NCBI RefSeq assembly: GCF_000317085.1
Contig: NC_019702.1
Location: forward strand, 2,200,394-2,264,393
DNA from: Synechococcus sp. PCC 7502
GTDB lineage: Bacteria; Cyanobacteriota; Cyanobacteriia; Pseudanabaenales; Pseudanabaenaceae
Direction of reading: 5' to 3'
Length of the DNA: 64,000 nt
The notes below the pieces were generated by a model that searched no databases, had not been told where the DNA came from, and saw only the letters and a program-made list of their open reading frames with translations. Every line of letters starts with the position of its first letter. Position 1 is the first letter of the stretch. The position numbers and the translations under genes are program-made. This document shows, one piece after another, positions 1 through 64,000 of the stretch.

Positions 1-1
1 A

Positions 2-493
2 ATCATTCCTGCAGAATACTTAACTTTGGTTCCTTCCAAGCCTGATGAGTACGAAAAACTAGGTAGTTATGCCATGATTGGGCTACCCGATCGCTTTGGT
101 AAATTCATCCCTGAAGGAGCAGCTAAAACCCCATACCCAATTATTATTGCGGGGGAAAATTTTGGTTGTGGCTCCTCCCGTGAACATGCCCCGATCGCCC
201 TAGGAGCATCTGGGGTAGAAGTAGTAGTGGCACAGTCATACGCCCGAATTTTCTTTAGAAATAGCACTGCCACAGGGGAATTATATCCTTGGGAATCTAT
301 CGATAGGCTTTGCGATCGCTTTAGCACTGGACAGGTAGCAATCCTAGACTTTGACCACAACCAAATTACCAACGAAACTACGGGTGAAGTGTTTGCCCTC
401 AAGCCCCTCGGCGATGTTGCCCCAGTCATTGACGCAGGAGGACTGTTTGCCTACGCCCGTCAGACAGGTATGATTCCTACACTGGCTAAATGA
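2..493 (+). CDS. leuD: 3-isopropylmalate dehydratase small subunit (5' partial)
   Basis: Small (swivel-domain) subunit of isopropylmalate isomerase, which with LeuC converts 2-isopropylmalate to 3-isopropylmalate in leucine synthesis. The reading frame is open from base 2 and encodes IIPAEYLT before the TTG at 26, matching the conserved start of the swivel domain in cyanobacterial LeuD; the true start therefore lies upstream of the window and the TTG is not the start. The family's [13 protein letters not shown] substrate-loop motif is intact. The stop overlaps the ATG of the next small gene by 4 bases (ATGA), suggesting translational coupling. Identification is confident; only the N-terminus is missing. 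Confidence 0.95.
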
Positions 494-642
494 GCTACAA
501 GGGCAATAAATTCCATCTACCTACTAAAATTTGTGTCACCTGTGGCAAACCTTTTACTTGGCGCAAAAAATGGGAAAGATGTTGGGATGAGGTTAAGTAT
601 TGTAGCGATCGCTGTCGCAGGCAAAAATCTACTAATACCTAG
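490..642 (+). CDS. DUF2256 small zinc-finger-like protein (50 aa)
   Basis: A 50-residue basic protein starting [20 protein letters not shown]. Cysteines at 15, 18, 31, 38 and 42 are arranged as CxxC...C...CxxxC, with the [11 protein letters not shown] core typical of the DUF2256 family. The cysteines suggest a small zinc-binding fold, possibly nucleic-acid or protein binding, but the family has no established role that I know of. The ATG overlaps the leuD stop in the frame ATGA, so it is probably translated by re-initiation from leuD. The TAG stop is at 640-642. It is too short for most ORF filters but is clearly a family member. Confidence 0.88.
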
Positions 643-708
643 TAAAAGCTTCACTAAAGTTCGAGATATTTACAACAAAGTTGAGGTTACTAATTCCCCA
701 TAGAAATT

Positions 709-1584
709 ATGAATAAAGCCGCACTGCCACGATTACCGCAATGGCTAAGACCTAAAATTGGTAGGGCAAGTGAGATTTCGACTGTGCAGCAGATTATTAA
801 ATCTCGAAATATTCACACCATTTGCGAGGAAGGTAGATGTCCTAATCGGGCGGAATGCTATGCCAATAAGACAGCAACTTTTTTGTTAATGGGAGCAACC
901 TGTACCCGTAATTGTGGCTTTTGCCAAGTGGATAAAGGTCATGCCCCGATCGCTTTAGATCAAGATGAACCGCGTAAAATAGCAGAGGCGATCGCTTTAC
1001 TAGGACTGGAGTATGTAGTTTTAACTTCCGTTGCCCGTGATGATTTATCCGATCAGGGTGCTAAGCATTTTGTGGATGTGATGCAGGCAATTCGCCAGAT
1101 TAACTCCAAACACAAACCAGAGATTAAAATAGAGGTTTTGACCCCAGACTTTAGAGGCGATCGTACCTGCATCGAAACCGTAGTTAAAGCATTACCCGTA
1201 TGTTACAACCATAATATTGAAACAGTACAGCGATTACAGGGTGTGGTGCGGCGAGGTGCTAAATACGATCGCTCCCTTGGGGTACTACAAACCGTGAAAG
1301 AACTAAATCCTCAGATCAAAACCAAGTCTGGATTAATGGTGGGTCATGGTGAAACTGCTCAAGAAATTAGAGAAACCATGATTGATCTGCGTACTGTTGG
1401 CGTTGATCACCTTACCATTGGGCAGTATCTGCAACCTAGCCTAGAGCATTTACCCGTTCGTAAATATTGGACACCTGCGGAATTTATAGAATTAAAAGTG
1501 ATCGCCCTTGAAATTGGCTTTACCCATGTGGAATCAGGGGCATTGGTACGCAGTTCCTATCACGCTGGACACTATTTTGATTAA
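709..1584 (+). CDS. lipA: Lipoyl synthase (radical SAM)
   Basis: Inserts two sulfur atoms into the octanoyl chain on lipoyl-carrier proteins, using S-adenosylmethionine. At 291 aa it has the usual family length. It has the N-terminal auxiliary-cluster cysteines C39, C44 and C50, the radical-SAM CxxxCxxC at C65, C69 and C72 ([10 protein letters not shown]), and the C-terminal RSSYHAG tail whose serine ligates the auxiliary cluster. The ATG at 709 is the first in frame. Cyanobacteria often carry two LipA paralogues; which one this is cannot be told here. It stands alone, 66 bases after the DUF2256 gene. Confidence 0.95.
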
Positions 1585-1632
1585 TTTCTGATAAATTCTA
1601 GAATTAAATTCTTCTCTAGCTTTCTTATCAAT

Positions 1633-2241
1633 TCAATTTGGAGATTTTAAGCGAATGAGCCATGATAATTTCTTTTGCTTTAAATCTGGACAATCAACAA
1701 TAAAGTTATTAATTTCCAAGGGCAATTGTTTCTTACTTTTAGCTCTTCTTAGCTTTTCCTCGGAGCAGCCTAAAATATTTGCAGCTTCGGCGGTACTCCA
1801 AAAGCGCATAGTCAAGTTTGGCGGTGGATTCTGAAGTTTTGTCGCAATCTGATCCCAAGTATGAACATAGGCATCTGTAGCTTCTTCGTGGGCAATTACG
1901 ACAACTTGCTCTGGGGAAACTTCGGGATCGGAGATCGCTTCACTGGATTCATTGGGACTATAAATCTCCGTATCCACATAAACTGTAAAATTAAGGAGGT
2001 CTTCCCAACTTTTAACATCAGCAGCATCACTACCAATTTCTGCGTTATTAATTAAGTTAGAGTTTGAAAAACTAGAGGCTAAATTGGGCTTAGAGTCAGT
2101 CTGTTTAAGACGGGATATTAGCTCTTCTAAAACCTCGGCGATCGCTCCATGATTTTCGGGACTATAAAGACTGCTTAGTTCTTCAATTAAAGTTCTAAGT
2201 TCTATGGGTATAAAAAACTCTGGCTGTGAATCTTTTACCAC
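1633..2241 (-). CDS. Hypothetical protein with C-terminal helix-turn-helix-like region
   Basis: This 202-aa protein is not a family I recognise. The N-terminal ~50 residues are predicted helical (IELRTLIEELSSLY), followed by an acidic, Ser/Asn-rich middle. The last ~55 residues (FWSTAEAANILGCSEEKLRR) look like a MerR/excisionase-type winged helix-turn-helix, where a helix with AEAANILGCS precedes a recognition helix. A DNA-binding or adaptor role is inferred only from that pattern. It is convergent with lipA and transcribed alone. No signal peptide or membrane segment is visible. Confidence 0.6.
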   Translation of the reverse strand: MVKDSQPEFFIPIELRTLIEELSSLYSPENHGAIAEVLEELISRLKQTDSKPNLASSFSNSNLINNAEIGSDAADVKSWEDLLNFTVYVDTEIYSPNESSEAISDPEVSPEQVVVIAHEEATDAYVHTWDQIATKLQNPPPNLTMRFWSTAEAANILGCSEEKLRRAKSKKQLPLEINNFIVDCPDLKQKKLSWLIRLKSPN

Positions 2242-2360
2242 AGTAATACCTTAATACCTTCTTAATTTAATGCCTGTGGATAAATGTCGATATTTTACTA
2301 TAGAGTTTCTCAGTTGGTAAGAGTTAAATTTTGTACCCCACTTTAAAAATAAAATAAAAA

Positions 2361-2930
2361 CTAAAAATTAAAAATGGCTTGTTCGAGTTCAGCTAAAGCC
2401 GTTGCTAAATCATTATTAATAATTACTTGATCAAATTCCCCACTCGCTGCTATTTCCACCTGAGCATGATCTAAACGACGGGCGATCGCAGATTCATCAT
2501 CTTGGGAACGTTGGCGCAATCGTTGTTCTAATACCTGCATTGACGGTGGGGCAATAAATATTTTTTGAGCATCGGGATAGCTTTGGGAAATTTGCCTAGC
2601 TCCTTTTAGTTCTATTTCAAGAATCACAATTTTGGCTTGGGCGATCGCAGCTTCTACGGGTTCCCTCGGTGTGCCGTACAAGTTACCAGCATATTCTGCC
2701 CATTCCAGAAACATACATGCTGCTTGCTTTTGCTCAAATTCTGTCCGACTATAAAAAAAATAATTTACCCCATCTGTTTCTCCGTCTCGGGGGGGACGAG
2801 TTGTACCTGATACAGAAAATACAAACTGTTCAGGATACTTAGTGGCTAGGGCATTAAGCAATGTTCCTTTGCCCACCCCACTAGGACCTGTAACTACCAG
2901 CAACTTCCCTTTTTTATTCTGGTATGACAT
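2361..2930 (-). CDS. gmk: Guanylate kinase
   Basis: Phosphorylates GMP to GDP with ATP in purine nucleotide synthesis. The P-loop [11 protein letters not shown] lies near the N-terminus. The GMP-binding segment [19 protein letters not shown] and the lid-region arginines [11 protein letters not shown] are intact. The open frame runs up to 2999, but that would place about 70 bases inside remA; the ATG at 2930 (MSYQNKKGK) gives 189 aa, the normal size. The ATG at 2939 is an alternative. Either start overlaps the end of remA, so the pair is probably translationally coupled. The remA-gmk order is common in cyanobacteria and Firmicutes. Confidence 0.93.
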
Positions 2931-3183
2931 CCTTGACATCTTTGGCAGCAATAAATCGATTGGCAACGGTTTCAGGTTGAATAGCGGATAAAACCACATG
3001 CTCAGAGTCGGTTATGATTACAGCACGAGTGCGGCGACCATAGGTAGCATCGATTAAATGTCCCCGTTCCCGTGCATCGGTAATAATGCGTTTGATTGGC
3101 GCAGATTCGGGGCTAACGATCGCCACCACTCTACCAGCAGCAACGATATTTCCGAAGCCAATATTGATTAGCTTGATGTCCAT
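2914..3183 (-). CDS. remA: RemA-family regulatory protein (DUF370)
   Basis: An 89-aa protein starting [20 protein letters not shown], with the [11 protein letters not shown] segment and the [17 protein letters not shown] core characteristic of the RemA/DUF370 family. In Bacillus RemA is a DNA-binding activator of matrix genes that forms oligomeric rings; its role in cyanobacteria is not established. It sits directly upstream of gmk and overlaps it by 17 bases. About 278 bases without a gene precede it and must contain the promoter of the remA-gmk unit; no clear operator was seen there. Confidence 0.88.
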
Positions 3184-3461
3184 ATTAATAAAAGATTTAT
3201 GAGAGATTAATGGAATAAATAAGTAAATTTTTGATTAAAGCCTGATCATTATAGGATTAAACGAAACTAATCTTGAGCTTTAGTCGTGTTTTTTAACTTT
3301 AAGCAAGTACCATTAATCATCTTCAAATTAAGCATTCAAAATATCCTTAAAAAATAGTCATATCGTTCATCAGTTAGTCACTTGAAGCAAAAATAATATC
3401 CTCAAATATTTCTGTAACTTTGGCAAAACTGATCCCATATTTTTAGATATTTTATTGGGTT

Positions 3462-4361
3462 TTATGGTCGTTCATGGATAAACCAGCGATCGAGTTTCAG
3501 TAAAGCCCTTGCATGATTGCGGATTGATACTCCAGGTAAAAATGTAGTACATGGGGCTAAAGCTACCTGTTGCCATGCCAGTTCAAATGCCTTATTGAAA
3601 TCTGTAGGTGGACGTTCCACAAAAAATTGCAACATGGTGCCATAATGACAAACTAATTCCGCTCCGAAGTCTCGATGCCATTGTCTGATTAGAGGTATTG
3701 CATGTTTAGAACCACCAAACCATGATAAATAGGCTAGGGCATTCCAACTATGGGGATTTGGTAATAAAACTAATACTAAAGCTTGATCTCTAGGCTCAAA
3801 CCAATCTTGATAGCCTAAGTCTATAGTTGGAGTCAAGTTATGCTGCTGTTCCCATTTAAGTAAATAACGCTCGACATCAACAATTGTCTGAATTTCTTTT
3901 GAGCCCCAAATTTCTGATTCTGAAGGAATTATGCCAAACTTAGACTCAGTATTTTCTAGTTCAAATTGAAGCTGTTTTCTTAAATTGTGAGTAAAAGTTT
4001 GCGATTCAGATCTTAAACACTCAGCCAAGTAATCGTCATTATATAAATCTACCCTAGCAATCATTGCCTCTGGGGATAACTGTTCGGGGTATTCTTCATC
4101 AAAATAAAATCGACTAAATAAATCAGCATCAAGCATAGACTGTTCCCAAGTGCTAAGGTTTCTCCCCCACGAGGTAGTTATAACTGGGTATCTTTGGGTT
4201 TGAGCTAGATGACTTTTAAGCAATTTCCAGGCTGCAATCTTATTTTCTGGGGTAATAGCAATAGCGATCGCCACATCTTTAGTTCTAGGAATTTCCAGTT
4301 CCATCATCTGGGCATGTGCCAAAAATGATCCTTGTAGCAGTGCCTGTATATCTTTAAGCAT
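3462..4361 (-). CDS. DUF4253 domain protein
   Basis: A 299-aa soluble protein. The C-terminal half carries the DUF4253 pattern: a WNALAYLSWFGGSKHA segment, then IRQWHRDFGAELVCHYGT, then FVERPPTDFNKAFELAWQQ, ending in the CTTF region where the family usually has an acidic or cysteine-containing stretch. The N-terminal half, which includes VITTSWGRNLSTWEQ, is also typical of these proteins. The function is not established. No transmembrane or signal sequence is seen. It is a single gene, upstream of and divergent from tRNA-Ser. Confidence 0.75.
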   Translation of the reverse strand: MLKDIQALLQGSFLAHAQMMELEIPRTKDVAIAIAITPENKIAAWKLLKSHLAQTQRYPVITTSWGRNLSTWEQSMLDADLFSRFYFDEEYPEQLSPEAMIARVDLYNDDYLAECLRSESQTFTHNLRKQLQFELENTESKFGIIPSESEIWGSKEIQTIVDVERYLLKWEQQHNLTPTIDLGYQDWFEPRDQALVLVLLPNPHSWNALAYLSWFGGSKHAIPLIRQWHRDFGAELVCHYGTMLQFFVERPPTDFNKAFELAWQQVALAPCTTFLPGVSIRNHARALLKLDRWFIHERP

Positions 4362-4469
4362 TTTTTGGGGTTTCTAAAGTTTAATTAAGTTTAGTATCAG
4401 GAATGAAGAGACAGTAAAAATATTTGCACTCAAGAATTGAAATCTGATAAAGTATTAGTCCTACAATTA

Positions 4470-4561
4470 GGAGAGGTGGCAGAGTGGTCGAATGCGGCAG
4501 ATTGCTAATCTGTTGTACGGCAGGTAACTCCGTACCGAGGGTTCAAATCCCTCCCTCTCCG
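4470..4561 (+). tRNA. tRNA-Ser (GCU)
   Basis: Class II tRNA of 92 bases. The acceptor stem is GGAGAGG (4470-4476) with CCTCTCC (4554-4560) and discriminator G4561. The anticodon loop TTGCTAA gives anticodon GCU at 4504-4506, reading AGC/AGU. A long variable arm (tgtacggcaggtaactccgta region) is typical of tRNA-Ser, and the T-loop is GGTTCAAATCC. CCA is not encoded. Confidence 0.96.
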
Positions 4562-4598
4562 TTCTTTATCCTAATTAATACTAAATTAATGCTAACTA

Positions 4599-4820
4599 AT
4601 GGTGGATGTCATGACTACTTTACAGCCAGAAATTGATATCGCCAAGCTTACCCCAGCCGATGTTGCGAATTTAGCGGCTCGGTTAGAAAAAGATGATTAT
4701 GATAATGCCTTTGATGGTTTAAGAGATTGGCATTTATTGCGATCGCTACTATTTCACCGTGCGGATTTGATTGAACCTTACTATCACCTCTTGGATATAG
4801 AAACCTACGACGAGTGTTAA
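4599..4820 (+). CDS. DUF2555-like small cyanobacterial protein
   Basis: An acidic 73-aa protein with the cyanobacterial signature TPADVANLAARLEKDDY, followed by NAFDGLRDWHLLRSLLFHR and ending near YHLLDIETYDEC. It resembles the DUF2555 family, found in cyanobacteria and of unknown function. The ATG at 4599 is used here; a second in-frame ATG at 4611 (MTTLQPE) is equally possible. It begins 38 bases after tRNA-Ser(GCU) and is convergent with the RDD gene, leaving only 9 bases between stops. Confidence 0.75.
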   Translation: MVDVMTTLQPEIDIAKLTPADVANLAARLEKDDYDNAFDGLRDWHLLRSLLFHRADLIEPYYHLLDIETYDEC

Positions 4821-4829
4821 TTGTGCTGA

Positions 4830-5597
4830 TTAATTTTGTTGTTGATATGCTAAATATACTGCTTCTAAAAATAGCTCGGAGCTAACTTGCGGTGGTACTG
4901 TTTCTAAACTAATTAACTCCTTGAGTTGCTTACCAAGTTTACGACTTAATTCTAGTCTGGCACTAGGCTCCATGTCTTTGCGCCGTTTTAGGTATTCCTT
5001 AATTACCGCAAAGTCATCGGGTAATAGTGCAGTAACATCAGCTTCTTCTAGTAATTGATTTGCTATAGCTTGAGCTTGATCGGAGATTACAAATTTATCA
5101 GGGTTATTACTGCGCCGTTCCTCTTGAACCACAATGGTGCCAGCCACCCAATCCCCAAGGCGTTTTTCCTTGGCGTTAAACACAATAAATATTGCCCCTA
5201 GGGAAAAAGTATCATCAATGGGTCTGAGCAAAGCCCGTAAAGTTGCCTGTTGAATGCCAATGGGTTTACCATTATCTTGAATAACCCGAATTTTAACGAA
5301 GCGTTTCCCTGGTGTTTGCCCTTGCCACAGGGTTTCAAAAAATACAAAATAGCCGACATAGATAAAGAATGTTAAGAGCAAGGTAATAGCAAAAGCCCAA
5401 GCACCAAACTGGGATGCAATATTTGCAGGAATTTGGGTAGAGAGTATCCCCCAAGTGAACAGCACCACAATTAAAATACTGCCCCAGACTAGGTAATCAA
5501 TCATTAGAGCCAATGCCCGATTACCGATCCCTGCTAGGGTGAATTCCAGTTCAACGCTTTCTGGGGTGGAGAGGGTGACTTGATTAAAAAATCGCAT
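4830..5597 (-). CDS. RDD family membrane protein
   Basis: A 255-aa integral membrane protein. The N-terminus MRFFNQVTLSTPESVELEFTL precedes the RDD core: GNRALALMIDYLVW with R..D, a second membrane segment around residues 70-100, and the FVKIRVIQDNGKPIG...RALLRPID motif after it. The C-terminal ~80 residues are cytoplasmic and charged. RDD proteins are of mostly unknown function, and some are proposed ion transporters. It lies 33 bases downstream of the 5631-6443 membrane protein, which faces the SpoIIM-like gene divergently. RDD and SpoIIM/DUF95 genes often cluster together, so a shared membrane role is inferred. Confidence 0.88.
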   Translation of the reverse strand: MRFFNQVTLSTPESVELEFTLAGIGNRALALMIDYLVWGSILIVVLFTWGILSTQIPANIASQFGAWAFAITLLLTFFIYVGYFVFFETLWQGQTPGKRFVKIRVIQDNGKPIGIQQATLRALLRPIDDTFSLGAIFIVFNAKEKRLGDWVAGTIVVQEERRSNNPDKFVISDQAQAIANQLLEEADVTALLPDDFAVIKEYLKRRKDMEPSARLELSRKLGKQLKELISLETVPPQVSSELFLEAVYLAYQQQN

Positions 5598-5630
5598 ATT
5601 GTTTTTAATTCTAGGTGTTTAGCTTAGATA

Positions 5631-6443
5631 TTAGGTTTCAGAATCTCGCAGTTGCAAATCTAATCCCTCGCGGCGATTACGCAGATCAAAGAAGATTACG
5701 GCTTTAATTGCCTGCCAAAAGGGCATGACTAAGGCACCACCACCTAAGCTAAAGATCAACGAGATGGCATACACAACCCAATAGGCTGAAGAACTGGGAT
5801 CAAAGGAGATGAGGGCAATCTGGGGAACCACTCCCGTCACACTTTGAATGGGAATTGTGACTAAAAAAGCTACAAGTATAATTCCTTGAATTCTCCCAAT
5901 TGAAGCTTTTGTTAATTGCCAACTTCTTTGCATACTGGTGCCGACCTTAAAACCAGTTTCTACTGCTAAGGGTAATTCCGCCACAAACCAACGGGAAATT
6001 AACCCCACCACCACAATGATCGTTAAAATAAACATACCAAGGGTGAATAAGCCAATGAGAATAGCAGCAATCACTCCCGATTTGGATAGAAGGCTTAAGG
6101 CTGTGAAGGCAATTGCAAAAAACAGGAAATAGAAACCTAAATACACCAAAAATATACGAATCCCTATGGCGATCGCTAATATAATAAATGACCAAAACTT
6201 CTTATTAACTTGGTTTCGAGCTTCACTATTAGACTCTGGCTGTCCCGTTAATTCCCCAAAGCAAAGGCGACAAACTAGGGCAGATTCAGCAAAACACCTT
6301 GCCCAGCCGTAAATAGGGATTAGCAGCCATAGATGGGCAAATATGGAGAGGCGTAAATATCGCCAAAAATTGGAACTATAAAGTCGAATTGAAGCATTAA
6401 CTACGTTGCCAATTGTTAGAAGCCCAAGGGGTTTGCTGGTCAT
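5631..6443 (-). CDS. Multi-pass membrane protein of the RDD/SpoIIM cluster
   Basis: A 270-aa protein with about six hydrophobic segments. The motif TIGNVVNASIRLYSSNFWRYLRLS at the N-terminus resembles the start of the glycerophosphodiester phosphodiesterase membrane-domain/DUF975-like proteins that accompany RDD and SpoIIM genes. No catalytic residues are visible. It is probably co-transcribed with the RDD gene 33 bases downstream and is divergent from the SpoIIM-like gene across a 77-base shared promoter region. A function is not known; an envelope-related role is inferred from context only. Confidence 0.7.
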   Translation of the reverse strand: MTSKPLGLLTIGNVVNASIRLYSSNFWRYLRLSIFAHLWLLIPIYGWARCFAESALVCRLCFGELTGQPESNSEARNQVNKKFWSFIILAIAIGIRIFLVYLGFYFLFFAIAFTALSLLSKSGVIAAILIGLFTLGMFILTIIVVVGLISRWFVAELPLAVETGFKVGTSMQRSWQLTKASIGRIQGIILVAFLVTIPIQSVTGVVPQIALISFDPSSSAYWVVYAISLIFSLGGGALVMPFWQAIKAVIFFDLRNRREGLDLQLRDSET

Positions 6444-6520
6444 TTATTTAGAGCGGTATTAAAGTGGTAGTAGTTAGAATTAATATAAGGGATTTAGGGT
6501 GAGGCAGGAATTAAAAATTC

Positions 6521-7480
6521 ATGAATATACAACGGTGGATTGCTAGGCGAGAGACAAACTGGAGGCAACTGGAGCAGCTATTAACCCAAGTAGAAAAGCG
6601 TGGTTTGAAATCCTTAAATGCGGGTGAAATTGGGATTTTGGCAAGTTTATATCGTTCGGTTTCCGCAGATTTGGCAAGGGCAAGAACTCACAATGTTGGT
6701 AATACTTTAATTCAAGACCTGCAAACTCTAACAGCAAGGAGCTATAACCAGATTTATCAAGGCGATCGCCAAAAGGATACAAATGCCATTAAAGATTTCT
6801 ATATATGGGGACTACCCTCTGTAATTCAGCAAACATGGGGCTACATTGCGGTGGCGTTTGGTATATTCCTATTAGGAGCTTTAGTGGCTTGGTGGTTTTC
6901 ATGGCAGGACCCGATGTTTATGGCTTTGGTTGTACCTGAAGGATTAATTAGAATGGTGCGCGATCGCCATGAGCTATGGATGGGTTCGATCCTAGGCAAT
7001 GAACCTTTAGCATCTAGTAACATCATGATTAATAACATGGCGGTGTCTTTTAATGCGATTGCTGGGGGGATTACAGGGGGAGTATTTAGTGCTTACTTAC
7101 TATTTTTTAATGGTTTATTAATTGGAGCGATCGCAGTTTTAGTGGGGCAGAATGGTCTGGCATTTCCCTTTTGGGCGTTTGTATTTCCACATGGCTCCTT
7201 GGAATTACCCGCAATTTTTATCGCAGGGGGGGCAGGCTTATTAATTGCGAGGGCGTTACTCTTACCAGGGCAGTATCGGCGGGTAGATGCCTTTAGGGTG
7301 TATGGTTCCCAAGCGGCACAACTGGTCTATGGCATTATTCCCATGTTATTGATTGCAGGAGCAATCGAAGGCTTTATTTCGCCTAATCCTGCCATTCCCG
7401 ATTTACTAAAATATGCCATTGGCATGCTGCTGTTTGTGTTGTTAATCCTTTACTGTCAACGGCAACAACAACCAGATTAG
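6521..7480 (+). CDS. Stage II sporulation protein M family (DUF95) membrane protein
   Basis: A 319-aa membrane protein. The N-terminal cytoplasmic part ([20 protein letters not shown]) and the helical segment with [11 protein letters not shown] are characteristic of the SpoIIM/DUF95 family. Hydrophobic segments follow from about residue 105, with the conserved [17 protein letters not shown] and [19 protein letters not shown] motifs. In spore formers SpoIIM takes part in septal peptidoglycan degradation; in non-spore formers such as cyanobacteria the role is unknown. It is divergent from the 5631-6443/RDD pair, together forming one cluster. Confidence 0.88.
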
Positions 7481-7541
7481 GCTAAAATTTAGGTCAAGGT
7501 TTATTTTTTGCACCAAGCCTAATCAAGCTTTAGATACAAAC

Positions 7542-8522
7542 ATGTCCGATCGCCCCATCCTCCTTGACTTTGAAAAGCCCATCGTTGAGCTAGAAAATCG
7601 TATTGATCAAATTCGCAATCTCGCTAAAGAAAATGGAGTTGATGTGAGCGATCAAATTCAACAACTAGAAAAGCGTGCCGATCAACTGCGCCGAGAAATA
7701 TTTACAACCCTATCGCCCATCCAAAGAATTCAAATTGCTCGTCATCCCCGCCGTCCCAGCACCTTGGATTATATTCAAGCAATTACCGATGAATGGATAG
7801 AACTCCACGGCGATCGCCACGGTAATGATGATCCTGCCCTTGTGGGTGGTATTGCCAAGCTGAATGGTCAGGGCTGTTTAATTTTGGGACACCAAAAGGG
7901 TAGAGATACTAAAGATAATGTGGCGCGTAACTTTGGAATGGCATCACCCGGTGGCTATCGCAAGGCATTAAGGCTGATGGAACATGCCAATCGGTTTGGG
8001 ATGCCAATTATTACTTTTATTGATACCCCCGGGGCATATCCGGGTATTGCAGCAGAGGAACAGGGACAGGGTGAGGCGATCGCTGTGAATTTACGCGAGA
8101 TGTTTAATTTTGAAGTCCCAATTATCTGCACTGTGATTGGTGAAGGTGGATCGGGTGGAGCATTGGGCATTGGCGTAGGGGATCACATTATGATGTTTGA
8201 AAATTCCGTATATTCAGTGATTTCTCCCGAAGGTTGTGCGGCAATTTTATGGAAGGATGCCACGAAAGCGAATAAAGCAGCAGAGGCATTGCGGATTACA
8301 GCTTTTGACTTAAAGCAACTGGGCATTGTGGATGAAGTCCTATCAGAACCCGATGGAGGAGCGCATCGATCGCCACTGCAAACAGCCCAAACCCTAAAAG
8401 CGGCAATTATTAATAATTTGGCAAAACTCAACCTCATGACTAAAAGCGATCGCCAAGAGCGCAGGTATCAAAAATTTCGCAAAATGGGAGTATTTCTGGA
8501 ACTAGAGCGTGAGCTAAATTAG
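7542..8522 (+). CDS. accA: Acetyl-CoA carboxylase carboxyltransferase subunit alpha
   Basis: With AccD it transfers the carboxyl group from carboxybiotin to acetyl-CoA, the first committed step of fatty acid synthesis. At 326 aa it has the usual length. The N-terminal helix [18 protein letters not shown], the crotonase-like core with [16 protein letters not shown] and [20 protein letters not shown], and the oxyanion segment [15 protein letters not shown] are intact, as is the [12 protein letters not shown] helix. The ATG at 7542 starts [13 protein letters not shown], as in other cyanobacteria. The YkgJ-type gene follows 24 bases downstream. Confidence 0.97.
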
Positions 8523-8546
8523 GCTTGACTGTATTCCCAAAACTAT

Positions 8547-9107
8547 ATGCTGGAACTCATCGATCAAATTAACAAAATCTATAGAGCGATCGATCAACAG
8601 ATAGAAGTCTTACAACAGGCATCGGGTTTGCAATGTCCTAGCGGCTGCGGTAAATGCTGCGAAAATCCTCAAGTGGAAACTACAGTTCTTGAAGTTCTAC
8701 CTCTAGCATTAGAGTTAGTGCAAAGAGATGAGGCTGAATATTGGTTAGAACAGGCTGCCCATGCTAACCACTCAGGAGTCTGTATTTTTTATCAGCCCGA
8801 TCACCTAGTTGCAGGTAATGGACGTTGTGGCGTATATGCTTGGCGACCCTCCCTGTGTCGATTGTTTGGTTTTGCCAGTATTACCAATAAGCATGGGCAG
8901 TCAGAATTAGCAGCTTGTAAAATTCATAAACAAACTATGCCCGAAGTGCTGGCAACATTACCCATAGAACTAGCTCCCAATTTTAGTGACTACTCCATGC
9001 AGTTGCGAAACCTGAACCCCGATCAAAGTGATTTACTGCCAATTAATACCGCTATGGCGATCGCTATCAATAAAGTTGGGTTGCTGCGAGATTATCAAGA
9101 TTATTAA
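8547..9107 (+). CDS. YkgJ-type cysteine-cluster protein
   Basis: A 186-aa protein with the YkgJ (CxxxCxxCC) metal-site signature: C30, C34, C37 and C38 in QCPSGCGKCCENP. Later cysteines follow in GVCIFYQ, GRCGVYAWRPSLCRLFG and AACKIH. The family is predicted to bind zinc or an Fe-S cluster; its biochemical role is not firmly known. The gene follows accA by 24 bases and may be co-transcribed. Length and motifs are complete. Confidence 0.85.
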   Translation: MLELIDQINKIYRAIDQQIEVLQQASGLQCPSGCGKCCENPQVETTVLEVLPLALELVQRDEAEYWLEQAAHANHSGVCIFYQPDHLVAGNGRCGVYAWRPSLCRLFGFASITNKHGQSELAACKIHKQTMPEVLATLPIELAPNFSDYSMQLRNLNPDQSDLLPINTAMAIAINKVGLLRDYQDY

Positions 9108-9137
9108 GACTGGGATTAAATTCCCATAAAATTCACT

Positions 9138-9160
9138 AAAAAAGGAGGTTATGAGCCTCC
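9138..9160 (-). terminator. Rho-independent terminator for the 10714-11856/9228-10703 unit
   Basis: Read on the minus strand, GGAGG and CCTCC flank a 7-base loop and are followed by six T residues. It lies about 70 bases past the stop of the cyclic-nucleotide-binding/methyltransferase gene. On the plus strand the stem has no T-run, so the direction is minus. Confidence 0.7.
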
Positions 9161-9227
9161 CTTGAAACTGTTAGATATTTTTTATTTCTAGACTACTAGT
9201 GGATCGTAAATAAAGTACTTGCGAGGC

Positions 9228-10703
9228 TTATTTACTTTCTTTACGTCCCATCACCCAAGAGATCCCTATTGTCTTAACATCTGGGGGGGTAATTGGTTCA
9301 AGCCCTGCTAATAGCAAAAACTCTGCTAGCTCGGACGAGGTACGATAGTATGGCGACCACTCTAAGATGTGCTTGATCAATAATCGGTCAGGATGCTCAG
9401 GACTAATATTTGTTAGGAGTACGGTTCCTTGGTCTGCTAATTGTGTAGAGATCCATTGCAAAACCAAAATCAATTGCTCATCAGTTAAATAATCAAGCAA
9501 TCCGAAACTATAGATAAACTGTTGCGGTGGTAAGGTCAATTTTTCTTGCCCTTTTGCTAACAGCAATAAGTCATTTTGGATCAGAGTCATACGCTTTGCA
9601 CAACCTAACTTTTCTGCTGCTTGCCTAGTTTTGTGTAGGGCGATCAAGTCCTGACAAATCAGGGTTACATGGAGCGAAGGTATCTTCGGCAATACATCGA
9701 GCAACTCAAGCGCAGCACCACTGGTTAGACTAAGAATGGATGTAGAAGGTTGTTGACCATAGTGCTGTAGAAGTTGGACGAGTTCTTGCCGCCCCTGCCG
9801 TCGGTTTTGGCAAAACTGTGTTGCGAGAAACCAACTGTCAATGAACTCACCAATCCAGCCATCTCCTTCCGCTTCATTAGCATAGATGAGTTGGTTGGTT
9901 TCGTAGCCATCGACTAAGCCACGTGGACGGGTATAGCAATGGGCAATGGTTGTGCTCTGCATCATCAAAGGAAACAATTCTCTAAATACATAGTCGCCGA
10001 TGCCTGACTCCACTTGGTCTAAGTCCCGAAAGGCTAACAAATTACTCCAAGCTGAATCAATTAAAGATTCTCCTTGGCTATGCTTGCTAAGGGAGTCCAT
10101 AAGTTGGGTACAGGCATTATACGTCTGGGTTTGCGCCTGAATGCTCGTGATCTGCCGAGATCGCACTTGTTGCTCAATCTGAGTCATGGTTTTCTTAAAT
10201 TTTTCTACATCATCCACAAGGATGGGGGGAATCTGGCGTTCACTAATATTTCCAGTCCGCGTTGGGCGATGGCTTTGGTCATTTCTTTGGGAGAGTTGCT
10301 CTGAGACAGCGCGTAATCGCTGAGACAGCGTCACGGCTAAGGATTGATAAAAACGGGACGAAAAGCCAGGTAAAGAATTAAGTAAAGAACGTAGGGATAG
10401 CTCTTCGATTACGTCCACTTCGACTTCAGAGGCGGCGATGACTGAGGCACTGGCTCCATCTTGTTGCTCCAACAAGGACATTTCACCAAAAACAGCACCT
10501 ACACCCAATTGGCTGAGGGCAATTCCCTTTCCTTGGTATTCACGTTCTACTTGAACATAACCCCGACGCAGGATAAAAATACTGCGAAGAGAATATCCTT
10601 CGGCGATAATAATTTCTCCAGTGGCAAAGAATTTTCGGATCGCAATCTCACCAAGGGCTTGCCAATCGCTGCTAGTGAGGTAAACTAAGGTTTCATTTTT
10701 CAT
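9228..10703 (-). CDS. Cyclic-nucleotide-binding domain fused to SAM-dependent methyltransferase
   Basis: A 491-aa fusion. Residues ~10-140 form a cNMP-binding-type beta-barrel (FFATGEIIIAEGYSLRSIFI, then FGEMSLLEQQDGASASV). The conserved Glu of the phosphate-binding cassette is present, but the Arg expected in the PRAAT position is replaced (GASAS), so cyclic-nucleotide binding is doubtful. Residues ~130-260 are a helical linker. From about residue 310 a class I methyltransferase fold appears (STSILSLTSGAALELLDVLP as motif I region; FIYSFGLLDYLTDEQ as post-motif acidic strand). Similar fusions are sometimes annotated as PhcB-like fatty-acid methyl ester enzymes; I cannot confirm that. It starts 10 bases after the DUF2236 gene stop, in the same operon. 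Confidence 0.8.
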   Translation of the reverse strand: MKNETLVYLTSSDWQALGEIAIRKFFATGEIIIAEGYSLRSIFILRRGYVQVEREYQGKGIALSQLGVGAVFGEMSLLEQQDGASASVIAASEVEVDVIEELSLRSLLNSLPGFSSRFYQSLAVTLSQRLRAVSEQLSQRNDQSHRPTRTGNISERQIPPILVDDVEKFKKTMTQIEQQVRSRQITSIQAQTQTYNACTQLMDSLSKHSQGESLIDSAWSNLLAFRDLDQVESGIGDYVFRELFPLMMQSTTIAHCYTRPRGLVDGYETNQLIYANEAEGDGWIGEFIDSWFLATQFCQNRRQGRQELVQLLQHYGQQPSTSILSLTSGAALELLDVLPKIPSLHVTLICQDLIALHKTRQAAEKLGCAKRMTLIQNDLLLLAKGQEKLTLPPQQFIYSFGLLDYLTDEQLILVLQWISTQLADQGTVLLTNISPEHPDRLLIKHILEWSPYYRTSSELAEFLLLAGLEPITPPDVKTIGISWVMGRKESK

Positions 10704-10713
10704 ATTTCATTTT

Positions 10714-11856
10714 TCACGAAGTATGACTAGAGGGTTTAACTGGCTCGGGGCGAGCGGTAAGGGCACTTTCCATTGTCTCCCAAGTCATTGTTCCCACAGA
10801 TGTCGCCAAATCAGCCATGCCTGGTACATGACGTTGGGCTTCTGAAAAAACTGATAGGAGTGGACGTATGAAGGGAACAACCCATGTCCATTCAGATGTA
10901 GGGATTTTGAGGGAATCTGCAAAATGATCTCCCAACAGTGAACGGGACAGGGTTAGAGCAACATCGTCAAACCAAGGAACGCCTGATAACTGTTTCGGCA
11001 GAGGCATCGTCCGAAGTGCTTGCACAAGCAATCGCGAATCCTCATTGGGAAAACCTTCTTGGGCAAATAACAGTTGTAAGAGACTCTCAGCTTGGGTTTC
11101 TGAGGCACACAAAAATTCTGAATCCACCCCAGAGATGTACCCAGAATAAGCCCAAAGGTGTAAAATGCCTTCTACTTCTGCTTGGGTAAAAATTACGCCT
11201 AACTCCCGTAATCCCTTAACTACCCCCAAGGAGAGTAAGATGAGTGTGACTGCCATATGACATTGATTAACAGGTATTCCCATCTCTTCACGACGCCACT
11301 GTCCCGAACTCTGCAACAGACGTCGCACCTGAGCATGCATTAAACGAACCTTCACATTCAGCTTAAAGCCCTCACTAAACCTACGCAATCCCCCTGACTG
11401 ACAGGTTAGCCGCACAAAGCGACTGGTCTCTGCCAAGCGTCGAGGAGCGCGTTCCACAAAATTGCCTGTAAATACTAAGGGTTTTGTACCTGCTGGAGAA
11501 GCATACATAAGTGGGAGGCAATATAAGCTCAGCACAGGAGCAATTAGCAAGGAAAGTCGCTGAATAGTTTGACTACCCATCTCGATGCGCTCCCAGTCAA
11601 CCCATAGTGGTATGGTCTCCAATTGCTCAAAGAGCGCTTTTAGTGCATCTGGGGCATCTGGAATGGCAGCACTGCCCTCGTTCAAAAAGCTATTGAGAGT
11701 TCTAACCGCTTTACCAGAAGAAAGCTTTGCTAAAGCCAAAACTGCTTCATCGGCTAAGGGATCTCCTTTAAAAAGAAATTCCTTACACCGTGTTGCCTGC
11801 AACCCATATTCCTGAAATGCCTCATCAAAGCGGTAGTAAGAATGTTTGAATGTCAT
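10714..11856 (-). CDS. DUF2236 (MpaB/latex-clearing-type) oxygenase-like protein
   Basis: A 380-aa protein of the ER-bound oxygenase MpaB/rubber-oxygenase family. Typical segments are VRLMHAQVRR (the Arg/His helix near the haem pocket in the family), then the QWRREEMGIPVNQCHMAVTLI and LRELGVIFTQAEVEG segments with LWAYSGYISGVDSE. Family members such as Lcp bind haem b and cleave isoprenoid or lipid substrates; the substrate here is unknown. It is the first gene of a two-gene operon with the cyclic-nucleotide-binding/methyltransferase fusion, hinting at a joint role in lipid or isoprenoid-derived signalling (inference only). A 15-base tandem repeat lies 27-56 bases upstream of its start. Confidence 0.82.
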   Translation of the reverse strand: MTFKHSYYRFDEAFQEYGLQATRCKEFLFKGDPLADEAVLALAKLSSGKAVRTLNSFLNEGSAAIPDAPDALKALFEQLETIPLWVDWERIEMGSQTIQRLSLLIAPVLSLYCLPLMYASPAGTKPLVFTGNFVERAPRRLAETSRFVRLTCQSGGLRRFSEGFKLNVKVRLMHAQVRRLLQSSGQWRREEMGIPVNQCHMAVTLILLSLGVVKGLRELGVIFTQAEVEGILHLWAYSGYISGVDSEFLCASETQAESLLQLLFAQEGFPNEDSRLLVQALRTMPLPKQLSGVPWFDDVALTLSRSLLGDHFADSLKIPTSEWTWVVPFIRPLLSVFSEAQRHVPGMADLATSVGTMTWETMESALTARPEPVKPSSHTS

Positions 11857-11882
11857 GGAAAATCATGAAAAATTAGTCTAAT

Positions 11883-11912
11883 AATATCAGAACCTTTAAT
11901 ATCAGAACCTTT
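11883..11912. repeat. Perfect 15-bp tandem repeat upstream of the DUF2236 gene
   Basis: The unit AATATCAGAACCTTT occurs twice in tandem (11883-11897 and 11898-11912), in the promoter-proximal region of the minus-strand DUF2236 gene. It may be a simple slippage duplication or a doubled regulator site. Confidence 0.85.
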
Positions 11913-12045
11913 GCGTGTCATTACAATTCTGGCAAACCTCACTTTGTATCGTTTTGCTGGCATAGCTTTCCCTTGTTTCTTATCTACGCCTTTATTTTGC
12001 TCGTCAATTTATTTATCTTTGACTATCTACTATGGTTCTAAGGTT

Positions 12046-13485
12046 TTACTCTAAAGTTTTAATGATGGCTTGCATTTCCTGAGCGATCGCTACTTGTTGA
12101 GCTTCGGAATTAGTTTCCATATAAACCCGCATTAATGGTTCAGTTCCCGAGGGACGTAAAAGTACCCATGATCCGCCTTCTAAATAGAGTTTAACTCCAT
12201 CCTTTAAGCCAATTTCTTTAACTGGAATGCCAGCGATCGCCCGTGGGGGATTAGTCTTGAAGTGGGAAATTACCGCCGCTTTATGGGGATTACTTAAATG
12301 TAAATCCAACCGATGGTTAAATAAAGCTCCCCCTGCTTCCTCAACTACTTCTGCCACAATTTGACTAAGGGGTTTACCTTCGTAGGCAATCACTTCAGCC
12401 ACGAGCATATCGGCAAGAATGCCATCTTTTTCGGGAATATGTCCAATAATACTCAGTCCCCCCGATTCTTCACCACCGATCAGCACTTCAGTTTGACGCA
12501 TTAGTTCGCCAATGTACTTGAAACCCACAGCAGTTTCATAGATTTTCAAGCCATATCTAGCTGCTAAGTTATCTAACAAGTGCGTAGTGGCAACGGTTCT
12601 AACGATCGCTCCTTTTTTCCCTTTATTGACAACCAAATGCCGAGCCAATAATAGCAATACTATGTTTGGAGTAAGGACAGTTCCCTGCTCATCAACAATA
12701 CCAAAGCGATCGCTGTCTCCATCAGTTGCTAAGCCAATATCCGCTTGATCGGATTTCACGGCAGCGACTAATTCAATTAGCTGATCCCCTTTCGGTTCTG
12801 GCATCCCCCCGCCAAATAAAACATCACGGTAGGTATGAAAAGATTCGGCTTCACAACCACAATACTCAAGTACAGTATCTAAATAGCCCCTAGAAGTGGA
12901 GTACAAGGCATCATACTTAACTTTGAGTTTGGCACTGCGAATGCGATCGCAATCTAAAATTGTATAAATAAACTTGAGATAATCAGGCTTTGGATCAAAC
13001 CGAGAAATTAAATTACTGGGAACTCCCGTTGGCACCTCATCGGTTGATCTATCAATATTGGCGACAATCGTATCGGTAATCGCTGGAGTAGCAGGACCAG
13101 CATAGTCGGGAATATATTTGATCCCACAGTAGGGCGCAGGGTTATGGCTGGCAGTAAACATTAATGCACCCGCCGAATTCAGGTATTTAGCAGCATAGGC
13201 AATTACTGGGGTAGGGCAATCACGCTCAACAATTTTCACCGTCCAACCTAAACTAGCTAAGACATGGGCAGCAGCGATCGCAAATTCTTCAGCTAAAAAT
13301 CTGGTGTCATAGGCAACCAGTACTGGACGACTTTGATCGTAGGCAGTGCTTAAATATTTGGCGATCGCCCTCGTAACTTTTCTGACATTAGGAAATGTAA
13401 AATCATCGGCAATAATGCCCCGCCAACCATCCGTACCAAACACAATTTTGCCTGTACCTTCACCAATTACTTGTGTTGCGCTCAT
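12046..13485 (-). CDS. Phosphoglucomutase/phosphomannomutase family protein
   Basis: An alpha-D-phosphohexomutase of 479 aa that interconverts hexose 1- and 6-phosphates; the sugar preference (glucose or mannose) is not settled by sequence alone. All four family motifs are present: the phosphoserine loop TASHNP with Ser113, the metal-binding DGDSDR at 255-260, the sugar-binding GGEESGG at 337-343 and the phosphate-binding RPSGTEP at 444-450. It resembles the shorter cyanobacterial mutase (the slr1334-type) rather than the longer Pgm. The ATG at 13485 fits the family N-terminus (KIVFGTDGWRGII). It is divergent from putA, with about 109 bases between. Confidence 0.93.
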   Translation of the reverse strand: MSATQVIGEGTGKIVFGTDGWRGIIADDFTFPNVRKVTRAIAKYLSTAYDQSRPVLVAYDTRFLAEEFAIAAAHVLASLGWTVKIVERDCPTPVIAYAAKYLNSAGALMFTASHNPAPYCGIKYIPDYAGPATPAITDTIVANIDRSTDEVPTGVPSNLISRFDPKPDYLKFIYTILDCDRIRSAKLKVKYDALYSTSRGYLDTVLEYCGCEAESFHTYRDVLFGGGMPEPKGDQLIELVAAVKSDQADIGLATDGDSDRFGIVDEQGTVLTPNIVLLLLARHLVVNKGKKGAIVRTVATTHLLDNLAARYGLKIYETAVGFKYIGELMRQTEVLIGGEESGGLSIIGHIPEKDGILADMLVAEVIAYEGKPLSQIVAEVVEEAGGALFNHRLDLHLSNPHKAAVISHFKTNPPRAIAGIPVKEIGLKDGVKLYLEGGSWVLLRPSGTEPLMRVYMETNSEAQQVAIAQEMQAIIKTLE

Positions 13486-13594
13486 ATGTTGTTCCTTGTT
13501 TTCTCTGAATACTAGGATAAGCTAGTCTGGCACCTAGGTTTTAATTAAAAAATCAGGATAATATGGGGTATAGAAGTTATTTAAGTATGTAAAC

Positions 13595-16594
13595 GTGGTT
13601 ACTCAAGCTGTAAAACCTACCGAGATCATTAATTCCGACCGTTACGAGGCTAAGACCCAAGAAATTGCCCGCAAAATTCTCGCTGCTAGTAAAGGTGGTT
13701 TTTGGGACAAACTCAAAGGGGAAATGCGCCTAGACGATAAATTAATGGCGTGGGGTATGGGAAATGAAGGTTTGCGCGTCCAGTTATTTCGGTTGATCGA
13801 TTGCCTACCTGCCTTGAAAAGTAAAGCCGAAATCGCCCGACACATGCAGGAATATTTAGCTAGTGATGCCGTTGAAGTTCCCGCTCTGCGATCGCTTCTG
13901 AATTTTAGTACGGATAATCCCAACTCCTTAACCGCCACCGCCGCCGCTACAGCATTAGGAGCAGCCGTAGAATCCTTAGCGAGAAGATATGTCAGTGGAG
14001 AAAACCTACCTGAAGCAATTAAAAATATTGAACGGCTCCGAAAGGAACGCTACGCTTTTACGATGGATCTACTGGGCGAGGCAGTAATTAGTGAAGTTGA
14101 AGCACAGTCATACTTTGATCGCTATGTGCAGATGATGATCGATCTCACGAACAAAGCAAAATCGTGGACAGTAATTGATCAGATTGATAAAGCAGATGGC
14201 ATTGAACTGCCTAGGGTGCAGGTGTCAGTAAAGCTTAGTGCTTTCTATTCCCAATTCGATCCCCTCGATCCATTGGTGACCACAGCAAAGGTGAGCAAAC
14301 CAGTCCGAACTCTATTACGAAAAGCAAAGGAACTGGGATGTGCTGTGCATTTCGACATGGAACAGTATGCTTATAAGACTTTAACCTTGCAGATTCTGAA
14401 GCAGGTATTAACGGAGCCAGAATTTTGCGATCGCACCGATGTGGGAATTACACTTCAAGGGTATTTACGGAATTCGCAACAGGATTTATTAGATTTAGTC
14501 GGATGGGCAAAGACTAGAGGCAAACCCATCACTGTGCGTTTAGTGAAGGGAGCTTACTGGGATCAAGAAACCATCAAGGCATATCAGCAGGGCTGGGATC
14601 AACCTGTTTTTAATGAAAAAAGTTCTACGGATTATAACTATGAACGCTTAGTAGAGATTCTCTTAGAAAATCATCAATATCTCTATGCCGCCGTTGGCAG
14701 TCATAATGTGCGGTCTTTAGCAAAGGCGATCGCTATTGCTCAAACTCTAAATATTCCCCAACGCAACTTTGAAGTGCAAGCTCTCTATGGCATGGGTGAT
14801 AAATTTACCAAGGCGATCGCAGATATGGGATACAGAGTCAGGATTTACTGTCCCTTTGGGGATTTAATTCCGGGTATGTCCTACCTAATTCGGCGATTAC
14901 TAGAGAATACTGCCAATAGTTCGTTTTTGCGCCTGAGTACCAATGATGAACGACCAGTGGATGAATTACTGGTAAAGCCGACCTTAGAAACTGATTCTGG
15001 GAAAAATCGTCACATTGAATTTGATCGTTTTTCTAATGCTGGTGATACCGATTATGCCCAAGCTGACAAGCGATCGCAGTCCCAACAGGCATTTAACTTG
15101 GTTAAAGCAAGTTTAGGTAAAACCTATCTTCCTATTGTGAATGGAGAGGAACTACAAACGGAGGCATTCGCTGAGTCTCTTAATCCTTCTAACTGCTCTC
15201 AAGTTGTGGGTAAAATCGGACTAGCAAGCATCGACCAAGCGGAACTGGCAATGACTGCTGCTAAAACCGCATTTCCCAGTTGGAAGAAATTAACAGCAAC
15301 GGAACGGGGTAATATTCTGCGTAAAGCTGCGGATATTATGGAAGATCGACGGGCTGAACTCAGTGCTTGGATTGTTTTGGAAGTTGGCAAACCAGTTAGG
15401 GAGGCAGATGCGGAAGTTTCTGAAGCGATAGATTTCTGTCGCTACTATGCTAAGGAAATCGAAAGAATATCCCAACCTGTGAAACGGAATGTACCGGGAG
15501 AAGATAATACCTATATCTATCAACCTAGGGGAGTGGTTTTAGTGATTTCGCCTTGGAATTTCCCCTTGGCGATCGCTTTGGGTATGAGTGCAGGGGCATT
15601 AGCCGCAGGGAATACGGTAATCCTTAAACCTGCCGAGCAAGCTTCTGTGATTGGTGCCAAGATTATGGAAGTCTTCCAAGCCGCAGGAATGCCCAAGGGC
15701 GTATTTAATTATCTATCAGGAAAAGGTTCCCAAGTTGGTTCCTATTTAGTTAAACATCCAGATGTCCAAGTGATTGCCTTTACGGGTTCGCAGCAGGTGG
15801 GATGCCAGATTTATACCGATGCCTCAATTCTTCAGCCTAAGCAAAAGCACATGAAGCGAGTAATCGCCGAAATGGGAGGGAAGAATACTATCATCATTGA
15901 TGAAAGTGCCGATTTAGATCAGGCAGTAGTTGCCGTGATGAATTCAGCTTTTGGTTATGCTGGACAAAAATGCTCGGCTTGCTCAAGGGTTGTGGTTTTA
16001 TCACCCGTTTATGAAAATTTTCTAGCTAGATTAGTAGAAGCGACCCGTTCTTTAACCGTCGGTGAAGCTAATTTACCTGCGACTAAGGTGGGGGCAGTAA
16101 TTGACGGCAAGGCTCAAGAGAAAATTCTGAGTTATATCCAAACAGCAAGGGAAGTAAATAAAATTGCCTTAGAAATACCAGTTCCTCATCATGGCTACTA
16201 TGTCTCGCCCACGATCGTTACTGATGTTAAACCTGATGATCTGATCTCCCAGGAGGAAATCTTTGGTCCAGTTTTAGCAGTTCTGAAGGCAGATAGTTTT
16301 GATGAGGCTCTAGCGATCGCTAATAATACCAATTACGCTCTCACAGGGGGAATCTTCTCCCGTACCCCTTCCCATATTGAAAAAGCATACGCTGAATTTG
16401 AGGTGGGAAATCTCTATATCAATCGTGGTATCACAGGGGCATTAGTCGATCGCCATCCCTTTGGGGGATTTAAGCTTAGTGGCGTAGGTTCTAAAGCGGG
16501 CGGGCAGGATTATCTCTTGCAATTCCTAGAGCCTCGTTCGATTACGGAAAATACCCAACGTCAGGGCTTTGCCCCTTTGGATATGCTGGAATAA
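13595..16594 (+). CDS. putA: Bifunctional proline dehydrogenase / glutamate-5-semialdehyde dehydrogenase
   Basis: Oxidises proline to glutamate in two steps. The N-terminal half (~residues 80-480) is the FAD-dependent proline dehydrogenase barrel (KLSAFYSQFDPLDP, GYLRNSQQDLLDLV, VKGAYWDQE, HNVRSLAKA, YCPFGDL). The C-terminal half is the aldehyde dehydrogenase with catalytic Cys793 in GQKCSACSR and general base Glu759 in AEMGGKN. At 999 aa it lacks the DNA-binding ribbon-helix-helix of enterobacterial PutA. The start is GTG at 13595, giving VTQAVKPTE. A small ubiquitin-like gene follows 29 bases later on the same strand and may be co-transcribed. Confidence 0.96.
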   Translation: MVTQAVKPTEIINSDRYEAKTQEIARKILAASKGGFWDKLKGEMRLDDKLMAWGMGNEGLRVQLFRLIDCLPALKSKAEIARHMQEYLASDAVEVPALRSLLNFSTDNPNSLTATAAATALGAAVESLARRYVSGENLPEAIKNIERLRKERYAFTMDLLGEAVISEVEAQSYFDRYVQMMIDLTNKAKSWTVIDQIDKADGIELPRVQVSVKLSAFYSQFDPLDPLVTTAKVSKPVRTLLRKAKELGCAVHFDMEQYAYKTLTLQILKQVLTEPEFCDRTDVGITLQGYLRNSQQDLLDLVGWAKTRGKPITVRLVKGAYWDQETIKAYQQGWDQPVFNEKSSTDYNYERLVEILLENHQYLYAAVGSHNVRSLAKAIAIAQTLNIPQRNFEVQALYGMGDKFTKAIADMGYRVRIYCPFGDLIPGMSYLIRRLLENTANSSFLRLSTNDERPVDELLVKPTLETDSGKNRHIEFDRFSNAGDTDYAQADKRSQSQQAFNLVKASLGKTYLPIVNGEELQTEAFAESLNPSNCSQVVGKIGLASIDQAELAMTAAKTAFPSWKKLTATERGNILRKAADIMEDRRAELSAWIVLEVGKPVREADAEVSEAIDFCRYYAKEIERISQPVKRNVPGEDNTYIYQPRGVVLVISPWNFPLAIALGMSAGALAAGNTVILKPAEQASVIGAKIMEVFQAAGMPKGVFNYLSGKGSQVGSYLVKHPDVQVIAFTGSQQVGCQIYTDASILQPKQKHMKRVIAEMGGKNTIIIDESADLDQAVVAVMNSAFGYAGQKCSACSRVVVLSPVYENFLARLVEATRSLTVGEANLPATKVGAVIDGKAQEKILSYIQTAREVNKIALEIPVPHHGYYVSPTIVTDVKPDDLISQEEIFGPVLAVLKADSFDEALAIANNTNYALTGGIFSRTPSHIEKAYAEFEVGNLYINRGITGALVDRHPFGGFKLSGVGSKAGGQDYLLQFLEPRSITENTQRQGFAPLDMLE

Positions 16595-16623
16595 AAGTTA
16601 AAGAATAAATCCCTCAGAAAATT

Positions 16624-17013
16624 ATGCTTTTAACCGTTTGTGATGAATCAATTTCAGGCGAGAAGACTAATCGCAAGACTATTACTTTAGCGATCGCTCT
16701 GTGTACAGCCGCAGATATACTACGGGAAAGAGTGCGGCAAGAGGTTGAGTTATTTAATAACCAGCAAGAATCTGAGTTTCAAGGACTAGTGCAACCTGAA
16801 GATTCTCTGCGATCGCCTAGGGGCTATAAACTAAAAACCAAACGTATTATTAACTGGGAAGAACAGTACGAAAAAGCGATCGCTGCTTTTAATAAAAATG
16901 CCTTTCTGATGTTGGTGAATAATAAGCAAATTGTTAGCTTGGATGAAGAACTTGAAATTTCCGAAGATATGGAGATAAGCTTTATGCGTTTAACTCCCTT
17001 GGTTGGTGGATAG
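16624..17013 (+). CDS. Ubiquitin-like (beta-grasp) protein with C-terminal Gly-Gly
   Basis: A 129-aa protein whose ends fit a ubiquitin/MoaD/ThiS-type beta-grasp fold. Residues 1-11 (MLLTVCDESIS) and 18-26 form a hairpin, 29-46 (AADILRERVRQEVELFN) an amphipathic helix, 93-104 (AFLMLVNNKQIV) a strand, and 105-129 the LDEELEISEDMEISFMRLTP segment ending LVGG at the very C-terminus. A charged, probably flexible insertion spans ~47-90. The exposed diglycine is what adenylation by an E1/ThiF-like enzyme needs; no such enzyme, protease or MoaE/ThiG partner is in the window. The DUF4132 gene starts 38 bases downstream behind a strong ribosome-binding site, so the two are probably one unit. The fold assignment is by pattern and is not proven. 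Confidence 0.6.
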   Translation: MLLTVCDESISGEKTNRKTITLAIALCTAADILRERVRQEVELFNNQQESEFQGLVQPEDSLRSPRGYKLKTKRIINWEEQYEKAIAAFNKNAFLMLVNNKQIVSLDEELEISEDMEISFMRLTPLVGG

Positions 17014-17051
17014 CAATACAATAGGACATAGATTAAGAGGAGGGTAAATTT

Positions 17052-19802
17052 GTGATATTCGATTCTTTTGATTGGATGAAAGGTGAACCTAAACTGGTTG
17101 GAGTCGATGGTTATCCTATTTACGAAAGTGATCCTTATTACACACAACACCTATCTCTTGACGAAATTTTAACAGAGGCATTACTTCCAGAGTTTTGGTG
17201 GCAGAATGCTAATATTGGACTTGAGAGTTCGGTTACAACCATTTACTGTATATTTGATATTTCTGCTTGGCAAAGACTATCTCAAAGCAGGATTAAGATT
17301 ATTAGTGAAAAAGATACTTTTATTCTTAAAACTATTTTTGCCTGCTACTTAAGAGTTTGCTGGCTTAATAGGAATATATCTGGGATAGCGAATGAAGAAG
17401 ATAAACTGGATCGATACTTACAAGAATTAAAAGGCTTAAATTCATTATCAGAGCCAATTGACATAATAATCCCTACACTTGTTGATATGAGTCAAATTTT
17501 TTTGAATGAAGGGATTAAAGCCAACCCAAGAAATAAATATCTTCAGGTATTGTATGGAATTTCAGAGAATCTAGTCCTTGAAATTACAAGTTTATCCAAT
17601 TCAGAAGTTATTGATTTAATTGACGTTTATACAAAAGGAATATTTCTGCATAGCTCTCATAGCTTGAGTAAGTCCGTAAGCTCAAAAATCATGAATTTAA
17701 TTAATAAGCTAAAACCCTTTTCAGTGGAATTAGAAATTGCCTTACATAAAATTAAATCAGCAGCCATAATTCAAAATGATCATGATAATTACAAAAAGTG
17801 GACAACGTTTTTAGAAAAGGCATTAGAGGAATATACACTTTTGCCTGGTGATGTATGGAGCGATCGCCTATTACAAGACCTTGAACCTTTAGATAATGAT
17901 ACTAAAAAAGCTTGGCAGGAACTAATTCTCCATGCTGGCACAGCCGATAAATCTAAACCTACGGCAAAATGGAATAAAAAAGCGAAAGAGTTAATTACTG
18001 AAATTGGAGAAGAATCATTTGTCAATTATTGCTTAAAGTGGTTTCCATTAGTGGCTGAACCGAGAGAAGATAATGGCAAAGGCTTTTCTGATACTTCTCT
18101 ATATATCGATCTTGATCCAAAGGATGCTGTTCTTCTCTTGCATGATAAAAACTGTCTGCTTCTCAAAGGCTTAGTTTGGAGTTGTAGCAACTTGGAAGAT
18201 AATCGTCTGATTCCTGCATTTGGGGCATTAGCTGAAACCTGTTATCGAAAAATTCCGCAAATTGGGGCGCGATCGCAATTAGTGGGTAATGCTTGCATAT
18301 ATGCCCTAAGCGTTATGTCTGGCAGGGAGGCTATAACTCAGTTAGAGAAATTACAGGCAAAAATCAAATATAGTCAAGCAAAGAGCTTAATTCAAAAAGC
18401 ATTCGAGACGGCGGCGAAAAGACAAGGTATCACTAAAGAAGATTTATTAGAGCTTGCAGTTCCTAACTATGGACTCAATGAGAATGGTCTATTACGTCAA
18501 AGTTTTGGCTCTTTTACGGCGGAAGTGAAAATCCTCAGTTCCACCCGTGTGGATTTACAATGGTATAAACCCGATGGTAAGTTACAAAAATCCCTTCCTG
18601 CCGAAGTAAAAAATAATTACAGTAGCGAACTAAAAGCATTAAAACGTCATATCAGTGAAATTGAATCTCTGCTTAAAGTTCATCGCGATCGCCTTGAAAA
18701 TACCTATCTACAACCTCGCACTTGGAAATATACGGATTGGCAGGAACGTTTTAGCCATCATCCTCTCCTTGGATATTTAACAAATCGCCTAGTGTGGGAG
18801 TTTAGGAATGAAACCCACCAAGAAACTGGAATTTGGCATCAAAATCAAGTGGTAAATGCTCAAGGGCAAGCTTTAACTTGGCTAGAAACCACCGAAGAAG
18901 TAAATGTAGTTTTATGGCATCCGATCTTTGCCGACTCGACCTTGATTTCCAGTTGGCGAGATTGGCTAGAACAACATCAAATTTGCCAACCTTTCAAACA
19001 GGCATATCGAGAAATTTATCCCCTGACTGAAGCGGAAAGAACCACAAGGACTTACTCTAATCGCTTTGCTGCCCATATTCTGCGCCAACATCAAATGTAT
19101 CAACTCATGAAGCAAAAGGGTTGGCAATATAGCCTCCAAGGTGGGTTTGATGGAGCTAATAATGCGATCTTCCATTTACCACAGAGCAATTTACAAGCAG
19201 AATTTTATGTTGACCCCGCAGGTGAAGAGGTATCCGATGTCTATATTTATCTCTATGTGGCGAGCGATCGCGTCTGTTTTTACGATCAGCGATATACACC
19301 AATTCCCTTGGAAGATGTGCCAGCTTTGACATTCTCGGAAGTGATGCGAAATGTGGATTTATTTGTGGGCGTAGCAAGTATTGGTAACGATCCGAACTGG
19401 AGCGATCGCGGCGAAAATCTTCACAACTATGATAACTATTGGGAGCAATACTCCTTTGGCGAACTAGCTATGACCGCCCAACTAAGGCGTGAGGTAATTA
19501 CTCGATTATTACCAAAACTGAAAATCAGCGATCGCTGTAAGATTGATGATCGATTCCTGATTGTTGAAGGCAAAAGACGCACCTATAAAATCCATTTTGG
19601 TAGTGGCAATATCCTAATGGAGCCTAATAATTCCTATCTTTGTATTGTGGCAGGCTGGGATAAATCCTCAAATACAGATAGTCTATTTCTACCCTTTGAA
19701 GGTGACAATACCCTATCCCTTATTCTCAGCAAAGCTTTCCTCTTGGCTGATGATGACAAAATTAAGGATAGTTCCATTTTGAGTCAGATCGGTCGCCACT
19801 GA
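17052..19802 (+). CDS. Large DUF4132 (MolR/YehI-type) protein
   Basis: A 916-aa soluble protein. The N-terminal ~270 residues are helical and unlike anything I recognise. The middle (~390-480) contains LLKGLVWSCSNLEDNRLIPA and CYRKIPQIGARSQLVGNACIYAL, helical-repeat segments typical of DUF4132 proteins. Residues ~540-760 carry the DUF4132 domain (LLGYLTNRLVWEF, FADSTLISSWRDWLEQHQI, QPFKQAYREIYPLTEAE, RFAAHILRQHQMYQLMKQKGW). The C-terminal part includes MRNVDLFVGVASIGNDPNW and ends near IGRH. No WGR domain is visible. DUF4132 proteins accompany MoxR/VWA modules elsewhere (E. coli YehI/MolR), with unknown biochemistry. The GTG start at 17052 is set by AGGAGG at 17038-17043. Confidence 0.82.
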   Translation: MIFDSFDWMKGEPKLVGVDGYPIYESDPYYTQHLSLDEILTEALLPEFWWQNANIGLESSVTTIYCIFDISAWQRLSQSRIKIISEKDTFILKTIFACYLRVCWLNRNISGIANEEDKLDRYLQELKGLNSLSEPIDIIIPTLVDMSQIFLNEGIKANPRNKYLQVLYGISENLVLEITSLSNSEVIDLIDVYTKGIFLHSSHSLSKSVSSKIMNLINKLKPFSVELEIALHKIKSAAIIQNDHDNYKKWTTFLEKALEEYTLLPGDVWSDRLLQDLEPLDNDTKKAWQELILHAGTADKSKPTAKWNKKAKELITEIGEESFVNYCLKWFPLVAEPREDNGKGFSDTSLYIDLDPKDAVLLLHDKNCLLLKGLVWSCSNLEDNRLIPAFGALAETCYRKIPQIGARSQLVGNACIYALSVMSGREAITQLEKLQAKIKYSQAKSLIQKAFETAAKRQGITKEDLLELAVPNYGLNENGLLRQSFGSFTAEVKILSSTRVDLQWYKPDGKLQKSLPAEVKNNYSSELKALKRHISEIESLLKVHRDRLENTYLQPRTWKYTDWQERFSHHPLLGYLTNRLVWEFRNETHQETGIWHQNQVVNAQGQALTWLETTEEVNVVLWHPIFADSTLISSWRDWLEQHQICQPFKQAYREIYPLTEAERTTRTYSNRFAAHILRQHQMYQLMKQKGWQYSLQGGFDGANNAIFHLPQSNLQAEFYVDPAGEEVSDVYIYLYVASDRVCFYDQRYTPIPLEDVPALTFSEVMRNVDLFVGVASIGNDPNWSDRGENLHNYDNYWEQYSFGELAMTAQLRREVITRLLPKLKISDRCKIDDRFLIVEGKRRTYKIHFGSGNILMEPNNSYLCIVAGWDKSSNTDSLFLPFEGDNTLSLILSKAFLLADDDKIKDSSILSQIGRH

Positions 19803-19998
19803 TAATCATAACTTGGTAGTGATTAAAAGGGCATGATAGGTGATCAAAAGGCGTAAAGTCAAACTGAAGTAACCATAGAACTAAAATGTCCTTTGATCTA
19901 TTCAATTTTACTCTTGGATATATTACAAGACCTGATTTCTGTTAAAGTTATGAGATATTTTATAAATTTATAGAAACATCTGGCTAAATAGTTACAAC

Positions 19999-20448
19999 AT
20001 GACTCAATTACAATCAGAGGTAAATATAGATTACAGTCCTCTGGCACAACTTTTGATACAGCAAGACTTTGAAGCTGCTGATCGCTTTACCTCTTTGATG
20101 TTGCGAGAAATTGTCGGAGAGAGTGCTGTCAAAAGGGGTTGGCTATACTTTACTGAAGTGGCACAAATTAATAATACTGATCTCAAAACTATTAACGATC
20201 TGTGGCTGGCACATTCTGATGGAAAGTTTGGTTTTTCTGTGCAACGTAAAATTTGGCTAGGCTTAGATAAAAATTGGGAAAAATTTTGGTTACAAATTGG
20301 TTGGAAAAAAGATAAAAGATTTACCAGATACCCCACCGAGTTTATTTGGAATACCACTGCTCCTAAAGGACATTTACCGCTATCAAATCAGATTAGAGGG
20401 AACAAAACCATTGCTGCTATATTTGCCCATCCCCTATGGTCATTATAA
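19999..20448 (+). CDS. GUN4-domain protein
   Basis: A 149-aa single-domain protein. The motif LLIQQDFEAADRFTSLMLRE opens the GUN4 domain, and GWLYFTEVAQINNTDLKTIN, LWLAHSDGKFGFSVQRKIWL and the WKKDKRFTRYPTEFIWN loop continue it; it ends with HLPLSNQIRG. Authentic Gun4 binds protoporphyrin IX and Mg-protoporphyrin and stimulates Mg-chelatase ChlH; it is longer, with an N-terminal helical bundle. This short form has the porphyrin-binding domain only, so it could be a Gun4 paralogue rather than the chelatase cofactor. It stands alone, 50 bases before guaA, with no tetrapyrrole genes next to it. Confidence 0.85.
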   Translation: MTQLQSEVNIDYSPLAQLLIQQDFEAADRFTSLMLREIVGESAVKRGWLYFTEVAQINNTDLKTINDLWLAHSDGKFGFSVQRKIWLGLDKNWEKFWLQIGWKKDKRFTRYPTEFIWNTTAPKGHLPLSNQIRGNKTIAAIFAHPLWSL

Positions 20449-20498
20449 ATTCCATTGGAAACAAGTAAAATAATAACTAGAATAACGAGGATTAAACT

Positions 20499-22112
20499 TT
20501 GATTGCCGCAACAGCACCCACCACCGATTCTGATACATCTGTAAGCCTACCCCACCGCCAGATGATTGCCATCCTCGATTTTGGTTCCCAGTACTCTGAA
20601 CTAATTGCTAGGCGCATCCGTGAAACTCAAGTCTATTCAGAGGTTTTACCCTACTACACCACTGCTGCCGAATTAGCAAAATTTAGCCCTAAGGGTATTA
20701 TTCTTTCGGGTGGTCCCAGTTCCGTTTATGATCAGGGCGCTCCCACCTCCGATCCAGAAATTTGGAATCTTGGTATTCCCATCTTAGGGGTGTGTTACGG
20801 TATGCAACTGATGGTGCAGCAACTGGGTGGTAATGTAGCAAGGGCGGAACGGGGAGAGTATGGTAAAGCCAATCTGTTGATTAATGATCCCACTAACCTG
20901 CTTACTAATGTTGAGAATGAAGCAATAATGTGGATGAGTCATGGCGACTCGGTGATTGCTATGCCCGAAGGCTTTGAACTTTTGGCTCACACTGCTAATA
21001 CCCCTGTGGCAGCGATCGCTAACCTAGAGCAAAATTTTTATGGCGTGCAGTTTCATCCTGAAGTAGTGCATTCATTGGGTGGGATGGCATTAATTCGTAA
21101 CTTTGTCTATGGTATTTGTGAGTGTGAACCGACTTGGACTACCGATGCGTTTATTGAAGAGGCAATTCGAGAAGTGCGATCGCAGGTCGGAAATCAGCGT
21201 GTGCTTTTAGCTCTATCTGGTGGTGTGGATTCTAGCACCTTGGCATTTCTATTACATAAGGCGATCGGGGATCAATTAACTTGTATGTTTATCGATCAGG
21301 GCTTTATGCGTAAACAAGAGCCAGAAAGATTAGTAAAACTATTCAAAGAACAATTTGCGATCCCTGTGGAATATATTGATGCTAGCGATCGCTTTTTAGC
21401 AAAAGTTAAAGGCATTACCGATCCAGAACAAAAGCGTAAAATTATTGGTCGTGAGTTTATCAATGTATTTGAAGCGGAATCAAAACGCTTAGGACCCTTT
21501 GATTATCTGGCACAGGGAACGCTCTATCCCGATGTCATTGAATCGGCAGATACTAATATCGATCCAGCCACGGGTAAACGGGTTGCGGTCAAAATTAAGA
21601 GCCATCACAACGTGGGTGGACTGCCTGATGACTTAAGATTTACCCTAATTGAACCCCTACGCAAACTATTTAAAGATGAAGTGCGTAAAGTTGGCACTGC
21701 ATTGGGTTTACCTGAGGAAATTGTCAAACGTCAGCCCTTCCCTGGTCCTGGGTTAGCTATACGGATCATCGGTGAAATTACCCCCGAGCGCCTAGAAATG
21801 CTCCGAGATGCCGATATGATCGTTCGTCAAGAAATTAATCGCTCAGGTAGTTACAACAATTACTGGCAGGCTTTTGCGGTATTATTGCCCACGATCAGAA
21901 GTGTCGGTGTCATGGGAGATCAACGTACCTATGCCTATCCGGTGGTTTTACGCTTTGTTACCAGCGAAGATGGCATGACCGCAGACTGGGCAAAGGTACC
22001 CTACGAACTCCTAGAAACTATTTCTAACCGCATTGTCAATGAAGTTAAGGGCATAAACCGTGTGGTTTTAGATATTACCTCCAAGCCCCCCGGCACTATT
22101 GAATGGGAGTGA
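20499..22112 (+). CDS. guaA: GMP synthase (glutamine-hydrolysing)
   Basis: Converts XMP to GMP with glutamine and ATP. The N-terminal class I amidotransferase domain has the nucleophile loop [10 protein letters not shown] and the FHPEVVHS His-Glu pair. The ATP pyrophosphatase domain has the SGGVDSS P-loop, and the C-terminal dimerisation domain ends PPGTIEWE, as in all GuaA. At 537 aa the length is right. The TTG at 20499 has ACGAGG (20485-20490) eight bases upstream; an ATG at 20562 would remove about 21 residues not needed for the fold. It converges with and overlaps the metal-binding lipoprotein gene by 17 bases. Confidence 0.97.
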
Positions 22113-23091
22113 ATTTACCGCCTAGTCCTTCGACGATCGCCTTGGTATTAGCAATTAGCATTGTTTGATAGGTATTAGCATTACTGCCTTCGGCTCCCAA
22201 TCCATCAGTAAACAGAGGTTGATTTGAAATATTGACTTGAGATTCCTTGGATAGGGTTTGAATTAATTTAGGATTAATACTAGATTCAGCAAAAATAGTG
22301 GGTACCCTGCTAGATTTAATTGTATTCACTAAGTCTTTAATTCTTGTAGGCGTGGCTTTTTCCTCGGTGCTGATTCCCTGTAATGCACCTTCAAGGGGAA
22401 TGTTGTATGCTTGTACATAGTAACCAAGGGCATCGTGGGTGGTCACAAGCCTACGTTGATTAGCGGGAATAGTGGCAATTTGGGTTTTAATCCATCTATC
22501 TATGGCTAAGATTTCCGTAACTGTCTTTTTACTGTTTTTTTCGTAAAGCTGCACTTGTTCTGGGGCAATTGTTTTTAACTCAAAGGCGATCTCTTCTACC
22601 ATTTTTATCCCATTTTGAGCGTTATGCCAGACATGGGGATCGGGTTCTAATTTTCCTGTGGCTTTATCATCCACTTCTTCACTTTTTGCCAAAATTGGCT
22701 TGGGTACAGCAACTTCTGCCACAGCTACCTTTCCAGCAGTTCCAGTATCAGCCTTGATCGCTCGGATTAATGTCGGTTCAAAATTATAGCCACTGTATAA
22801 AACTAATTTCGAGTTGGCGATCGCCTTAATATCATCGGGTGTGGTTTTATAGGTATGGGGATCGGTACCAGCTTCAATCAAGCATTTTAGATTAATGGTC
22901 TCCGCAGCTATTTGTTTGGTTAAATCACAAATCACACTAGAAGTTGCCACAACTAAAGGTAAAGGTTTATTAGGGGCTTGATTTGAAACATTATTAATAT
23001 TTGACTCTTGATTACAACCACTCAGAATAGCGATCACTCCAGAAATTACAGCTAATATCCTAATTTTTCGCTTCAATATTTTCTTCCCCAT
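22096..23091 (-). CDS. Zinc/manganese ABC transporter substrate-binding lipoprotein (TroA/ZnuA-like)
   Basis: A 331-aa periplasmic cluster A-I binding protein. The signal peptide ends in a lipobox LSGC with Cys26. Expected metal ligands are H79 (DPHTYK), H153 (DPHVWHN), H219 (TTHDALGYY) and D296 (FTDGLG). The third ligand is His, as in TroA/ZnuA, whereas manganese-specific MntC proteins use Glu there; zinc or broad zinc/manganese uptake is thus more likely. The His-rich loop of many ZnuA proteins is absent. It is divergent from the ATPase gene, with a Zur/Fur-like palindrome in the shared upstream region. No permease gene is nearby. Confidence 0.88.
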
Positions 23092-23126
23092 TTACTTCAC
23101 CATCCAAGTAGGTTTGTGCTATATTT

Positions 23127-23141
23127 TGAGAATGGTTATCA
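23127..23141. promoter_or_regulatory. Zur/Fur-family box between divergent metal-ABC genes
   Basis: The sequence TGAGAATGGTTATCA is a 7-1-7 imperfect palindrome matching 12 of the 14 defined positions of the Fur-superfamily pattern TGATAATNATTATCA. It lies between the lipoprotein start (23091, minus) and the ATPase ATG (23155, plus), where one bound dimer could repress both. Zur is favoured because the binding protein has a ZnuA/TroA-type ligand set, but Fur or a manganese regulator cannot be excluded. Confidence 0.6.
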
Positions 23142-23154
23142 TTTTAATTTTGTC

Positions 23155-23904
23155 ATGTTAGAAGTTCAAGAGCTTTCTGTCAACTACCGAGGGTTAAAAG
23201 CACTAGAAGCAATAAACTTTCAGATTCATAGGGGGCAGGTTGTGGGGATAATTGGTCCTAATGGCGCAGGCAAAAGTACCCTATTCAAGGCTTTACTGGG
23301 TTTAATTCCTCTACTATCGGGTCAGGTCACCTATAATGGCAAACTACTGTCACGCCAAAAACAACGGGTGGCTTATGTTCCCCAGCGATCGCAAATAGAT
23401 TGGGACTATCCCGTTACCGTTTGGAATGTAGTGATGATGGCACGTACTACCTATTCAGGTTGGTTTCACAATCACAGCCGCCGTTCCCAAGAAATTGTCC
23501 GAGAAGCATTACAAAAAGTAGAAATGTTGCACCTAAGCGATCGCCGCATTAGTGATTTGTCTGGTGGTCAACAGCAACGGGTATTTCTAGCAAGGGCATT
23601 GGCACAGGAAGTAGATTTATTTCTACTAGACGAACCCTTAGCTGGTGTGGATAAAAAAACTGAAGAACTAATCCTAGAGATTTATCGCGATCTAAAAGCT
23701 CAAGGAAAAACCCTGTTAGTAAGTTGTCATGAATGGGGGCAGACACTAGATAATTACGATCAACTGCTGCTCTTAAATCAGTCTTTAATTGCCTATGGTT
23801 CACCCCAAGAAGTCATGACCCTTGAAAACATTCAATCTGCCTATGGTTCATCGCAGCAAGTTCGCCGACTTGTCAGTCCTTTAGAGGCGGTAATGGCTTG
23901 TTAG
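23155..23904 (+). CDS. Metal ABC transporter ATP-binding protein
   Basis: The ATPase of a zinc/manganese-type ABC importer, 249 aa from the ATG at 23155 (MLEVQELSVNYRG). The Walker A GPNGAGKST is at ~34-42, the signature LSGGQQQRV at ~135-143 and the Walker B LFLLDEPLAG just after, with the switch His in SCHEWG. The frame is open to a GTG at 23116, but that start would run through the palindromic operator, and the ATG matches family N-termini. It should work with the divergent binding protein. The permease normally following (ZnuB/MntB) is absent, so it must be encoded elsewhere or lost. Confidence 0.92.
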   Translation: MLEVQELSVNYRGLKALEAINFQIHRGQVVGIIGPNGAGKSTLFKALLGLIPLLSGQVTYNGKLLSRQKQRVAYVPQRSQIDWDYPVTVWNVVMMARTTYSGWFHNHSRRSQEIVREALQKVEMLHLSDRRISDLSGGQQQRVFLARALAQEVDLFLLDEPLAGVDKKTEELILEIYRDLKAQGKTLLVSCHEWGQTLDNYDQLLLLNQSLIAYGSPQEVMTLENIQSAYGSSQQVRRLVSPLEAVMAC

Positions 23905-23970
23905 CAATTAAGCCAAACTTTTAAAGTGCTATAGTGAAGCCATCTCACAATAATTAAACAGGTGAAAGTC

Positions 23971-24084
23971 ATGAGCAAAGAGCAAGGCGGCAAAAAAGAA
24001 TCCAAAAAACCTAAACAAGATGCTAAAGCTAAGAAAGAAGCTAAGGATCAAAAAGCTAAAAAGAATGAAAATCGTTACGAATAA
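23971..24084 (+). CDS. Small lysine-rich protein (37 aa)
   Basis: ATG at 23971 preceded by CAGGTGAAAG, stop TAA at 24082-24084. The sequence begins MSKEQGGKKESKKPKQ and is mostly Lys, Glu, Ala and Gln, ending ENRYE. It is probably intrinsically disordered and nucleic-acid or protein binding, like other tiny lysine-rich proteins of cyanobacteria; no function is known. The ribosome-binding site and good codon usage support it, but its shortness and low complexity limit certainty. Confidence 0.6.
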   Translation: MSKEQGGKKESKKPKQDAKAKKEAKDQKAKKNENRYE

Positions 24085-24184
24085 CCTAATTTGAGGTAAA
24101 TAATCTTTACCTTACTTCTAATATCTCTTTATCTTTTGCTTTATTAACTTGGGGTAGTCAGCTTAGCAAGTATGATGTGATAGC

Positions 24185-24862
24185 TTATCCCCTCTTTGTA
24201 CCATCCGGCATAGTTGCTCCCGACAGATTTGCCTCAACTATATTGGTAGCATAGATATTTACATCCCTCAGATCGGCATTACTAAGGTCAGTTTGAGCAA
24301 AATTAGCCTTAGTGATGTTGGCTCCGCCCAAAATTGCGCCACTCAAATTCGCCATACTTAGGTTAGCTCCACTTAAATTAACCCCCTTAAGATTTATTCC
24401 ACTGAGATCAGCTCCAGTTAGATTAGTGTTGCTAAAAATCGCACCTTGTAAATCCGCACCAACCAAATTAACCTTACTCAGATTGGAATTACTGAAGTCT
24501 GCACTGCTTAGTATCGCCCCAGCTAAATTTGCCATAGTTAGGTTTGACTCAACACCACTAACATTGCTTAAATTGGCATTTGTTAAATTCGCCTCACTCA
24601 GATTGACTTCCATCATTTTAGCTCCAGTCAAATCTGCATTTTCCAGATTGGCATTTTTCATCACGGCTCGATTCAGATGAGTACTATGTAAGTTTGCCCC
24701 ACTCATATTTGCTCGGTTCAGTTCAGCGCCACTCATTCTGGCTTTACTTAGATTAGCTCCACTCAGATCGGCATCATTGAGTTCTGCCCCAAATAGCCTA
24801 TGCCCACTTAGGTCTTGACCTTTATAATTTTTTCCTATTGGCTTTGTCGAACTTTCAGACAT
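24185..24862 (-). CDS. Pentapeptide-repeat protein
   Basis: A 225-aa protein made almost wholly of A(D/N)LxX pentapeptides from about residue 13 to the end (LSGANLSKARMSGAELNRAN and so on). The pattern predicts a right-handed quadrilateral beta-helix of roughly ten coils. No signal peptide, kinase or membrane domain is attached, so it is cytosolic. Pentapeptide proteins in cyanobacteria have varied and mostly unknown roles; DNA-gyrase mimicry is known for a few members but is not shown by the sequence here. It is a single gene on the minus strand. Confidence 0.92.
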   Translation of the reverse strand: MSESSTKPIGKNYKGQDLSGHRLFGAELNDADLSGANLSKARMSGAELNRANMSGANLHSTHLNRAVMKNANLENADLTGAKMMEVNLSEANLTNANLSNVSGVESNLTMANLAGAILSSADFSNSNLSKVNLVGADLQGAIFSNTNLTGADLSGINLKGVNLSGANLSMANLSGAILGGANITKANFAQTDLSNADLRDVNIYATNIVEANLSGATMPDGTKRG

Positions 24863-25114
24863 TTTTACGCTCAGTGTATGCTTGGATACGATTTCAAGAA
24901 TTATAGTTAGGGATATTAGGCAATTAATACACTATTTAAGTTTTCAATTTGCTTTTTGTAAAAACATCTTAAATTCCTCATCGTAAACTAATAATACTTT
25001 AATCCCTTGCTGATTATTGGCAGAAAAATATAAAAAAGCGTAAATATTTGGTAGAGTTATAAATCCTTGCTTTTGTTTAACCATTAGCCCTATTGTCCAT
25101 AAGGAAATTAATTT

Positions 25115-25489
25115 ATGAGCCGTCTTTACGAAACCATGTATATTCTGCGTCCTGATCTTAATGAGCAAGACCTAGAAACTGCGATCGCTAAATATAAAAC
25201 CCTACTCGAAGAGAAAGGGGCAGAAGAAATTTCAATTCAAAATCGAGGCAAACGCCGCCTTGCATATGAAGTCAAGAAAAATCGTGAAGGTATTTACGTT
25301 CAGCTTAATTATACTGCTCCCCCTGTAGCGGTAGAAACCTTGGAAAGAACCATGAAATTAAGTGATGAAGTAATTCGGTTTATGACCATAAAAGTTACTC
25401 CCGAGCAACTGGCAGCAGCAGATCAGCCAGTGGAAATTGTAGCCGAACCCATTGCAATGCAGCGTGGACCTGGAGCTATGGATATTTAA
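25115..25489 (+). CDS. rpsF: 30S ribosomal protein S6
   Basis: Component of the 30S platform, binding 16S rRNA with S18. The sequence [20 protein letters not shown], then [21 protein letters not shown] and a VIRFMTIKV strand are the S6 fold. The C-terminal ~20 residues ([21 protein letters not shown]) form a tail seen in cyanobacterial S6. It is followed by a strong intrinsic terminator, so it is a monocistronic gene here; no rpsR or ssb lies alongside. Confidence 0.97.
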
Positions 25490-25528
25490 GAGTAATTTTT
25501 TCTATCAACTAGGCTATTAACTAACACC

Positions 25529-25575
25529 AACTCAGGGAGAGATCATTCATTTAGACCTGAGTTTTTTATTTTTTG
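25529..25575 (+). terminator. Rho-independent terminator of rpsF
   Basis: The 8-bp arms AACTCAGG (25529-25536) and CCTGAGTT (25556-25563) are perfect inverted repeats and are followed at once by a T-rich tract, about 40 bases after the rpsF stop. Confidence 0.88.
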
Positions 25576-25666
25576 TGCTATTTGCTTGTTAAAAGTATTT
25601 ACCATGTCAATCTATTAATTTATTTATAGACTAGACTAGGAGATCAAATTTAATAAAAAATTATCT

Positions 25667-27592
25667 ATGCGCCTGAGTGAAATTACTCATCCTAACCAGT
25701 TGCATCGTCTCTCGATCGCTCAACTCGAATCCATTGCCCAAGAAATTCGCAATAAGCACTTAGAAACCATTGCGGCAACAGGGGGGCATTTAGGACCAGG
25801 ATTAGGTGTAGTAGAGTTAACCCTAGCTCTCTATCAAACCCTTGACTTGGATCACGATAAGGTGGTTTGGGATGTAGGACATCAGGCATATCCCCATAAA
25901 TTAATTACTGGACGCTATGATCGCTTTCATACCCTTCGCCAAAAAGATGGGGTTGCTGGCTACTTAAAACGCAGTGAGAGTAAATTTGACCACTTTGGGG
26001 CAGGGCATGCTTCTACCAGTATTTCCGCAGCTTTAGGCATGGCGATCGCTCGTGATGCTAAGGGTGAAAATTTTAAAACCGTGGCTATTATCGGGGATGG
26101 GGCATTAACTGGTGGCATGGCATTGGAAGCTATAAATCATGCTGGGCACCTACCTAAAACTAATTTAATGGTGGTGCTGAATGATAATGAAATGTCCATC
26201 TCTGCCAATGTCGGCGCAATTCCCCGCTATCTCAATCGCTTAAGACTAACTCAGCCCGTAAAATTCCTGAGTGGCACCATTGAAGAACAGGTCAGAAATC
26301 TACCATTTGTGGGCGGTTCCCTCGGTGATGAACTGGATCGGATTAAGGATAATATTAAAATCCTGACTATGGTTCAAAACAAGGTGGGAGCTGTGTTTGA
26401 AGAACTGGGCTTTACCTATATTGGCCCCATTGATGGACATAACCTCAAGGAACTAATTGACACCTTCCAGATGGCTCATAAGTTGCAGGGGCCAGTCATG
26501 GTTCATGTTGCCACTACTAAGGGTAAGGGTTACAGCTACGCCGAAGCTGATCGAGTTGGTTACCATGCCCAAGGTTCCTTTAATTTAGACACAGGTAAAT
26601 CGGCACCATCTAGTAAACCTAAGCCCCCCAGCTATTCCAAGGTTTTTGTTGATACCTTAATTAAGCTAGCAGAAAAAGACAAACGCATAATTGGGATCAC
26701 AGCGGCAATGGCAACGGGTACAGGCTTAGATAAGTTGCAAGCCAAACTGCCCGAACAATATATTGATGTGGGAATTGCTGAGCAGCATGCTGTCACCTTA
26801 GCGGCGGGATTAGCCTGTGAGGGAATGCGCCCTGTGGCGGCTATTTATTCCACCTTCTTGCAACGTGCCTTCGATCAGATTATTCATGATGTGTGCATTC
26901 AAAAGCTTCATGTATTTTTCTGTTTAGATCGAGCAGGCATCGTCGGTGCCGATGGTCCAACTCACCAAGGTATGTATGATATTGCCTATCTGCGTTGTAT
27001 TCCCAATATTGTGCTAATGGCTCCCAAGGATGAGGCAGAACTGCAACAAATGGTAGTGACGGGACTTGAATATGATGGGGCGATCGCCATGCGTTATCCC
27101 AGAGGCAATGGTTATGGGGTACCGTTAAAATCAGAAAACTGGGAGCCAATTCCCATTGGTAAAGCGGAAGTTCTTAGAGAAGGGAAGGATGTGTTGCTAG
27201 TGGCATTTGGGTCTATGGTTTACCCTGCGTTACAGGCAGCGGAAATCCTTATGGAACATGGAGTCCAAGCAACTGTAGTTAATGCCAGATTTGCTAAGCC
27301 TTTGGATATGGATTTAATTGCACCTTTGGCTCAAACTATTAGTAGGGTGGTTACGCTGGAAGAAGGTTGCTTAATGGGTGGCTTTGGGTCTGCGGTTTTA
27401 GAAGCATTAATGGATTTACAGATTTTGGTGCCTGTTCATCGGATTGGTGTGCCTGATGTGCTTGTGGATCACGCTTCCCCTGAACAATCCTTCGCCGAAT
27501 TAGGATTAACCAGTGGTCAAATTAGCGATCGCATTTTGGCAGAAATCCAACCTGAAGGGGCAAAGCAAAAAGCTGATTTAATTCAAAAATAA
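25667..27592 (+). CDS. dxs: 1-deoxy-D-xylulose-5-phosphate synthase
   Basis: Thiamine-diphosphate enzyme joining pyruvate and glyceraldehyde 3-phosphate, the first step of the MEP isoprenoid route that feeds carotenoids, chlorophyll phytol and quinones. At 641 aa it has the family length. The N-terminal [16 protein letters not shown] and [12 protein letters not shown], the ThDP motif [13 protein letters not shown]...NDNEMSIS and the catalytic Glu in [17 protein letters not shown] are intact. The ATG at 25667 gives [12 protein letters not shown] as in other cyanobacteria. It is followed 17 bases later by cobL, so the two may share a transcript. Confidence 0.97.
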
Positions 27593-27609
27593 ATTTGGAT
27601 GCTCCATAA

Positions 27610-28857
27610 ATGCCTAGCAAATGGCTATCGATTGTTGGCATTGGTGAAGATGGACTAGAGGGGTTAACTCCTGTGGCACGATCGCTTATTGATCAAGCTG
27701 AGGTGATAGTAGGCGGCGATCGCCATCTTAGGATGCTTGATCCAAGGTTAGATCACGACTTAAATCACAGATCAAATCAGCAAGAAAGACTGGTTTGGTC
27801 AACACCAATTTCAGACAGTATTAAGCAAATTCTGAGTTATCGGCTAGAGCGATCAGTATGTGTAATAGCTAGTGGTGATCCGATGTGGTATGGCATTGGC
27901 GTAACCTTAACTAAGCAAATTCCCATAGAAGAGATCACAATTATCCCTGCCATCTCTACCTTTAGTCTTGTTTGTGCGCGGTTAGGATGGTCAATGGCAG
28001 AAGCTAAAACCTTGAGTCTATGTGGTCGCCCCGTTTCTTTACTTCAAGCTTATATTTATGCCAATGCTAAACTTTTAGTCCTGAGTAGCGATCGCCATAC
28101 CCCAAAACTTGTGGCAAAGATTTTAACTGAGCGGGGCTTTGGTCATAGTAAATTTACAGTTTTAGAGCATTTAGCTGGAACTAAAGAACGGATAATTTTT
28201 GAAGTTGCTCAAGATTGGATTAGTTTGGATTATGAGGTAGCAGATTTGAATGCGATCGCCATTGAATGTATTTCTAATTCACCGTATCCAACAAAAAATT
28301 TCTCCCGTACCGTAGGCTTACCCGATCACGCCTATCACCACGATGGACAGTTAACTAAACGAGAAGTCAGAGCTATAACTCTATCGGCACTTGCTCCTTT
28401 TGCAGGGGAATTACTTTGGGATGTGGGGGCAGGCTGTGGTTCCATTGGCATTGAATGGATGCGAACTCATCGCAACTGTCGAGCGATCGCCATTGAAAAA
28501 TCCCGTACTGCCTACATTGCTGATAATGCCATGAGCTTAGGCGTACCAAATTTAGAAATTATTGAAGGTTCTGCTCCAGACGTATTAGCAGGCTTACCCA
28601 CGCCCGATGCCATTTTTATTGGTGGGGGAATTACAACATTAGGAATGATAGAAACTTGCTGGAATGCTTTGCGATCACAGGGACGTTTAGTCGCCAATGT
28701 CGTTACCCTTGAGGGTGAACAGAAACTATACCAATGGCAGCAACAATTAGGCGGTACCTTAACCAAAATTTCCATCGAACGAGCTGAACCCGTAGGTAAT
28801 TTTTTGGGTTGGAAGCCGATGATGCCCGTTACCCAGTGGTTAGTTTATAAGCCGTAA
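27610..28857 (+). CDS. cobL: Precorrin-6Y C5,15-methyltransferase (decarboxylating), CbiE-CbiT fusion
   Basis: Methylates precorrin-6Y at C5 and C15 and decarboxylates it in cobalamin synthesis. The N-terminal half is the CbiE tetrapyrrole methylase (LSIVGIGEDGLEGLTPVA, then VIASGDPMWYGIG). The C-terminal half (~residues 235-415) is the CbiT methyltransferase with SAM motif LLWDVGAGCGSIGIEW. At 415 aa it is the usual size of the fused enzyme. It lies just after dxs and overlaps the convergent precorrin-6 reductase gene by 18 bases, so two consecutive pathway steps face each other. Confidence 0.92.
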   Translation: MPSKWLSIVGIGEDGLEGLTPVARSLIDQAEVIVGGDRHLRMLDPRLDHDLNHRSNQQERLVWSTPISDSIKQILSYRLERSVCVIASGDPMWYGIGVTLTKQIPIEEITIIPAISTFSLVCARLGWSMAEAKTLSLCGRPVSLLQAYIYANAKLLVLSSDRHTPKLVAKILTERGFGHSKFTVLEHLAGTKERIIFEVAQDWISLDYEVADLNAIAIECISNSPYPTKNFSRTVGLPDHAYHHDGQLTKREVRAITLSALAPFAGELLWDVGAGCGSIGIEWMRTHRNCRAIAIEKSRTAYIADNAMSLGVPNLEIIEGSAPDVLAGLPTPDAIFIGGGITTLGMIETCWNALRSQGRLVANVVTLEGEQKLYQWQQQLGGTLTKISIERAEPVGNFLGWKPMMPVTQWLVYKP

Positions 28858-29595
28858 ATGTTTAAGAATCCATGCGATCGCTTCATCAATTTCACTTACT
28901 TTCTCACCATCGGGCATAGGAGGACGTTGAATCATCACCACGGGTATATTTAGCTCTCTTGCCGCAGTTAACTTAGCCGCCGTAGCCTCGCCCCCACTAT
29001 TTTTAGTCACGATCGCCTCAATTTGATAATTCTTTAACAACTGCCGTTCTGACTCCAAACTAAACGGACCTCGATCTAGCAACACTTCACTATTGGGGAT
29101 TACCAGATCAGGTGGGTCAATGGAGCGCAATAAAAACCATACTTGGGGATGGGATTTGGCTAACTTTAAAAATGGTTCCAGTTGTTGTCTTCCCGAAGTA
29201 ATAAAAAATCTCGTGCCGAGTTCAGGAAGTATGACCGCAGCAGCTTCTACACTTGCAACCTCAATCCAGCGATCGCCCTTGACTTTTTGCCATTGTGGAC
29301 GCACCAAAATTAAATGGGGAATTTTAGTAACTTGACAAGCGATCGCCCCATTTCCAGAAATTTGTCCCGCACAGGGATGGGTAGCATCAATAACCACATC
29401 AATTTTTTGCGCCTGTAAATACTCTATTAGTCCAGCCACCCCACCAAACCCACCTATTCTCACATCTCCTACCAAAGCAGCAGGTTTACGAGTTCGACCC
29501 GCCAAGGAAGAGATGATTTCCAGTTCGGGAATATGTGCCAACTTCGCCGCCAGTTTTACTGCATCACCAGTACCACCTAAAACTAAAACCTTCAT
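28840..29595 (-). CDS. cobK: Precorrin-6A (cobalt-precorrin-6A) reductase
   Basis: Reduces precorrin-6A with NADPH, the step just before CobL. The N-terminal nucleotide-binding loop VLVLGGTGDAVKLAAKL, the family motif VVIDATHPCAGQISGNG, the FFITSGRQQLEPF segment and the C-terminal IEAIVTKNSGGEATAAKLTA with IPVVMIQRPP are all characteristic. Length 251 aa is normal. It is convergent with cobL with an 18-base overlap. Whether the substrate carries cobalt cannot be told from sequence; both the cobK and cbiJ names are used for this family. Confidence 0.92.
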   Translation of the reverse strand: MKVLVLGGTGDAVKLAAKLAHIPELEIISSLAGRTRKPAALVGDVRIGGFGGVAGLIEYLQAQKIDVVIDATHPCAGQISGNGAIACQVTKIPHLILVRPQWQKVKGDRWIEVASVEAAAVILPELGTRFFITSGRQQLEPFLKLAKSHPQVWFLLRSIDPPDLVIPNSEVLLDRGPFSLESERQLLKNYQIEAIVTKNSGGEATAAKLTAARELNIPVVMIQRPPMPDGEKVSEIDEAIAWILKHLRLIN

Positions 29596-29714
29596 GCCCC
29601 AATCCTTTAACCAACATTTAACCTGAAGTGTCCAAGTCTGTCTGATACATTAAACCCTAGACTTAAATCAAAAAAATTTAAAAATTACTAAAAAATAACT
29701 AATTGGGAGTTTAT

Positions 29715-30308
29715 ATGCTGACAGAGTTGCAAAAACGTAAATTAATGAAGTTATTTTCTATGTATGATGCCTGCAACTTAGGTGTATTAAAAATTTCTGA
29801 TTTTGAATGCTTAGCAGAACGTCTTGGCAATATACGCGGCTGGGCAACTGATTCCATTCCCTACGAAAACATTACTAGTAAGTTTATATATCTGTGGAAC
29901 CGTATCCGCTCAGAAATTAAGAAAGTTTATAATTCTCAGCCTGAAATTCTCAATAATCCTGACGCATGGAGTACTCAAATTCGGACGCAGATTACTTTAG
30001 AAGAATGGCTAACATACTTTGATGTGGTTTTAGCAAATCATGAATATCATCAAGAAATTTTAGACTTAAGTGATGCCATATTTACGGTTGTAGATAGCGA
30101 TCAAAGTGGACATTTAGATAAATCAGAATGGGCAGATTTATTTCGAGTTTATAATATTCCCGTTATTTATGTGGATGAAACCTTTAGCAAAATTGATCTG
30201 AATGGGGATGGTACTTTAAGCAATGCCGAAGTTATGTCCATGATTGAAGAATTTTACTTTAGTAGCGATCCCAATAAAGCTGGCAATTATATGTTTGGTC
30301 CTATTTAA
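29715..30308 (+). CDS. EF-hand calcium-binding protein
   Basis: A 197-aa cytosolic protein. Two canonical EF-hand loops lie at 127-138 (DSDQSGHLDKSE) and 161-172 (DLNGDGTLSNAE), with acidic residues at positions 1, 3, 5 and 12. A degenerate EF-hand is suggested near residues 15-30. The overall plan resembles calerythrin/sarcoplasmic-type calcium-binding proteins. The ATG at 29715 is chosen over the TTG at 29703 because GGGAG (29705-29709) lies five bases upstream. Calcium binding is well supported; the partner or target is unknown. Confidence 0.88.
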   Translation: MLTELQKRKLMKLFSMYDACNLGVLKISDFECLAERLGNIRGWATDSIPYENITSKFIYLWNRIRSEIKKVYNSQPEILNNPDAWSTQIRTQITLEEWLTYFDVVLANHEYHQEILDLSDAIFTVVDSDQSGHLDKSEWADLFRVYNIPVIYVDETFSKIDLNGDGTLSNAEVMSMIEEFYFSSDPNKAGNYMFGPI

Positions 30309-30370
30309 GATGCTAGTTTCCGCTTTATAACAGTGTTAAAATTTCTTTAAAATCCGCCTGAAACATAGCT

Positions 30371-30466
30371 ATGACATTGCTAAAGATCAATGAATTATTG
30401 ATTTATAAAAACTGTACCGATCAATCTTTTCAGCGTGGTCAAGAATATATGCGATCGCTAATTTAA
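30371..30466 (+). pseudogene. Fragment of a SWIM-type zinc-finger protein N-terminus
   Basis: ATG at 30371 opens a 31-codon frame ending TAA at 30464-30466. The stretch CTDQSFQRGQEYMRSL matches the N-terminal ..QSFQRGxEYxxSG.. signature of cyanobacterial SWIM-domain proteins, which are normally hundreds of residues long. The rest is missing, so this is a remnant. It marks the left edge of the accessory stretch before the DUF433 gene. Confidence 0.5.
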
Positions 30467-30647
30467 TCTCTACTAGGGTGTTCATAAGAGAATTAAGTGA
30501 GTACAGGTATATTTACTTCGTTAAATATTAACATGATGTAAAGAGAGCCCCCCTCCACAAAAATCTAACAGCGATCGCATTCCTCAAAATCTAAATTCTT
30601 ATAAGGGTGCTGGTATGATACAAGTGGGTTACAGGCAAATCTTGTTT

Positions 30648-30887
30648 ATGAAAAACTATCGCGATCGCATACGCATCAATCCGAATATTCGCAGTGGTAA
30701 ACCATGTATAGCTAACACACGCATTACTGTATCAGACGTGTTTGATTATCTCGGTGGTGGAATGAGTGTTGAAGAAGTATTAGATGATTTTCCAGATTTA
30801 ACATTTGCAGATATACAGGCTTGTTTTGCGTTTGCTGCCGATCTCGATCGCCGTTTAACAGTTGTTCCCTATGAAGTTACTGTTTGA
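30648..30887 (+). CDS. DUF433 antitoxin-like protein
   Basis: A 79-aa protein starting MKNYRDRIRINPNIRSGKPC with the DUF433 core NTRITVSDVFDYLGGGMSVE, then EEVLDDFPDLTFADIQACFAFA. DUF433 proteins are winged-helix antitoxins paired with DUF5615 (PIN-like) toxins, usually as overlapping genes. The toxin gene overlaps here too, but is truncated to 19 codons. An in-frame ATG at 30615 would add 11 residues not usual for the family. Confidence 0.85.
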   Translation: MKNYRDRIRINPNIRSGKPCIANTRITVSDVFDYLGGGMSVEEVLDDFPDLTFADIQACFAFAADLDRRLTVVPYEVTV

Positions 30888-30930
30888 TCAGAATTTATCG
30901 CCAATAAAACCAGTATCAGCTAGTGGATAG
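30871..30930 (+). pseudogene. Truncated DUF5615-type toxin (19 codons remain)
   Basis: ATG at 30871 overlaps the DUF433 gene by 17 bases and encodes MKLLFDQNLSPIKPVSASG then TAG at 30928. The opening MKLLFDQNLSP is the hallmark N-terminus of DUF5615 PIN-like toxins, normally about 110-120 aa. After Pro11 the sequence no longer fits, and the minus-strand ApeA-like gene ends at 30935, so the toxin's 3' part has been lost, probably when the ApeA gene arrived. Confidence 0.75.
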
Positions 30931-30934
30931 GGCT

Positions 30935-32368
30935 TCAAAGCTTGCCTTCAAGTTTTAAAAGTTCTTCAGCAGAAAATTCTTCGGTATTTATAGATGCGGT
31001 TGGAGATAGTGCAAACATTCCTACCAATGGGTCAGATTCATCTTCAGGAGTATGATTTACCCGAACTTGCTTATCCTTTTTGAAGTAATGCTCTTGGATA
31101 TATCGCTCAGCATACATATATTCTTGATTTCTGCGGAAAAGGCTACCAGTTTCTTCATTAGAAAAACCGATTTCTCTCAAAAGGCAAGCTTGAAGCATAT
31201 ATCCTAAAATTCTTGTTGCCCAAAATAAATCTCTACCTCGAAAAAATTGGTCTTCGGGCTTGTTATTAAAATGTGTATTGTGATTTCTTGTGTTAACAAC
31301 CGTTTTGATAAATTCATTTCTATCTTCTACCAATGGATTAACTACTTCTGTGACAAAATCAAAAATATCATGTAGTCTTTCTTTAAGTACAAACTTTTTT
31401 TTATGGTTAAACTTTTCCGAACGCCTGTGATAAGACTCTAGTGCTTGAACAATCGGTAAAAATTGATCTTCAACATATAAGCTAGACGTATATTTTGTAC
31501 TAAAAAATAGGTTGCATACACTATCAAATTGAGAACTAATAGATAACCAATTTTTTAAGAAGTCACAAAATTTGTCCTTAACATCTCGCATTGTGAAAAA
31601 CATATCGAAAAATTTAATATTTTTTGAGGTGTCCCCTTTAGTTTTAGCGAAGAAAACATCAATTATTTCATTTTCTTTTAAAATCCCTAAAGTTTGAAGA
31701 TGACACAGTTCCCCAGTTGCTAAAGTCATAAAGTTTTGCCAAGGATATATAAATTTATGATTCCATTCACGCAGAGTCATACCCTCATGACTATGTAGAG
31801 AAATTGTTCCATATTGCTTAAGCTCAATATTCCTTGGGAAGGTTCTCATCATATTATGCCCGTAAAAAATTGAGATATTGAATTCCTCAAAATCCACATT
31901 TATAGGTTTAGGAGTTCTGTAGCTAAAGTCATAACCCAAAAGCTCTCCTGATTCATCATCTACAACATGTTCGGTTTTAATAGAGGGAATACATAACCAC
32001 TCGTCAAAATAATCAAATTTAAGAATAATCTTACTAAGCTTTGCTTCTTCAGGATTTAAAATATGTTCCCCAATAAAAGCAATATGAACAGATAAAATCT
32101 CAGTTTTAAATCCTGGGAAACTAACCCTAGAACCTATAACATAGCAGCTTCCTAGACTAACTAGCTTCCCGTGTACTATTCCTAAAATAGTTGGGTAAGT
32201 AACAGATTTTATGCCGAAATCTATTGATGTTTCTTGAAGCTTGCCAAGCAGAGATAGCTTTAAGTCTCCAGTTTTTATGCCTGTTAAAGTTCCAGCTACC
32301 TTATGATCTGGGAATTGTGGAAGCCACCAGTAGCCTTGATATTCAGTCCCTTCTTCTTGTGTACTCAT
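30935..32368 (-). CDS. ApeA-like HEPN anti-phage protein
   Basis: A 477-aa protein. The N-terminal ~290 residues resemble the ApeA N-terminal domain (YQGYWWLPQFPDHKVAGTLT near the start, then beta-rich segments and LREWNHKFIYPWQNFMTLAT). The C-terminal ~180 residues are a HEPN domain with ALESYHRRSEKF, then the catalytic RNxxxH motif as RNHNTH (R361, N362, H366). ApeA is a single-gene anti-phage system in which the HEPN domain is thought to act as an RNase (established for the family). The gene is AT-rich and lacks GCGATCGC, unlike its neighbours, which suggests transfer. It adjoins a broken toxin and a SWIM fragment. Confidence 0.82.
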   Translation of the reverse strand: MSTQEEGTEYQGYWWLPQFPDHKVAGTLTGIKTGDLKLSLLGKLQETSIDFGIKSVTYPTILGIVHGKLVSLGSCYVIGSRVSFPGFKTEILSVHIAFIGEHILNPEEAKLSKIILKFDYFDEWLCIPSIKTEHVVDDESGELLGYDFSYRTPKPINVDFEEFNISIFYGHNMMRTFPRNIELKQYGTISLHSHEGMTLREWNHKFIYPWQNFMTLATGELCHLQTLGILKENEIIDVFFAKTKGDTSKNIKFFDMFFTMRDVKDKFCDFLKNWLSISSQFDSVCNLFFSTKYTSSLYVEDQFLPIVQALESYHRRSEKFNHKKKFVLKERLHDIFDFVTEVVNPLVEDRNEFIKTVVNTRNHNTHFNNKPEDQFFRGRDLFWATRILGYMLQACLLREIGFSNEETGSLFRRNQEYMYAERYIQEHYFKKDKQVRVNHTPEDESDPLVGMFALSPTASINTEEFSAEELLKLEGKL

Positions 32369-32541
32369 ATATTTCTATTGGCTTTACATCCTAATTTGTA
32401 TCCTAACATTAAGTATTTGGGGCTAAAGTATCGATCAAACCTAAGTACATTGGTATTCTAAGCTTCCTCAAAATGTTTATGCTTAACACCCAGACTGTGA
32501 TGAATCATGAGATAATCGAGCCTAAATCTAATCTTCTAGCC

Positions 32542-33927
32542 ATGACAAACACCCCCCAGCCTTGGAGTCAACGTTTTGAGACTGCACTCCATCCTGCGAT
32601 CGCCCGCTTTAATGCCAGTATTAGTTTTGATATAGCTTTAATTGAATACGACATTACTGGATCACAGGCTCATGCCAAGATGTTGGGGCAAGTTGGAATC
32701 ATTAGTGAATCTGAAGCCGAAGCGATCGTAACAGGGCTGGAGCAAATTCGCCAAGCATATCGTTCAGGGGAGTTTATACCGGGGGTAGAAGCAGAAGATG
32801 TTCACTTTGCGGTGGAAAAACGCTTAACCGAACTAATTGGAGATACGGGCAAAAAGCTACATACAGCGAGGTCTCGCAATGATCAAGTTGCTACGGATGT
32901 TAGGCTATACCTAAGAGAACAAATTAATTTAATTAAATCTGATTTGCGGAATTGGCAGGCAGCAATTGTTACCCAAGCCGAACAAAATATTGATACCCTT
33001 ATTCCCGGTTATACCCATTTACAAAGAGCGCAGCCCGTAAGTTTGGCACATCATCTGTTAGCATATTTTGAGATGGCACAAAGAGACTATCAACGGCTGG
33101 GAGAAATTTATAACCGTGTTAATGTCTGCCCGTTGGGTTCTGGAGCTTTGGCGGGAACTCCTCACCCCATTAATCGAGCTTTGAGTGCGGAATATCTGAA
33201 CTTTGGTGCCGTTGGTAATAATAGTTTAGATGGGGTTTCTGATCGAGATTTTGCGGTGGAATTTCTCAATGCTGCCAGTTTGATTATGGTGCATTTAAGT
33301 CGCTTTTCCGAAGAGATTATTTTGTGGTCATCTCAAGAGTTCAGTTTTATCGGTTTGAGCGATCGCATTAGTACAGGTTCAAGTATCATGCCGCAAAAGA
33401 AGAATCCCGATGTTCCAGAATTAGTACGAGGCAAAACTGGCAGAGTATTTGGACATTTACAAGGAATGTTGACCCTACTTAAAGGTTTACCCTTGGCATA
33501 TAACAAAGACATGCAAGAGGATAAAGAAGCAATTTTTGATACTGTTACCACCGTAAGAGTCTGCCTAGAAGCGATGACAATTTTACTAACGGAAGGAATT
33601 ACCTTTAAAAAGGATAGATTAGCTCAAGCCGTAACCGAAGACTTCTCTAATGCAACGGATGTGGCGGATTACTTAGCAACTAAAGGTGTTCCTTTTCGGG
33701 AGGCATATAATCTTGTGGGTAAACTGGTTAAAACTTGCACCAGCGAAGGCATTCTGTTAAAAGATTTATCCCTAGCACAATGGCAAGAATTTCATCCCAA
33801 GTTTGAGTCAGATATTGTGGAGGCGATCGCCCCAACTCAAGTAGTAAATGTGCGAAATAGCTATGGTGGTACAGGGTTTGAACAGGTTAAGCTCCAAGTA
33901 GCAACAGCTAAGACTGTAATATCTTGA
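32542..33927 (+). CDS. argH: Argininosuccinate lyase
   Basis: Splits argininosuccinate into arginine and fumarate, the last arginine-synthesis step. The fumarase/ASL fold motifs are present: [48 protein letters not shown] and the signature [20 protein letters not shown] with the catalytic serine loop. The frame is open from ATG 32473, but ATG 32542 ([13 protein letters not shown]) gives 461 aa, the standard length; the first 23 codons look non-homologous. Start choice is by family length, since neither ATG has a clear ribosome-binding site. Confidence 0.95.
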
Positions 33928-33930
33928 AAA

Positions 33931-35028
33931 TCATAAAGATTCATAAACCTGAGCCGTTTTTTGTAACATCTTTTCTAAATTAAAATTTTCTTCATACCTT
34001 AAATATCCAGCTTCAGCAAACTGATTTCTGAGTTCAGGATTTTCAATTAAAATTTGCAGATTTCTGGCAAGATTATCAATATCTTTGGGTTCAACTATAA
34101 ACCCCGTTTTTCCATCAATTACCTGTTCAGAAATACCTCCGACATTACTACCGATAATTGCTTTTTTCTGCGTCATGGCTTCAGCACAAGCAAGACTACA
34201 AGCCTCTTGTAATGATGGAAGTACAAAAATATCAAATAGTTCTAATAAATTTGGTAGATCATTAATATAGCCTGCGAAAATCACCTGATTAGCAATGCTT
34301 AAATCTTGGGTTTGTTGCTTTAATTCTTTTTCTAGTTCCCCAGTCCCAGCAATTATTAACACTAAATTCACATAATGTTTAGTTAAGTCAGCAAATGCTT
34401 GAATCAGATAGGTTAAACCCTTAGCTGGATTTAGTCTAGCAGCAGTACCAATAATAATCTGAGATTTGCGCTCGATCTGGTATTTATGGGCATATTCCTG
34501 AGATTTCTCTAAATCAACTTGGGGTTGAGGAACACCGTTATAAATTAAGCTCAATTTTGCAGAATTCAACCCCATATCTTGTAGAATTTTAGCCTCGGCT
34601 GCACAAACGGCAATTACCTGATTTGCAACCCAGTTAGAAAATAATACCGCTAGTCGATAGCTAACCATTGCGCCTTCGCCATGATAACCATGTACCGTAA
34701 ACACAATTGGAATATTTCTTGGTAAAAACAATTTCACCAAAAGCATCAACTCATGCCCAGCGTGAACATGCACTAAGTCTATGGGACGCTCTCGATGAAT
34801 TGCTATAATTCCCGCTCGAAACTCGGTTAATCCTTGCCAAATATTTTTTTCTAAATTAAGAAACGCGTGGTAATTAATCTTCTCCAATTTGAATGGTTCT
34901 GCCCCATTCCCTTCTGGAGCTAAAAGTGAGATATGGTATTGCTGCTGAAAATGCCTAATTAAACTAAGAGCATGCTTCTCAGTACCGCCTAAATTGAGAT
35001 ATGGCAGGATATAGAGAAGGTGTTTCAT
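33931..35028 (-). CDS. Glycosyltransferase family 4 protein
   Basis: A 365-aa GT-B glycosyltransferase. The N-terminus YILPYLNLGGTEKHALSLIR is the typical acceptor-side start, and the donor-binding half carries GTAARLNPAKGLTYLIQAFA and VLPSLQEACSLACAEAMTQK (E-x7-E region), ending in a GFIVEPKDID stretch. It probably transfers a nucleotide-sugar-derived sugar to a lipid or polysaccharide; donor and acceptor cannot be told. Its ATG abuts the stop of the upstream solute-binding protein gene with no gap. It is convergent with argH, 3 bases apart. Confidence 0.9.
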   Translation of the reverse strand: MKHLLYILPYLNLGGTEKHALSLIRHFQQQYHISLLAPEGNGAEPFKLEKINYHAFLNLEKNIWQGLTEFRAGIIAIHRERPIDLVHVHAGHELMLLVKLFLPRNIPIVFTVHGYHGEGAMVSYRLAVLFSNWVANQVIAVCAAEAKILQDMGLNSAKLSLIYNGVPQPQVDLEKSQEYAHKYQIERKSQIIIGTAARLNPAKGLTYLIQAFADLTKHYVNLVLIIAGTGELEKELKQQTQDLSIANQVIFAGYINDLPNLLELFDIFVLPSLQEACSLACAEAMTQKKAIIGSNVGGISEQVIDGKTGFIVEPKDIDNLARNLQILIENPELRNQFAEAGYLRYEENFNLEKMLQKTAQVYESL

Positions 35029-35805
35029 TTATGGCAATCCCCAAAAAGTTGCTCTTTCCTGAAGCCAGCCACTTTGTCGCCATCCTTCTACAATTTTATA
35101 TACCCTAAGCCGTAAAGAGTTATATTGTTCTCCCCGAGGTAGAGCGATCGCTAAACTATGAAATGCTAATTTATTCCCCACCTGTGTAAATTCAGGATTT
35201 TGCTTTAACCAATCAGCAAGGGCAATTCCATCTCCAGCAAAACCTTTAATTTTGCCTTGTTTGAGTGCCTCTAATCCCGACTGATATGAATCTGCTCCAA
35301 TTAGTTTTACTTTGGGAAAAGAACCTTGGAGAATAGATATAGTTTCTGAACCTTTAACTACACCAATTAAATCATCCTCGCGGCTAAAATCACTGGGTTT
35401 ACTACCTTGGCGGGCGATTAAAACTGTGGCATCAGTGTAGTAAGGCAGGCTAAATTCCATCAGCCGTGATCTGTTCTTAGTTAAAGTTACTTGAGCAATT
35501 AATAAATCCACCCGATCAGACCACAGGGCAGGAAAGCGTTCTGAATTTTTTACGGGTAGTAATTCTAGATGAGTGGCACTCCCTAGCAGTTCCTTTGCCA
35601 ATTGCTGACTAATATCAATTTCAAAACCCTTAAGATTACCTGACTGATCAAGGAATCCCAAGGGTGGAAGATTATTTTTAATCCCAACAATTAAACGACC
35701 ACGAGTTTCAATAGTTTCCAGACTTGAGGCTAAAGTTTGAGAAATAAAAATCCCAGATGCCACCAAAGCCACTGCTGTTATTGAAACAAGCGATCGCATA
35801 ATCAT
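35029..35805 (-). CDS. Periplasmic amino-acid-type solute-binding protein (SBP family 3)
   Basis: A 258-aa secreted protein with a cleavable signal peptide (ISITAVALVASGIFISQTLAS region). The mature part starts IETRGRLIVGIKNNLPPLGF and has GNLKGFEIDISQQLAKEL, the RSRLMEFSLPYYTDATVLI segment and IGVVKGSETISILQ, as in polar amino acid-binding proteins. No ABC permease or ATPase lies nearby, so it could serve a transporter encoded elsewhere or act as a sensor. It shares an operon, with zero spacing, with a GT4 glycosyltransferase. An in-frame ATG at 35799 is an alternative start. Confidence 0.87.
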   Translation of the reverse strand: MIMRSLVSITAVALVASGIFISQTLASSLETIETRGRLIVGIKNNLPPLGFLDQSGNLKGFEIDISQQLAKELLGSATHLELLPVKNSERFPALWSDRVDLLIAQVTLTKNRSRLMEFSLPYYTDATVLIARQGSKPSDFSREDDLIGVVKGSETISILQGSFPKVKLIGADSYQSGLEALKQGKIKGFAGDGIALADWLKQNPEFTQVGNKLAFHSLAIALPRGEQYNSLRLRVYKIVEGWRQSGWLQERATFWGLP

Positions 35806-35841
35806 TATTCTTGTTTACTAAATTAAACTACCTAAATAACC

Positions 35842-36195
35842 CTACTGGGCAGATTGGGCAGCTTCTACGATTTGAGTAAATGCTGATGGGTCTAGCACAG
35901 CAATCTGAGAAAGCATTTTACGGTTGATAACAATATTTGCCTTTTTTAGCTGACCAGCCAGCTGACTATAATTGGTACCACGCATTCTCGCAGCAGCATT
36001 AATCCGTGCAATCCATAGACGGCGAAAGTCACGCTTTTTCTTGCGTCTATCTCTATAGGAGTTACGTAATGCCTTCATTACCTGCTGGTTAGCAGTACGG
36101 AATAGCTTAGAATGTGAGCCTCGGAAGCCCTTTGCTAGCTTTAAGATTTTATTGCGGCGTTTTCTGGCAACGTTACCGCGCTTTACCCTAGTCAT
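35842..36195 (-). CDS. rplT: 50S ribosomal protein L20
   Basis: Early-assembly 23S rRNA-binding protein of 117 aa. [20 protein letters not shown], then [19 protein letters not shown] and [20 protein letters not shown] are diagnostic of L20. It follows rpmI by 68 bases in the standard rpmI-rplT order; infC is not adjacent, as in many cyanobacteria. In other bacteria L20 represses its own operon by binding the leader; no leader structure was resolved here. Confidence 0.98.
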
Positions 36196-36263
36196 ACGAT
36201 TTAGTAGTTATTTATGTTGAAATCAGAATTATTGCGTTTAAATTTAAGTAAATAAATTTAGGA

Positions 36264-36461
36264 TTAGGCGTAAGGTAACATCCCACGCACTCTATCCACA
36301 TCGGTAACATCCACAGTAGCTATTTGCGATAGCTTATTTTTGCGAGCAGTGGATTTATGCTCTAAAAGATGGTTTTTGCTAGCATGACGACGCATAAACT
36401 TACCAGTACCTGATACTCGGAAGCGTTTTGCGGCAGCTTTGCGTGTTTTTAGCTTAGGCAC
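36264..36461 (-). CDS. rpmI: 50S ribosomal protein L35
   Basis: A 65-aa large-subunit protein. It begins with GTG at 36461, giving (V/M)[17 protein letters not shown], the universal L35 start, then [17 protein letters not shown] and ends MLPYA. The open frame extends upstream to an ATG at 36515, but the extra 18 residues are not part of L35. It is the first gene of the rpmI-rplT pair. Confidence 0.96.
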
Positions 36462-36707
36462 GATTACAACTTTATAAATTGAAAAATGAGCTTTACAAAG
36501 ATAACATGATTTCAAATCTACTTACAAATTAAATTTTTAGAAGTTAATTGACTGATAATTCACTGATAAAGATATGGGCATAAATTACTTGCTCGTCTAA
36601 ACCAATACTGGCAATCATAAAGCCATTAATTTTTACCATACAAGCCATTACCGAGTCATGATTAGGGCAAGATTAGACAAGAATGACAAATTCAGATATA
36701 TCATCTA

Positions 36708-38123
36708 ATGCTCATGCGCGACCTTAGAGCCTCCGCCCATACCCAACTTGTTCCCACTCCTGAAATTGGCTGGTTTAGAGCCGTTACTTTGCTATTTGGA
36801 GATTTACTAGGATTAGCACTAGCTTGGCATTTAGCTGCTAAGTTAAATGAATCTTTTCAGCCTTTACCTGCGGAATATACCCTATGGGAATTTCTGGGAA
36901 CCTCCAGTTTGTTCTATTTTCTTACCTTGGTTACCATACTTGTCTTAGCATCTCAAGGATTTTATAGTTCCACATCTCAATGTCAAAACTATGTCAAGCA
37001 GGCACAGTTGATTAGTTTTATTTACTTAGCTTCCTTAGTGGTCAATTATTTTTATGATCCTAAGCTAGATGCACCCAGATCGCTTTTTTTTGCAGCTTGG
37101 TTTGCTAGTGTTGGTTGCGTATTTGTTATAAGACTATTAATGATTTTGGGTATTCATCAGTTAGCGATCGCCCGTTCCCAAATCTTAGTTTTTATTATTG
37201 CTCCAGCTTCAAGAATTGAGAATTTAACTAAATCAATCCAAAGGCGACCTGGTTATCAAGTTATAGGTAGTACGACATCAGATCAAGCCTATTCATCTGA
37301 AACCATTGCGAAAATTATTCAACTTCAAGCCCATGAGGTTCTGGCTGAAGGACTACCTGAGACCTATTTAGCCTCGGAATTATATTGGCAATTGCGTAAT
37401 GCCCAGATTAATCTCAGACTTGCACCTTCTAGTTTGGCAATGCTGCACCGACGGGGAACGCCAGAAATATTTGCAGGAATGCCGACAATTAAAATTAGTT
37501 CGCAGTTTTTAGGAATTTGGGAATACAGATGTAAACGCCTATTAGATTTTCTTGGAGCTTTATTGGGAATTATTTTGCTTGCTCCAGTATTTATCGTGGT
37601 GGCGATCGCTATTAAAGTTAGTTCTCCGGGTGGCGTATTTTTCTCCCAAGAGCGCATTGGGCTAAATGGCAAAGTGTTTAGGATGTGGAAGTTTCGCAGT
37701 ATGTGTATTAATGCTAGCGATCGCCAAGCCGAATTAGAGAAACTAAACGAAAGTCAAGATGGGGTAATGTTCAAAATCAAGCGTGATCCCAGAATTATTC
37801 CCATCGGGCATTTGATCAGACGCTTAAGCATCGATGAGTTGCCGCAATTGTTTAATGTGTTGATGGGACAAATGAGCTTAGTTGGACCTAGACCTCTACC
37901 AATTCGGGATGTGGCTTTATTTGCCGATTGGCATCACATTAGACATGGGGTTTTACCAGGAATTACTGGACTATGGCAGATTTCTGGACGTTCAGACCTC
38001 GACACCATTGATGATGCGGTACGACTGGATTTGCACTACATCGATCACTGGTCACTGAACCTAGACTTAGCAATTTTGGTAGATACTGTGTCTATAGTTC
38101 TGTTTGGTAAAGGGGCTTACTGA
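36708..38123 (+). CDS. Polyprenyl-phosphate sugar-1-phosphate transferase (exopolysaccharide initiating)
   Basis: A 471-aa membrane enzyme of the WcaJ/WbaP type that moves a sugar phosphate onto undecaprenyl phosphate. Four or five N-terminal membrane segments (~25-160) are followed by a nucleotide-binding-like region. After a transmembrane segment at ~275-305 comes the catalytic C-terminal domain, with GKVFRMWKFRSMCINASDRQ, IRRLSIDELPQLFNVL, MSLVGPRPLP and PGITGLWQISGRS. Sugar specificity (glucose or galactose) is not evident. It stands alone and starts the synthesis of an extracellular or lipid-linked glycan. Confidence 0.9.
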   Translation: MLMRDLRASAHTQLVPTPEIGWFRAVTLLFGDLLGLALAWHLAAKLNESFQPLPAEYTLWEFLGTSSLFYFLTLVTILVLASQGFYSSTSQCQNYVKQAQLISFIYLASLVVNYFYDPKLDAPRSLFFAAWFASVGCVFVIRLLMILGIHQLAIARSQILVFIIAPASRIENLTKSIQRRPGYQVIGSTTSDQAYSSETIAKIIQLQAHEVLAEGLPETYLASELYWQLRNAQINLRLAPSSLAMLHRRGTPEIFAGMPTIKISSQFLGIWEYRCKRLLDFLGALLGIILLAPVFIVVAIAIKVSSPGGVFFSQERIGLNGKVFRMWKFRSMCINASDRQAELEKLNESQDGVMFKIKRDPRIIPIGHLIRRLSIDELPQLFNVLMGQMSLVGPRPLPIRDVALFADWHHIRHGVLPGITGLWQISGRSDLDTIDDAVRLDLHYIDHWSLNLDLAILVDTVSIVLFGKGAY

Positions 38124-38259
38124 TATTTCTAATTTTTCAGGCAATTTTTTAGGCGGTTTGAAATACTTTAGGAGTTGGCATTAAAGAATTGAATTATGAT
38201 GATTGTTAATAAGTATTACGATTAATTACTAATAATTTAATTAAACCCAAAATAATTTC

Positions 38260-39708
38260 ATGGTACAAACTTCATCTTTCAGTAAAAGCGACTGGCAAAA
38301 GGGGTATAAATCACTCAAAACCGAATATTCCTACTGGGTTGATGATATTGAAGGTGAACTACCAAAGGCTCTCCAAGGCACTTTATTTCGCAATGGACCT
38401 GGGTTATTAGATGTAAATGGCGATCGCTACGGACATCCCTTTGATGGCGATGGCATGGTTTCTAGTATTACCTTTACAGATGGGAAAGTTCATTTTGCTA
38501 ATAGCTTTGTGAAAACCCCTGAATTTTTAGCAGAGCAAGAGGCAGGAAAAATTCTGTATCGGGGCGTATTTGGAACCCAAAGATCGGGAGGATTCCTCCA
38601 AAATATATTCAACCTAAAGCTTAAGAATCTAGCTAACACCAATGTAATTTATCACGGGCAGAAGCTGTTGGCACTCTGGGAAGCTAGTCGCCCCTATCGC
38701 CTTAATCCTGAAACCCTAGAAACAATTGGTATTGAAAACTTTGATGGCAATTTAAATCCAGGGGAAGTCTTTACAGCCCATCCCAAATTTGACCCAATCA
38801 CAGGCGATATGTATGGCTTTGGCGTAGATGCGGGACCAAAATCCACAATTAATCTTTATAAGGTTGATTTGCAGGGAACTTTAACCAAGTTTGCTAACCA
38901 AAAGGTTGATGGTTTCTGTTTCCTCCATGACTTTGTGATTACACCCAATTATGCCATCTTTGCCCAAAACCCAGTTAAATTTAATCCTTTACCTTTTATT
39001 CTTGGATTTAAGCCCGCCGCAACTTGCATAGACCTCCAACCGCAAACTCCCACTAAGCTTTTAATATTCGATCGCACAGGTAAACTAATAACCCTAGAAA
39101 CCGATCCCTGCTTTATTTTTCATCATGCTAATGCCTATGAAACCCACACCGATGGGAATACACAAATTATTCTTGATTCCATTTGCTATAGCGATTATCC
39201 CAAGCTAGAGGCGGGCATAGACTTTTTAGATGTGAATTTTGATCAAGTAATTCCGGGGCAGTTCTGTCGATTTGAAATTGATGTCGCTTCAGGTAAGGTT
39301 AATAAATCGATCTTACAAGAACGTTCCTGCGAGTTTCCTGTAATTCATTCCGCCTATGTCGGACAAAATTATCGCTATTGCTACATGGGGGCGATCGCTA
39401 AAGATTCAGGTAATGCCCCACTCCAAGCAATTCTTAAACTAGATGTCCAAACTGGAGAAAAGCAAATTCATAGCTTTGCCCCTAGAGGTTTTGTCGGTGA
39501 ACCAACTTTTATTCCCCATCCTGAAGGTACACAAGAAGATCAAGGCTGGCTAGTAGTCTTAGTCTTTGATGCCGAATGCGATCGCACCGATATTGTTGTC
39601 CTAGATGCCGAAAATATTACTAACTCACCTGTGGCAACTATTCATCTTAAGCACCATATCCCCTTTGGATTGCACGGTAGCTTCACCCATGAGACTTGGC
39701 GTAGTTAA
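38260..39708 (+). CDS. Carotenoid oxygenase (RPE65/apocarotenoid-cleaving family)
   Basis: A 482-aa seven-bladed propeller enzyme that cleaves carotenoid or apocarotenoid double bonds with non-haem iron. The four iron-ligand histidines sit in the family contexts FTAHPKFDP, FLHDFVIT, FIFHHANAYE and FGLHGSF. The N-terminal WVDDIEGELPKALQGTLFRN and GDGMVSSI are typical. It resembles the cyanobacterial apocarotenoid 15,15'-oxygenase group that makes retinal, though substrate and cleavage site cannot be deduced. No carotenoid gene is adjacent; crtB and crtP are about 4 kb away. Confidence 0.93.
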   Translation: MVQTSSFSKSDWQKGYKSLKTEYSYWVDDIEGELPKALQGTLFRNGPGLLDVNGDRYGHPFDGDGMVSSITFTDGKVHFANSFVKTPEFLAEQEAGKILYRGVFGTQRSGGFLQNIFNLKLKNLANTNVIYHGQKLLALWEASRPYRLNPETLETIGIENFDGNLNPGEVFTAHPKFDPITGDMYGFGVDAGPKSTINLYKVDLQGTLTKFANQKVDGFCFLHDFVITPNYAIFAQNPVKFNPLPFILGFKPAATCIDLQPQTPTKLLIFDRTGKLITLETDPCFIFHHANAYETHTDGNTQIILDSICYSDYPKLEAGIDFLDVNFDQVIPGQFCRFEIDVASGKVNKSILQERSCEFPVIHSAYVGQNYRYCYMGAIAKDSGNAPLQAILKLDVQTGEKQIHSFAPRGFVGEPTFIPHPEGTQEDQGWLVVLVFDAECDRTDIVVLDAENITNSPVATIHLKHHIPFGLHGSFTHETWRS

Positions 39709-39723
39709 TATTTTGTGAATAAT

Positions 39724-40254
39724 TTAGGGTTTAACTTTTTCTATGCCGTTATCAAAAATATCGTAATACATAGTTAAATAACCCGATTTAAGATTACTAT
39801 CTTTACGAGCCTGTTCTAACTTACCCTTAATGCTGCGATTGGAATGGACACTAAAAATTTCGTAGCGATCGCCATTAAATAAATACTCAGCTACATCGGT
39901 ATATTCTTCCCCCTTAACTAGTTGCCATCGGTGATTAATAAAATTCAGGGTGTAATCCGCCGTATCCAAAACCGTAGAAGGACGATCTATAGTTGCTGAT
40001 ATGGTGGCACTGTAGGGAACCAAAGCATTACTAGGAGGCTTAATAGTACTGGTAATATTACGGTAGAAGCAGTTTTCGTTATAGCAAAACCTAATCTTTG
40101 CCATTGTTGCCTTAATTTTTTCCAGTCTTTGTACCAGTTCTTGACTTGGCTCCTGATTAGTTGCAAAACCAGAATTTATGGCAGCGATCGCTTGATCATG
40201 AATTGGAAAAGCTAAATAAATTAAAGCTAACAAGACTAAAAAAAAATGCTTCAT
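39724..40254 (-). CDS. Secreted hypothetical protein
   Basis: A 176-aa protein with a clear signal peptide (MKHFFLVLLALIYLAFPIHD) followed by a mature domain that I do not recognise. Two cysteines (FCYNENCFYRN) could form a disulfide. The later strands ATISATIDRPSTVL and YTLNFINHRWQLVKGEEYTD look like a small beta-rich periplasmic domain. It follows the coiled-coil gene 40267-40890 by 12 bases on the same strand and converges with the carotenoid oxygenase gene 15 bases away. Confidence 0.7.
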   Translation of the reverse strand: MKHFFLVLLALIYLAFPIHDQAIAAINSGFATNQEPSQELVQRLEKIKATMAKIRFCYNENCFYRNITSTIKPPSNALVPYSATISATIDRPSTVLDTADYTLNFINHRWQLVKGEEYTDVAEYLFNGDRYEIFSVHSNRSIKGKLEQARKDSNLKSGYLTMYYDIFDNGIEKVKP

Positions 40255-40266
40255 ATTAGCAATAAA

Positions 40267-40890
40267 TTACTCAGTACCTAGGCGATCGACAATGATCAAA
40301 TCTGTGGCTTCTTCTAGTTCTGGTACAAACTCTGTACCTTTAAGGCGCATACCTAACTCAAACAGAATTTCCGCCATATCATCACGGGACACTTTAATAT
40401 TTCCGATCGCTGACAATCTGCGCTCTAACTCTTCCTGCACATAGGTTCTAAGGTTACGAATATCATCTTGTAATTTAGACTTGGTTTCCGATAGATTATC
40501 TCGCAGAGAGCTAGTACTTAACTCTAGGTCTTCACTGAGTTTTTCAAAGTTACTCGAAGATTTACGATGGGTGCGATCAATAATTTGGCGCAAATCATTC
40601 CTTTCCTCTTCACCCGTGATTTGAAGGGCTTTAATCCGTTTATCCACAATATCTATAGCTGAGCGCAAATCACTAGCATTAGTAGTTTTAACCTCTTGAA
40701 TCCGATCAAGCAACTCTTGGCGAAAATTTGCTAACTCTGACTCCAATTTATCAAAACGGGTATTATAATCTCGGAGTTGTGCGCCAAAGATGATGTCCCG
40801 AATTTGGTCAATATTCCCCAGCTTATCGTAAATTTCTTCTTTCTTGAGTTGGTTCATTGGTTTACTTATTTTGCTGATCGATTGTAACAA
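40267..40890 (-). CDS. Coiled-coil hypothetical protein
   Basis: A 207-aa protein dominated by heptad repeats from ~35 to ~170 (FDKLESELANFRQELLDRIQ, then LSETKSKLQDDIRNLRTYVQ). The conserved start LGNIDQIRDIIFGAQLRDYN and the C-terminus MAEILFELGMRLKGTEF suggest a conserved cyanobacterial family, but I cannot name it or its role. It is upstream of the secreted protein gene in a probable two-gene operon. No signal peptide or membrane segment is present. Confidence 0.75.
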   Translation of the reverse strand: MLQSISKISKPMNQLKKEEIYDKLGNIDQIRDIIFGAQLRDYNTRFDKLESELANFRQELLDRIQEVKTTNASDLRSAIDIVDKRIKALQITGEEERNDLRQIIDRTHRKSSSNFEKLSEDLELSTSSLRDNLSETKSKLQDDIRNLRTYVQEELERRLSAIGNIKVSRDDMAEILFELGMRLKGTEFVPELEEATDLIIVDRLGTE

Positions 40891-41055
40891 AAAAGCTTAA
40901 GCATAGTCGCTTATAACTTTACCCAGAATCATACCCTACAAACTTTATATGTACATAGGGAAGCACCAAAAATCCCCAAGCAAATTAGTAACTTTAGGCT
41001 AACTTACTTGAGGATAAATATAAATTTTGGTAAAAAAACTTTATTAAAACCAAAA

Positions 41056-41715
41056 TTAGACTTTTTCTAAGCTAACTTCAGGGAGTTGCACATTACAGCC
41101 GCCCAGCCCACAATAGCCATTGGGATTTTTTGCCAAGTATTGTTGATGATAACCTTCAGCAAAATAAAATTCTGGGGCAGATAAAACCTCAGTGGTAATT
41201 GCTCCATAACCCGCAGCTTTGAGCGCAGATTGATACACCTTTAAGCTGGCATTGGCAGACTCTTGCTGAGCCTTTGAGTAGTAATAAATGCCTGAACGAT
41301 ATTGAGTACCAACATCATTACCTTGACGCATTCCTTGGGTGGGGTTATGGCTTTCCCAGAAAACTTTTAGTAACTGCTCGTAGCTGATAATTTTAGGGTC
41401 AAACACCACTAAAACCACTTCGTTATGTCCAGTCAATCCACTGCAAACCTCTTCATAGGTAGGATTAGGAGTAATTCCCGCCGCATAACCCACAGCCGTA
41501 ATATAAACTCCAGGTAGTTGCCAAAACTTGCGCTCTGCTCCCCAAAAGCAACCTAAGCCAAAAATCGCCTGCTCCGTACCCTCTGGATAGGGTGGTTTGA
41601 GAGGATTACCATTGACAAAATGAGTTGTTGCCGTAGGAATTGCTACGCTTCTACCGGGAAGGGCATCATTAATATTGGGAAGGGTTAACTTTTTGCCAAA
41701 GCCAAATAAAGCCAT
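41056..41715 (-). CDS. msrA: Peptide-methionine (S)-S-oxide reductase
   Basis: Repairs oxidised methionine in proteins. The catalytic motif [16 protein letters not shown] is at ~53-68, with [31 protein letters not shown] and the [23 protein letters not shown] segment all intact. The C-terminal GYCGLGG cysteine is the likely recycling cysteine. At 219 aa it carries the ~40-residue N-terminal extension common in cyanobacterial MsrA. It is a single gene. Confidence 0.96.
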
Positions 41716-41803
41716 AATTGTTTTTCCTGTTCTTACTTTACTATTGTACGCACAGCCAAAGATTTAGGATGACAACTTTAAAGTAAGAATTGGGGATGGG
41801 GGA

Positions 41804-42409
41804 TTAGGAATTGGGTTTAGGTTTATATTTCGTTGGAGTTTCTGCTGCCTTTTTAGATAGGTCTTTTGATGAATTGGCAGATAAACCAGTTGATGTATTA
41901 GGAAAGAGTTGAGCATAGTCAGAGGTGGCAATTTTGTCTAATTCTTGCCAGTCATCACCATAGGTTTGATCGGAGTAAATTTCGATTTTGTCTTGATCAA
42001 TGGAAGTAACTTTATAAATGTAGGGGGCGAGTGCTTTTAAGATTTCAGCCTGTGGCTCGTGGATATTAGTTCTGACGTATTTATTGACAGTAACGTGGGA
42101 GATTCCAGCTTGGGCTGCTAGCTTACGCTCTGACCAACCTCGTAGTTTCATCGTTGCTTTAATGGTAAAAGCCAGCCTTGCAATGCCCTCTACGGTGTAT
42201 TTGTTCCCATCTATGTCGGACTTATGGAAAGATACTTTTGTCATCATTCTATTTAGGTGATATTTAGGTGCAAGTTGTGAGTTAAGTGAAAGTTTAGGTT
42301 TTTTAGATCGTCGATTTAGCCACTTAGGTACATATCTACAGAAATTTATTAAGAAATCTATAAATAGGAACCATAAATTACTAAGATGCAAGTAGAGTCT
42401 ATCTTTCAT
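41804..42409 (-). CDS. HTH-domain DNA-binding protein
   Basis: A 201-aa protein, if started at 42409. A lambda-repressor-like helix-turn-helix lies at ~78-120 (IKATMKLRGWSERKLAAQAG, then ISHVTVNKYVRTN). The rest is charged, with a low-complexity tail. The N-terminal ~54 residues are basic and hydrophobic and poorly conserved in appearance; ATG codons at 42247 or 42244 would start just before the HTH (MMTKVSFHKSD). In that case the four TTAGGT repeats lie in its 5' region and could be its own operator. The target and ligand are unknown, and no ribosome-binding site settles the start. Confidence 0.65.
   Translation of the reverse strand: MKDRLYLHLSNLWFLFIDFLINFCRYVPKWLNRRSKKPKLSLNSQLAPKYHLNRMMTKVSFHKSDIDGNKYTVEGIARLAFTIKATMKLRGWSERKLAAQAGISHVTVNKYVRTNIHEPQAEILKALAPYIYKVTSIDQDKIEIYSDQTYGDDWQELDKIATSDYAQLFPNTSTGLSANSSKDLSKKAAETPTKYKPKPNS
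42250..42329. repeat. Four phased TTAGGT repeats near the HTH gene start
   Basis: TTAGGT occurs on the plus strand at 42253, 42264, 42294 and 42324, with spacings of 11, 30 and 30 bases, close to whole helical turns. The first two are parts of an 11-base tandem repeat (TATTTAGGTGA then TATTTAGGTGC). They lie within the putative N-terminal coding part if the long start is used, or directly upstream of the short start. Confidence 0.6.
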
Positions 42410-42718
42410 TGTTCAATTTTATCCGCTCTCTGAAGTTGTGATTCTGAAGCTTTGATAAAGTTAGCCGATGAAAGCTTACTGGAATTCATAGAAAAGAACT
42501 AGGAAAGTGGTTTGTCTGAACTACTAACATTGTTTAATGATATTCAGGTGTTAATGGTACCACTTGGGAGCCTAGTTTGCTTATATTACCTTACTTTGCC
42601 TCTAAGTTCTAAAATTCCGAACCAATAGCCTTAAATCAGCCTTAAATCAATAGAATTAAGTTACGCTTATGTGTTATTTTGATGAAACTAACATAGGCTA
42701 ACGATGTATTAGAATATC
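42410..42718. other. Gene-free interval between HTH gene and small ORF
   Basis: About 309 bases containing divergent promoters for the HTH gene and the 82-aa ORF. A short frame ending near 42500 (LIKLADESLLEFIEKN) could be the tail of a lost gene but is too short to support. No hairpin, tRNA or repeat was seen. Confidence 0.5.
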
Positions 42719-42967
42719 ATGTCAGATAGTGTCAGACCAAGGATCAGTAAGGCAATATACGAACTAGTTAAAAAGGCTGCTGCTGCAAGTTGTGTACCTG
42801 ACGGTCATTGGCTCGTAGAAGCAATTAAGGAAAAAGCATTAAGTGAAGGATTTGAAATTATCGATGGCAAGGTAATTAAAAAGGATGTCCAAGCTGAACC
42901 AGATATAATAAGTATGCTAGAAGAGACATATTCTATGGAAGCAGTAGATGATTCTGAGAATGCCTAA
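42719..42967 (+). CDS. Small hypothetical protein (82 aa)
   Basis: A short acidic protein starting MSDSVRPRISKAIYELVKKA, followed by AAASCVPDGHWLVEAIKEKA and an acidic tail. The N-terminal pattern, a basic strand then two helices, is compatible with a ribbon-helix-helix-like DNA-binding or antitoxin fold, but I do not recognise a family. No partner toxin gene follows it: the next 200 bases hold nothing. It sits in an accessory-looking stretch next to an HTH gene. Confidence 0.5.
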   Translation: MSDSVRPRISKAIYELVKKAAAASCVPDGHWLVEAIKEKALSEGFEIIDGKVIKKDVQAEPDIISMLEETYSMEAVDDSENA

Positions 42968-43169
42968 CTTCAAGTAACATTAAGTGAATATCTAACTAGA
43001 TTTTTCTGTAGATCTCTCTCAGGTTATAAGGTTAATCTGTCAATCATAGGCTTTGGAGAGTATTAAGTTCTTAGATGTAAGTGGGTAAATTTATTATGAT
43101 ACTAACACTTCATATCGAGTAAAGATTATGAAGATATACTTAAGATTTTATGGTTAGCTCAACAGTAAC

Positions 43170-44051
43170 TCAAGCAGTTTGCGCTTTTAGCCATGCCCAA
43201 GGAATTACTACTAGTTTGTTAGAGGTGGGGACAAAAGCTCGTTGCTCAAAAACATCATAGTTGTTGCGTTCGATCGCTCCTAAAATATCCCGATACAAAA
43301 TTAAGGACGACCATACGGGCCAGCGTGCATCACGACAGAGGGCAGATATACCTTTTTCAGCTTGATAGTAAAAATTTCTTGCCCTTTGAATTTGAAATTT
43401 CATCAGATTAATCCAGCGATCGTCAATTACCCCATTGATTAAATCTTTTTCCGTATAATCAAAATATTTTAGGTCTTCTAGGGGTAGGTAAATTCTGCCT
43501 CGGCGCACATCCTCGCCAATGTCTCGCAAAATATTTGTTAACTGCATGGCAATTCCGAGGGCGATCGCTGCTTCGGTAGCAGAGGCAATTACATGGGGAT
43601 CATTAGTTTCAAAGCCCATAACGGCAGCAGACATTAAACCCACGGTGCCAGCTACTCGGTAACAATATAAATGGAGGTCTTCAAAGGTATCGTAGCGATC
43701 GTAGTTTAAGTCCATCCGCATCCCCGCAATCATATCCTTGAAGGGCTGAATCGGGATTGGGTAGTTGCGAGCAGTATCGGCAAGGGCAACATCAGGTAAA
43801 CTTTTGGGCTGTCCACTAAAGGTCAGTTCTAGTTGATACTCCCAATCTTTAAGGGTTTCAGGAGTAGTAGTTGCTGATTGCAGTCCATCCACAAGCTCAT
43901 CGGTACGCCGACACCAAGCATAGAGCGCCCAAATTGCACAACGCTTTGCTTCCGACATCAACATGGTGCCAAGGTAAAAGGTTTTGGCATACTTGGCGGT
44001 AATGTCACGACAGGTTTTATACGCCTCTGGTAAAGAAGCGGGATAAAGCAT
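43170..44051 (-). CDS. crtB: Phytoene synthase
   Basis: Condenses two geranylgeranyl diphosphates to phytoene, the first committed carotenoid step. The two Asp-rich motifs are RRTDELVDG and DIGEDVRRGRIYLP, with the membrane-adjacent YRVAGTVGLM segment typical of the family. The open frame runs to a TTG at 44096, overlapping crtP by 35 bases. The ATG at 44051 (MLYPASLPEAYKTC) gives 293 aa, matches the usual N-terminus and leaves a 10-base gap after crtP. Forms an operon with crtP, as in other cyanobacteria. Confidence 0.95.
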   Translation of the reverse strand: MLYPASLPEAYKTCRDITAKYAKTFYLGTMLMSEAKRCAIWALYAWCRRTDELVDGLQSATTTPETLKDWEYQLELTFSGQPKSLPDVALADTARNYPIPIQPFKDMIAGMRMDLNYDRYDTFEDLHLYCYRVAGTVGLMSAAVMGFETNDPHVIASATEAAIALGIAMQLTNILRDIGEDVRRGRIYLPLEDLKYFDYTEKDLINGVIDDRWINLMKFQIQRARNFYYQAEKGISALCRDARWPVWSSLILYRDILGAIERNNYDVFEQRAFVPTSNKLVVIPWAWLKAQTA

Positions 44052-44061
44052 TCCCACGAGA

Positions 44062-45510
<1,449 letters not shown>

Positions 45511-45780
45511 TTAAATTTATTTAAATAATTTATCTAAATAAACGTATGAAATCAAAATGAAATTAAATCTAAAATTAATTTTTCCTATTCTACTGCTTTG
45601 CAAAGCTTAACAATATTTAAAAAATGAAAAAATAGTCAAAAAAACTAAAAAAAGTTAAAAATTAGCACTTACAGTTATCTACTAGCTTATCTACTGTTGA
45701 AGTAACCTCACGTTCTAGATCGTGCTAAAACTCATGGCGGATTCGGATAAGATTAAGAACTATGAGGTGTGGGATTTAAC

Positions 45781-47136
45781 ATGGCAGGCTATGTTCTAGT
45801 ACTGGCGATTTTGATTTTGGGGGGACTTATTGCAACCCTGGGCGATCGCATTGGGACAAAAGTTGGTAAAGCTCGACTCAGCATATTTAATCTTAGACCT
45901 CGCAACACAGCAACTCTAATCACAATTGCCACAGGCGGAATGATTGCAGCCTCAACCTTGGGCGTTTTATTAGCGAGCAGTAGTCAACTTCAGGACGGTT
46001 TATTTAGACTGGATAGTATTCGATCTGAGTTAAAAACTGCTCAAGCCGAAAAGGAAAAAATGGAAGCAGCGTTGGCTATTACTAGGCGACAAAGGGATCA
46101 AGAGAAACGGAATCTAGAACAAATTAATAATTCTCTAGCTGAGGCTCTATTTCGTCAATCTCGAACCCAAGCTCAATTGCAATCTGTGCAGCAAAAGTTT
46201 CAAAGTGCTAAGCAAGAACTAGAGAAAGTACAGGCACAAGAGCAAGAACTGTTAAGTAAAATTCAGGACTTAAACGATCGCCAAAAAAGCCTATTAGCCG
46301 ATAGTCAAAAACTCTTAAATGAGCGCAACCAACTTAATACTGATCTAGCAAAAATTAGCAGCGATCGGCAGGTTTTGCGTAATCGAGTGGCTGAGTCCCA
46401 AACCAAACTCAGCGATCTAGAAAAACAACGTACAGCCCTAAGCTCTGAGCTTAAAACCCTTGAGAAAAATCGAGAGCTATTAAATGCCAGTATTCAGGCT
46501 CTGCGCCGAGGTAATGTGGCAATCCAATCGGAGCAAGTCCTGACTGCGGCTGTAATTAATGGCGGTTTATCCTCCCAAGACCTACGTCTGGCGGTATTTC
46601 AAGTTTTACAGCAAGCTGATCAAAATGCCCGTACTCTCCTAGATTTCCCTGCGGAGAGCCGTCCAGTAATTCAAGTTTCGGAAACACAAATAGATAATCT
46701 TTTACAAAAACTCGCAGATGGGAAAAGCTATATTCTACGAGTTTTGTCGGCGGGCAACTATCTGCGCAAGGAAAGTAGTGTGTCAATTTTGGCGGATATT
46801 ACCCCCAATAAAGAAGTATTTAAACCTGGGGAATTAATTGCATCCTTAACATTTAAGGCAAATATGTCAGAATCAGAATTGGAAGGACAGTTAGATAAGT
46901 TATTTTTACTAGTCAGCTTTCGCGCTCGCCAACAGGGGGTTTTACCCAATCCATTTACGGGTAAAGTCGGTAATTTTCCTCAAAGTGCTTTATTTGATCT
47001 AAGTCGCGAATTTAAGCAATATAAGTCTGCCATTGAAATTCAAGCGATCGCCAAGGAGACAATTTTTACAGGTAGCCCCCTAACTCTGACTTTAGTAGTG
47101 CTAGAAAATGGGGTTGAGATTCGCCGCTTTGGATAA
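45781..47136 (+). CDS. DUF3084 membrane-anchored coiled-coil protein
   Basis: A 451-aa protein starting MAGYVLVLAILILGGLIATL, with two N-terminal membrane segments (~3-22 and ~45-65), the second separated by GDRIGTKVGKARLSIFNLRP. A long coiled coil follows (~80-250, rich in Gln/Glu/Lys/Leu), then a globular C-terminal domain (~265-451). This plan defines the DUF3084 family, widespread in cyanobacteria and of unknown function. The ATG at 45781 is used rather than the GTG at 45769 because family members start MAGF/Y. It is followed 49 bases later by the small cysteine-rich gene. Confidence 0.88.
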   Translation: MAGYVLVLAILILGGLIATLGDRIGTKVGKARLSIFNLRPRNTATLITIATGGMIAASTLGVLLASSSQLQDGLFRLDSIRSELKTAQAEKEKMEAALAITRRQRDQEKRNLEQINNSLAEALFRQSRTQAQLQSVQQKFQSAKQELEKVQAQEQELLSKIQDLNDRQKSLLADSQKLLNERNQLNTDLAKISSDRQVLRNRVAESQTKLSDLEKQRTALSSELKTLEKNRELLNASIQALRRGNVAIQSEQVLTAAVINGGLSSQDLRLAVFQVLQQADQNARTLLDFPAESRPVIQVSETQIDNLLQKLADGKSYILRVLSAGNYLRKESSVSILADITPNKEVFKPGELIASLTFKANMSESELEGQLDKLFLLVSFRARQQGVLPNPFTGKVGNFPQSALFDLSREFKQYKSAIEIQAIAKETIFTGSPLTLTLVVLENGVEIRRFG

Positions 47137-47185
47137 TTTCTCTATTGTTCTATGAGTTTTTTAAAAATTCCTCGAAATTGCTAAA

Positions 47186-47488
47186 ATGCCTAAAATTTCC
47201 CTATGCGATCGCTGTAACTATTATGCCCATAGTAAATTTCTAGTCTGTGCGGTGCATCCCAGTGGTCTTGATAGTAACTACTGCCCAGATTTTGACAGTT
47301 CAGAACTATGGTCATTGGAAAACCCAGATCACTATAAGGATCAGCAATTAGAAAATATGTTCTGGCACCCCATATTTACAGGTCGTTGTCCAGTCTGCGA
47401 TTACGAGTTTTCACGCCTGCAACCGCCGCCAATTAATTGGTACTGCGAAGAATGTGAGTGTGAAGAACGCGATTGGGACATGGACTAA
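47186..47488 (+). CDS. Small cysteine-rich (zinc-ribbon-like) protein
   Basis: A 100-aa acidic protein with two Cys groups: C7, C10, C21 and C33 (LCDRCNYY...VCAVHP...YCPDF), and C68, C71, C87, C90 and C92 (RCPVCDY...WYCEECECE). The spacing in the second group is that of a rubredoxin/zinc-ribbon knuckle pair. Two zinc sites are probable. I do not recognise the family; it looks like a conserved cyanobacterial protein. Start ATG 47186 is the first in frame. Possible co-transcription with DUF3084. Confidence 0.75.
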   Translation: MPKISLCDRCNYYAHSKFLVCAVHPSGLDSNYCPDFDSSELWSLENPDHYKDQQLENMFWHPIFTGRCPVCDYEFSRLQPPPINWYCEECECEERDWDMD

Positions 47489-47604
47489 TTATTAGGCTTT
47501 AGATCAATTTCTGGGATCATCAATATAGATCGATTTTTAAATATTAATGAACAATTGCTTTGAATTTGCTAATCTACAGTATGCACATTGAAAAAATCTA
47601 AACC

Positions 47605-48900
47605 TTGATAGAGCGATATACCTTACCTGAGATGGGTAGCCTGTGGTCTGAGCAGCATAAGTACCAAACTTGGCTAGAAGTGGAAATTGCTGTAGTGGAA
47701 GCCCAAGCCGAACTAGGCTATATTCCCTCGGAGGCAGTAGCAGAAATTAAAGCCAAAGCCAACTTTGATCCTAAACGGGTGGATGAGTTAGAGGCAGAAG
47801 TTCGCCATGACATGATTGCCTTTTTAACGAATGTCAATGAATATGTGGGCGAAGCGGGCAGATTTATCCATTTGGGGTTAACTAGCTCCGATGTTTTGGA
47901 TACGGCACTGGCATTACAGCTAACTAGTAGCATGAATTTAATTTTGGCACAGGTGGAAACCCTATCCCAAGCAATTCGCTATCAGGCACAACAGCACCGC
48001 TATACGGTAATGGCAGGTCGCACCCATGGTATTCATGCTGAACCAATTACCTTTGGCTTTAAGTTAGCAGGTTGGCTGGCAGAAACTCTCCGTCATCGCG
48101 ATCGCCTGGTGAATACTGCTAAAAATATTGCCGTTGGTAAAATCTCTGGGGCAGTGGGAACCTACGCTAATGTTGATCCTAAAATTGAAGCGATCGCCTG
48201 TCAAAAATTAGGACTAAAACCAGATTGTGCTTCTACTCAAGTGATTTCCCGCGATCGACATGGTGAATTTGTGCAGGCTCTAGCACTACTGGGATCATCC
48301 ATTGAACGCTTTGCAGTAGAAATTCGTAATCTACAACGCACCGATGTGTTAGAGGTTGAAGAATTTTTTGCTAAAGGACAAAAAGGCTCCTCAGCGATGC
48401 CCCACAAACGTAATCCCATTCGTTCGGAACGACTAACAGGGATGGCAAGACTGCTTAGAGGGTATGCAGGAACTGCCCTAGAAAATATTGCCCTCTGGCA
48501 TGAGCGAGATATTTCCCATAGTGCCGCAGAACGAGTGATTTTACCCGATGCCTGTATTATTACCCACTTTATGCTTTCGGAAATTACGGATTTAATCAAG
48601 AATCTGTTGGTCTATCCCCATAATATGCAGCGTAATCTCAACTGCTATGGCGGCGTAGTATTTAGTCAAAAAGTTTTACTCGCACTAATTGATAAAGGGT
48701 TAAGTCGAGAAGCTAGCTATGCGATCGTCCAAACTTCTGCCCATCAGGCATGGAATCGATCCGATGGAGATTTTCGCAGCTTAATTCAAAATAACCCTCA
48801 AGTTAAAGACTTACTTACCCCAGCCGAGTTAGATGCTTGTTTTGACTGTGAAAATCACATTAAAAATCTTGATCTGATTTTCCAAAGGCTAGGTATTTAA
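47605..48900 (+). CDS. purB: Adenylosuccinate lyase
   Basis: Acts twice in purine synthesis, on SAICAR and on adenylosuccinate. The N-terminus IERYTLPEMGSLWSEQHKYQ is the family start and is initiated by TTG at 47605, as no ATG lies nearby in frame. Catalytic and signature motifs are RTHGIHAEPITFG, TSSDVLDTALALQL and the fumarase-superfamily loop KGSSAMPHKRNPIRSERLTG. At 431 aa it is the usual size. It stands alone. Confidence 0.96.
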   Translation: MIERYTLPEMGSLWSEQHKYQTWLEVEIAVVEAQAELGYIPSEAVAEIKAKANFDPKRVDELEAEVRHDMIAFLTNVNEYVGEAGRFIHLGLTSSDVLDTALALQLTSSMNLILAQVETLSQAIRYQAQQHRYTVMAGRTHGIHAEPITFGFKLAGWLAETLRHRDRLVNTAKNIAVGKISGAVGTYANVDPKIEAIACQKLGLKPDCASTQVISRDRHGEFVQALALLGSSIERFAVEIRNLQRTDVLEVEEFFAKGQKGSSAMPHKRNPIRSERLTGMARLLRGYAGTALENIALWHERDISHSAAERVILPDACIITHFMLSEITDLIKNLLVYPHNMQRNLNCYGGVVFSQKVLLALIDKGLSREASYAIVQTSAHQAWNRSDGDFRSLIQNNPQVKDLLTPAELDACFDCENHIKNLDLIFQRLGI

Positions 48901-49307
48901 ATTTATACTCACCCTAAAATGTAGTGATAGAAAGTTACTCCCTTCCTACTATAAAAATACAGCTAATTAATGGGGTGAAGAGGTGAAACCTTTTTGTGGG
49001 TGTGCAGAATACCCTAATCTTTCACTGGGAAAGGAGTAATATCACAGAAAAATAACTTTAATATAGCTATGAAAATTATCCTTCCCACCTTGGAACCACA
49101 TAGAATATTGTTAATACCAGCTTAGTATCAGCAGATTGATTTTCTTTGGCAACCTCTCTGGCAAATAGATATAAAACTATGCCTTGATGTATGCCATACA
49201 AGACAATAGCCAAATTCTATTGCAAGCCTAGAAAAGACTTCTGTATCTAATCTACTGGTAGCATTTAGTTAAAGAGTTCACAATATAAACCAAATGTAGG
49301 TAATTTT
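48901..49307. other. Gene-free interval after purB
   Basis: About 407 bases, AT-rich, with no open frame of note, no tRNA and no obvious hairpin terminator. The start of the frameshifted gene at 49308 is preceded by GTAGG, a weak ribosome-binding site. I see nothing else to report. Confidence 0.5.
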
Positions 49308-49864
49308 ATGAACATAGGGGAATCAGAATCTAGCCGATACGCAACCCGTGCCGAGGTTGAGGAATTGCGGGGAAAGTATCTAGCCTGACCAAGTTGATAG
49401 AAGAACTAAGTCAGGCTGTAAGTAGGTTACAAGCTCAACCTTTACCTCAAACCCTTGGAACTATTCCTGAGAGAGTAAGAAGTAATGCTAGTGACTATGC
49501 TGTGATTCCTGTGCCGCCACATATATATGTTGAGAATTCTCAAAGCCTAGAACCTAATATCGATATTGATGTCAGTTTAGAACTATTAGCTAAAACTATT
49601 AATACCCTTGAGGCGGAAATTGAGGATAAGTTATTTGCAATTTGGCAGGGTATAGCAATTAGGCAGGTCGAGGATAATTTTTGGGGGCATCCAGTTCCCC
49701 TAGACTTAATCCATGAAATGGGATTTTCCTCAATGCCAATGACAGAATTTTTAGAATTTGTTGGGAATCTTAATGATCCAACTTTAGAATTTTTACCCTC
49801 AACTAAGCATATTAATTACACAATCGGTGGGGTTTCTGCTTGGTATATTACCTTTCAGGCATAG
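49308..49864 (+). pseudogene. Hypothetical gene split by a -1 frame change
   Basis: ATG at 49308 reads MNIGESESSRYATRAEVEEL then RGKYLA and stops at TGA 49386. In the -1 frame the coding continues without a stop as SLTKLIEELSQAVSRLQAQP and on to 49864 (C-terminus SAWYITFQA). Joined, this would be a ~184-aa protein with an N-terminal coiled coil and an unrecognised C-terminal domain. The heptamer GGGAAAG at 49370-49376 is in the correct phase (G GGA AAG) for -1 ribosomal slippage; one lost base nearby (YL/SLTK join) is the simpler explanation. Neighbours are purB and a kinase gene, convergent. Confidence 0.6.
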
Positions 49865-49877
49865 AAAGCCTTAGCTT

Positions 49878-51275
49878 TTAATCTGATCTAACCTGATCTA
49901 AAAAATAGACTATTTCACCCTTTAACCATTCCTTCTCAATATTCGTTAGGTTAAAGCCAAATTTATGAGTTTTTACACCATGTCTAAACATGATTTCTTG
50001 AACGGGGTTATCATTTACGGTCATGTTGCTTCCCAACTCAACTTTTTGCAGATCAGCAACTTTACCCGTAGTTAAAAACTTAAAACCCAGTACAGACAGT
50101 TTGATCGTAAAGGTAGTATTTGTGATAATTAATTGGGAATTTCCTGCAAGCCCAGTAATTACAGGAATAAGCATACCAATACCCACAACCCAAAAGGGAA
50201 TCGAAAACAGAGCAAATAATCCCCCCGCCATAGCTGCTCCGAGCGTCCACACTACCAAAAAGCTATTCCAAAATAGGGCAAACCCCAATAGGGGAATAAA
50301 TTCAAAGCTCCAGCCCGCAGGCGGAATAAAAATTTCTAACCGATCGCTAGTAACATTCAACTTAACTCGGCTACCAAAGGGTTTAGTAGTTCTTGAACCA
50401 ATATTTGTATTTAAAGAAGCGATCGCCTCTATTTTTCCTATGTTTTGAGTGGTTTTAATAGCAATATCACAATTCTCTAGAGCCTCCAAAGCTTGACGAG
50501 CAGAGCTAAAACGATCCTCAGAGGCAGGTTCTAGCATTGTTTCTAACCAGTCGGCAAACCCTGCGGAAATATGCACATAACTGCGGAAATCTATTTTCAT
50601 CCTCACTTCTGGTAATTCGGCGGGCGATCGTCCCGTGAGTAAAAATAAAATTGTTGCCCCTAACCCAAATAAGTCACTAGCAGGCAAAGCTTTACCCCGA
50701 TACTGTTCTGGAGGCATATAGCCATAGGTTCCAACTACAGTACTTCCGCCAATTTGGGTATGACGATAGGTATCTTGAACTGCCCCAAAATCAACCAGAG
50801 TTACCATACCATCAGTGCGACGGATTAAGTTTTGCGGCTTAATATCTCTGTGGATTATGGGTGGTTGCAACTCATGGAGATAGATTAAAATTTCCAGAAT
50901 CTGCGTGGCAATTTGTTTGATATCGCCTTCACTCCCCCGCCAACCACTATCAATCAGGACTGCCAGCGATTCCCCATCTGCCAGTTGTTGAGCAATATAA
51001 AAACGTCGATCGCTTTCTGTATCAACTTGAAAATAATCTAAGTAGCGAGGAATAGCGGGATGATTAATATGCTTTAGAACCTTAGCCTCTCGTTCAAATA
51101 GCTCTAGGGTTTTCCACTCTCCCATGCGTTGAAAGGATAATGCTTTTAAGGCAACTTGCTGTTGGGTTTCCATATCTTCAGCCCTGTAAGTAATGCCAAT
51201 ACCACCTTGTCCTAGGACTCCAGCTATACGGTAGCGATCGCCCACTACATCACCAACTTGATGCATATTTTCCAT
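49878..51275 (-). CDS. Serine/threonine protein kinase with C-terminal membrane domain
   Basis: A 465-aa Hanks-type kinase. The Gly-rich loop LGQGGIGITY is at 21-30, catalytic Lys44 in VALKAL, HRDIKPQN at 142-149 and DFG at 162-164, so it looks active. After the kinase domain (~to 280) a linker leads to two hydrophobic segments (~328-385, GFALFWNSFLVVWTLGAAMA and IPFWVVGIGMLIPVITGL) and a cytosolic C-terminal domain ending YFLDQVRSD. This kinase plus PH-like membrane tail architecture is frequent in cyanobacteria. The substrate is unknown. It converges with the frameshifted 49308 gene. Confidence 0.92.
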   Translation of the reverse strand: MENMHQVGDVVGDRYRIAGVLGQGGIGITYRAEDMETQQQVALKALSFQRMGEWKTLELFEREAKVLKHINHPAIPRYLDYFQVDTESDRRFYIAQQLADGESLAVLIDSGWRGSEGDIKQIATQILEILIYLHELQPPIIHRDIKPQNLIRRTDGMVTLVDFGAVQDTYRHTQIGGSTVVGTYGYMPPEQYRGKALPASDLFGLGATILFLLTGRSPAELPEVRMKIDFRSYVHISAGFADWLETMLEPASEDRFSSARQALEALENCDIAIKTTQNIGKIEAIASLNTNIGSRTTKPFGSRVKLNVTSDRLEIFIPPAGWSFEFIPLLGFALFWNSFLVVWTLGAAMAGGLFALFSIPFWVVGIGMLIPVITGLAGNSQLIITNTTFTIKLSVLGFKFLTTGKVADLQKVELGSNMTVNDNPVQEIMFRHGVKTHKFGFNLTNIEKEWLKGEIVYFLDQVRSD

Positions 51276-51303
51276 AGATATTTAATTGGTTGAGAATTTA
51301 TGG

Positions 51304-52677
51304 CTAAGTAAATTTTAAGGCTGATCCTCGTACTTCCTCATTCACCTTGCCATTGGCATAAACCACATTACCGCCAACAATCGTTGTGTTTGCCCATCCC
51401 GTTAAATTCCAGCCTTCAAAGGGACTCCAACCACATTTAGTTAATAGGTTTTGGCGAATCACAGGTTGATATTCCTTTAGATCAACTAATACCAAGTCAG
51501 CATCCCATCCCACCCGAATTTCGCCTTTATTAGGGATACCGTATGCCTTTGCTACATTACTACTCATCCATCGACTAACCTGAGCCACAGTACATCTACC
51601 TGCCATCGCCTGTGTAAGCATGAGTGCCAGTGAAGTTTCAACCCCCGGCATGCCTGAAGGGATAGTTGCAGGTTCTAGGAAAATGGTATTGGCACTGGAT
51701 TTTTCTGATGCTGTGGGGACTTGGGTATTTTCTGCTTGTCCTTTTTCTGCTAATGTATGCGGGGCATGATCGGTGGCAATAAAATCAATTACTCCATCTC
51801 GTAAGGCTTGCCAAAGGACTTCTTGATCGTGGGGCGATCGCAAGGGGGGATTCATTTGAGCCAAAGACCCAATTTTAGAATAGGCATCTATATTCATCAG
51901 CAAGTGCTGGGGGGTAACCTCTGCCGTTACCCATTGCGGCTTGTCTTGTCTTAATAGTTCTGCTTCCTCGGCTGTGGACATGTGCAAGATATGCAAACGC
52001 CTTTGGTATTTTTTAGATAGCTTTAACGCTAATTGCGTAGCATTTAACGCTGCCTGATTGTCTTGAATAATAGAATGAATCGCTGGGTCAGTGCTACCTG
52101 CAAACTCTTGGCGACGTTGAGCGATACGCGCTTGATCTTCAGCATGGACGGCAATTAATCGCCTTCCTTGGGCAAAAATCCTATCTAAAATTTCTTCTTG
52201 ATCAATTAGTAAAGCACCGTGCATTGATCCCATAAATACCTTGATCCCACAGGTAGGATTTGCTGTAAGTAGATCGGGCAGAACTTCACCAGTGGCTCCA
52301 ATAAAAAAACCATAGTTAACAACACATTTACTAGCAGCACGTCTGAGTTTGTCATCTAATGCTGCTTGGGTGGTGGTTAAGGGGCGGGTATTTGGCATTT
52401 CTAAAAAGCTGGTAACACCTCCCTTGGCACAGGCACAACTGGCTGTATGCAGGTCTTCTTTATATTCTAAACCTGGTTCCCGAAAATGCACCTGTGGATC
52501 AATAACGCCGGGCAGGAGTACTAAGCCTACACCGTTGATAATTTCGGTATTACTGGTATCGACGGGATCAATCTGTTCACTAATAGCCGCGATTTTCCCC
52601 TGTTGCAACAAGATGTCCCCTAATAGGAAACTACCATCGGGGAGTAAGATCTGGCTTTGTTTAATTAGTAGATTCAC
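51304..52677 (-). CDS. pyrC: Dihydroorotase (class I)
   Basis: Cyclises carbamoyl-aspartate to dihydroorotate in pyrimidine synthesis. A 457-aa amidohydrolase barrel with DPQVHFREPG near residue 60, the LEMPNTRPLTT segment, a CGIKVFMGSMHG lysine region, HAED, HILHMSTAEE and the essential ATDHAPHT motif. The first metal-binding His of the usual DxHVHxRxPG is Gln62 here; the same DxQVHFREPG form occurs in other functional-looking dihydroorotases (for example Bacteroidetes), so it is a natural variant. It follows the kinase gene on the same strand, with a 28-base gap downstream of it. Confidence 0.9.
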   Translation of the reverse strand: MNLLIKQSQILLPDGSFLLGDILLQQGKIAAISEQIDPVDTSNTEIINGVGLVLLPGVIDPQVHFREPGLEYKEDLHTASCACAKGGVTSFLEMPNTRPLTTTQAALDDKLRRAASKCVVNYGFFIGATGEVLPDLLTANPTCGIKVFMGSMHGALLIDQEEILDRIFAQGRRLIAVHAEDQARIAQRRQEFAGSTDPAIHSIIQDNQAALNATQLALKLSKKYQRRLHILHMSTAEEAELLRQDKPQWVTAEVTPQHLLMNIDAYSKIGSLAQMNPPLRSPHDQEVLWQALRDGVIDFIATDHAPHTLAEKGQAENTQVPTASEKSSANTIFLEPATIPSGMPGVETSLALMLTQAMAGRCTVAQVSRWMSSNVAKAYGIPNKGEIRVGWDADLVLVDLKEYQPVIRQNLLTKCGWSPFEGWNLTGWANTTIVGGNVVYANGKVNEEVRGSALKFT

Positions 52678-52910
52678 GGTAGCTTATTAGTAGAACTTAG
52701 TTAGTATGACTGCCTTTAGCTTATCCTGTGTTAACTAATCTTGTATTAGATATTTTAAAGATGTGCTTTTATTTCCAGTAATAGAGTTTTGAAAATCTGG
52801 AAGTTAGTTATCTATTCCTAAATTTAGTTTGCCGCTTAATATTGGGTTTCAATCTCACCAATCATCTGATATTATGGATTGCCCAGATAGATTACTTAAA
52901 TTTATCTGTT

Positions 52911-52997
52911 GGAGAGGTGGCCGAGTGGTTGAAGGCGCAGCACTGGAAATGCTGTTTAGGGGTGACTTTAACGAGGGTTCGAATCCCTCCCTCTCCG
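52911..52997 (+). tRNA. tRNA-Ser (GGA)
   Basis: Class II tRNA of 87 bases. The acceptor GGAGAGG (52911-52917) pairs with CCTCTCC (52990-52996), with discriminator G52997. Anticodon stem CAGCA/TGCTG and loop CTGGAAA give anticodon GGA at 52945-52947, reading UCC/UCU. A long variable arm and GGTTCGAATCC T-arm are present; CCA is not encoded. Its acceptor stem is identical to that of the tRNA-Ser(GCU) at 4470. Confidence 0.96.
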
Positions 52998-53349
52998 TAG
53001 AGTTTTGTACGTATTTTACCTTTTTGGCTTTCCATTTTTGTAAGGGGCTATTTCTGATTAATTGGGGAGTTTATCGTCCTAGGTTTAGGCGGCGATCGCA
53101 TTCATAATTCTGGTAAATATTTATAATCCGTAATATAAATCTCTGTAACCCTTAATCCATAGTTATTTGAATAATTGTTAAGGACTTCTAAGTAAGCTCA
53201 CACACTGTACCTATAATCTTATTTAATCTTTAGGCTATGTGGCTTCTTACAATTAGCTCTTATAACATTCAATATTCAGCCTTGTCAGAAACCCCACAGA
53301 GTCTAAAAAATTTCCACTTGTCTTCACATTCTTGAGAGAGAAAAATTAA
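52998..53349 (+). promoter_or_regulatory. psaA upstream region
   Basis: A 352-base gene-free stretch that must hold the psaAB promoter(s). A TATAAT at 53212-53217 is a plausible -10, without a good -35. GAGAGAGAAAAA just before the ATG at 53350 is the likely ribosome-binding region. No HLR1/RpaB box with the expected spacing was found by eye. Confidence 0.4.
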
Positions 53350-55602
53350 ATGACAACTACTCCTCAAAAACCTGAAGCAAAGGTAAAAGTTACGGTTGAT
53401 CGTGATGTGGTGCCTACCTCCTTTGAAAAATGGGGTCAGCCTGGTCACTTTAGCCGTGAACTGAAAAAAGGACCAAAAACCACAACTTGGATTTGGAACC
53501 TTCATGCCGATGCTCATGACTTTGATAGTTTTACGACTGAAGAAGATACTGCTCGCAAGATTTTTTCCGCTCACTTTGGGCATTTGGGCATTATCTTTAT
53601 TTGGCTAAGTGGTATGTATTATCACGGTGCTAAATTCTCCAATTACGAAGCTTGGCTAACTAACCCCGTTGGTATTAAGCCCAGTGCTCAAGTAGTTTGG
53701 AACATTGTTGGTCAAGATATTCTGAACGCAGATGTTGGTGGTGGCTTCCAAGGTATTCAAATTACCTCGGGGCTTTTCCATCTTTGGCGTGCTTCTGGCA
53801 TCACTAGTGAGTTTCAATTACTTTGTACCGCAATTGGCGGATTAGTAATGGCTGGCTTGATGTTTTTTGCTGGTTGGTTCCACTATCACAAGGCTGCTCC
53901 AAAGCTAGAGTGGTTCCAAAATGTTGAATCTATGCTCAATCACCACTTAGCTGGTCTTTTGGGTCTGGGTTCTCTGGCTTGGGCAGGTCACCAAATCCAT
54001 GTATCTATCCCCATTAACTACTACTTGGATAAGGGCATTGCACCTAGTCAAATTCCTTTACCCCATGAGTTTATTCTTAACTCTAAGTTAATGTCAGATA
54101 TTTTCCCTAGCTTTGCTCAGGGTGTAACCCCTTTCTTCACTGGAAATTGGGGAGTGTATGCTGACTTTTTAACCTTTAAGGGTGGTTTAAATCCTCAAAC
54201 AGGTGCTTTGTGGCTAACAGATCAAGCTCACCATCACTTGGCGATCGCTACTTTGTTTATTATTGCTGGTCACATGTACCGTACTAACTTTGGTATTGGT
54301 CATAGCATCAAGCAAATTTTAGAAGCTCACAAGGGTCCTCTAACTGGCGAAGGTCATAAGGGCTTATATGAAATCCTTACCACTTCTTGGCATGCTCAAT
54401 TAGCAATCAACTTAGCTTTGCTAGGTTCTTTAAGCATTATCGTGGCACAGCACATGTACGCCATGCCTGCTTATCCCTACATTGCGATCGACTATGCTAC
54501 CCAAGTTTCCCTCTTCACTCATCACATGTGGATTGGTGGTTTCTTGATTTGTGGTGCTGCCGCTCACGCAGGTATATTTTTTATCCGTGATTACGATCCA
54601 GCCAAGAATGTAAATAACCTGATTGATCGAGTTTTGCGTCATCGTGATGCAATTATTTCCCATCTCAACTGGGTATGTATTTTCCTTGGCTTCCATAGCT
54701 TTGGTCTTTACATTCACAATGACACCATGCGTGCTTTGGGTCGCCCTCAAGACATGTTCTCTGATACCGCAATTCAGTTAAAGCCTATATTTGCTAATTG
54801 GATTCAAGGTATTCATGCAGCGGCGGCGGGAACAACTGCCCCCTATGCCAGTGCAAGCGTTAGTCCAATCTTTGGTGGTGACACCTTAGTTATTGGTGGC
54901 AAGGTTGCTGCTGGACATTTGGCTCTCGGTACGGCTGACTTCTTGGTACACCATATTCATGCTTTTACCATTCACGTTACCGTTTTAATTCTCTTGAAGG
55001 GTGTTTTATATGCCCGTAGTTCTCGGTTAATTCCTGATAAGGCAGAACTAGGATTCCGCTTCCCTTGCGATGGTCCTGGTCGTGGTGGTACTTGTCAAGT
55101 CTCAGCATGGGATCATGTATTCCTTGGCTTATTCTGGATGTACAACTCTATTTCTGTAGTAATTTTCCACTTTAGCTGGAAGATGCAATCTGACCTATTT
55201 GGAAGTGTTGACCCCAATGGCAATATCACAACTTTAGCGGGTGGTAACTTTGCTCAAAGTGCTATTACTATTAACGGTTGGTTGCGTGACTTCCTATGGG
55301 CACAAGCTTCTCAGGTAATTCAATCCTATGGTTCTGCATTGTCTGCCTATGGACTATTGTTCTTGGGTGCTCACTTTATCTGGGCATTCAGCTTAATGTT
55401 CCTATTCAGTGGACGTGGCTATTGGCAAGAATTGATTGAATCTATTGTTTGGGCACACAGTAAATTAAATGTCGCTCCAGCAATTCAACCTCGAGCCTTG
55501 AGTATTGTGCAAGGACGGGCAGTGGGCTTGGCTCACTATCTTCTGGGCGGAATTGTCACCACATGGGCATTCTTCCTAGCTCGTTATGCGGCATTAGGAT
55601 AA
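53350..55602 (+). CDS. psaA: Photosystem I core protein A1 (PsaA)
   Basis: One half of the photosystem I reaction-centre heterodimer in thylakoid membranes, binding P700, antenna chlorophylls, phylloquinone and the Fx cluster. At 750 aa it has the cyanobacterial length, with eleven membrane helices. The Fx loop [13 protein letters not shown] supplies two cysteines. The conserved start [20 protein letters not shown] and the end [13 protein letters not shown] are intact. psaB follows 21 bases downstream in the usual operon. A shared terminator lies after psaB. Confidence 0.99.
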
Positions 55603-55623
55603 TAGCGAGGAAAACTAAAAACT

Positions 55624-57852
55624 ATGGCAACTAAATTCCCTAAATATAGCCAAGACATCGCTAACGATCCTTCTACTCGTAGAATTTGGTATGCGATCGC
55701 TACGGCTAATGACTTTGAAAGTCACGATGGCGTAACTGAAGAAAGTCTTTACCAAAAGATTTTTGCTTCTCACTTTGGTCATCTGGCAATTATCTTTCTT
55801 TGGACTTCAGGTAATCTTTTCCATGTCGCTTGGCAAGGCAACTTCGAGCAATGGATCAAAGACCCTCTAAACATCAGCCCGATCGCCCATGCGATTTGGG
55901 ATCCTCACTTCGGTCAAAGTGCTGTAGAGGCATTTACCCAAGGCGGGGCATCTGGTCCAGTTAATATCTCTTTCTCTGGTGTCTATCACTGGTGGTACAC
56001 CATCGGTATTCGGACAAATGCTGAGCTTTATGCTGGAGCGATCGCTCTATTAATCTTCTCAAGCATTTTGCTATTTGCTGGCTGGCTCCACCTCCAACCT
56101 AGTTTTCGTCCTAGCTTGTCTTGGTTCAAGAATGCTGAATCTCGACTAAATCACCACTTAGCTGGTTTGTTCGGAGTAAGTTCCTTAGCTTGGACTGGTC
56201 ACTTAGTTCATGTGGCAATTCCCGAATCCCGTGGTATCCATGTCGGTTGGGACAACTTCTTGAGTGTTCCCCCTCACCCAGCAGGGCTTGCACCTTTCTT
56301 TACTGGTAATTGGGGCGTGTATGCTCAAAATCCTGATACGGCAGGTCATATTTTTAACTCTGCCCAAGGTGCTGGCACCGCAATTCTGACCTTCCTTGGT
56401 GGATTCCATCCCCAAACTGAGTCTCTGTGGTTAACTGACATTGCCCATCACCACTTAGCGATCGCTGTCATCTTCATTATTGCTGGTCATCAATATCGTA
56501 CTAACTTTGGTATTGGTAGCAGCATTAAGGAAATTTTGAATGCTCACCGTCCACCTGAAGGTACTCCCTTTGGTGGTGCTTTAGGTGCAGGTCATAAAGG
56601 TCTCTATGACACGATCAATAACTCTTTACACTTCCAATTGGGTCTAGCTCTTGCTTCTTTAGGTGTAGTTACATCTCTGGTGGCACAGCACATGTACTCT
56701 TTACCTTCCTATGCTTTTATTGCTAAGGATTACACCACTCAGGCTGCTCTTTATACCCATCACCAGTATATTGCTGGATTCTTGATGGTTGGGGCATTTG
56801 CCCATGGTGCGATCTTCTTCATTCGTGATTATGATCCTGAAGCAAATAAAGATAACGTTCTAGCTCGTATTCTTGATCACAAAGAAGCGATTATCTCTCA
56901 CCTAAGCTGGGTATCTTTATTCTTGGGCTTCCATACCTTAGGTATTTATGTTCATAACGACGTAATGCAAGCCTTTGGTACCCCTGAAAAGCAAATCTTG
57001 ATCGAACCTGTATTTGCTCAATGGATTCAAGCTGCCCACGGTAAGGCTCTGTATGGTTTTGATACTTTGCTGTCTAACTCTTCTAGTATTGCCACCACCG
57101 CTTGGCCCAATGCTGGTAATGTGTGGCTACCTGGATGGTTACAAGCTATCAACGCTGGTGACAACTCCTTATTCTTAACAATTGGACCTGGTGACTTATT
57201 GGTTCATCATGCGATCGCCCTTGGTTTGCACACCACTACCTTAATCTTGGTTAAAGGTGCCTTAGACGCTCGTGGTTCTAAACTGATGCCAGATAAAAAA
57301 GACTTTGGCTACAGCTTCCCTTGTGATGGACCCGGTCGTGGCGGTACTTGCGATATCTCGGCTTGGGATTCCTTTTACCTGGCTATGTTCTGGATGCTGA
57401 ATACGATCGGTTGGGTAACCTTCTACTGGCACTGGAAACATTTGGCAGTATGGCAGGGTAACACTGCTCAGTTTGATAGCTCTTCAGTAACAATCATGGG
57501 TTGGTTGCGTGATTACCTATGGTTGAATTCTTCTCAGTTAATCAATGGTTATAACCCCTATGGGATGAATAACATCGCTGTTTGGTCTTGGATATTCCTA
57601 TTCGGTCACCTCGTATGGGCAACTGGATTCATGTTCTTGATCTCTTGGCGTGGTTACTGGCAAGAATTGATCGAAACCTTGGTATGGGCGCACCAACGTA
57701 CTCCTTTAGCTCAATTAGTTAGCTGGAAGGATAAGCCTGTGGCTCTTTCAATCGTACAAGCTCGTTTGGTTGGGTTAGCTCACTTCACTGTGGGATATAT
57801 CTTTACCTATGCTGCCTTCTTAATAGCCTCAACTTCAACGGCCTTTGGCTAA
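55624..57852 (+). CDS. psaB: Photosystem I core protein A2 (PsaB)
   Basis: The second subunit of the photosystem I heterodimer, paralogous to PsaA. It carries the matching Fx loop [13 protein letters not shown], so PsaA and PsaB give two cysteines each to one [4Fe-4S] cluster, and it interacts with PsaC. At 742 aa (family ~734-742), starting [20 protein letters not shown] and ending IASTSTAFG, it is complete. It is co-transcribed with psaA and followed by a strong intrinsic terminator. Confidence 0.99.
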
Positions 57853-57876
57853 GTTAGTTAGTTTAAGTTAAAAACT

Positions 57877-57914
57877 AAAGCCTCTCTTTTGAAATAGATT
57901 GAGGGGCTTTTTGT
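57877..57914 (+). terminator. Rho-independent terminator of psaAB
   Basis: AAAGCCTCTC (57877-57886) pairs with GAGGGGCTTT (57901-57910), with one G-T pair and a 14-base loop, followed by T residues, 24 bases after the psaB stop. Confidence 0.85.
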
Positions 57915-58154
57915 TGTGAGTATTTTTACAACTTTTAGAACTTGAAACTTCTTAATACCAATTACTTAAGATGTACCTACAGATACTTCATAGAGTATAG
58001 AACTATCAAATCTTGCAGTAAATCATCCGTAGATTCGTTTTCTGAACTTAGCGGTCTGGTTGGATAGTTTGGGTCTAGGGCTGACACTGAAGGTTAAACC
58101 TAATTAGCTAAATTTTTTGTAAGATCTTTGTAGTATATTTTTCAGGTGATTCAC
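57915..58154. other. Gene-free interval between psaAB and a decayed toxin-antitoxin locus
   Basis: About 240 AT-rich bases. I see no gene, hairpin or repeat. It presumably holds the former promoter of the toxin-antitoxin pair starting at 58155. Confidence 0.5.
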
Positions 58155-58405
58155 ATGGAAGCTATTGCTGAAAATCTCTATACTCCTATACTGTCCAAAA
58201 AATTGAGTCGATTTTACCAAGACTTTCGCTTGAGAGACTGCGGGTGTCGGCTAATTTTGGGGCTTATCTGGATGACAGAGAAGGCAATGATTCAACTGAG
58301 GAGTTGTTGAGTATTCCTAATTTTAAGGAAGATTTTCAAAAAGCTTTGCAAGATTTTGAAAAGGGCAATGTAGTTTCTTTCAAGAGCATTCGTCGCCATG
58401 TATAG
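58155..58405 (+). pseudogene. Antitoxin-like gene with a frame change in an A6 run
   Basis: ATG at 58155 reads MEAIAENLYTPILSKK up to six A residues (58197-58202). Past that run the sensible frame is shifted: IESILPRLSLERLRVSANFG, then ELLSIPNFKEDFQKALQDFE, ending SIRRHV and TAG at 58403-58405. That tail is typical of small antitoxins next to RelE/ParE toxins in cyanobacteria. Seven A residues would restore one 83-residue-class frame, so a single A was probably lost, or transcriptional slippage on the run restores it. A truncated RelE/ParE-like gene follows by 17 bases. Confidence 0.65.
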
Positions 58406-58422
58406 GATATTCATGACTCATA

Positions 58423-58557
58423 ATGCTCAAAAAGTTTTACGAAAAAGCTAGTGATGAGTTAGCTGTTCAAATAGATGATTGTATTTATTACTTGAATCAG
58501 AATCCTTATAAGGGGGCTGATATTAAAAAGCTAAGGCATTGCACAAATAAAAGATGA
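58423..58557 (+). pseudogene. RelE/ParE-like toxin cut off by an IS element
   Basis: ATG at 58423 reads MLKKFYEKASDELAVQIDDC, then IYYLNQNPYKGADIKKLRH, the family's conserved NP-KG-DIKKL stretch, before running into the left inverted repeat of the IS element (from 58535) and stopping at 58557. The catalytic C-terminal half (...YRIIYEI) is missing and is not recovered beyond the right end of the element, so the toxin is dead. Confidence 0.65.
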
Positions 58558-58559
58558 AT
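58535..58559 (+). repeat. Left terminal inverted repeat of the IS1-family element
   Basis: Begins GGCATTGCACAAATAAAAG and is the reverse complement of 59201-59225 except for one base. Confidence 0.88.
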
Positions 58560-58569
58560 CAAGCAAAAG

Positions 58570-59190
58570 TGATAGTGAATTAATAAGCGAATTGAATACC
58601 TCAGTATTTCTTCCGATTTTGAATAACAGAAAGTTTTGCTGTGTAATCTGGCTAAATAATGTTTAAGTCTTGTATTTTCACCCTCAACTCTGGTCATATA
58701 GGTTTTGCTGATAATTTAGTTTTCCGAGTTGATAAACATTTTGTAGATGCAGTAGCCATAGGTAACTGAGAAATAGCATTTCCAAACTTTTATCATTGTC
58801 CATAGGGTCTTAATCTCCTAATACCCATGCCAATATACCTTGACGAAAATAATTCACCACATTCCATAGCCAAATTACGTTTTTTTGACCCAACAGAGGT
58901 CTGGAGTTCATCTAGTCCACCAACATCAGGAATAGTCTCTATGGGGGAATGTTATAGTAATTGCTGTGCTATGTCCTGATGACTAAGTTGTGACTAACAT
59001 CAGTACATCTCTCAATTTGTCTAAATCCCATGCCGTTGCAGTATATTTTTAGATCTTGGGAATATCCAAGCGCTGAATATGCATCAATGAACTGATGACC
59101 GCAATCAGCGCAATTCTCCTCGTTTCCCGTTCCTACGAATATGTGTTGATCCACACTTGGGTCATTTCATTGCTTAAACTCGTTATCTTT
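58570..59190 (-). pseudogene. IS1-family transposase remnant
   Basis: Broken pieces in more than one frame. A zinc-knuckle and helix-turn-helix piece near 59154-58969 (NCADCGHQFIDAYS, then GMGFRQIERCTDVSHNLVI), a middle piece with DVGGLDELQTSVGSKK near 58890, and a C-terminal piece from 58697 (MTRVEGENTRLKHYLARLHS, KTFCYSKSEEILRYSIRLL). These are in the order of the IS1-type transposase of cyanobacteria. Frameshifts and stops between them make it inactive. Confidence 0.85.
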
Positions 59191-59200
59191 ATATTTACTC

Positions 59201-59225
59201 ATTCATTTTTTATTTGTGCAATGCC
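59201..59225 (-). repeat. Right terminal inverted repeat of the IS1-family element
   Basis: Ends TTTATTTGTGCAATGCC and mirrors 58535-58559 with one mismatch. The gatA stop lies 50 bases further on. Confidence 0.88.
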
Positions 59226-59274
59226 AAATTTCTAGCAAGTGTTACAGATTTATCCATAGTTTTTAAACCACTAC

Positions 59275-60738
59275 CTACGAAATCATAGGCGATCGCTTGT
59301 GCCATTTCGTGGATTGCTCATAGGCATAGGCAACTTGTAATAATAGTCCTTCCCGCAAAACATTACTAACCATCTGTAAACCAATGGGCAGACCTTGGGC
59401 ATCAAAACCACAGGGCAAACTTAATCCCGGCAAGCCTGCTAAATTCACAGGGATCGTCATCAAGTCTAAAAGATACATGCTTAGAGGGTCTTCTGAGTTT
59501 GTTCCAGACTTAAAAGCAGTAGTTGGGGCGGTGGGAGAAACCAAAATATCCACCGATGCAAATGCTTGATCAAAGTCCCGCTTAATCAAAGTTCTTACCT
59601 TTTGTGCCTTTAGATAATAAGCATCGTAATATCCCGCCGATAGAACATAGGTGCCGATCATAATTCGGCGTTTGACTTCTGCCCCAAATCCTTGTTCACG
59701 GGTTTGGCAATACATATTCAATAAATTGTCCGCCGACTCATCCCTTAGCCCATACTTCACCCCATCGTACCGTGCCAAATTTGCCGAAGCCTCTGAAGGA
59801 GCAATAATGTAGTAAGTTGGCAAACCATAGCGAAACCTGGGACAGGAAATTTCTTGAATCTCGGCACCCATACTTTCTAAATGGGCGATCGCTGTTCTCA
59901 CTGCTGCATCTACTTCGGAATTTAAGCCTTCACCAAAGGTTTCTGTAATTACTCCAACCTTTTTACCTTTGAGGGACTGGGTGAGATCGGGAGTTAGCAA
60001 TTCTGAATATTTCGGAATATCAACGTTAATACTGGTAGAGTCTTTGGGATCATAGCCAGCGATCGCCTCTAATAAAATTGCTGTATCCTCCACAGAACGA
60101 CCAAAGGAGCCAACTTGATCCAAGGAAGATGCAAAGGCTACTAACCCAAACCGTGAAACTAGACCATAGGTGGGCTTAATCCCAACTACGCCACAAAAGG
60201 ACGCAGGCTGACGAATTGAACCACCTGTATCTGAGCCAACCGCAACTATACATTCCCCTGCTGATACTGCTGCCGCCGAACCGCCTGAAGACCCGCCAGG
60301 GACTCTAGAGACATCCCAAGGATTAGCAGTTCCACCCATAGCTGAGGTTTCTGTAGAACCGCCCATGGCAAATTCATCCAGATTGGTCTTACCCACCATC
60401 ACTGCCCCTAAATTCCCTAATTTCTGGGTTACGGTAGATTCGTAGGGAGGAATAAAGTTTTGCAGCATTTTAGAACCACAGGTTGTAGCAACCCCTTGCG
60501 TACATAAGTTATCTTTAATGCCTATGGGTACTCCTGCCAGTAAAGGTATAGCCTCGCCCGCAGCAATTTTGTTATCTATTTTTTGTGCCTGAGCGATCGC
60601 CAATTCATCTGTAACTGTAACAAAACTATGTAACTGCGGCTCTAATTTATGGATTTGCGCTAAATGCTCTTGGGTAATTTCTACGGCTGTGCGATCGCCA
60701 TTGGTCAGCAACTTATGGATTTCTTTAATGGATAACAT
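59275..60738 (-). CDS. gatA: Aspartyl/glutamyl-tRNA amidotransferase subunit A
   Basis: Glutaminase subunit of GatCAB, which makes Gln-tRNA(Gln) from Glu-tRNA(Gln). The amidase Ser-cisSer-Lys triad lies in [10 protein letters not shown], the [11 protein letters not shown] loop and [16 protein letters not shown]. The open frame reaches 60786, but the ATG at 60738 ([11 protein letters not shown]) gives the conserved start and 487 aa. It is alone; gatB and gatC lie elsewhere. Its 3' end is 50 bases from the IS element. Confidence 0.96.
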
Positions 60739-60930
60739 TATAAATTTGCAGCTTACGTTAATTAATTTAGTTATAGACCTAATCATAGAGTCTTTAGTGG
60801 TTATGATCCTAACCCAGAAATCACTTAAATCTTAAAACCACCCGCCCAAGGACAAGTTGATGACAAGAGCTCATTTCTACGCTAAAGTAAAGGCATGATC
60901 GCTTAATTATTTACTTTACCTACTTACACA

Positions 60931-61500
60931 GTGGCAGCAAACAAAATACTGGTGATTGATGATAGCCGAGTAATTCGGAACATGGTACGTGACATGTTAC
61001 CGCAAGAAAGCTTTGAAATAATAGAAGCAGCAGATGGAATCAAGGGACTAGAAGCAGCCAAACAGAATAAACCTTGGCTAATTATTTTGGACTTCATTCT
61101 GCCCCGCATGAGTGGATTTGAGGTGTATGAACAGCTTCAGCAAGACCCTGTCCTCAGTCGAACCCCACTGGTGATTATGTCGGGACGCAAAGAAGAGGTA
61201 ACCAGCAAAATCCCTGAGCCGTTTGATGATAAGTATCTAGTATTTGTAGAAAAACCGATTGACCAAAAAGAACTAATGGCTGCAATTAAAAAAGCAGTTG
61301 TACTTTCCCGTAAGCGTCCACCCATAGGACTGGTTCACGATCAGACCCAAACCCAAATTACCGCATCTGGAGCCGATCCAGTTCTATTAAGCCGTGTAAC
61401 TGCCCTAGAAACAAAGGTCAAAACTCTAGAGCAACAATTATTAAGTCAGCATAAGCAACTGCAACAACTTGTTAACTTTATTAAACAAAAACTCTCATAA
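60931..61500 (+). CDS. Response regulator with C-terminal coiled coil
   Basis: A 189-aa protein started by GTG at 60931. The receiver domain (~1-125) has the acidic pair in LVIDDSRVI, the phospho-acceptor Asp in LIILDFILPRMSG, Ser in VIMSGRKEE and Lys in FVEKPID, so it is phosphorylatable. No DNA-binding domain follows; instead ~150-185 form a coiled coil (LETKVKTLEQQLLSQHKQLQ). It resembles PatA/CheY-like cyanobacterial regulators acting by protein contacts. No histidine kinase is adjacent. Confidence 0.9.
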   Translation: MAANKILVIDDSRVIRNMVRDMLPQESFEIIEAADGIKGLEAAKQNKPWLIILDFILPRMSGFEVYEQLQQDPVLSRTPLVIMSGRKEEVTSKIPEPFDDKYLVFVEKPIDQKELMAAIKKAVVLSRKRPPIGLVHDQTQTQITASGADPVLLSRVTALETKVKTLEQQLLSQHKQLQQLVNFIKQKLS

Positions 61501-61564
61501 AAATTTCCTCTATCTTAAATTGAACAATTAACTTAGACAAATCCCCAATAATTGCACCAAAATA

Positions 61565-62485
61565 ATGGATCAGCCCAAATGGTCAGTAGTCATCCCTACT
61601 TACAATCGTTTGAGTATTCTAAAAAAGTGTTTAACTGCCCTAGAACATCAAGACTTTGATCAAAGCTATGAAATCCTAGTAGTTGATGATGGTTCCACCG
61701 ATGATACTGTATCTTTTTTGCGATCACATCCTGAGCAGTTTCCCCATGTCAAAGTCTTACAACAAAATCATGCTGCTGCTGCCGCCGCTCGTAACCTAGG
61801 TATAGATTCAGCCCAAGGCGAATACATTGTTTTTGTTGATAGCGATATTATTGTAACTCCAGACTTTTTAGCAGGTCATGCTGAGTCTCTTGCCAATGAA
61901 GATCGGGCTTTCACCTATGGCAGATTAATCAATACCGCTAACTTTGATGATCCGACTGCGGAAAGGTCAGATTTTGTATTTTTTCCCGGAGCCTATTTTG
62001 ACACTTGCAATGCGGCGATCACCAAAAAATGGTTAATAGAAGCAGGTAAATTTGATCCTGAATTCAATGAATACGGTTGGGAAGATTTAGAGTTAGGAGT
62101 ACGCCTGAGAAAGCTAAACCTCAAGCTAATTAAGTGTGCCAAGGCATTGGGTTATCACTATCATGCCCCATTTAATTTAAGTCAAATCCCCCGCCTACTA
62201 AATGCGGAAGAGCAAAGAGGCAGAATGGCAGTAAAGTTTTATCAAAAGCATCCTACCCTCAATGTGGCATTAATGATTCAAAGAACACCTTTACATTTAG
62301 CACTGTGGGGTCTATTAACTCTAGGTGGTTTAATCAACGATCGCTCCCTTAGACCACTATTACAATGGTTAATCGCTAGTAATAAATCTGAAGTGGCAAT
62401 GGAAATTTTCCGTATCTATATGAATTGGTACAATGTCTGCTGGATGTATGCCAACTGGGATCAAGAGCTAAAACGAGCAAATTAA
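61565..62485 (+). CDS. Glycosyltransferase family 2 protein
   Basis: A 306-aa GT-A enzyme. SVVIPTYNRLSILKKCL opens the nucleotide-sugar fold, with VVDDGSTDDTVSF, then ARNLGIDSAQGEYIVFVDSD (DxD-type motif) and the acceptor-side GWEDLELGVRLRKL (ED catalytic pair). No membrane segment is obvious. It may act in cell-surface glycan synthesis, but donor and acceptor are not deducible. It follows the response-regulator gene by 64 bases on the same strand. Confidence 0.9.
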   Translation: MDQPKWSVVIPTYNRLSILKKCLTALEHQDFDQSYEILVVDDGSTDDTVSFLRSHPEQFPHVKVLQQNHAAAAAARNLGIDSAQGEYIVFVDSDIIVTPDFLAGHAESLANEDRAFTYGRLINTANFDDPTAERSDFVFFPGAYFDTCNAAITKKWLIEAGKFDPEFNEYGWEDLELGVRLRKLNLKLIKCAKALGYHYHAPFNLSQIPRLLNAEEQRGRMAVKFYQKHPTLNVALMIQRTPLHLALWGLLTLGGLINDRSLRPLLQWLIASNKSEVAMEIFRIYMNWYNVCWMYANWDQELKRAN

Positions 62486-62648
62486 CTTATCCAATATATT
62501 TTTGAGCGGATAAAGTCAAAAAAGTGACCAAAAGGAATTTTGCATAATCAGAACTCTTAGAATTACTGGAATTGCAGAAATAAATTTGCTCTAATTCTAA
62601 AAATTAGTTACTATAGTAAGCCGTCATAATTAAAGCTTTAAATTAAAC

Positions 62649-62954
62649 ATGGCTAAGAAAAGCATGATCGAGCGCGAGAAAAAGCGCCAAAAATTAGTAG
62701 ATAAATATGCCACTAAGCGGGCAACTCTTAAGGATCAACTAGAAGATTTAAGTTTGTCCCAGCAACAAAGAATAACATTGCATCGTGAACTGCAACAACT
62801 ACCACGCAACAGTGCGCCGACTAGATTAAGAAATCGTTGCTGGCTAACTGGCAGGTCTCGTGGTTATTATAGAGATTTTGGCTTATCTCGCCATGTGCTG
62901 CGGGAAATGGCACACCAAGGGCTTTTACCCGGTGTCACCAAATCTAGTTGGTAA
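62649..62954 (+). CDS. rpsN: 30S ribosomal protein S14 (zinc-independent type)
   Basis: A 101-aa small-subunit protein starting [20 protein letters not shown] and ending [11 protein letters not shown]. The segment [20 protein letters not shown], without the CxxC zinc pairs, identifies the long, zinc-free form usual in cyanobacteria. It is a single gene here, not in the S10/spc ribosomal cluster. It converges with the HD-domain gene, 4 bases apart. Confidence 0.97.
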
Positions 62955-62958
62955 GCAT

Positions 62959-63999
62959 CTAGTTAGCAAGTTTAGGGTGAATTAGCCACTTTTTTCGCAT
63001 GGGTTGAACTAAGGTTTTAACTAAAGATGATATTTGGCTAATTTCTTGCAATCCTTCATTTGTCTTAACCGCAATTCCCTGTTGATATAGGGTATATCCT
63101 TTAGTTAAAGCTTCACGAATTCCACAGTAATATTGAGGATCAAAGCCAATAGTTTCTAGCTTCTGCTGCCATTGCTGAATGTATTCTTCGATATCTTCAA
63201 GATTAGTGATTTCACTGCCTTTAAACAAGTCTCGGTCTTGAATCCGCCGACATAGATCAGCTAATATTTGATCCTCGTGATTTTTCCACAGGTGAATGTG
63301 ATACATAAAAACTATGTCATCTGCAGCTAAGTAATCTTTAATATCTAAGGTTTGCAGGTCTTGGGTCAGCCATGCAGTTACAGTTTTATCGGCGGGAAGA
63401 CTTTTAGTAGCTAGTACAACCCTCGCCCGTTCAAAGATTTTGCCTAAGCCAAACCTTGCCGCTAAATTTTTAGGATGGTTATACACCTGTACATACATAA
63501 AGTAACGCACAGTCAAATAATGTTCGATCGCTACTAGTCCCTTTTTTGTAATTACTAAACTTTGGGAATCTGGATCATAATTTAATGCTAGGAGAATGCG
63601 ATCCAAGTCTAAATGCCCGTACTGCGCTCCCGTAAAATAGCCATCCCGTTGTAAATAATCTAGGCGATCGCAATCAAGCTGACTGGAAACCAACTGGGAA
63701 ATTACGGTTACAGGATATTTTTTAGTAAAAACCAGTTCAAGGTTTGCTGGTAATTCGGGATCAAATGTATACAAAATATCGTAGATACTCGACTCTTGGA
63801 TCAGTTTTATAGTCCAAAATTCATGCTGACTACCAAATATTTCTTCCCCAGCGTGGCTAAATGCTCCATGTCCAAGATCATGTAATAAAGCTGCCACTAG
63901 GACGATACATCGATGCGGTTTTAAACTGGGATACTGATCGACTAGGTGATCAAATGCCCGTCTAGTCAAAGCCATCACCCCAAGGGAATGGGTAAACCT
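62959..63999 (-). CDS. HD-domain phosphohydrolase (dNTPase-like, 5' partial)
   Basis: The frame stays open to the end of the window: upstream of the apparent start the codons read RFTHSLGVMALT, which contains the first metal His of the HD domain, so the true start is beyond base 64000. The HD motif is in LVAALLHDLGHGAFSHAGEE, and LVSSQLDCDRLDYLQRD carries the third-site Asp. The family includes SAMHD1-type dNTP triphosphohydrolases and predicted nucleotide hydrolases; the substrate is not determined. The C-terminal ~150 residues are helical and variable. Confidence 0.9.
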   Translation of the reverse strand, partial: RFTHSLGVMALTRRAFDHLVDQYPSLKPHRCIVLVAALLHDLGHGAFSHAGEEIFGSQHEFWTIKLIQESSIYDILYTFDPELPANLELVFTKKYPVTVISQLVSSQLDCDRLDYLQRDGYFTGAQYGHLDLDRILLALNYDPDSQSLVITKKGLVAIEHYLTVRYFMYVQVYNHPKNLAARFGLGKIFERARVVLATKSLPADKTVTAWLTQDLQTLDIKDYLAADDIVFMYHIHLWKNHEDQILADLCRRIQDRDLFKGSEITNLEDIEEYIQQWQQKLETIGFDPQYYCGIREALTKGYTLYQQGIAVKTNEGLQEISQISSLVKTLVQPMRKKWLIHPKLAN

Positions 64000-64000
64000 T

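Follow-up and report, generated by a model that had tools for sequence, protein, structure and literature searches.

A ubiquitin-like protein that usually ends in diglycine and a DUF4132-DUF7737 partner form a conserved gene pair that points to an undescribed two-part machine

The window analysed here is a stretch of 64,000 nucleotides from Synechococcus sp. PCC 7502, whose genome comprises 3.58 Mb in 3 contigs. Two genes lie head to tail on its forward strand (Table 1), separated by a spacer of 38 bases that carries an AGGAGG motif. A sequence-only reading had described them as a small protein ending in PLVGG followed by a DUF4132 protein, and both the coordinates and the Pfam search agree with this description. 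The match of the larger product to DUF4132 (PF13569) is strong (E=1e-46, 159.6 bits against a cut-off of 27), and a second domain, DUF7737 (PF24879), which that reading had not named, is found near its C-terminus (E=2e-40). The pair is flanked upstream by a PutA-like proline dehydrogenase gene and downstream by gun4 (Pfam) and a GuaA-like gene (by reading), none of which keeps its adjacency to the pair elsewhere.

Table 1. Features of the gene pair, in window coordinates
Feature	Coordinates	Strand	Basis or remark
Predicted ubiquitin-like beta-grasp protein, 129 aa, C-terminal PLVGG	16624..17013	+	No Pfam/NCBIfam family; AlphaFold2/Foldseek
Insertion particular to this family, placed between helix 1 and strand 3, residues ~48-90	16765..16893	+	Consensus FxGLVQPTDAExxLNGYxL..IDW.......AF
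C-terminal tail F-M-R-L-T-P-L-V-G-G	16981..17010	+	No variation at F, L, V, G, G in alignment A3
AGGAGG motif, ribosome-binding site for the DUF4132 gene	17037..17042 (approximate, within a few bases)	+	Read directly
DUF4132-DUF7737 protein, 916 aa, GTG start at 17052; helical-repeat N-terminal half, then alpha/beta part	17052..19802	+	
DUF4132 domain, residues 509-691	18576..19124	+	Pfam
DUF7737 domain, residues 809-913; co-occurs with the ubiquitin-like gene	19476..19790	+	Pfam
Cys864 codon; sole invariant Cys in partners of GG proteins, Ser/Asn in the non-GG clade	19641..19643	+	

Searches of Pfam and NCBIfam gave nothing credible for the 129-aa protein, and no family covers it. An AlphaFold2 model built from a nine-sequence input (pLDDT 78, pTM 0.66) shows a strand-hairpin, a helix, an insertion, a second helix and further strands, with low confidence for the final three residues. 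Among the top Foldseek matches in the PDB are MoaD, human MOCS2A, SUMO, NEDD8, ISG15, ubiquitin and bacterial multi-ubiquitin (9d5b, 8u38), each with a TM score to the target of about 0.45-0.59 and an E-value of 0.04-0.3, none below 0.03; transcobalamin domains are also among the matches. We predict a beta-grasp of the ubiquitin/MoaD type because the list as a whole is consistent, not because of any single E-value. The beta-grasp plan first read from the letters is thus borne out by the model and by a beta-grasp-dominated list. The insertion noticed at the same time is real as well, with residues ~48-77 forming its body and an extra helix at 78-90.

The resemblance to MoaD, ThiS and Urm1 (PF02597) lies in fold and ending. 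In these proteins, too, the last strand of a beta-grasp runs into a free V-x-G-G or V-G-G tail, and a MoeB/ThiF-type E1 acting in trans is plausible for the 129-aa protein. However, the PF02597 profile gives no match above cut-off (hhalign probability 9%), and the profile-profile alignment to MoaD/ThiS covers the last strand and tail only, that is, the last 22 columns. The protein further differs in its insertion of about 40 residues with the extra helix, in having a DUF4132-DUF7737 partner instead of MoaE or ThiG, and in lacking GG in one clade.

We surveyed the distribution of the pair at two scales. A sample of 386 genomes of the cyanobacterial phylum holds the small protein in 6 and DUF4132 in 9, and all 6 genomes with the small protein also have DUF4132 (p=1.9e-11). 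The genes are adjacent in 5 of the 6. In the sixth (G117; L026:5922-7619, L031), they are split between contigs: behind the ubiquitin-like gene, on contig 12, come a small ORF resembling a transposase and another of TnpB-type appearance, and an insertion element has probably split the pair. Homologues from the sister genus are 22-25% identical to the window protein, and all end in VGG; a gap of 1-4 bp separates each from the gene that follows, which encodes a DUF4132-type protein of about 1685 aa and is split in one genome. One further match (L022, in G163) was discarded as a chance fragment within a longer unrelated frame.

At the wider scale, a first scan of genome contigs with the single window protein as query gave no matches, and a second scan of 84,980 species with a VGG-containing pattern yielded 472 relatives. 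Among the best 80 of these 472 loci, a DUF4132 gene is adjacent on the same strand in 76 (small gene first in 73, reversed in 3), most often overlapping it or at a distance of up to about 50 bp. Of the four exceptions, one is a contig end and three (L067, L077, L085) look like stand-alone small genes. At sequence identities of 20-50%, the pairing recurs in ten or more phyla, the best 80 loci representing Cyanobacteriota, Bacteroidota, Planctomycetota, Actinomycetota, Acidobacteriota, Armatimonadota, Pseudomonadota, Nitrospirota, Omnitrophota and Chloroflexota. The small protein and the DUF4132-DUF7737 protein are paired far beyond chance, and the co-occurrence in other genomes on which the sequence-only reading had made its proposal depend was found. 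Because the pairing is so conserved in sequence data, the two products almost certainly work together.

The conserved unit ends with these two genes. Clustering of flanking genes (without Pfam labels, within 9 kb of the 80 loci) revealed no third component and only genus-level synteny beyond the pair. At the same 80 loci, no E1, E2, JAB or sulfur genes are conserved near the pair, and MoxR, vWA and FtsH do not recur beside the small protein; its neighbours in the window are PutA-like and gun4. PADLOC gave no match for the pair to anti-phage defence. The DUF4132 protein does match phrog_20839, but a phage origin was discarded, as tblastn of phage genomes returned nothing. In one Planctomycetota genome, a 196-aa homologue ending in VAGG (L261:1306-1896) has nucleotidyltransferase-like and TraB-like neighbours (by reading), and neither DUF4132 nor DUF7737 was detected in this genome as sampled.

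DUF4132 proteins at large are not the partner. The pairing proposed from sequence holds, but only for the subtype that bears DUF7737, whereas DUF4132 proteins of the MolR/YehI type lack the small gene. This distinction is clearest in 199 Planctomycetota genomes, 23 of which have DUF4132 and 11 of these an above-cut-off DUF7737. The small gene lies alongside in 10 of 10 assessable DUF7737 genomes (the eleventh is truncated at the end of its contig and left out) compared to 0 of 12 DUF4132 genomes without DUF7737 (p=1.5e-6, a statistic that ignores phylogeny). Two genomes (G420, G807) have an additional DUF4132 gene apiece, which has no DUF7737 and no adjacent small gene, and a weak DUF7737 match at L225 comes with no detected small gene. 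MolR/YehI-type proteins share the DUF4132 domain with the window protein and differ in having neither DUF7737 nor a ubiquitin-like neighbour, as seen in the E. coli control genome, which has no PF24879 match, and at L190, L195 and L015. The 916-aa protein has DUF7737 and no WGR domain, unlike MolR/YehI; the protein at L195 contains WGR and no DUF7737. At L015:5465-10902, in a genome of the same family (G033), a DUF4132 protein without DUF7737 or a ubiquitin-like gene is followed by a MoxR-like ATPase, and belongs to the other DUF4132 lineage. Long partners of 1670-1720 aa carry DUF5724 (PF18991) ahead of DUF4132-DUF7737 (L014:4341-9398, L213:2000-7021) and represent the same protein in longer form.

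The partner resembles no known enzyme. Residues 265-916 are modelled at pLDDT 88, and in Foldseek searches of the PDB and BFVD the N-terminal half retrieves only weak helical-repeat matches and the remainder nothing. No known fold was found for DUF4132-DUF7737 in either database at E<=0.001, and a sequence search of the PDB was also empty. Sequence and fold searches found no enzyme homology for DUF7737.

Next, we examined the tail. The 80 loci came from a pattern that requires VGG and the sampling of alignment A3 is partly tail-dependent, so the test of GG used the tail-free profiles A4 and A6. All ten Planctomycetota tails end in GG (tail-free profile, with G420 and G424 taken from a separate set), as do all ten cyanobacterial tails (profile including the tail; G042 has a degraded N-terminus and still ends in VGG). 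Bacteroidota are divided, with three loci ending in GG and three not (tail-free profile; the G423 locus was found separately). Following one Bacteroidota order through DUF7737, we found a non-GG end in every intact case: LAGSYW, LTGTYW, LSGSIW or LSGAYW. The expected conservation of the terminal GG thus stands for cyanobacteria and Planctomycetota and fails in one derived Bacteroidota clade, where the consensus L[AST]G[SAT][YI]W is itself conserved. By this comparison the VGG tail is near-universal but not absolute. In alignment A3, conservation of the preceding residues F-x-[RK]-L-x-P-L-V equals that of GG itself.

The change of tail is matched by a change in the partner. In an alignment of 84 DUF4132 proteins, Cys864 is the sole cysteine that reaches >=93% conservation among proteins paired with a GG tail. 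All 59 assessable partners of observed GG tails have it, and none of the nine partners of non-GG tails does (Ser in eight, Asn in one). With redundant loci included under a looser count, the first figure becomes 85 of 85. A Fisher p for this association ignores phylogeny and is no proof; the loss happened only once in evolution. In the model, Cys864 sits at the end of a predicted strand adjoining a low-confidence loop. The non-GG clade is nested among GG lineages in the tree, so GG with Cys is the ancestral state and both were lost in one clade. We note that about 7 other conserved positions are also altered in this clade (P624C, W635Y, T665E, D739E, P757N and others). As about 8 of 57 conserved positions change there, the change at Cys could be coincidence. 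Nonetheless, the matched loss, as read from these alignments, supports handling of the tail at Cys864. A DUF4132-DUF7737 protein at L202:34-5007 has Val at this position; the small gene was not found in that assembly, which was left out of the count, and the case may be a second, independent loss.

As for activation, the sequence-only reading had seen no E1 in the window. Indeed, the single ThiF-family gene above cut-off in the host genome lies far outside it (C3:546408), and the three canonical ThiS/MoaD genes of this genome are elsewhere too. All 16 genomes with the pair that we tested have a ThiF-family gene, and all 16 have a ThiS/MoaD gene. An E1 elsewhere in the genome permits activation of the small protein. 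Since nearly all genomes have ThiF and MoeB, finding them lends this weak support.

The two genes stay paired across at least ten phyla, and the ending of the small protein changes in step with one cysteine of its partner; together these observations point to an undescribed two-part protein machine. We propose that the small protein is a MoaD/ubiquitin-like beta-grasp whose flexible tail would dock on the DUF7737 end of the partner, and that in the ancestral GG form its terminal glycine would be handled at Cys864 by thiol chemistry (a thioester, or thiocarboxylate or persulfide transfer). A housekeeping E1 of the MoeB/ThiF type, with its gene elsewhere in the genome, would probably activate it first. 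In the derived Bacteroidota clade, GG and Cys would have been lost together, leaving a tail that now only docks. We hold this dedicated two-component machine tentatively, with a probability of roughly 0.45. Its parts differ in strength: docking of the tail on the DUF7737 end is likely, and the balance between covalent chemistry at Cys864 and pure docking is roughly even. The physical complex, the docking site, the thiol chemistry, the E1 in trans and any downstream substrate are all inferred.

The main rival to covalent roles is non-covalent docking. Here the beta-grasp protein would be a structural or regulatory subunit of the DUF4132-DUF7737 protein with its tail in a pocket, GG serving steric fit only. 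Three observations make this reading quite possible: activating or removing enzymes are not conserved alongside the two genes, an entire clade retains the pair with a strongly conserved tail devoid of GG, and the F-x-[RK]-L-x-P-L-V residues are conserved to the same degree as GG. Yet a free diglycine end in all other lineages, lost with the sole invariant Cys, exceeds what steric fit needs.

Rather unlikely, in our estimate, is a self-contained ubiquitin-like system in which DUF7737 would be a thiol transfer enzyme of new fold that receives the terminal glycine at Cys864 without E2 or JAB, the derived branch having lost GG and Cys. Roles in conjugation, sulfur transfer or signalling, already offered from the sequence, may be envisaged, and two of them are special cases of our preferred explanation. 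As a sulfur carrier, the protein would have its GG converted to a thiocarboxylate by MoeB/ThiF, and DUF4132-DUF7737 would be the sulfur-using enzyme, like MoaD/MoaE or ThiS/ThiG. In its favour, the best fold matches include MoaD and MOCS2A, the tail can be aligned to that of MoaD/ThiS, and an E1 is available in trans. In addition, the E. coli name MolR recalls molybdenum, and moeA (L013, L014, L016) or a mogA/moaB-like gene (L024:2387-2875) lies a few genes from the pair in several cyanobacteria. This proximity is probably coincidence: it is not repeated over the 80 loci, and we rejected a molybdenum-cofactor link on that basis. As the neighbourhoods share no conserved biosynthetic gene, canonical MoaD/ThiS are separately present in all 16 genomes and the partner is not sulfurtransferase-like, we judge a sulfur carrier distinctly unlikely.

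More improbable again is a reading in which DUF4132-DUF7737 would be the ligase or transfer enzyme that conjugates the small protein to cellular targets: a beta-grasp with a VGG end and an invariant partner Cys would suit it, but no E2, JAB or E1 gene is linked and the DUF7737 fold is unlike known enzymes. That the two genes are chance neighbours and the GG fortuitous has next to no probability, as the recurrence in ten phyla at 20-50% identity left this reading no support once the survey was done.

Known bacterial systems share elements with the two-component machine that we favour. Bacterial ubiquitin-like conjugation operons (Iyer 2006, PMC1779556; CBASS- and Bil-type; multi-ubiquitin) also have a GG-ended beta-grasp in a conserved gene cluster, but the DUF4132-DUF7737 module has no E1, E2 or JAB, a single beta-grasp domain and a partner of no known fold. 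The vWA-MoxR FtsH-ternary systems likewise tie a ubiquitin-like protein to poorly known bacterial machinery (Kaur 2020, PMC7159879). There it is accompanied by E1, E2, RING, JAB, vWA and MoxR and fused to EAD1 (PMC7159879), whereas none of these recurs beside the pair. We found no published description of the pairing, in agreement with the sequence-only reading; the search covered open-access literature, with subscription journals mostly outside it, and an earlier description is possible. Open-access papers on DUF4132 hold nothing on the pairing, and none was found on DUF5724 or DUF7737.

With the survey, DUF4132 and DUF7737, two domains of unknown function, and a small protein that hundreds of species carry without annotation become parts of a single defined module that can be tested. 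If the link between GG and Cys is chemical, it would be a new bacterial use of ubiquitin-like tails, with no E2 or removing peptidase alongside, and the GG-less Bacteroidota pairs are a natural built-in control. The pair is present in Streptomyces, Hymenobacter and Pedobacter, which makes genetics feasible. In two Bacteroidota genomes (L256, L258, L257/L260) the DUF4132 gene precedes the small gene; its frame is broken in one, and at L257 a 56-aa remnant is all that is left of the small gene.
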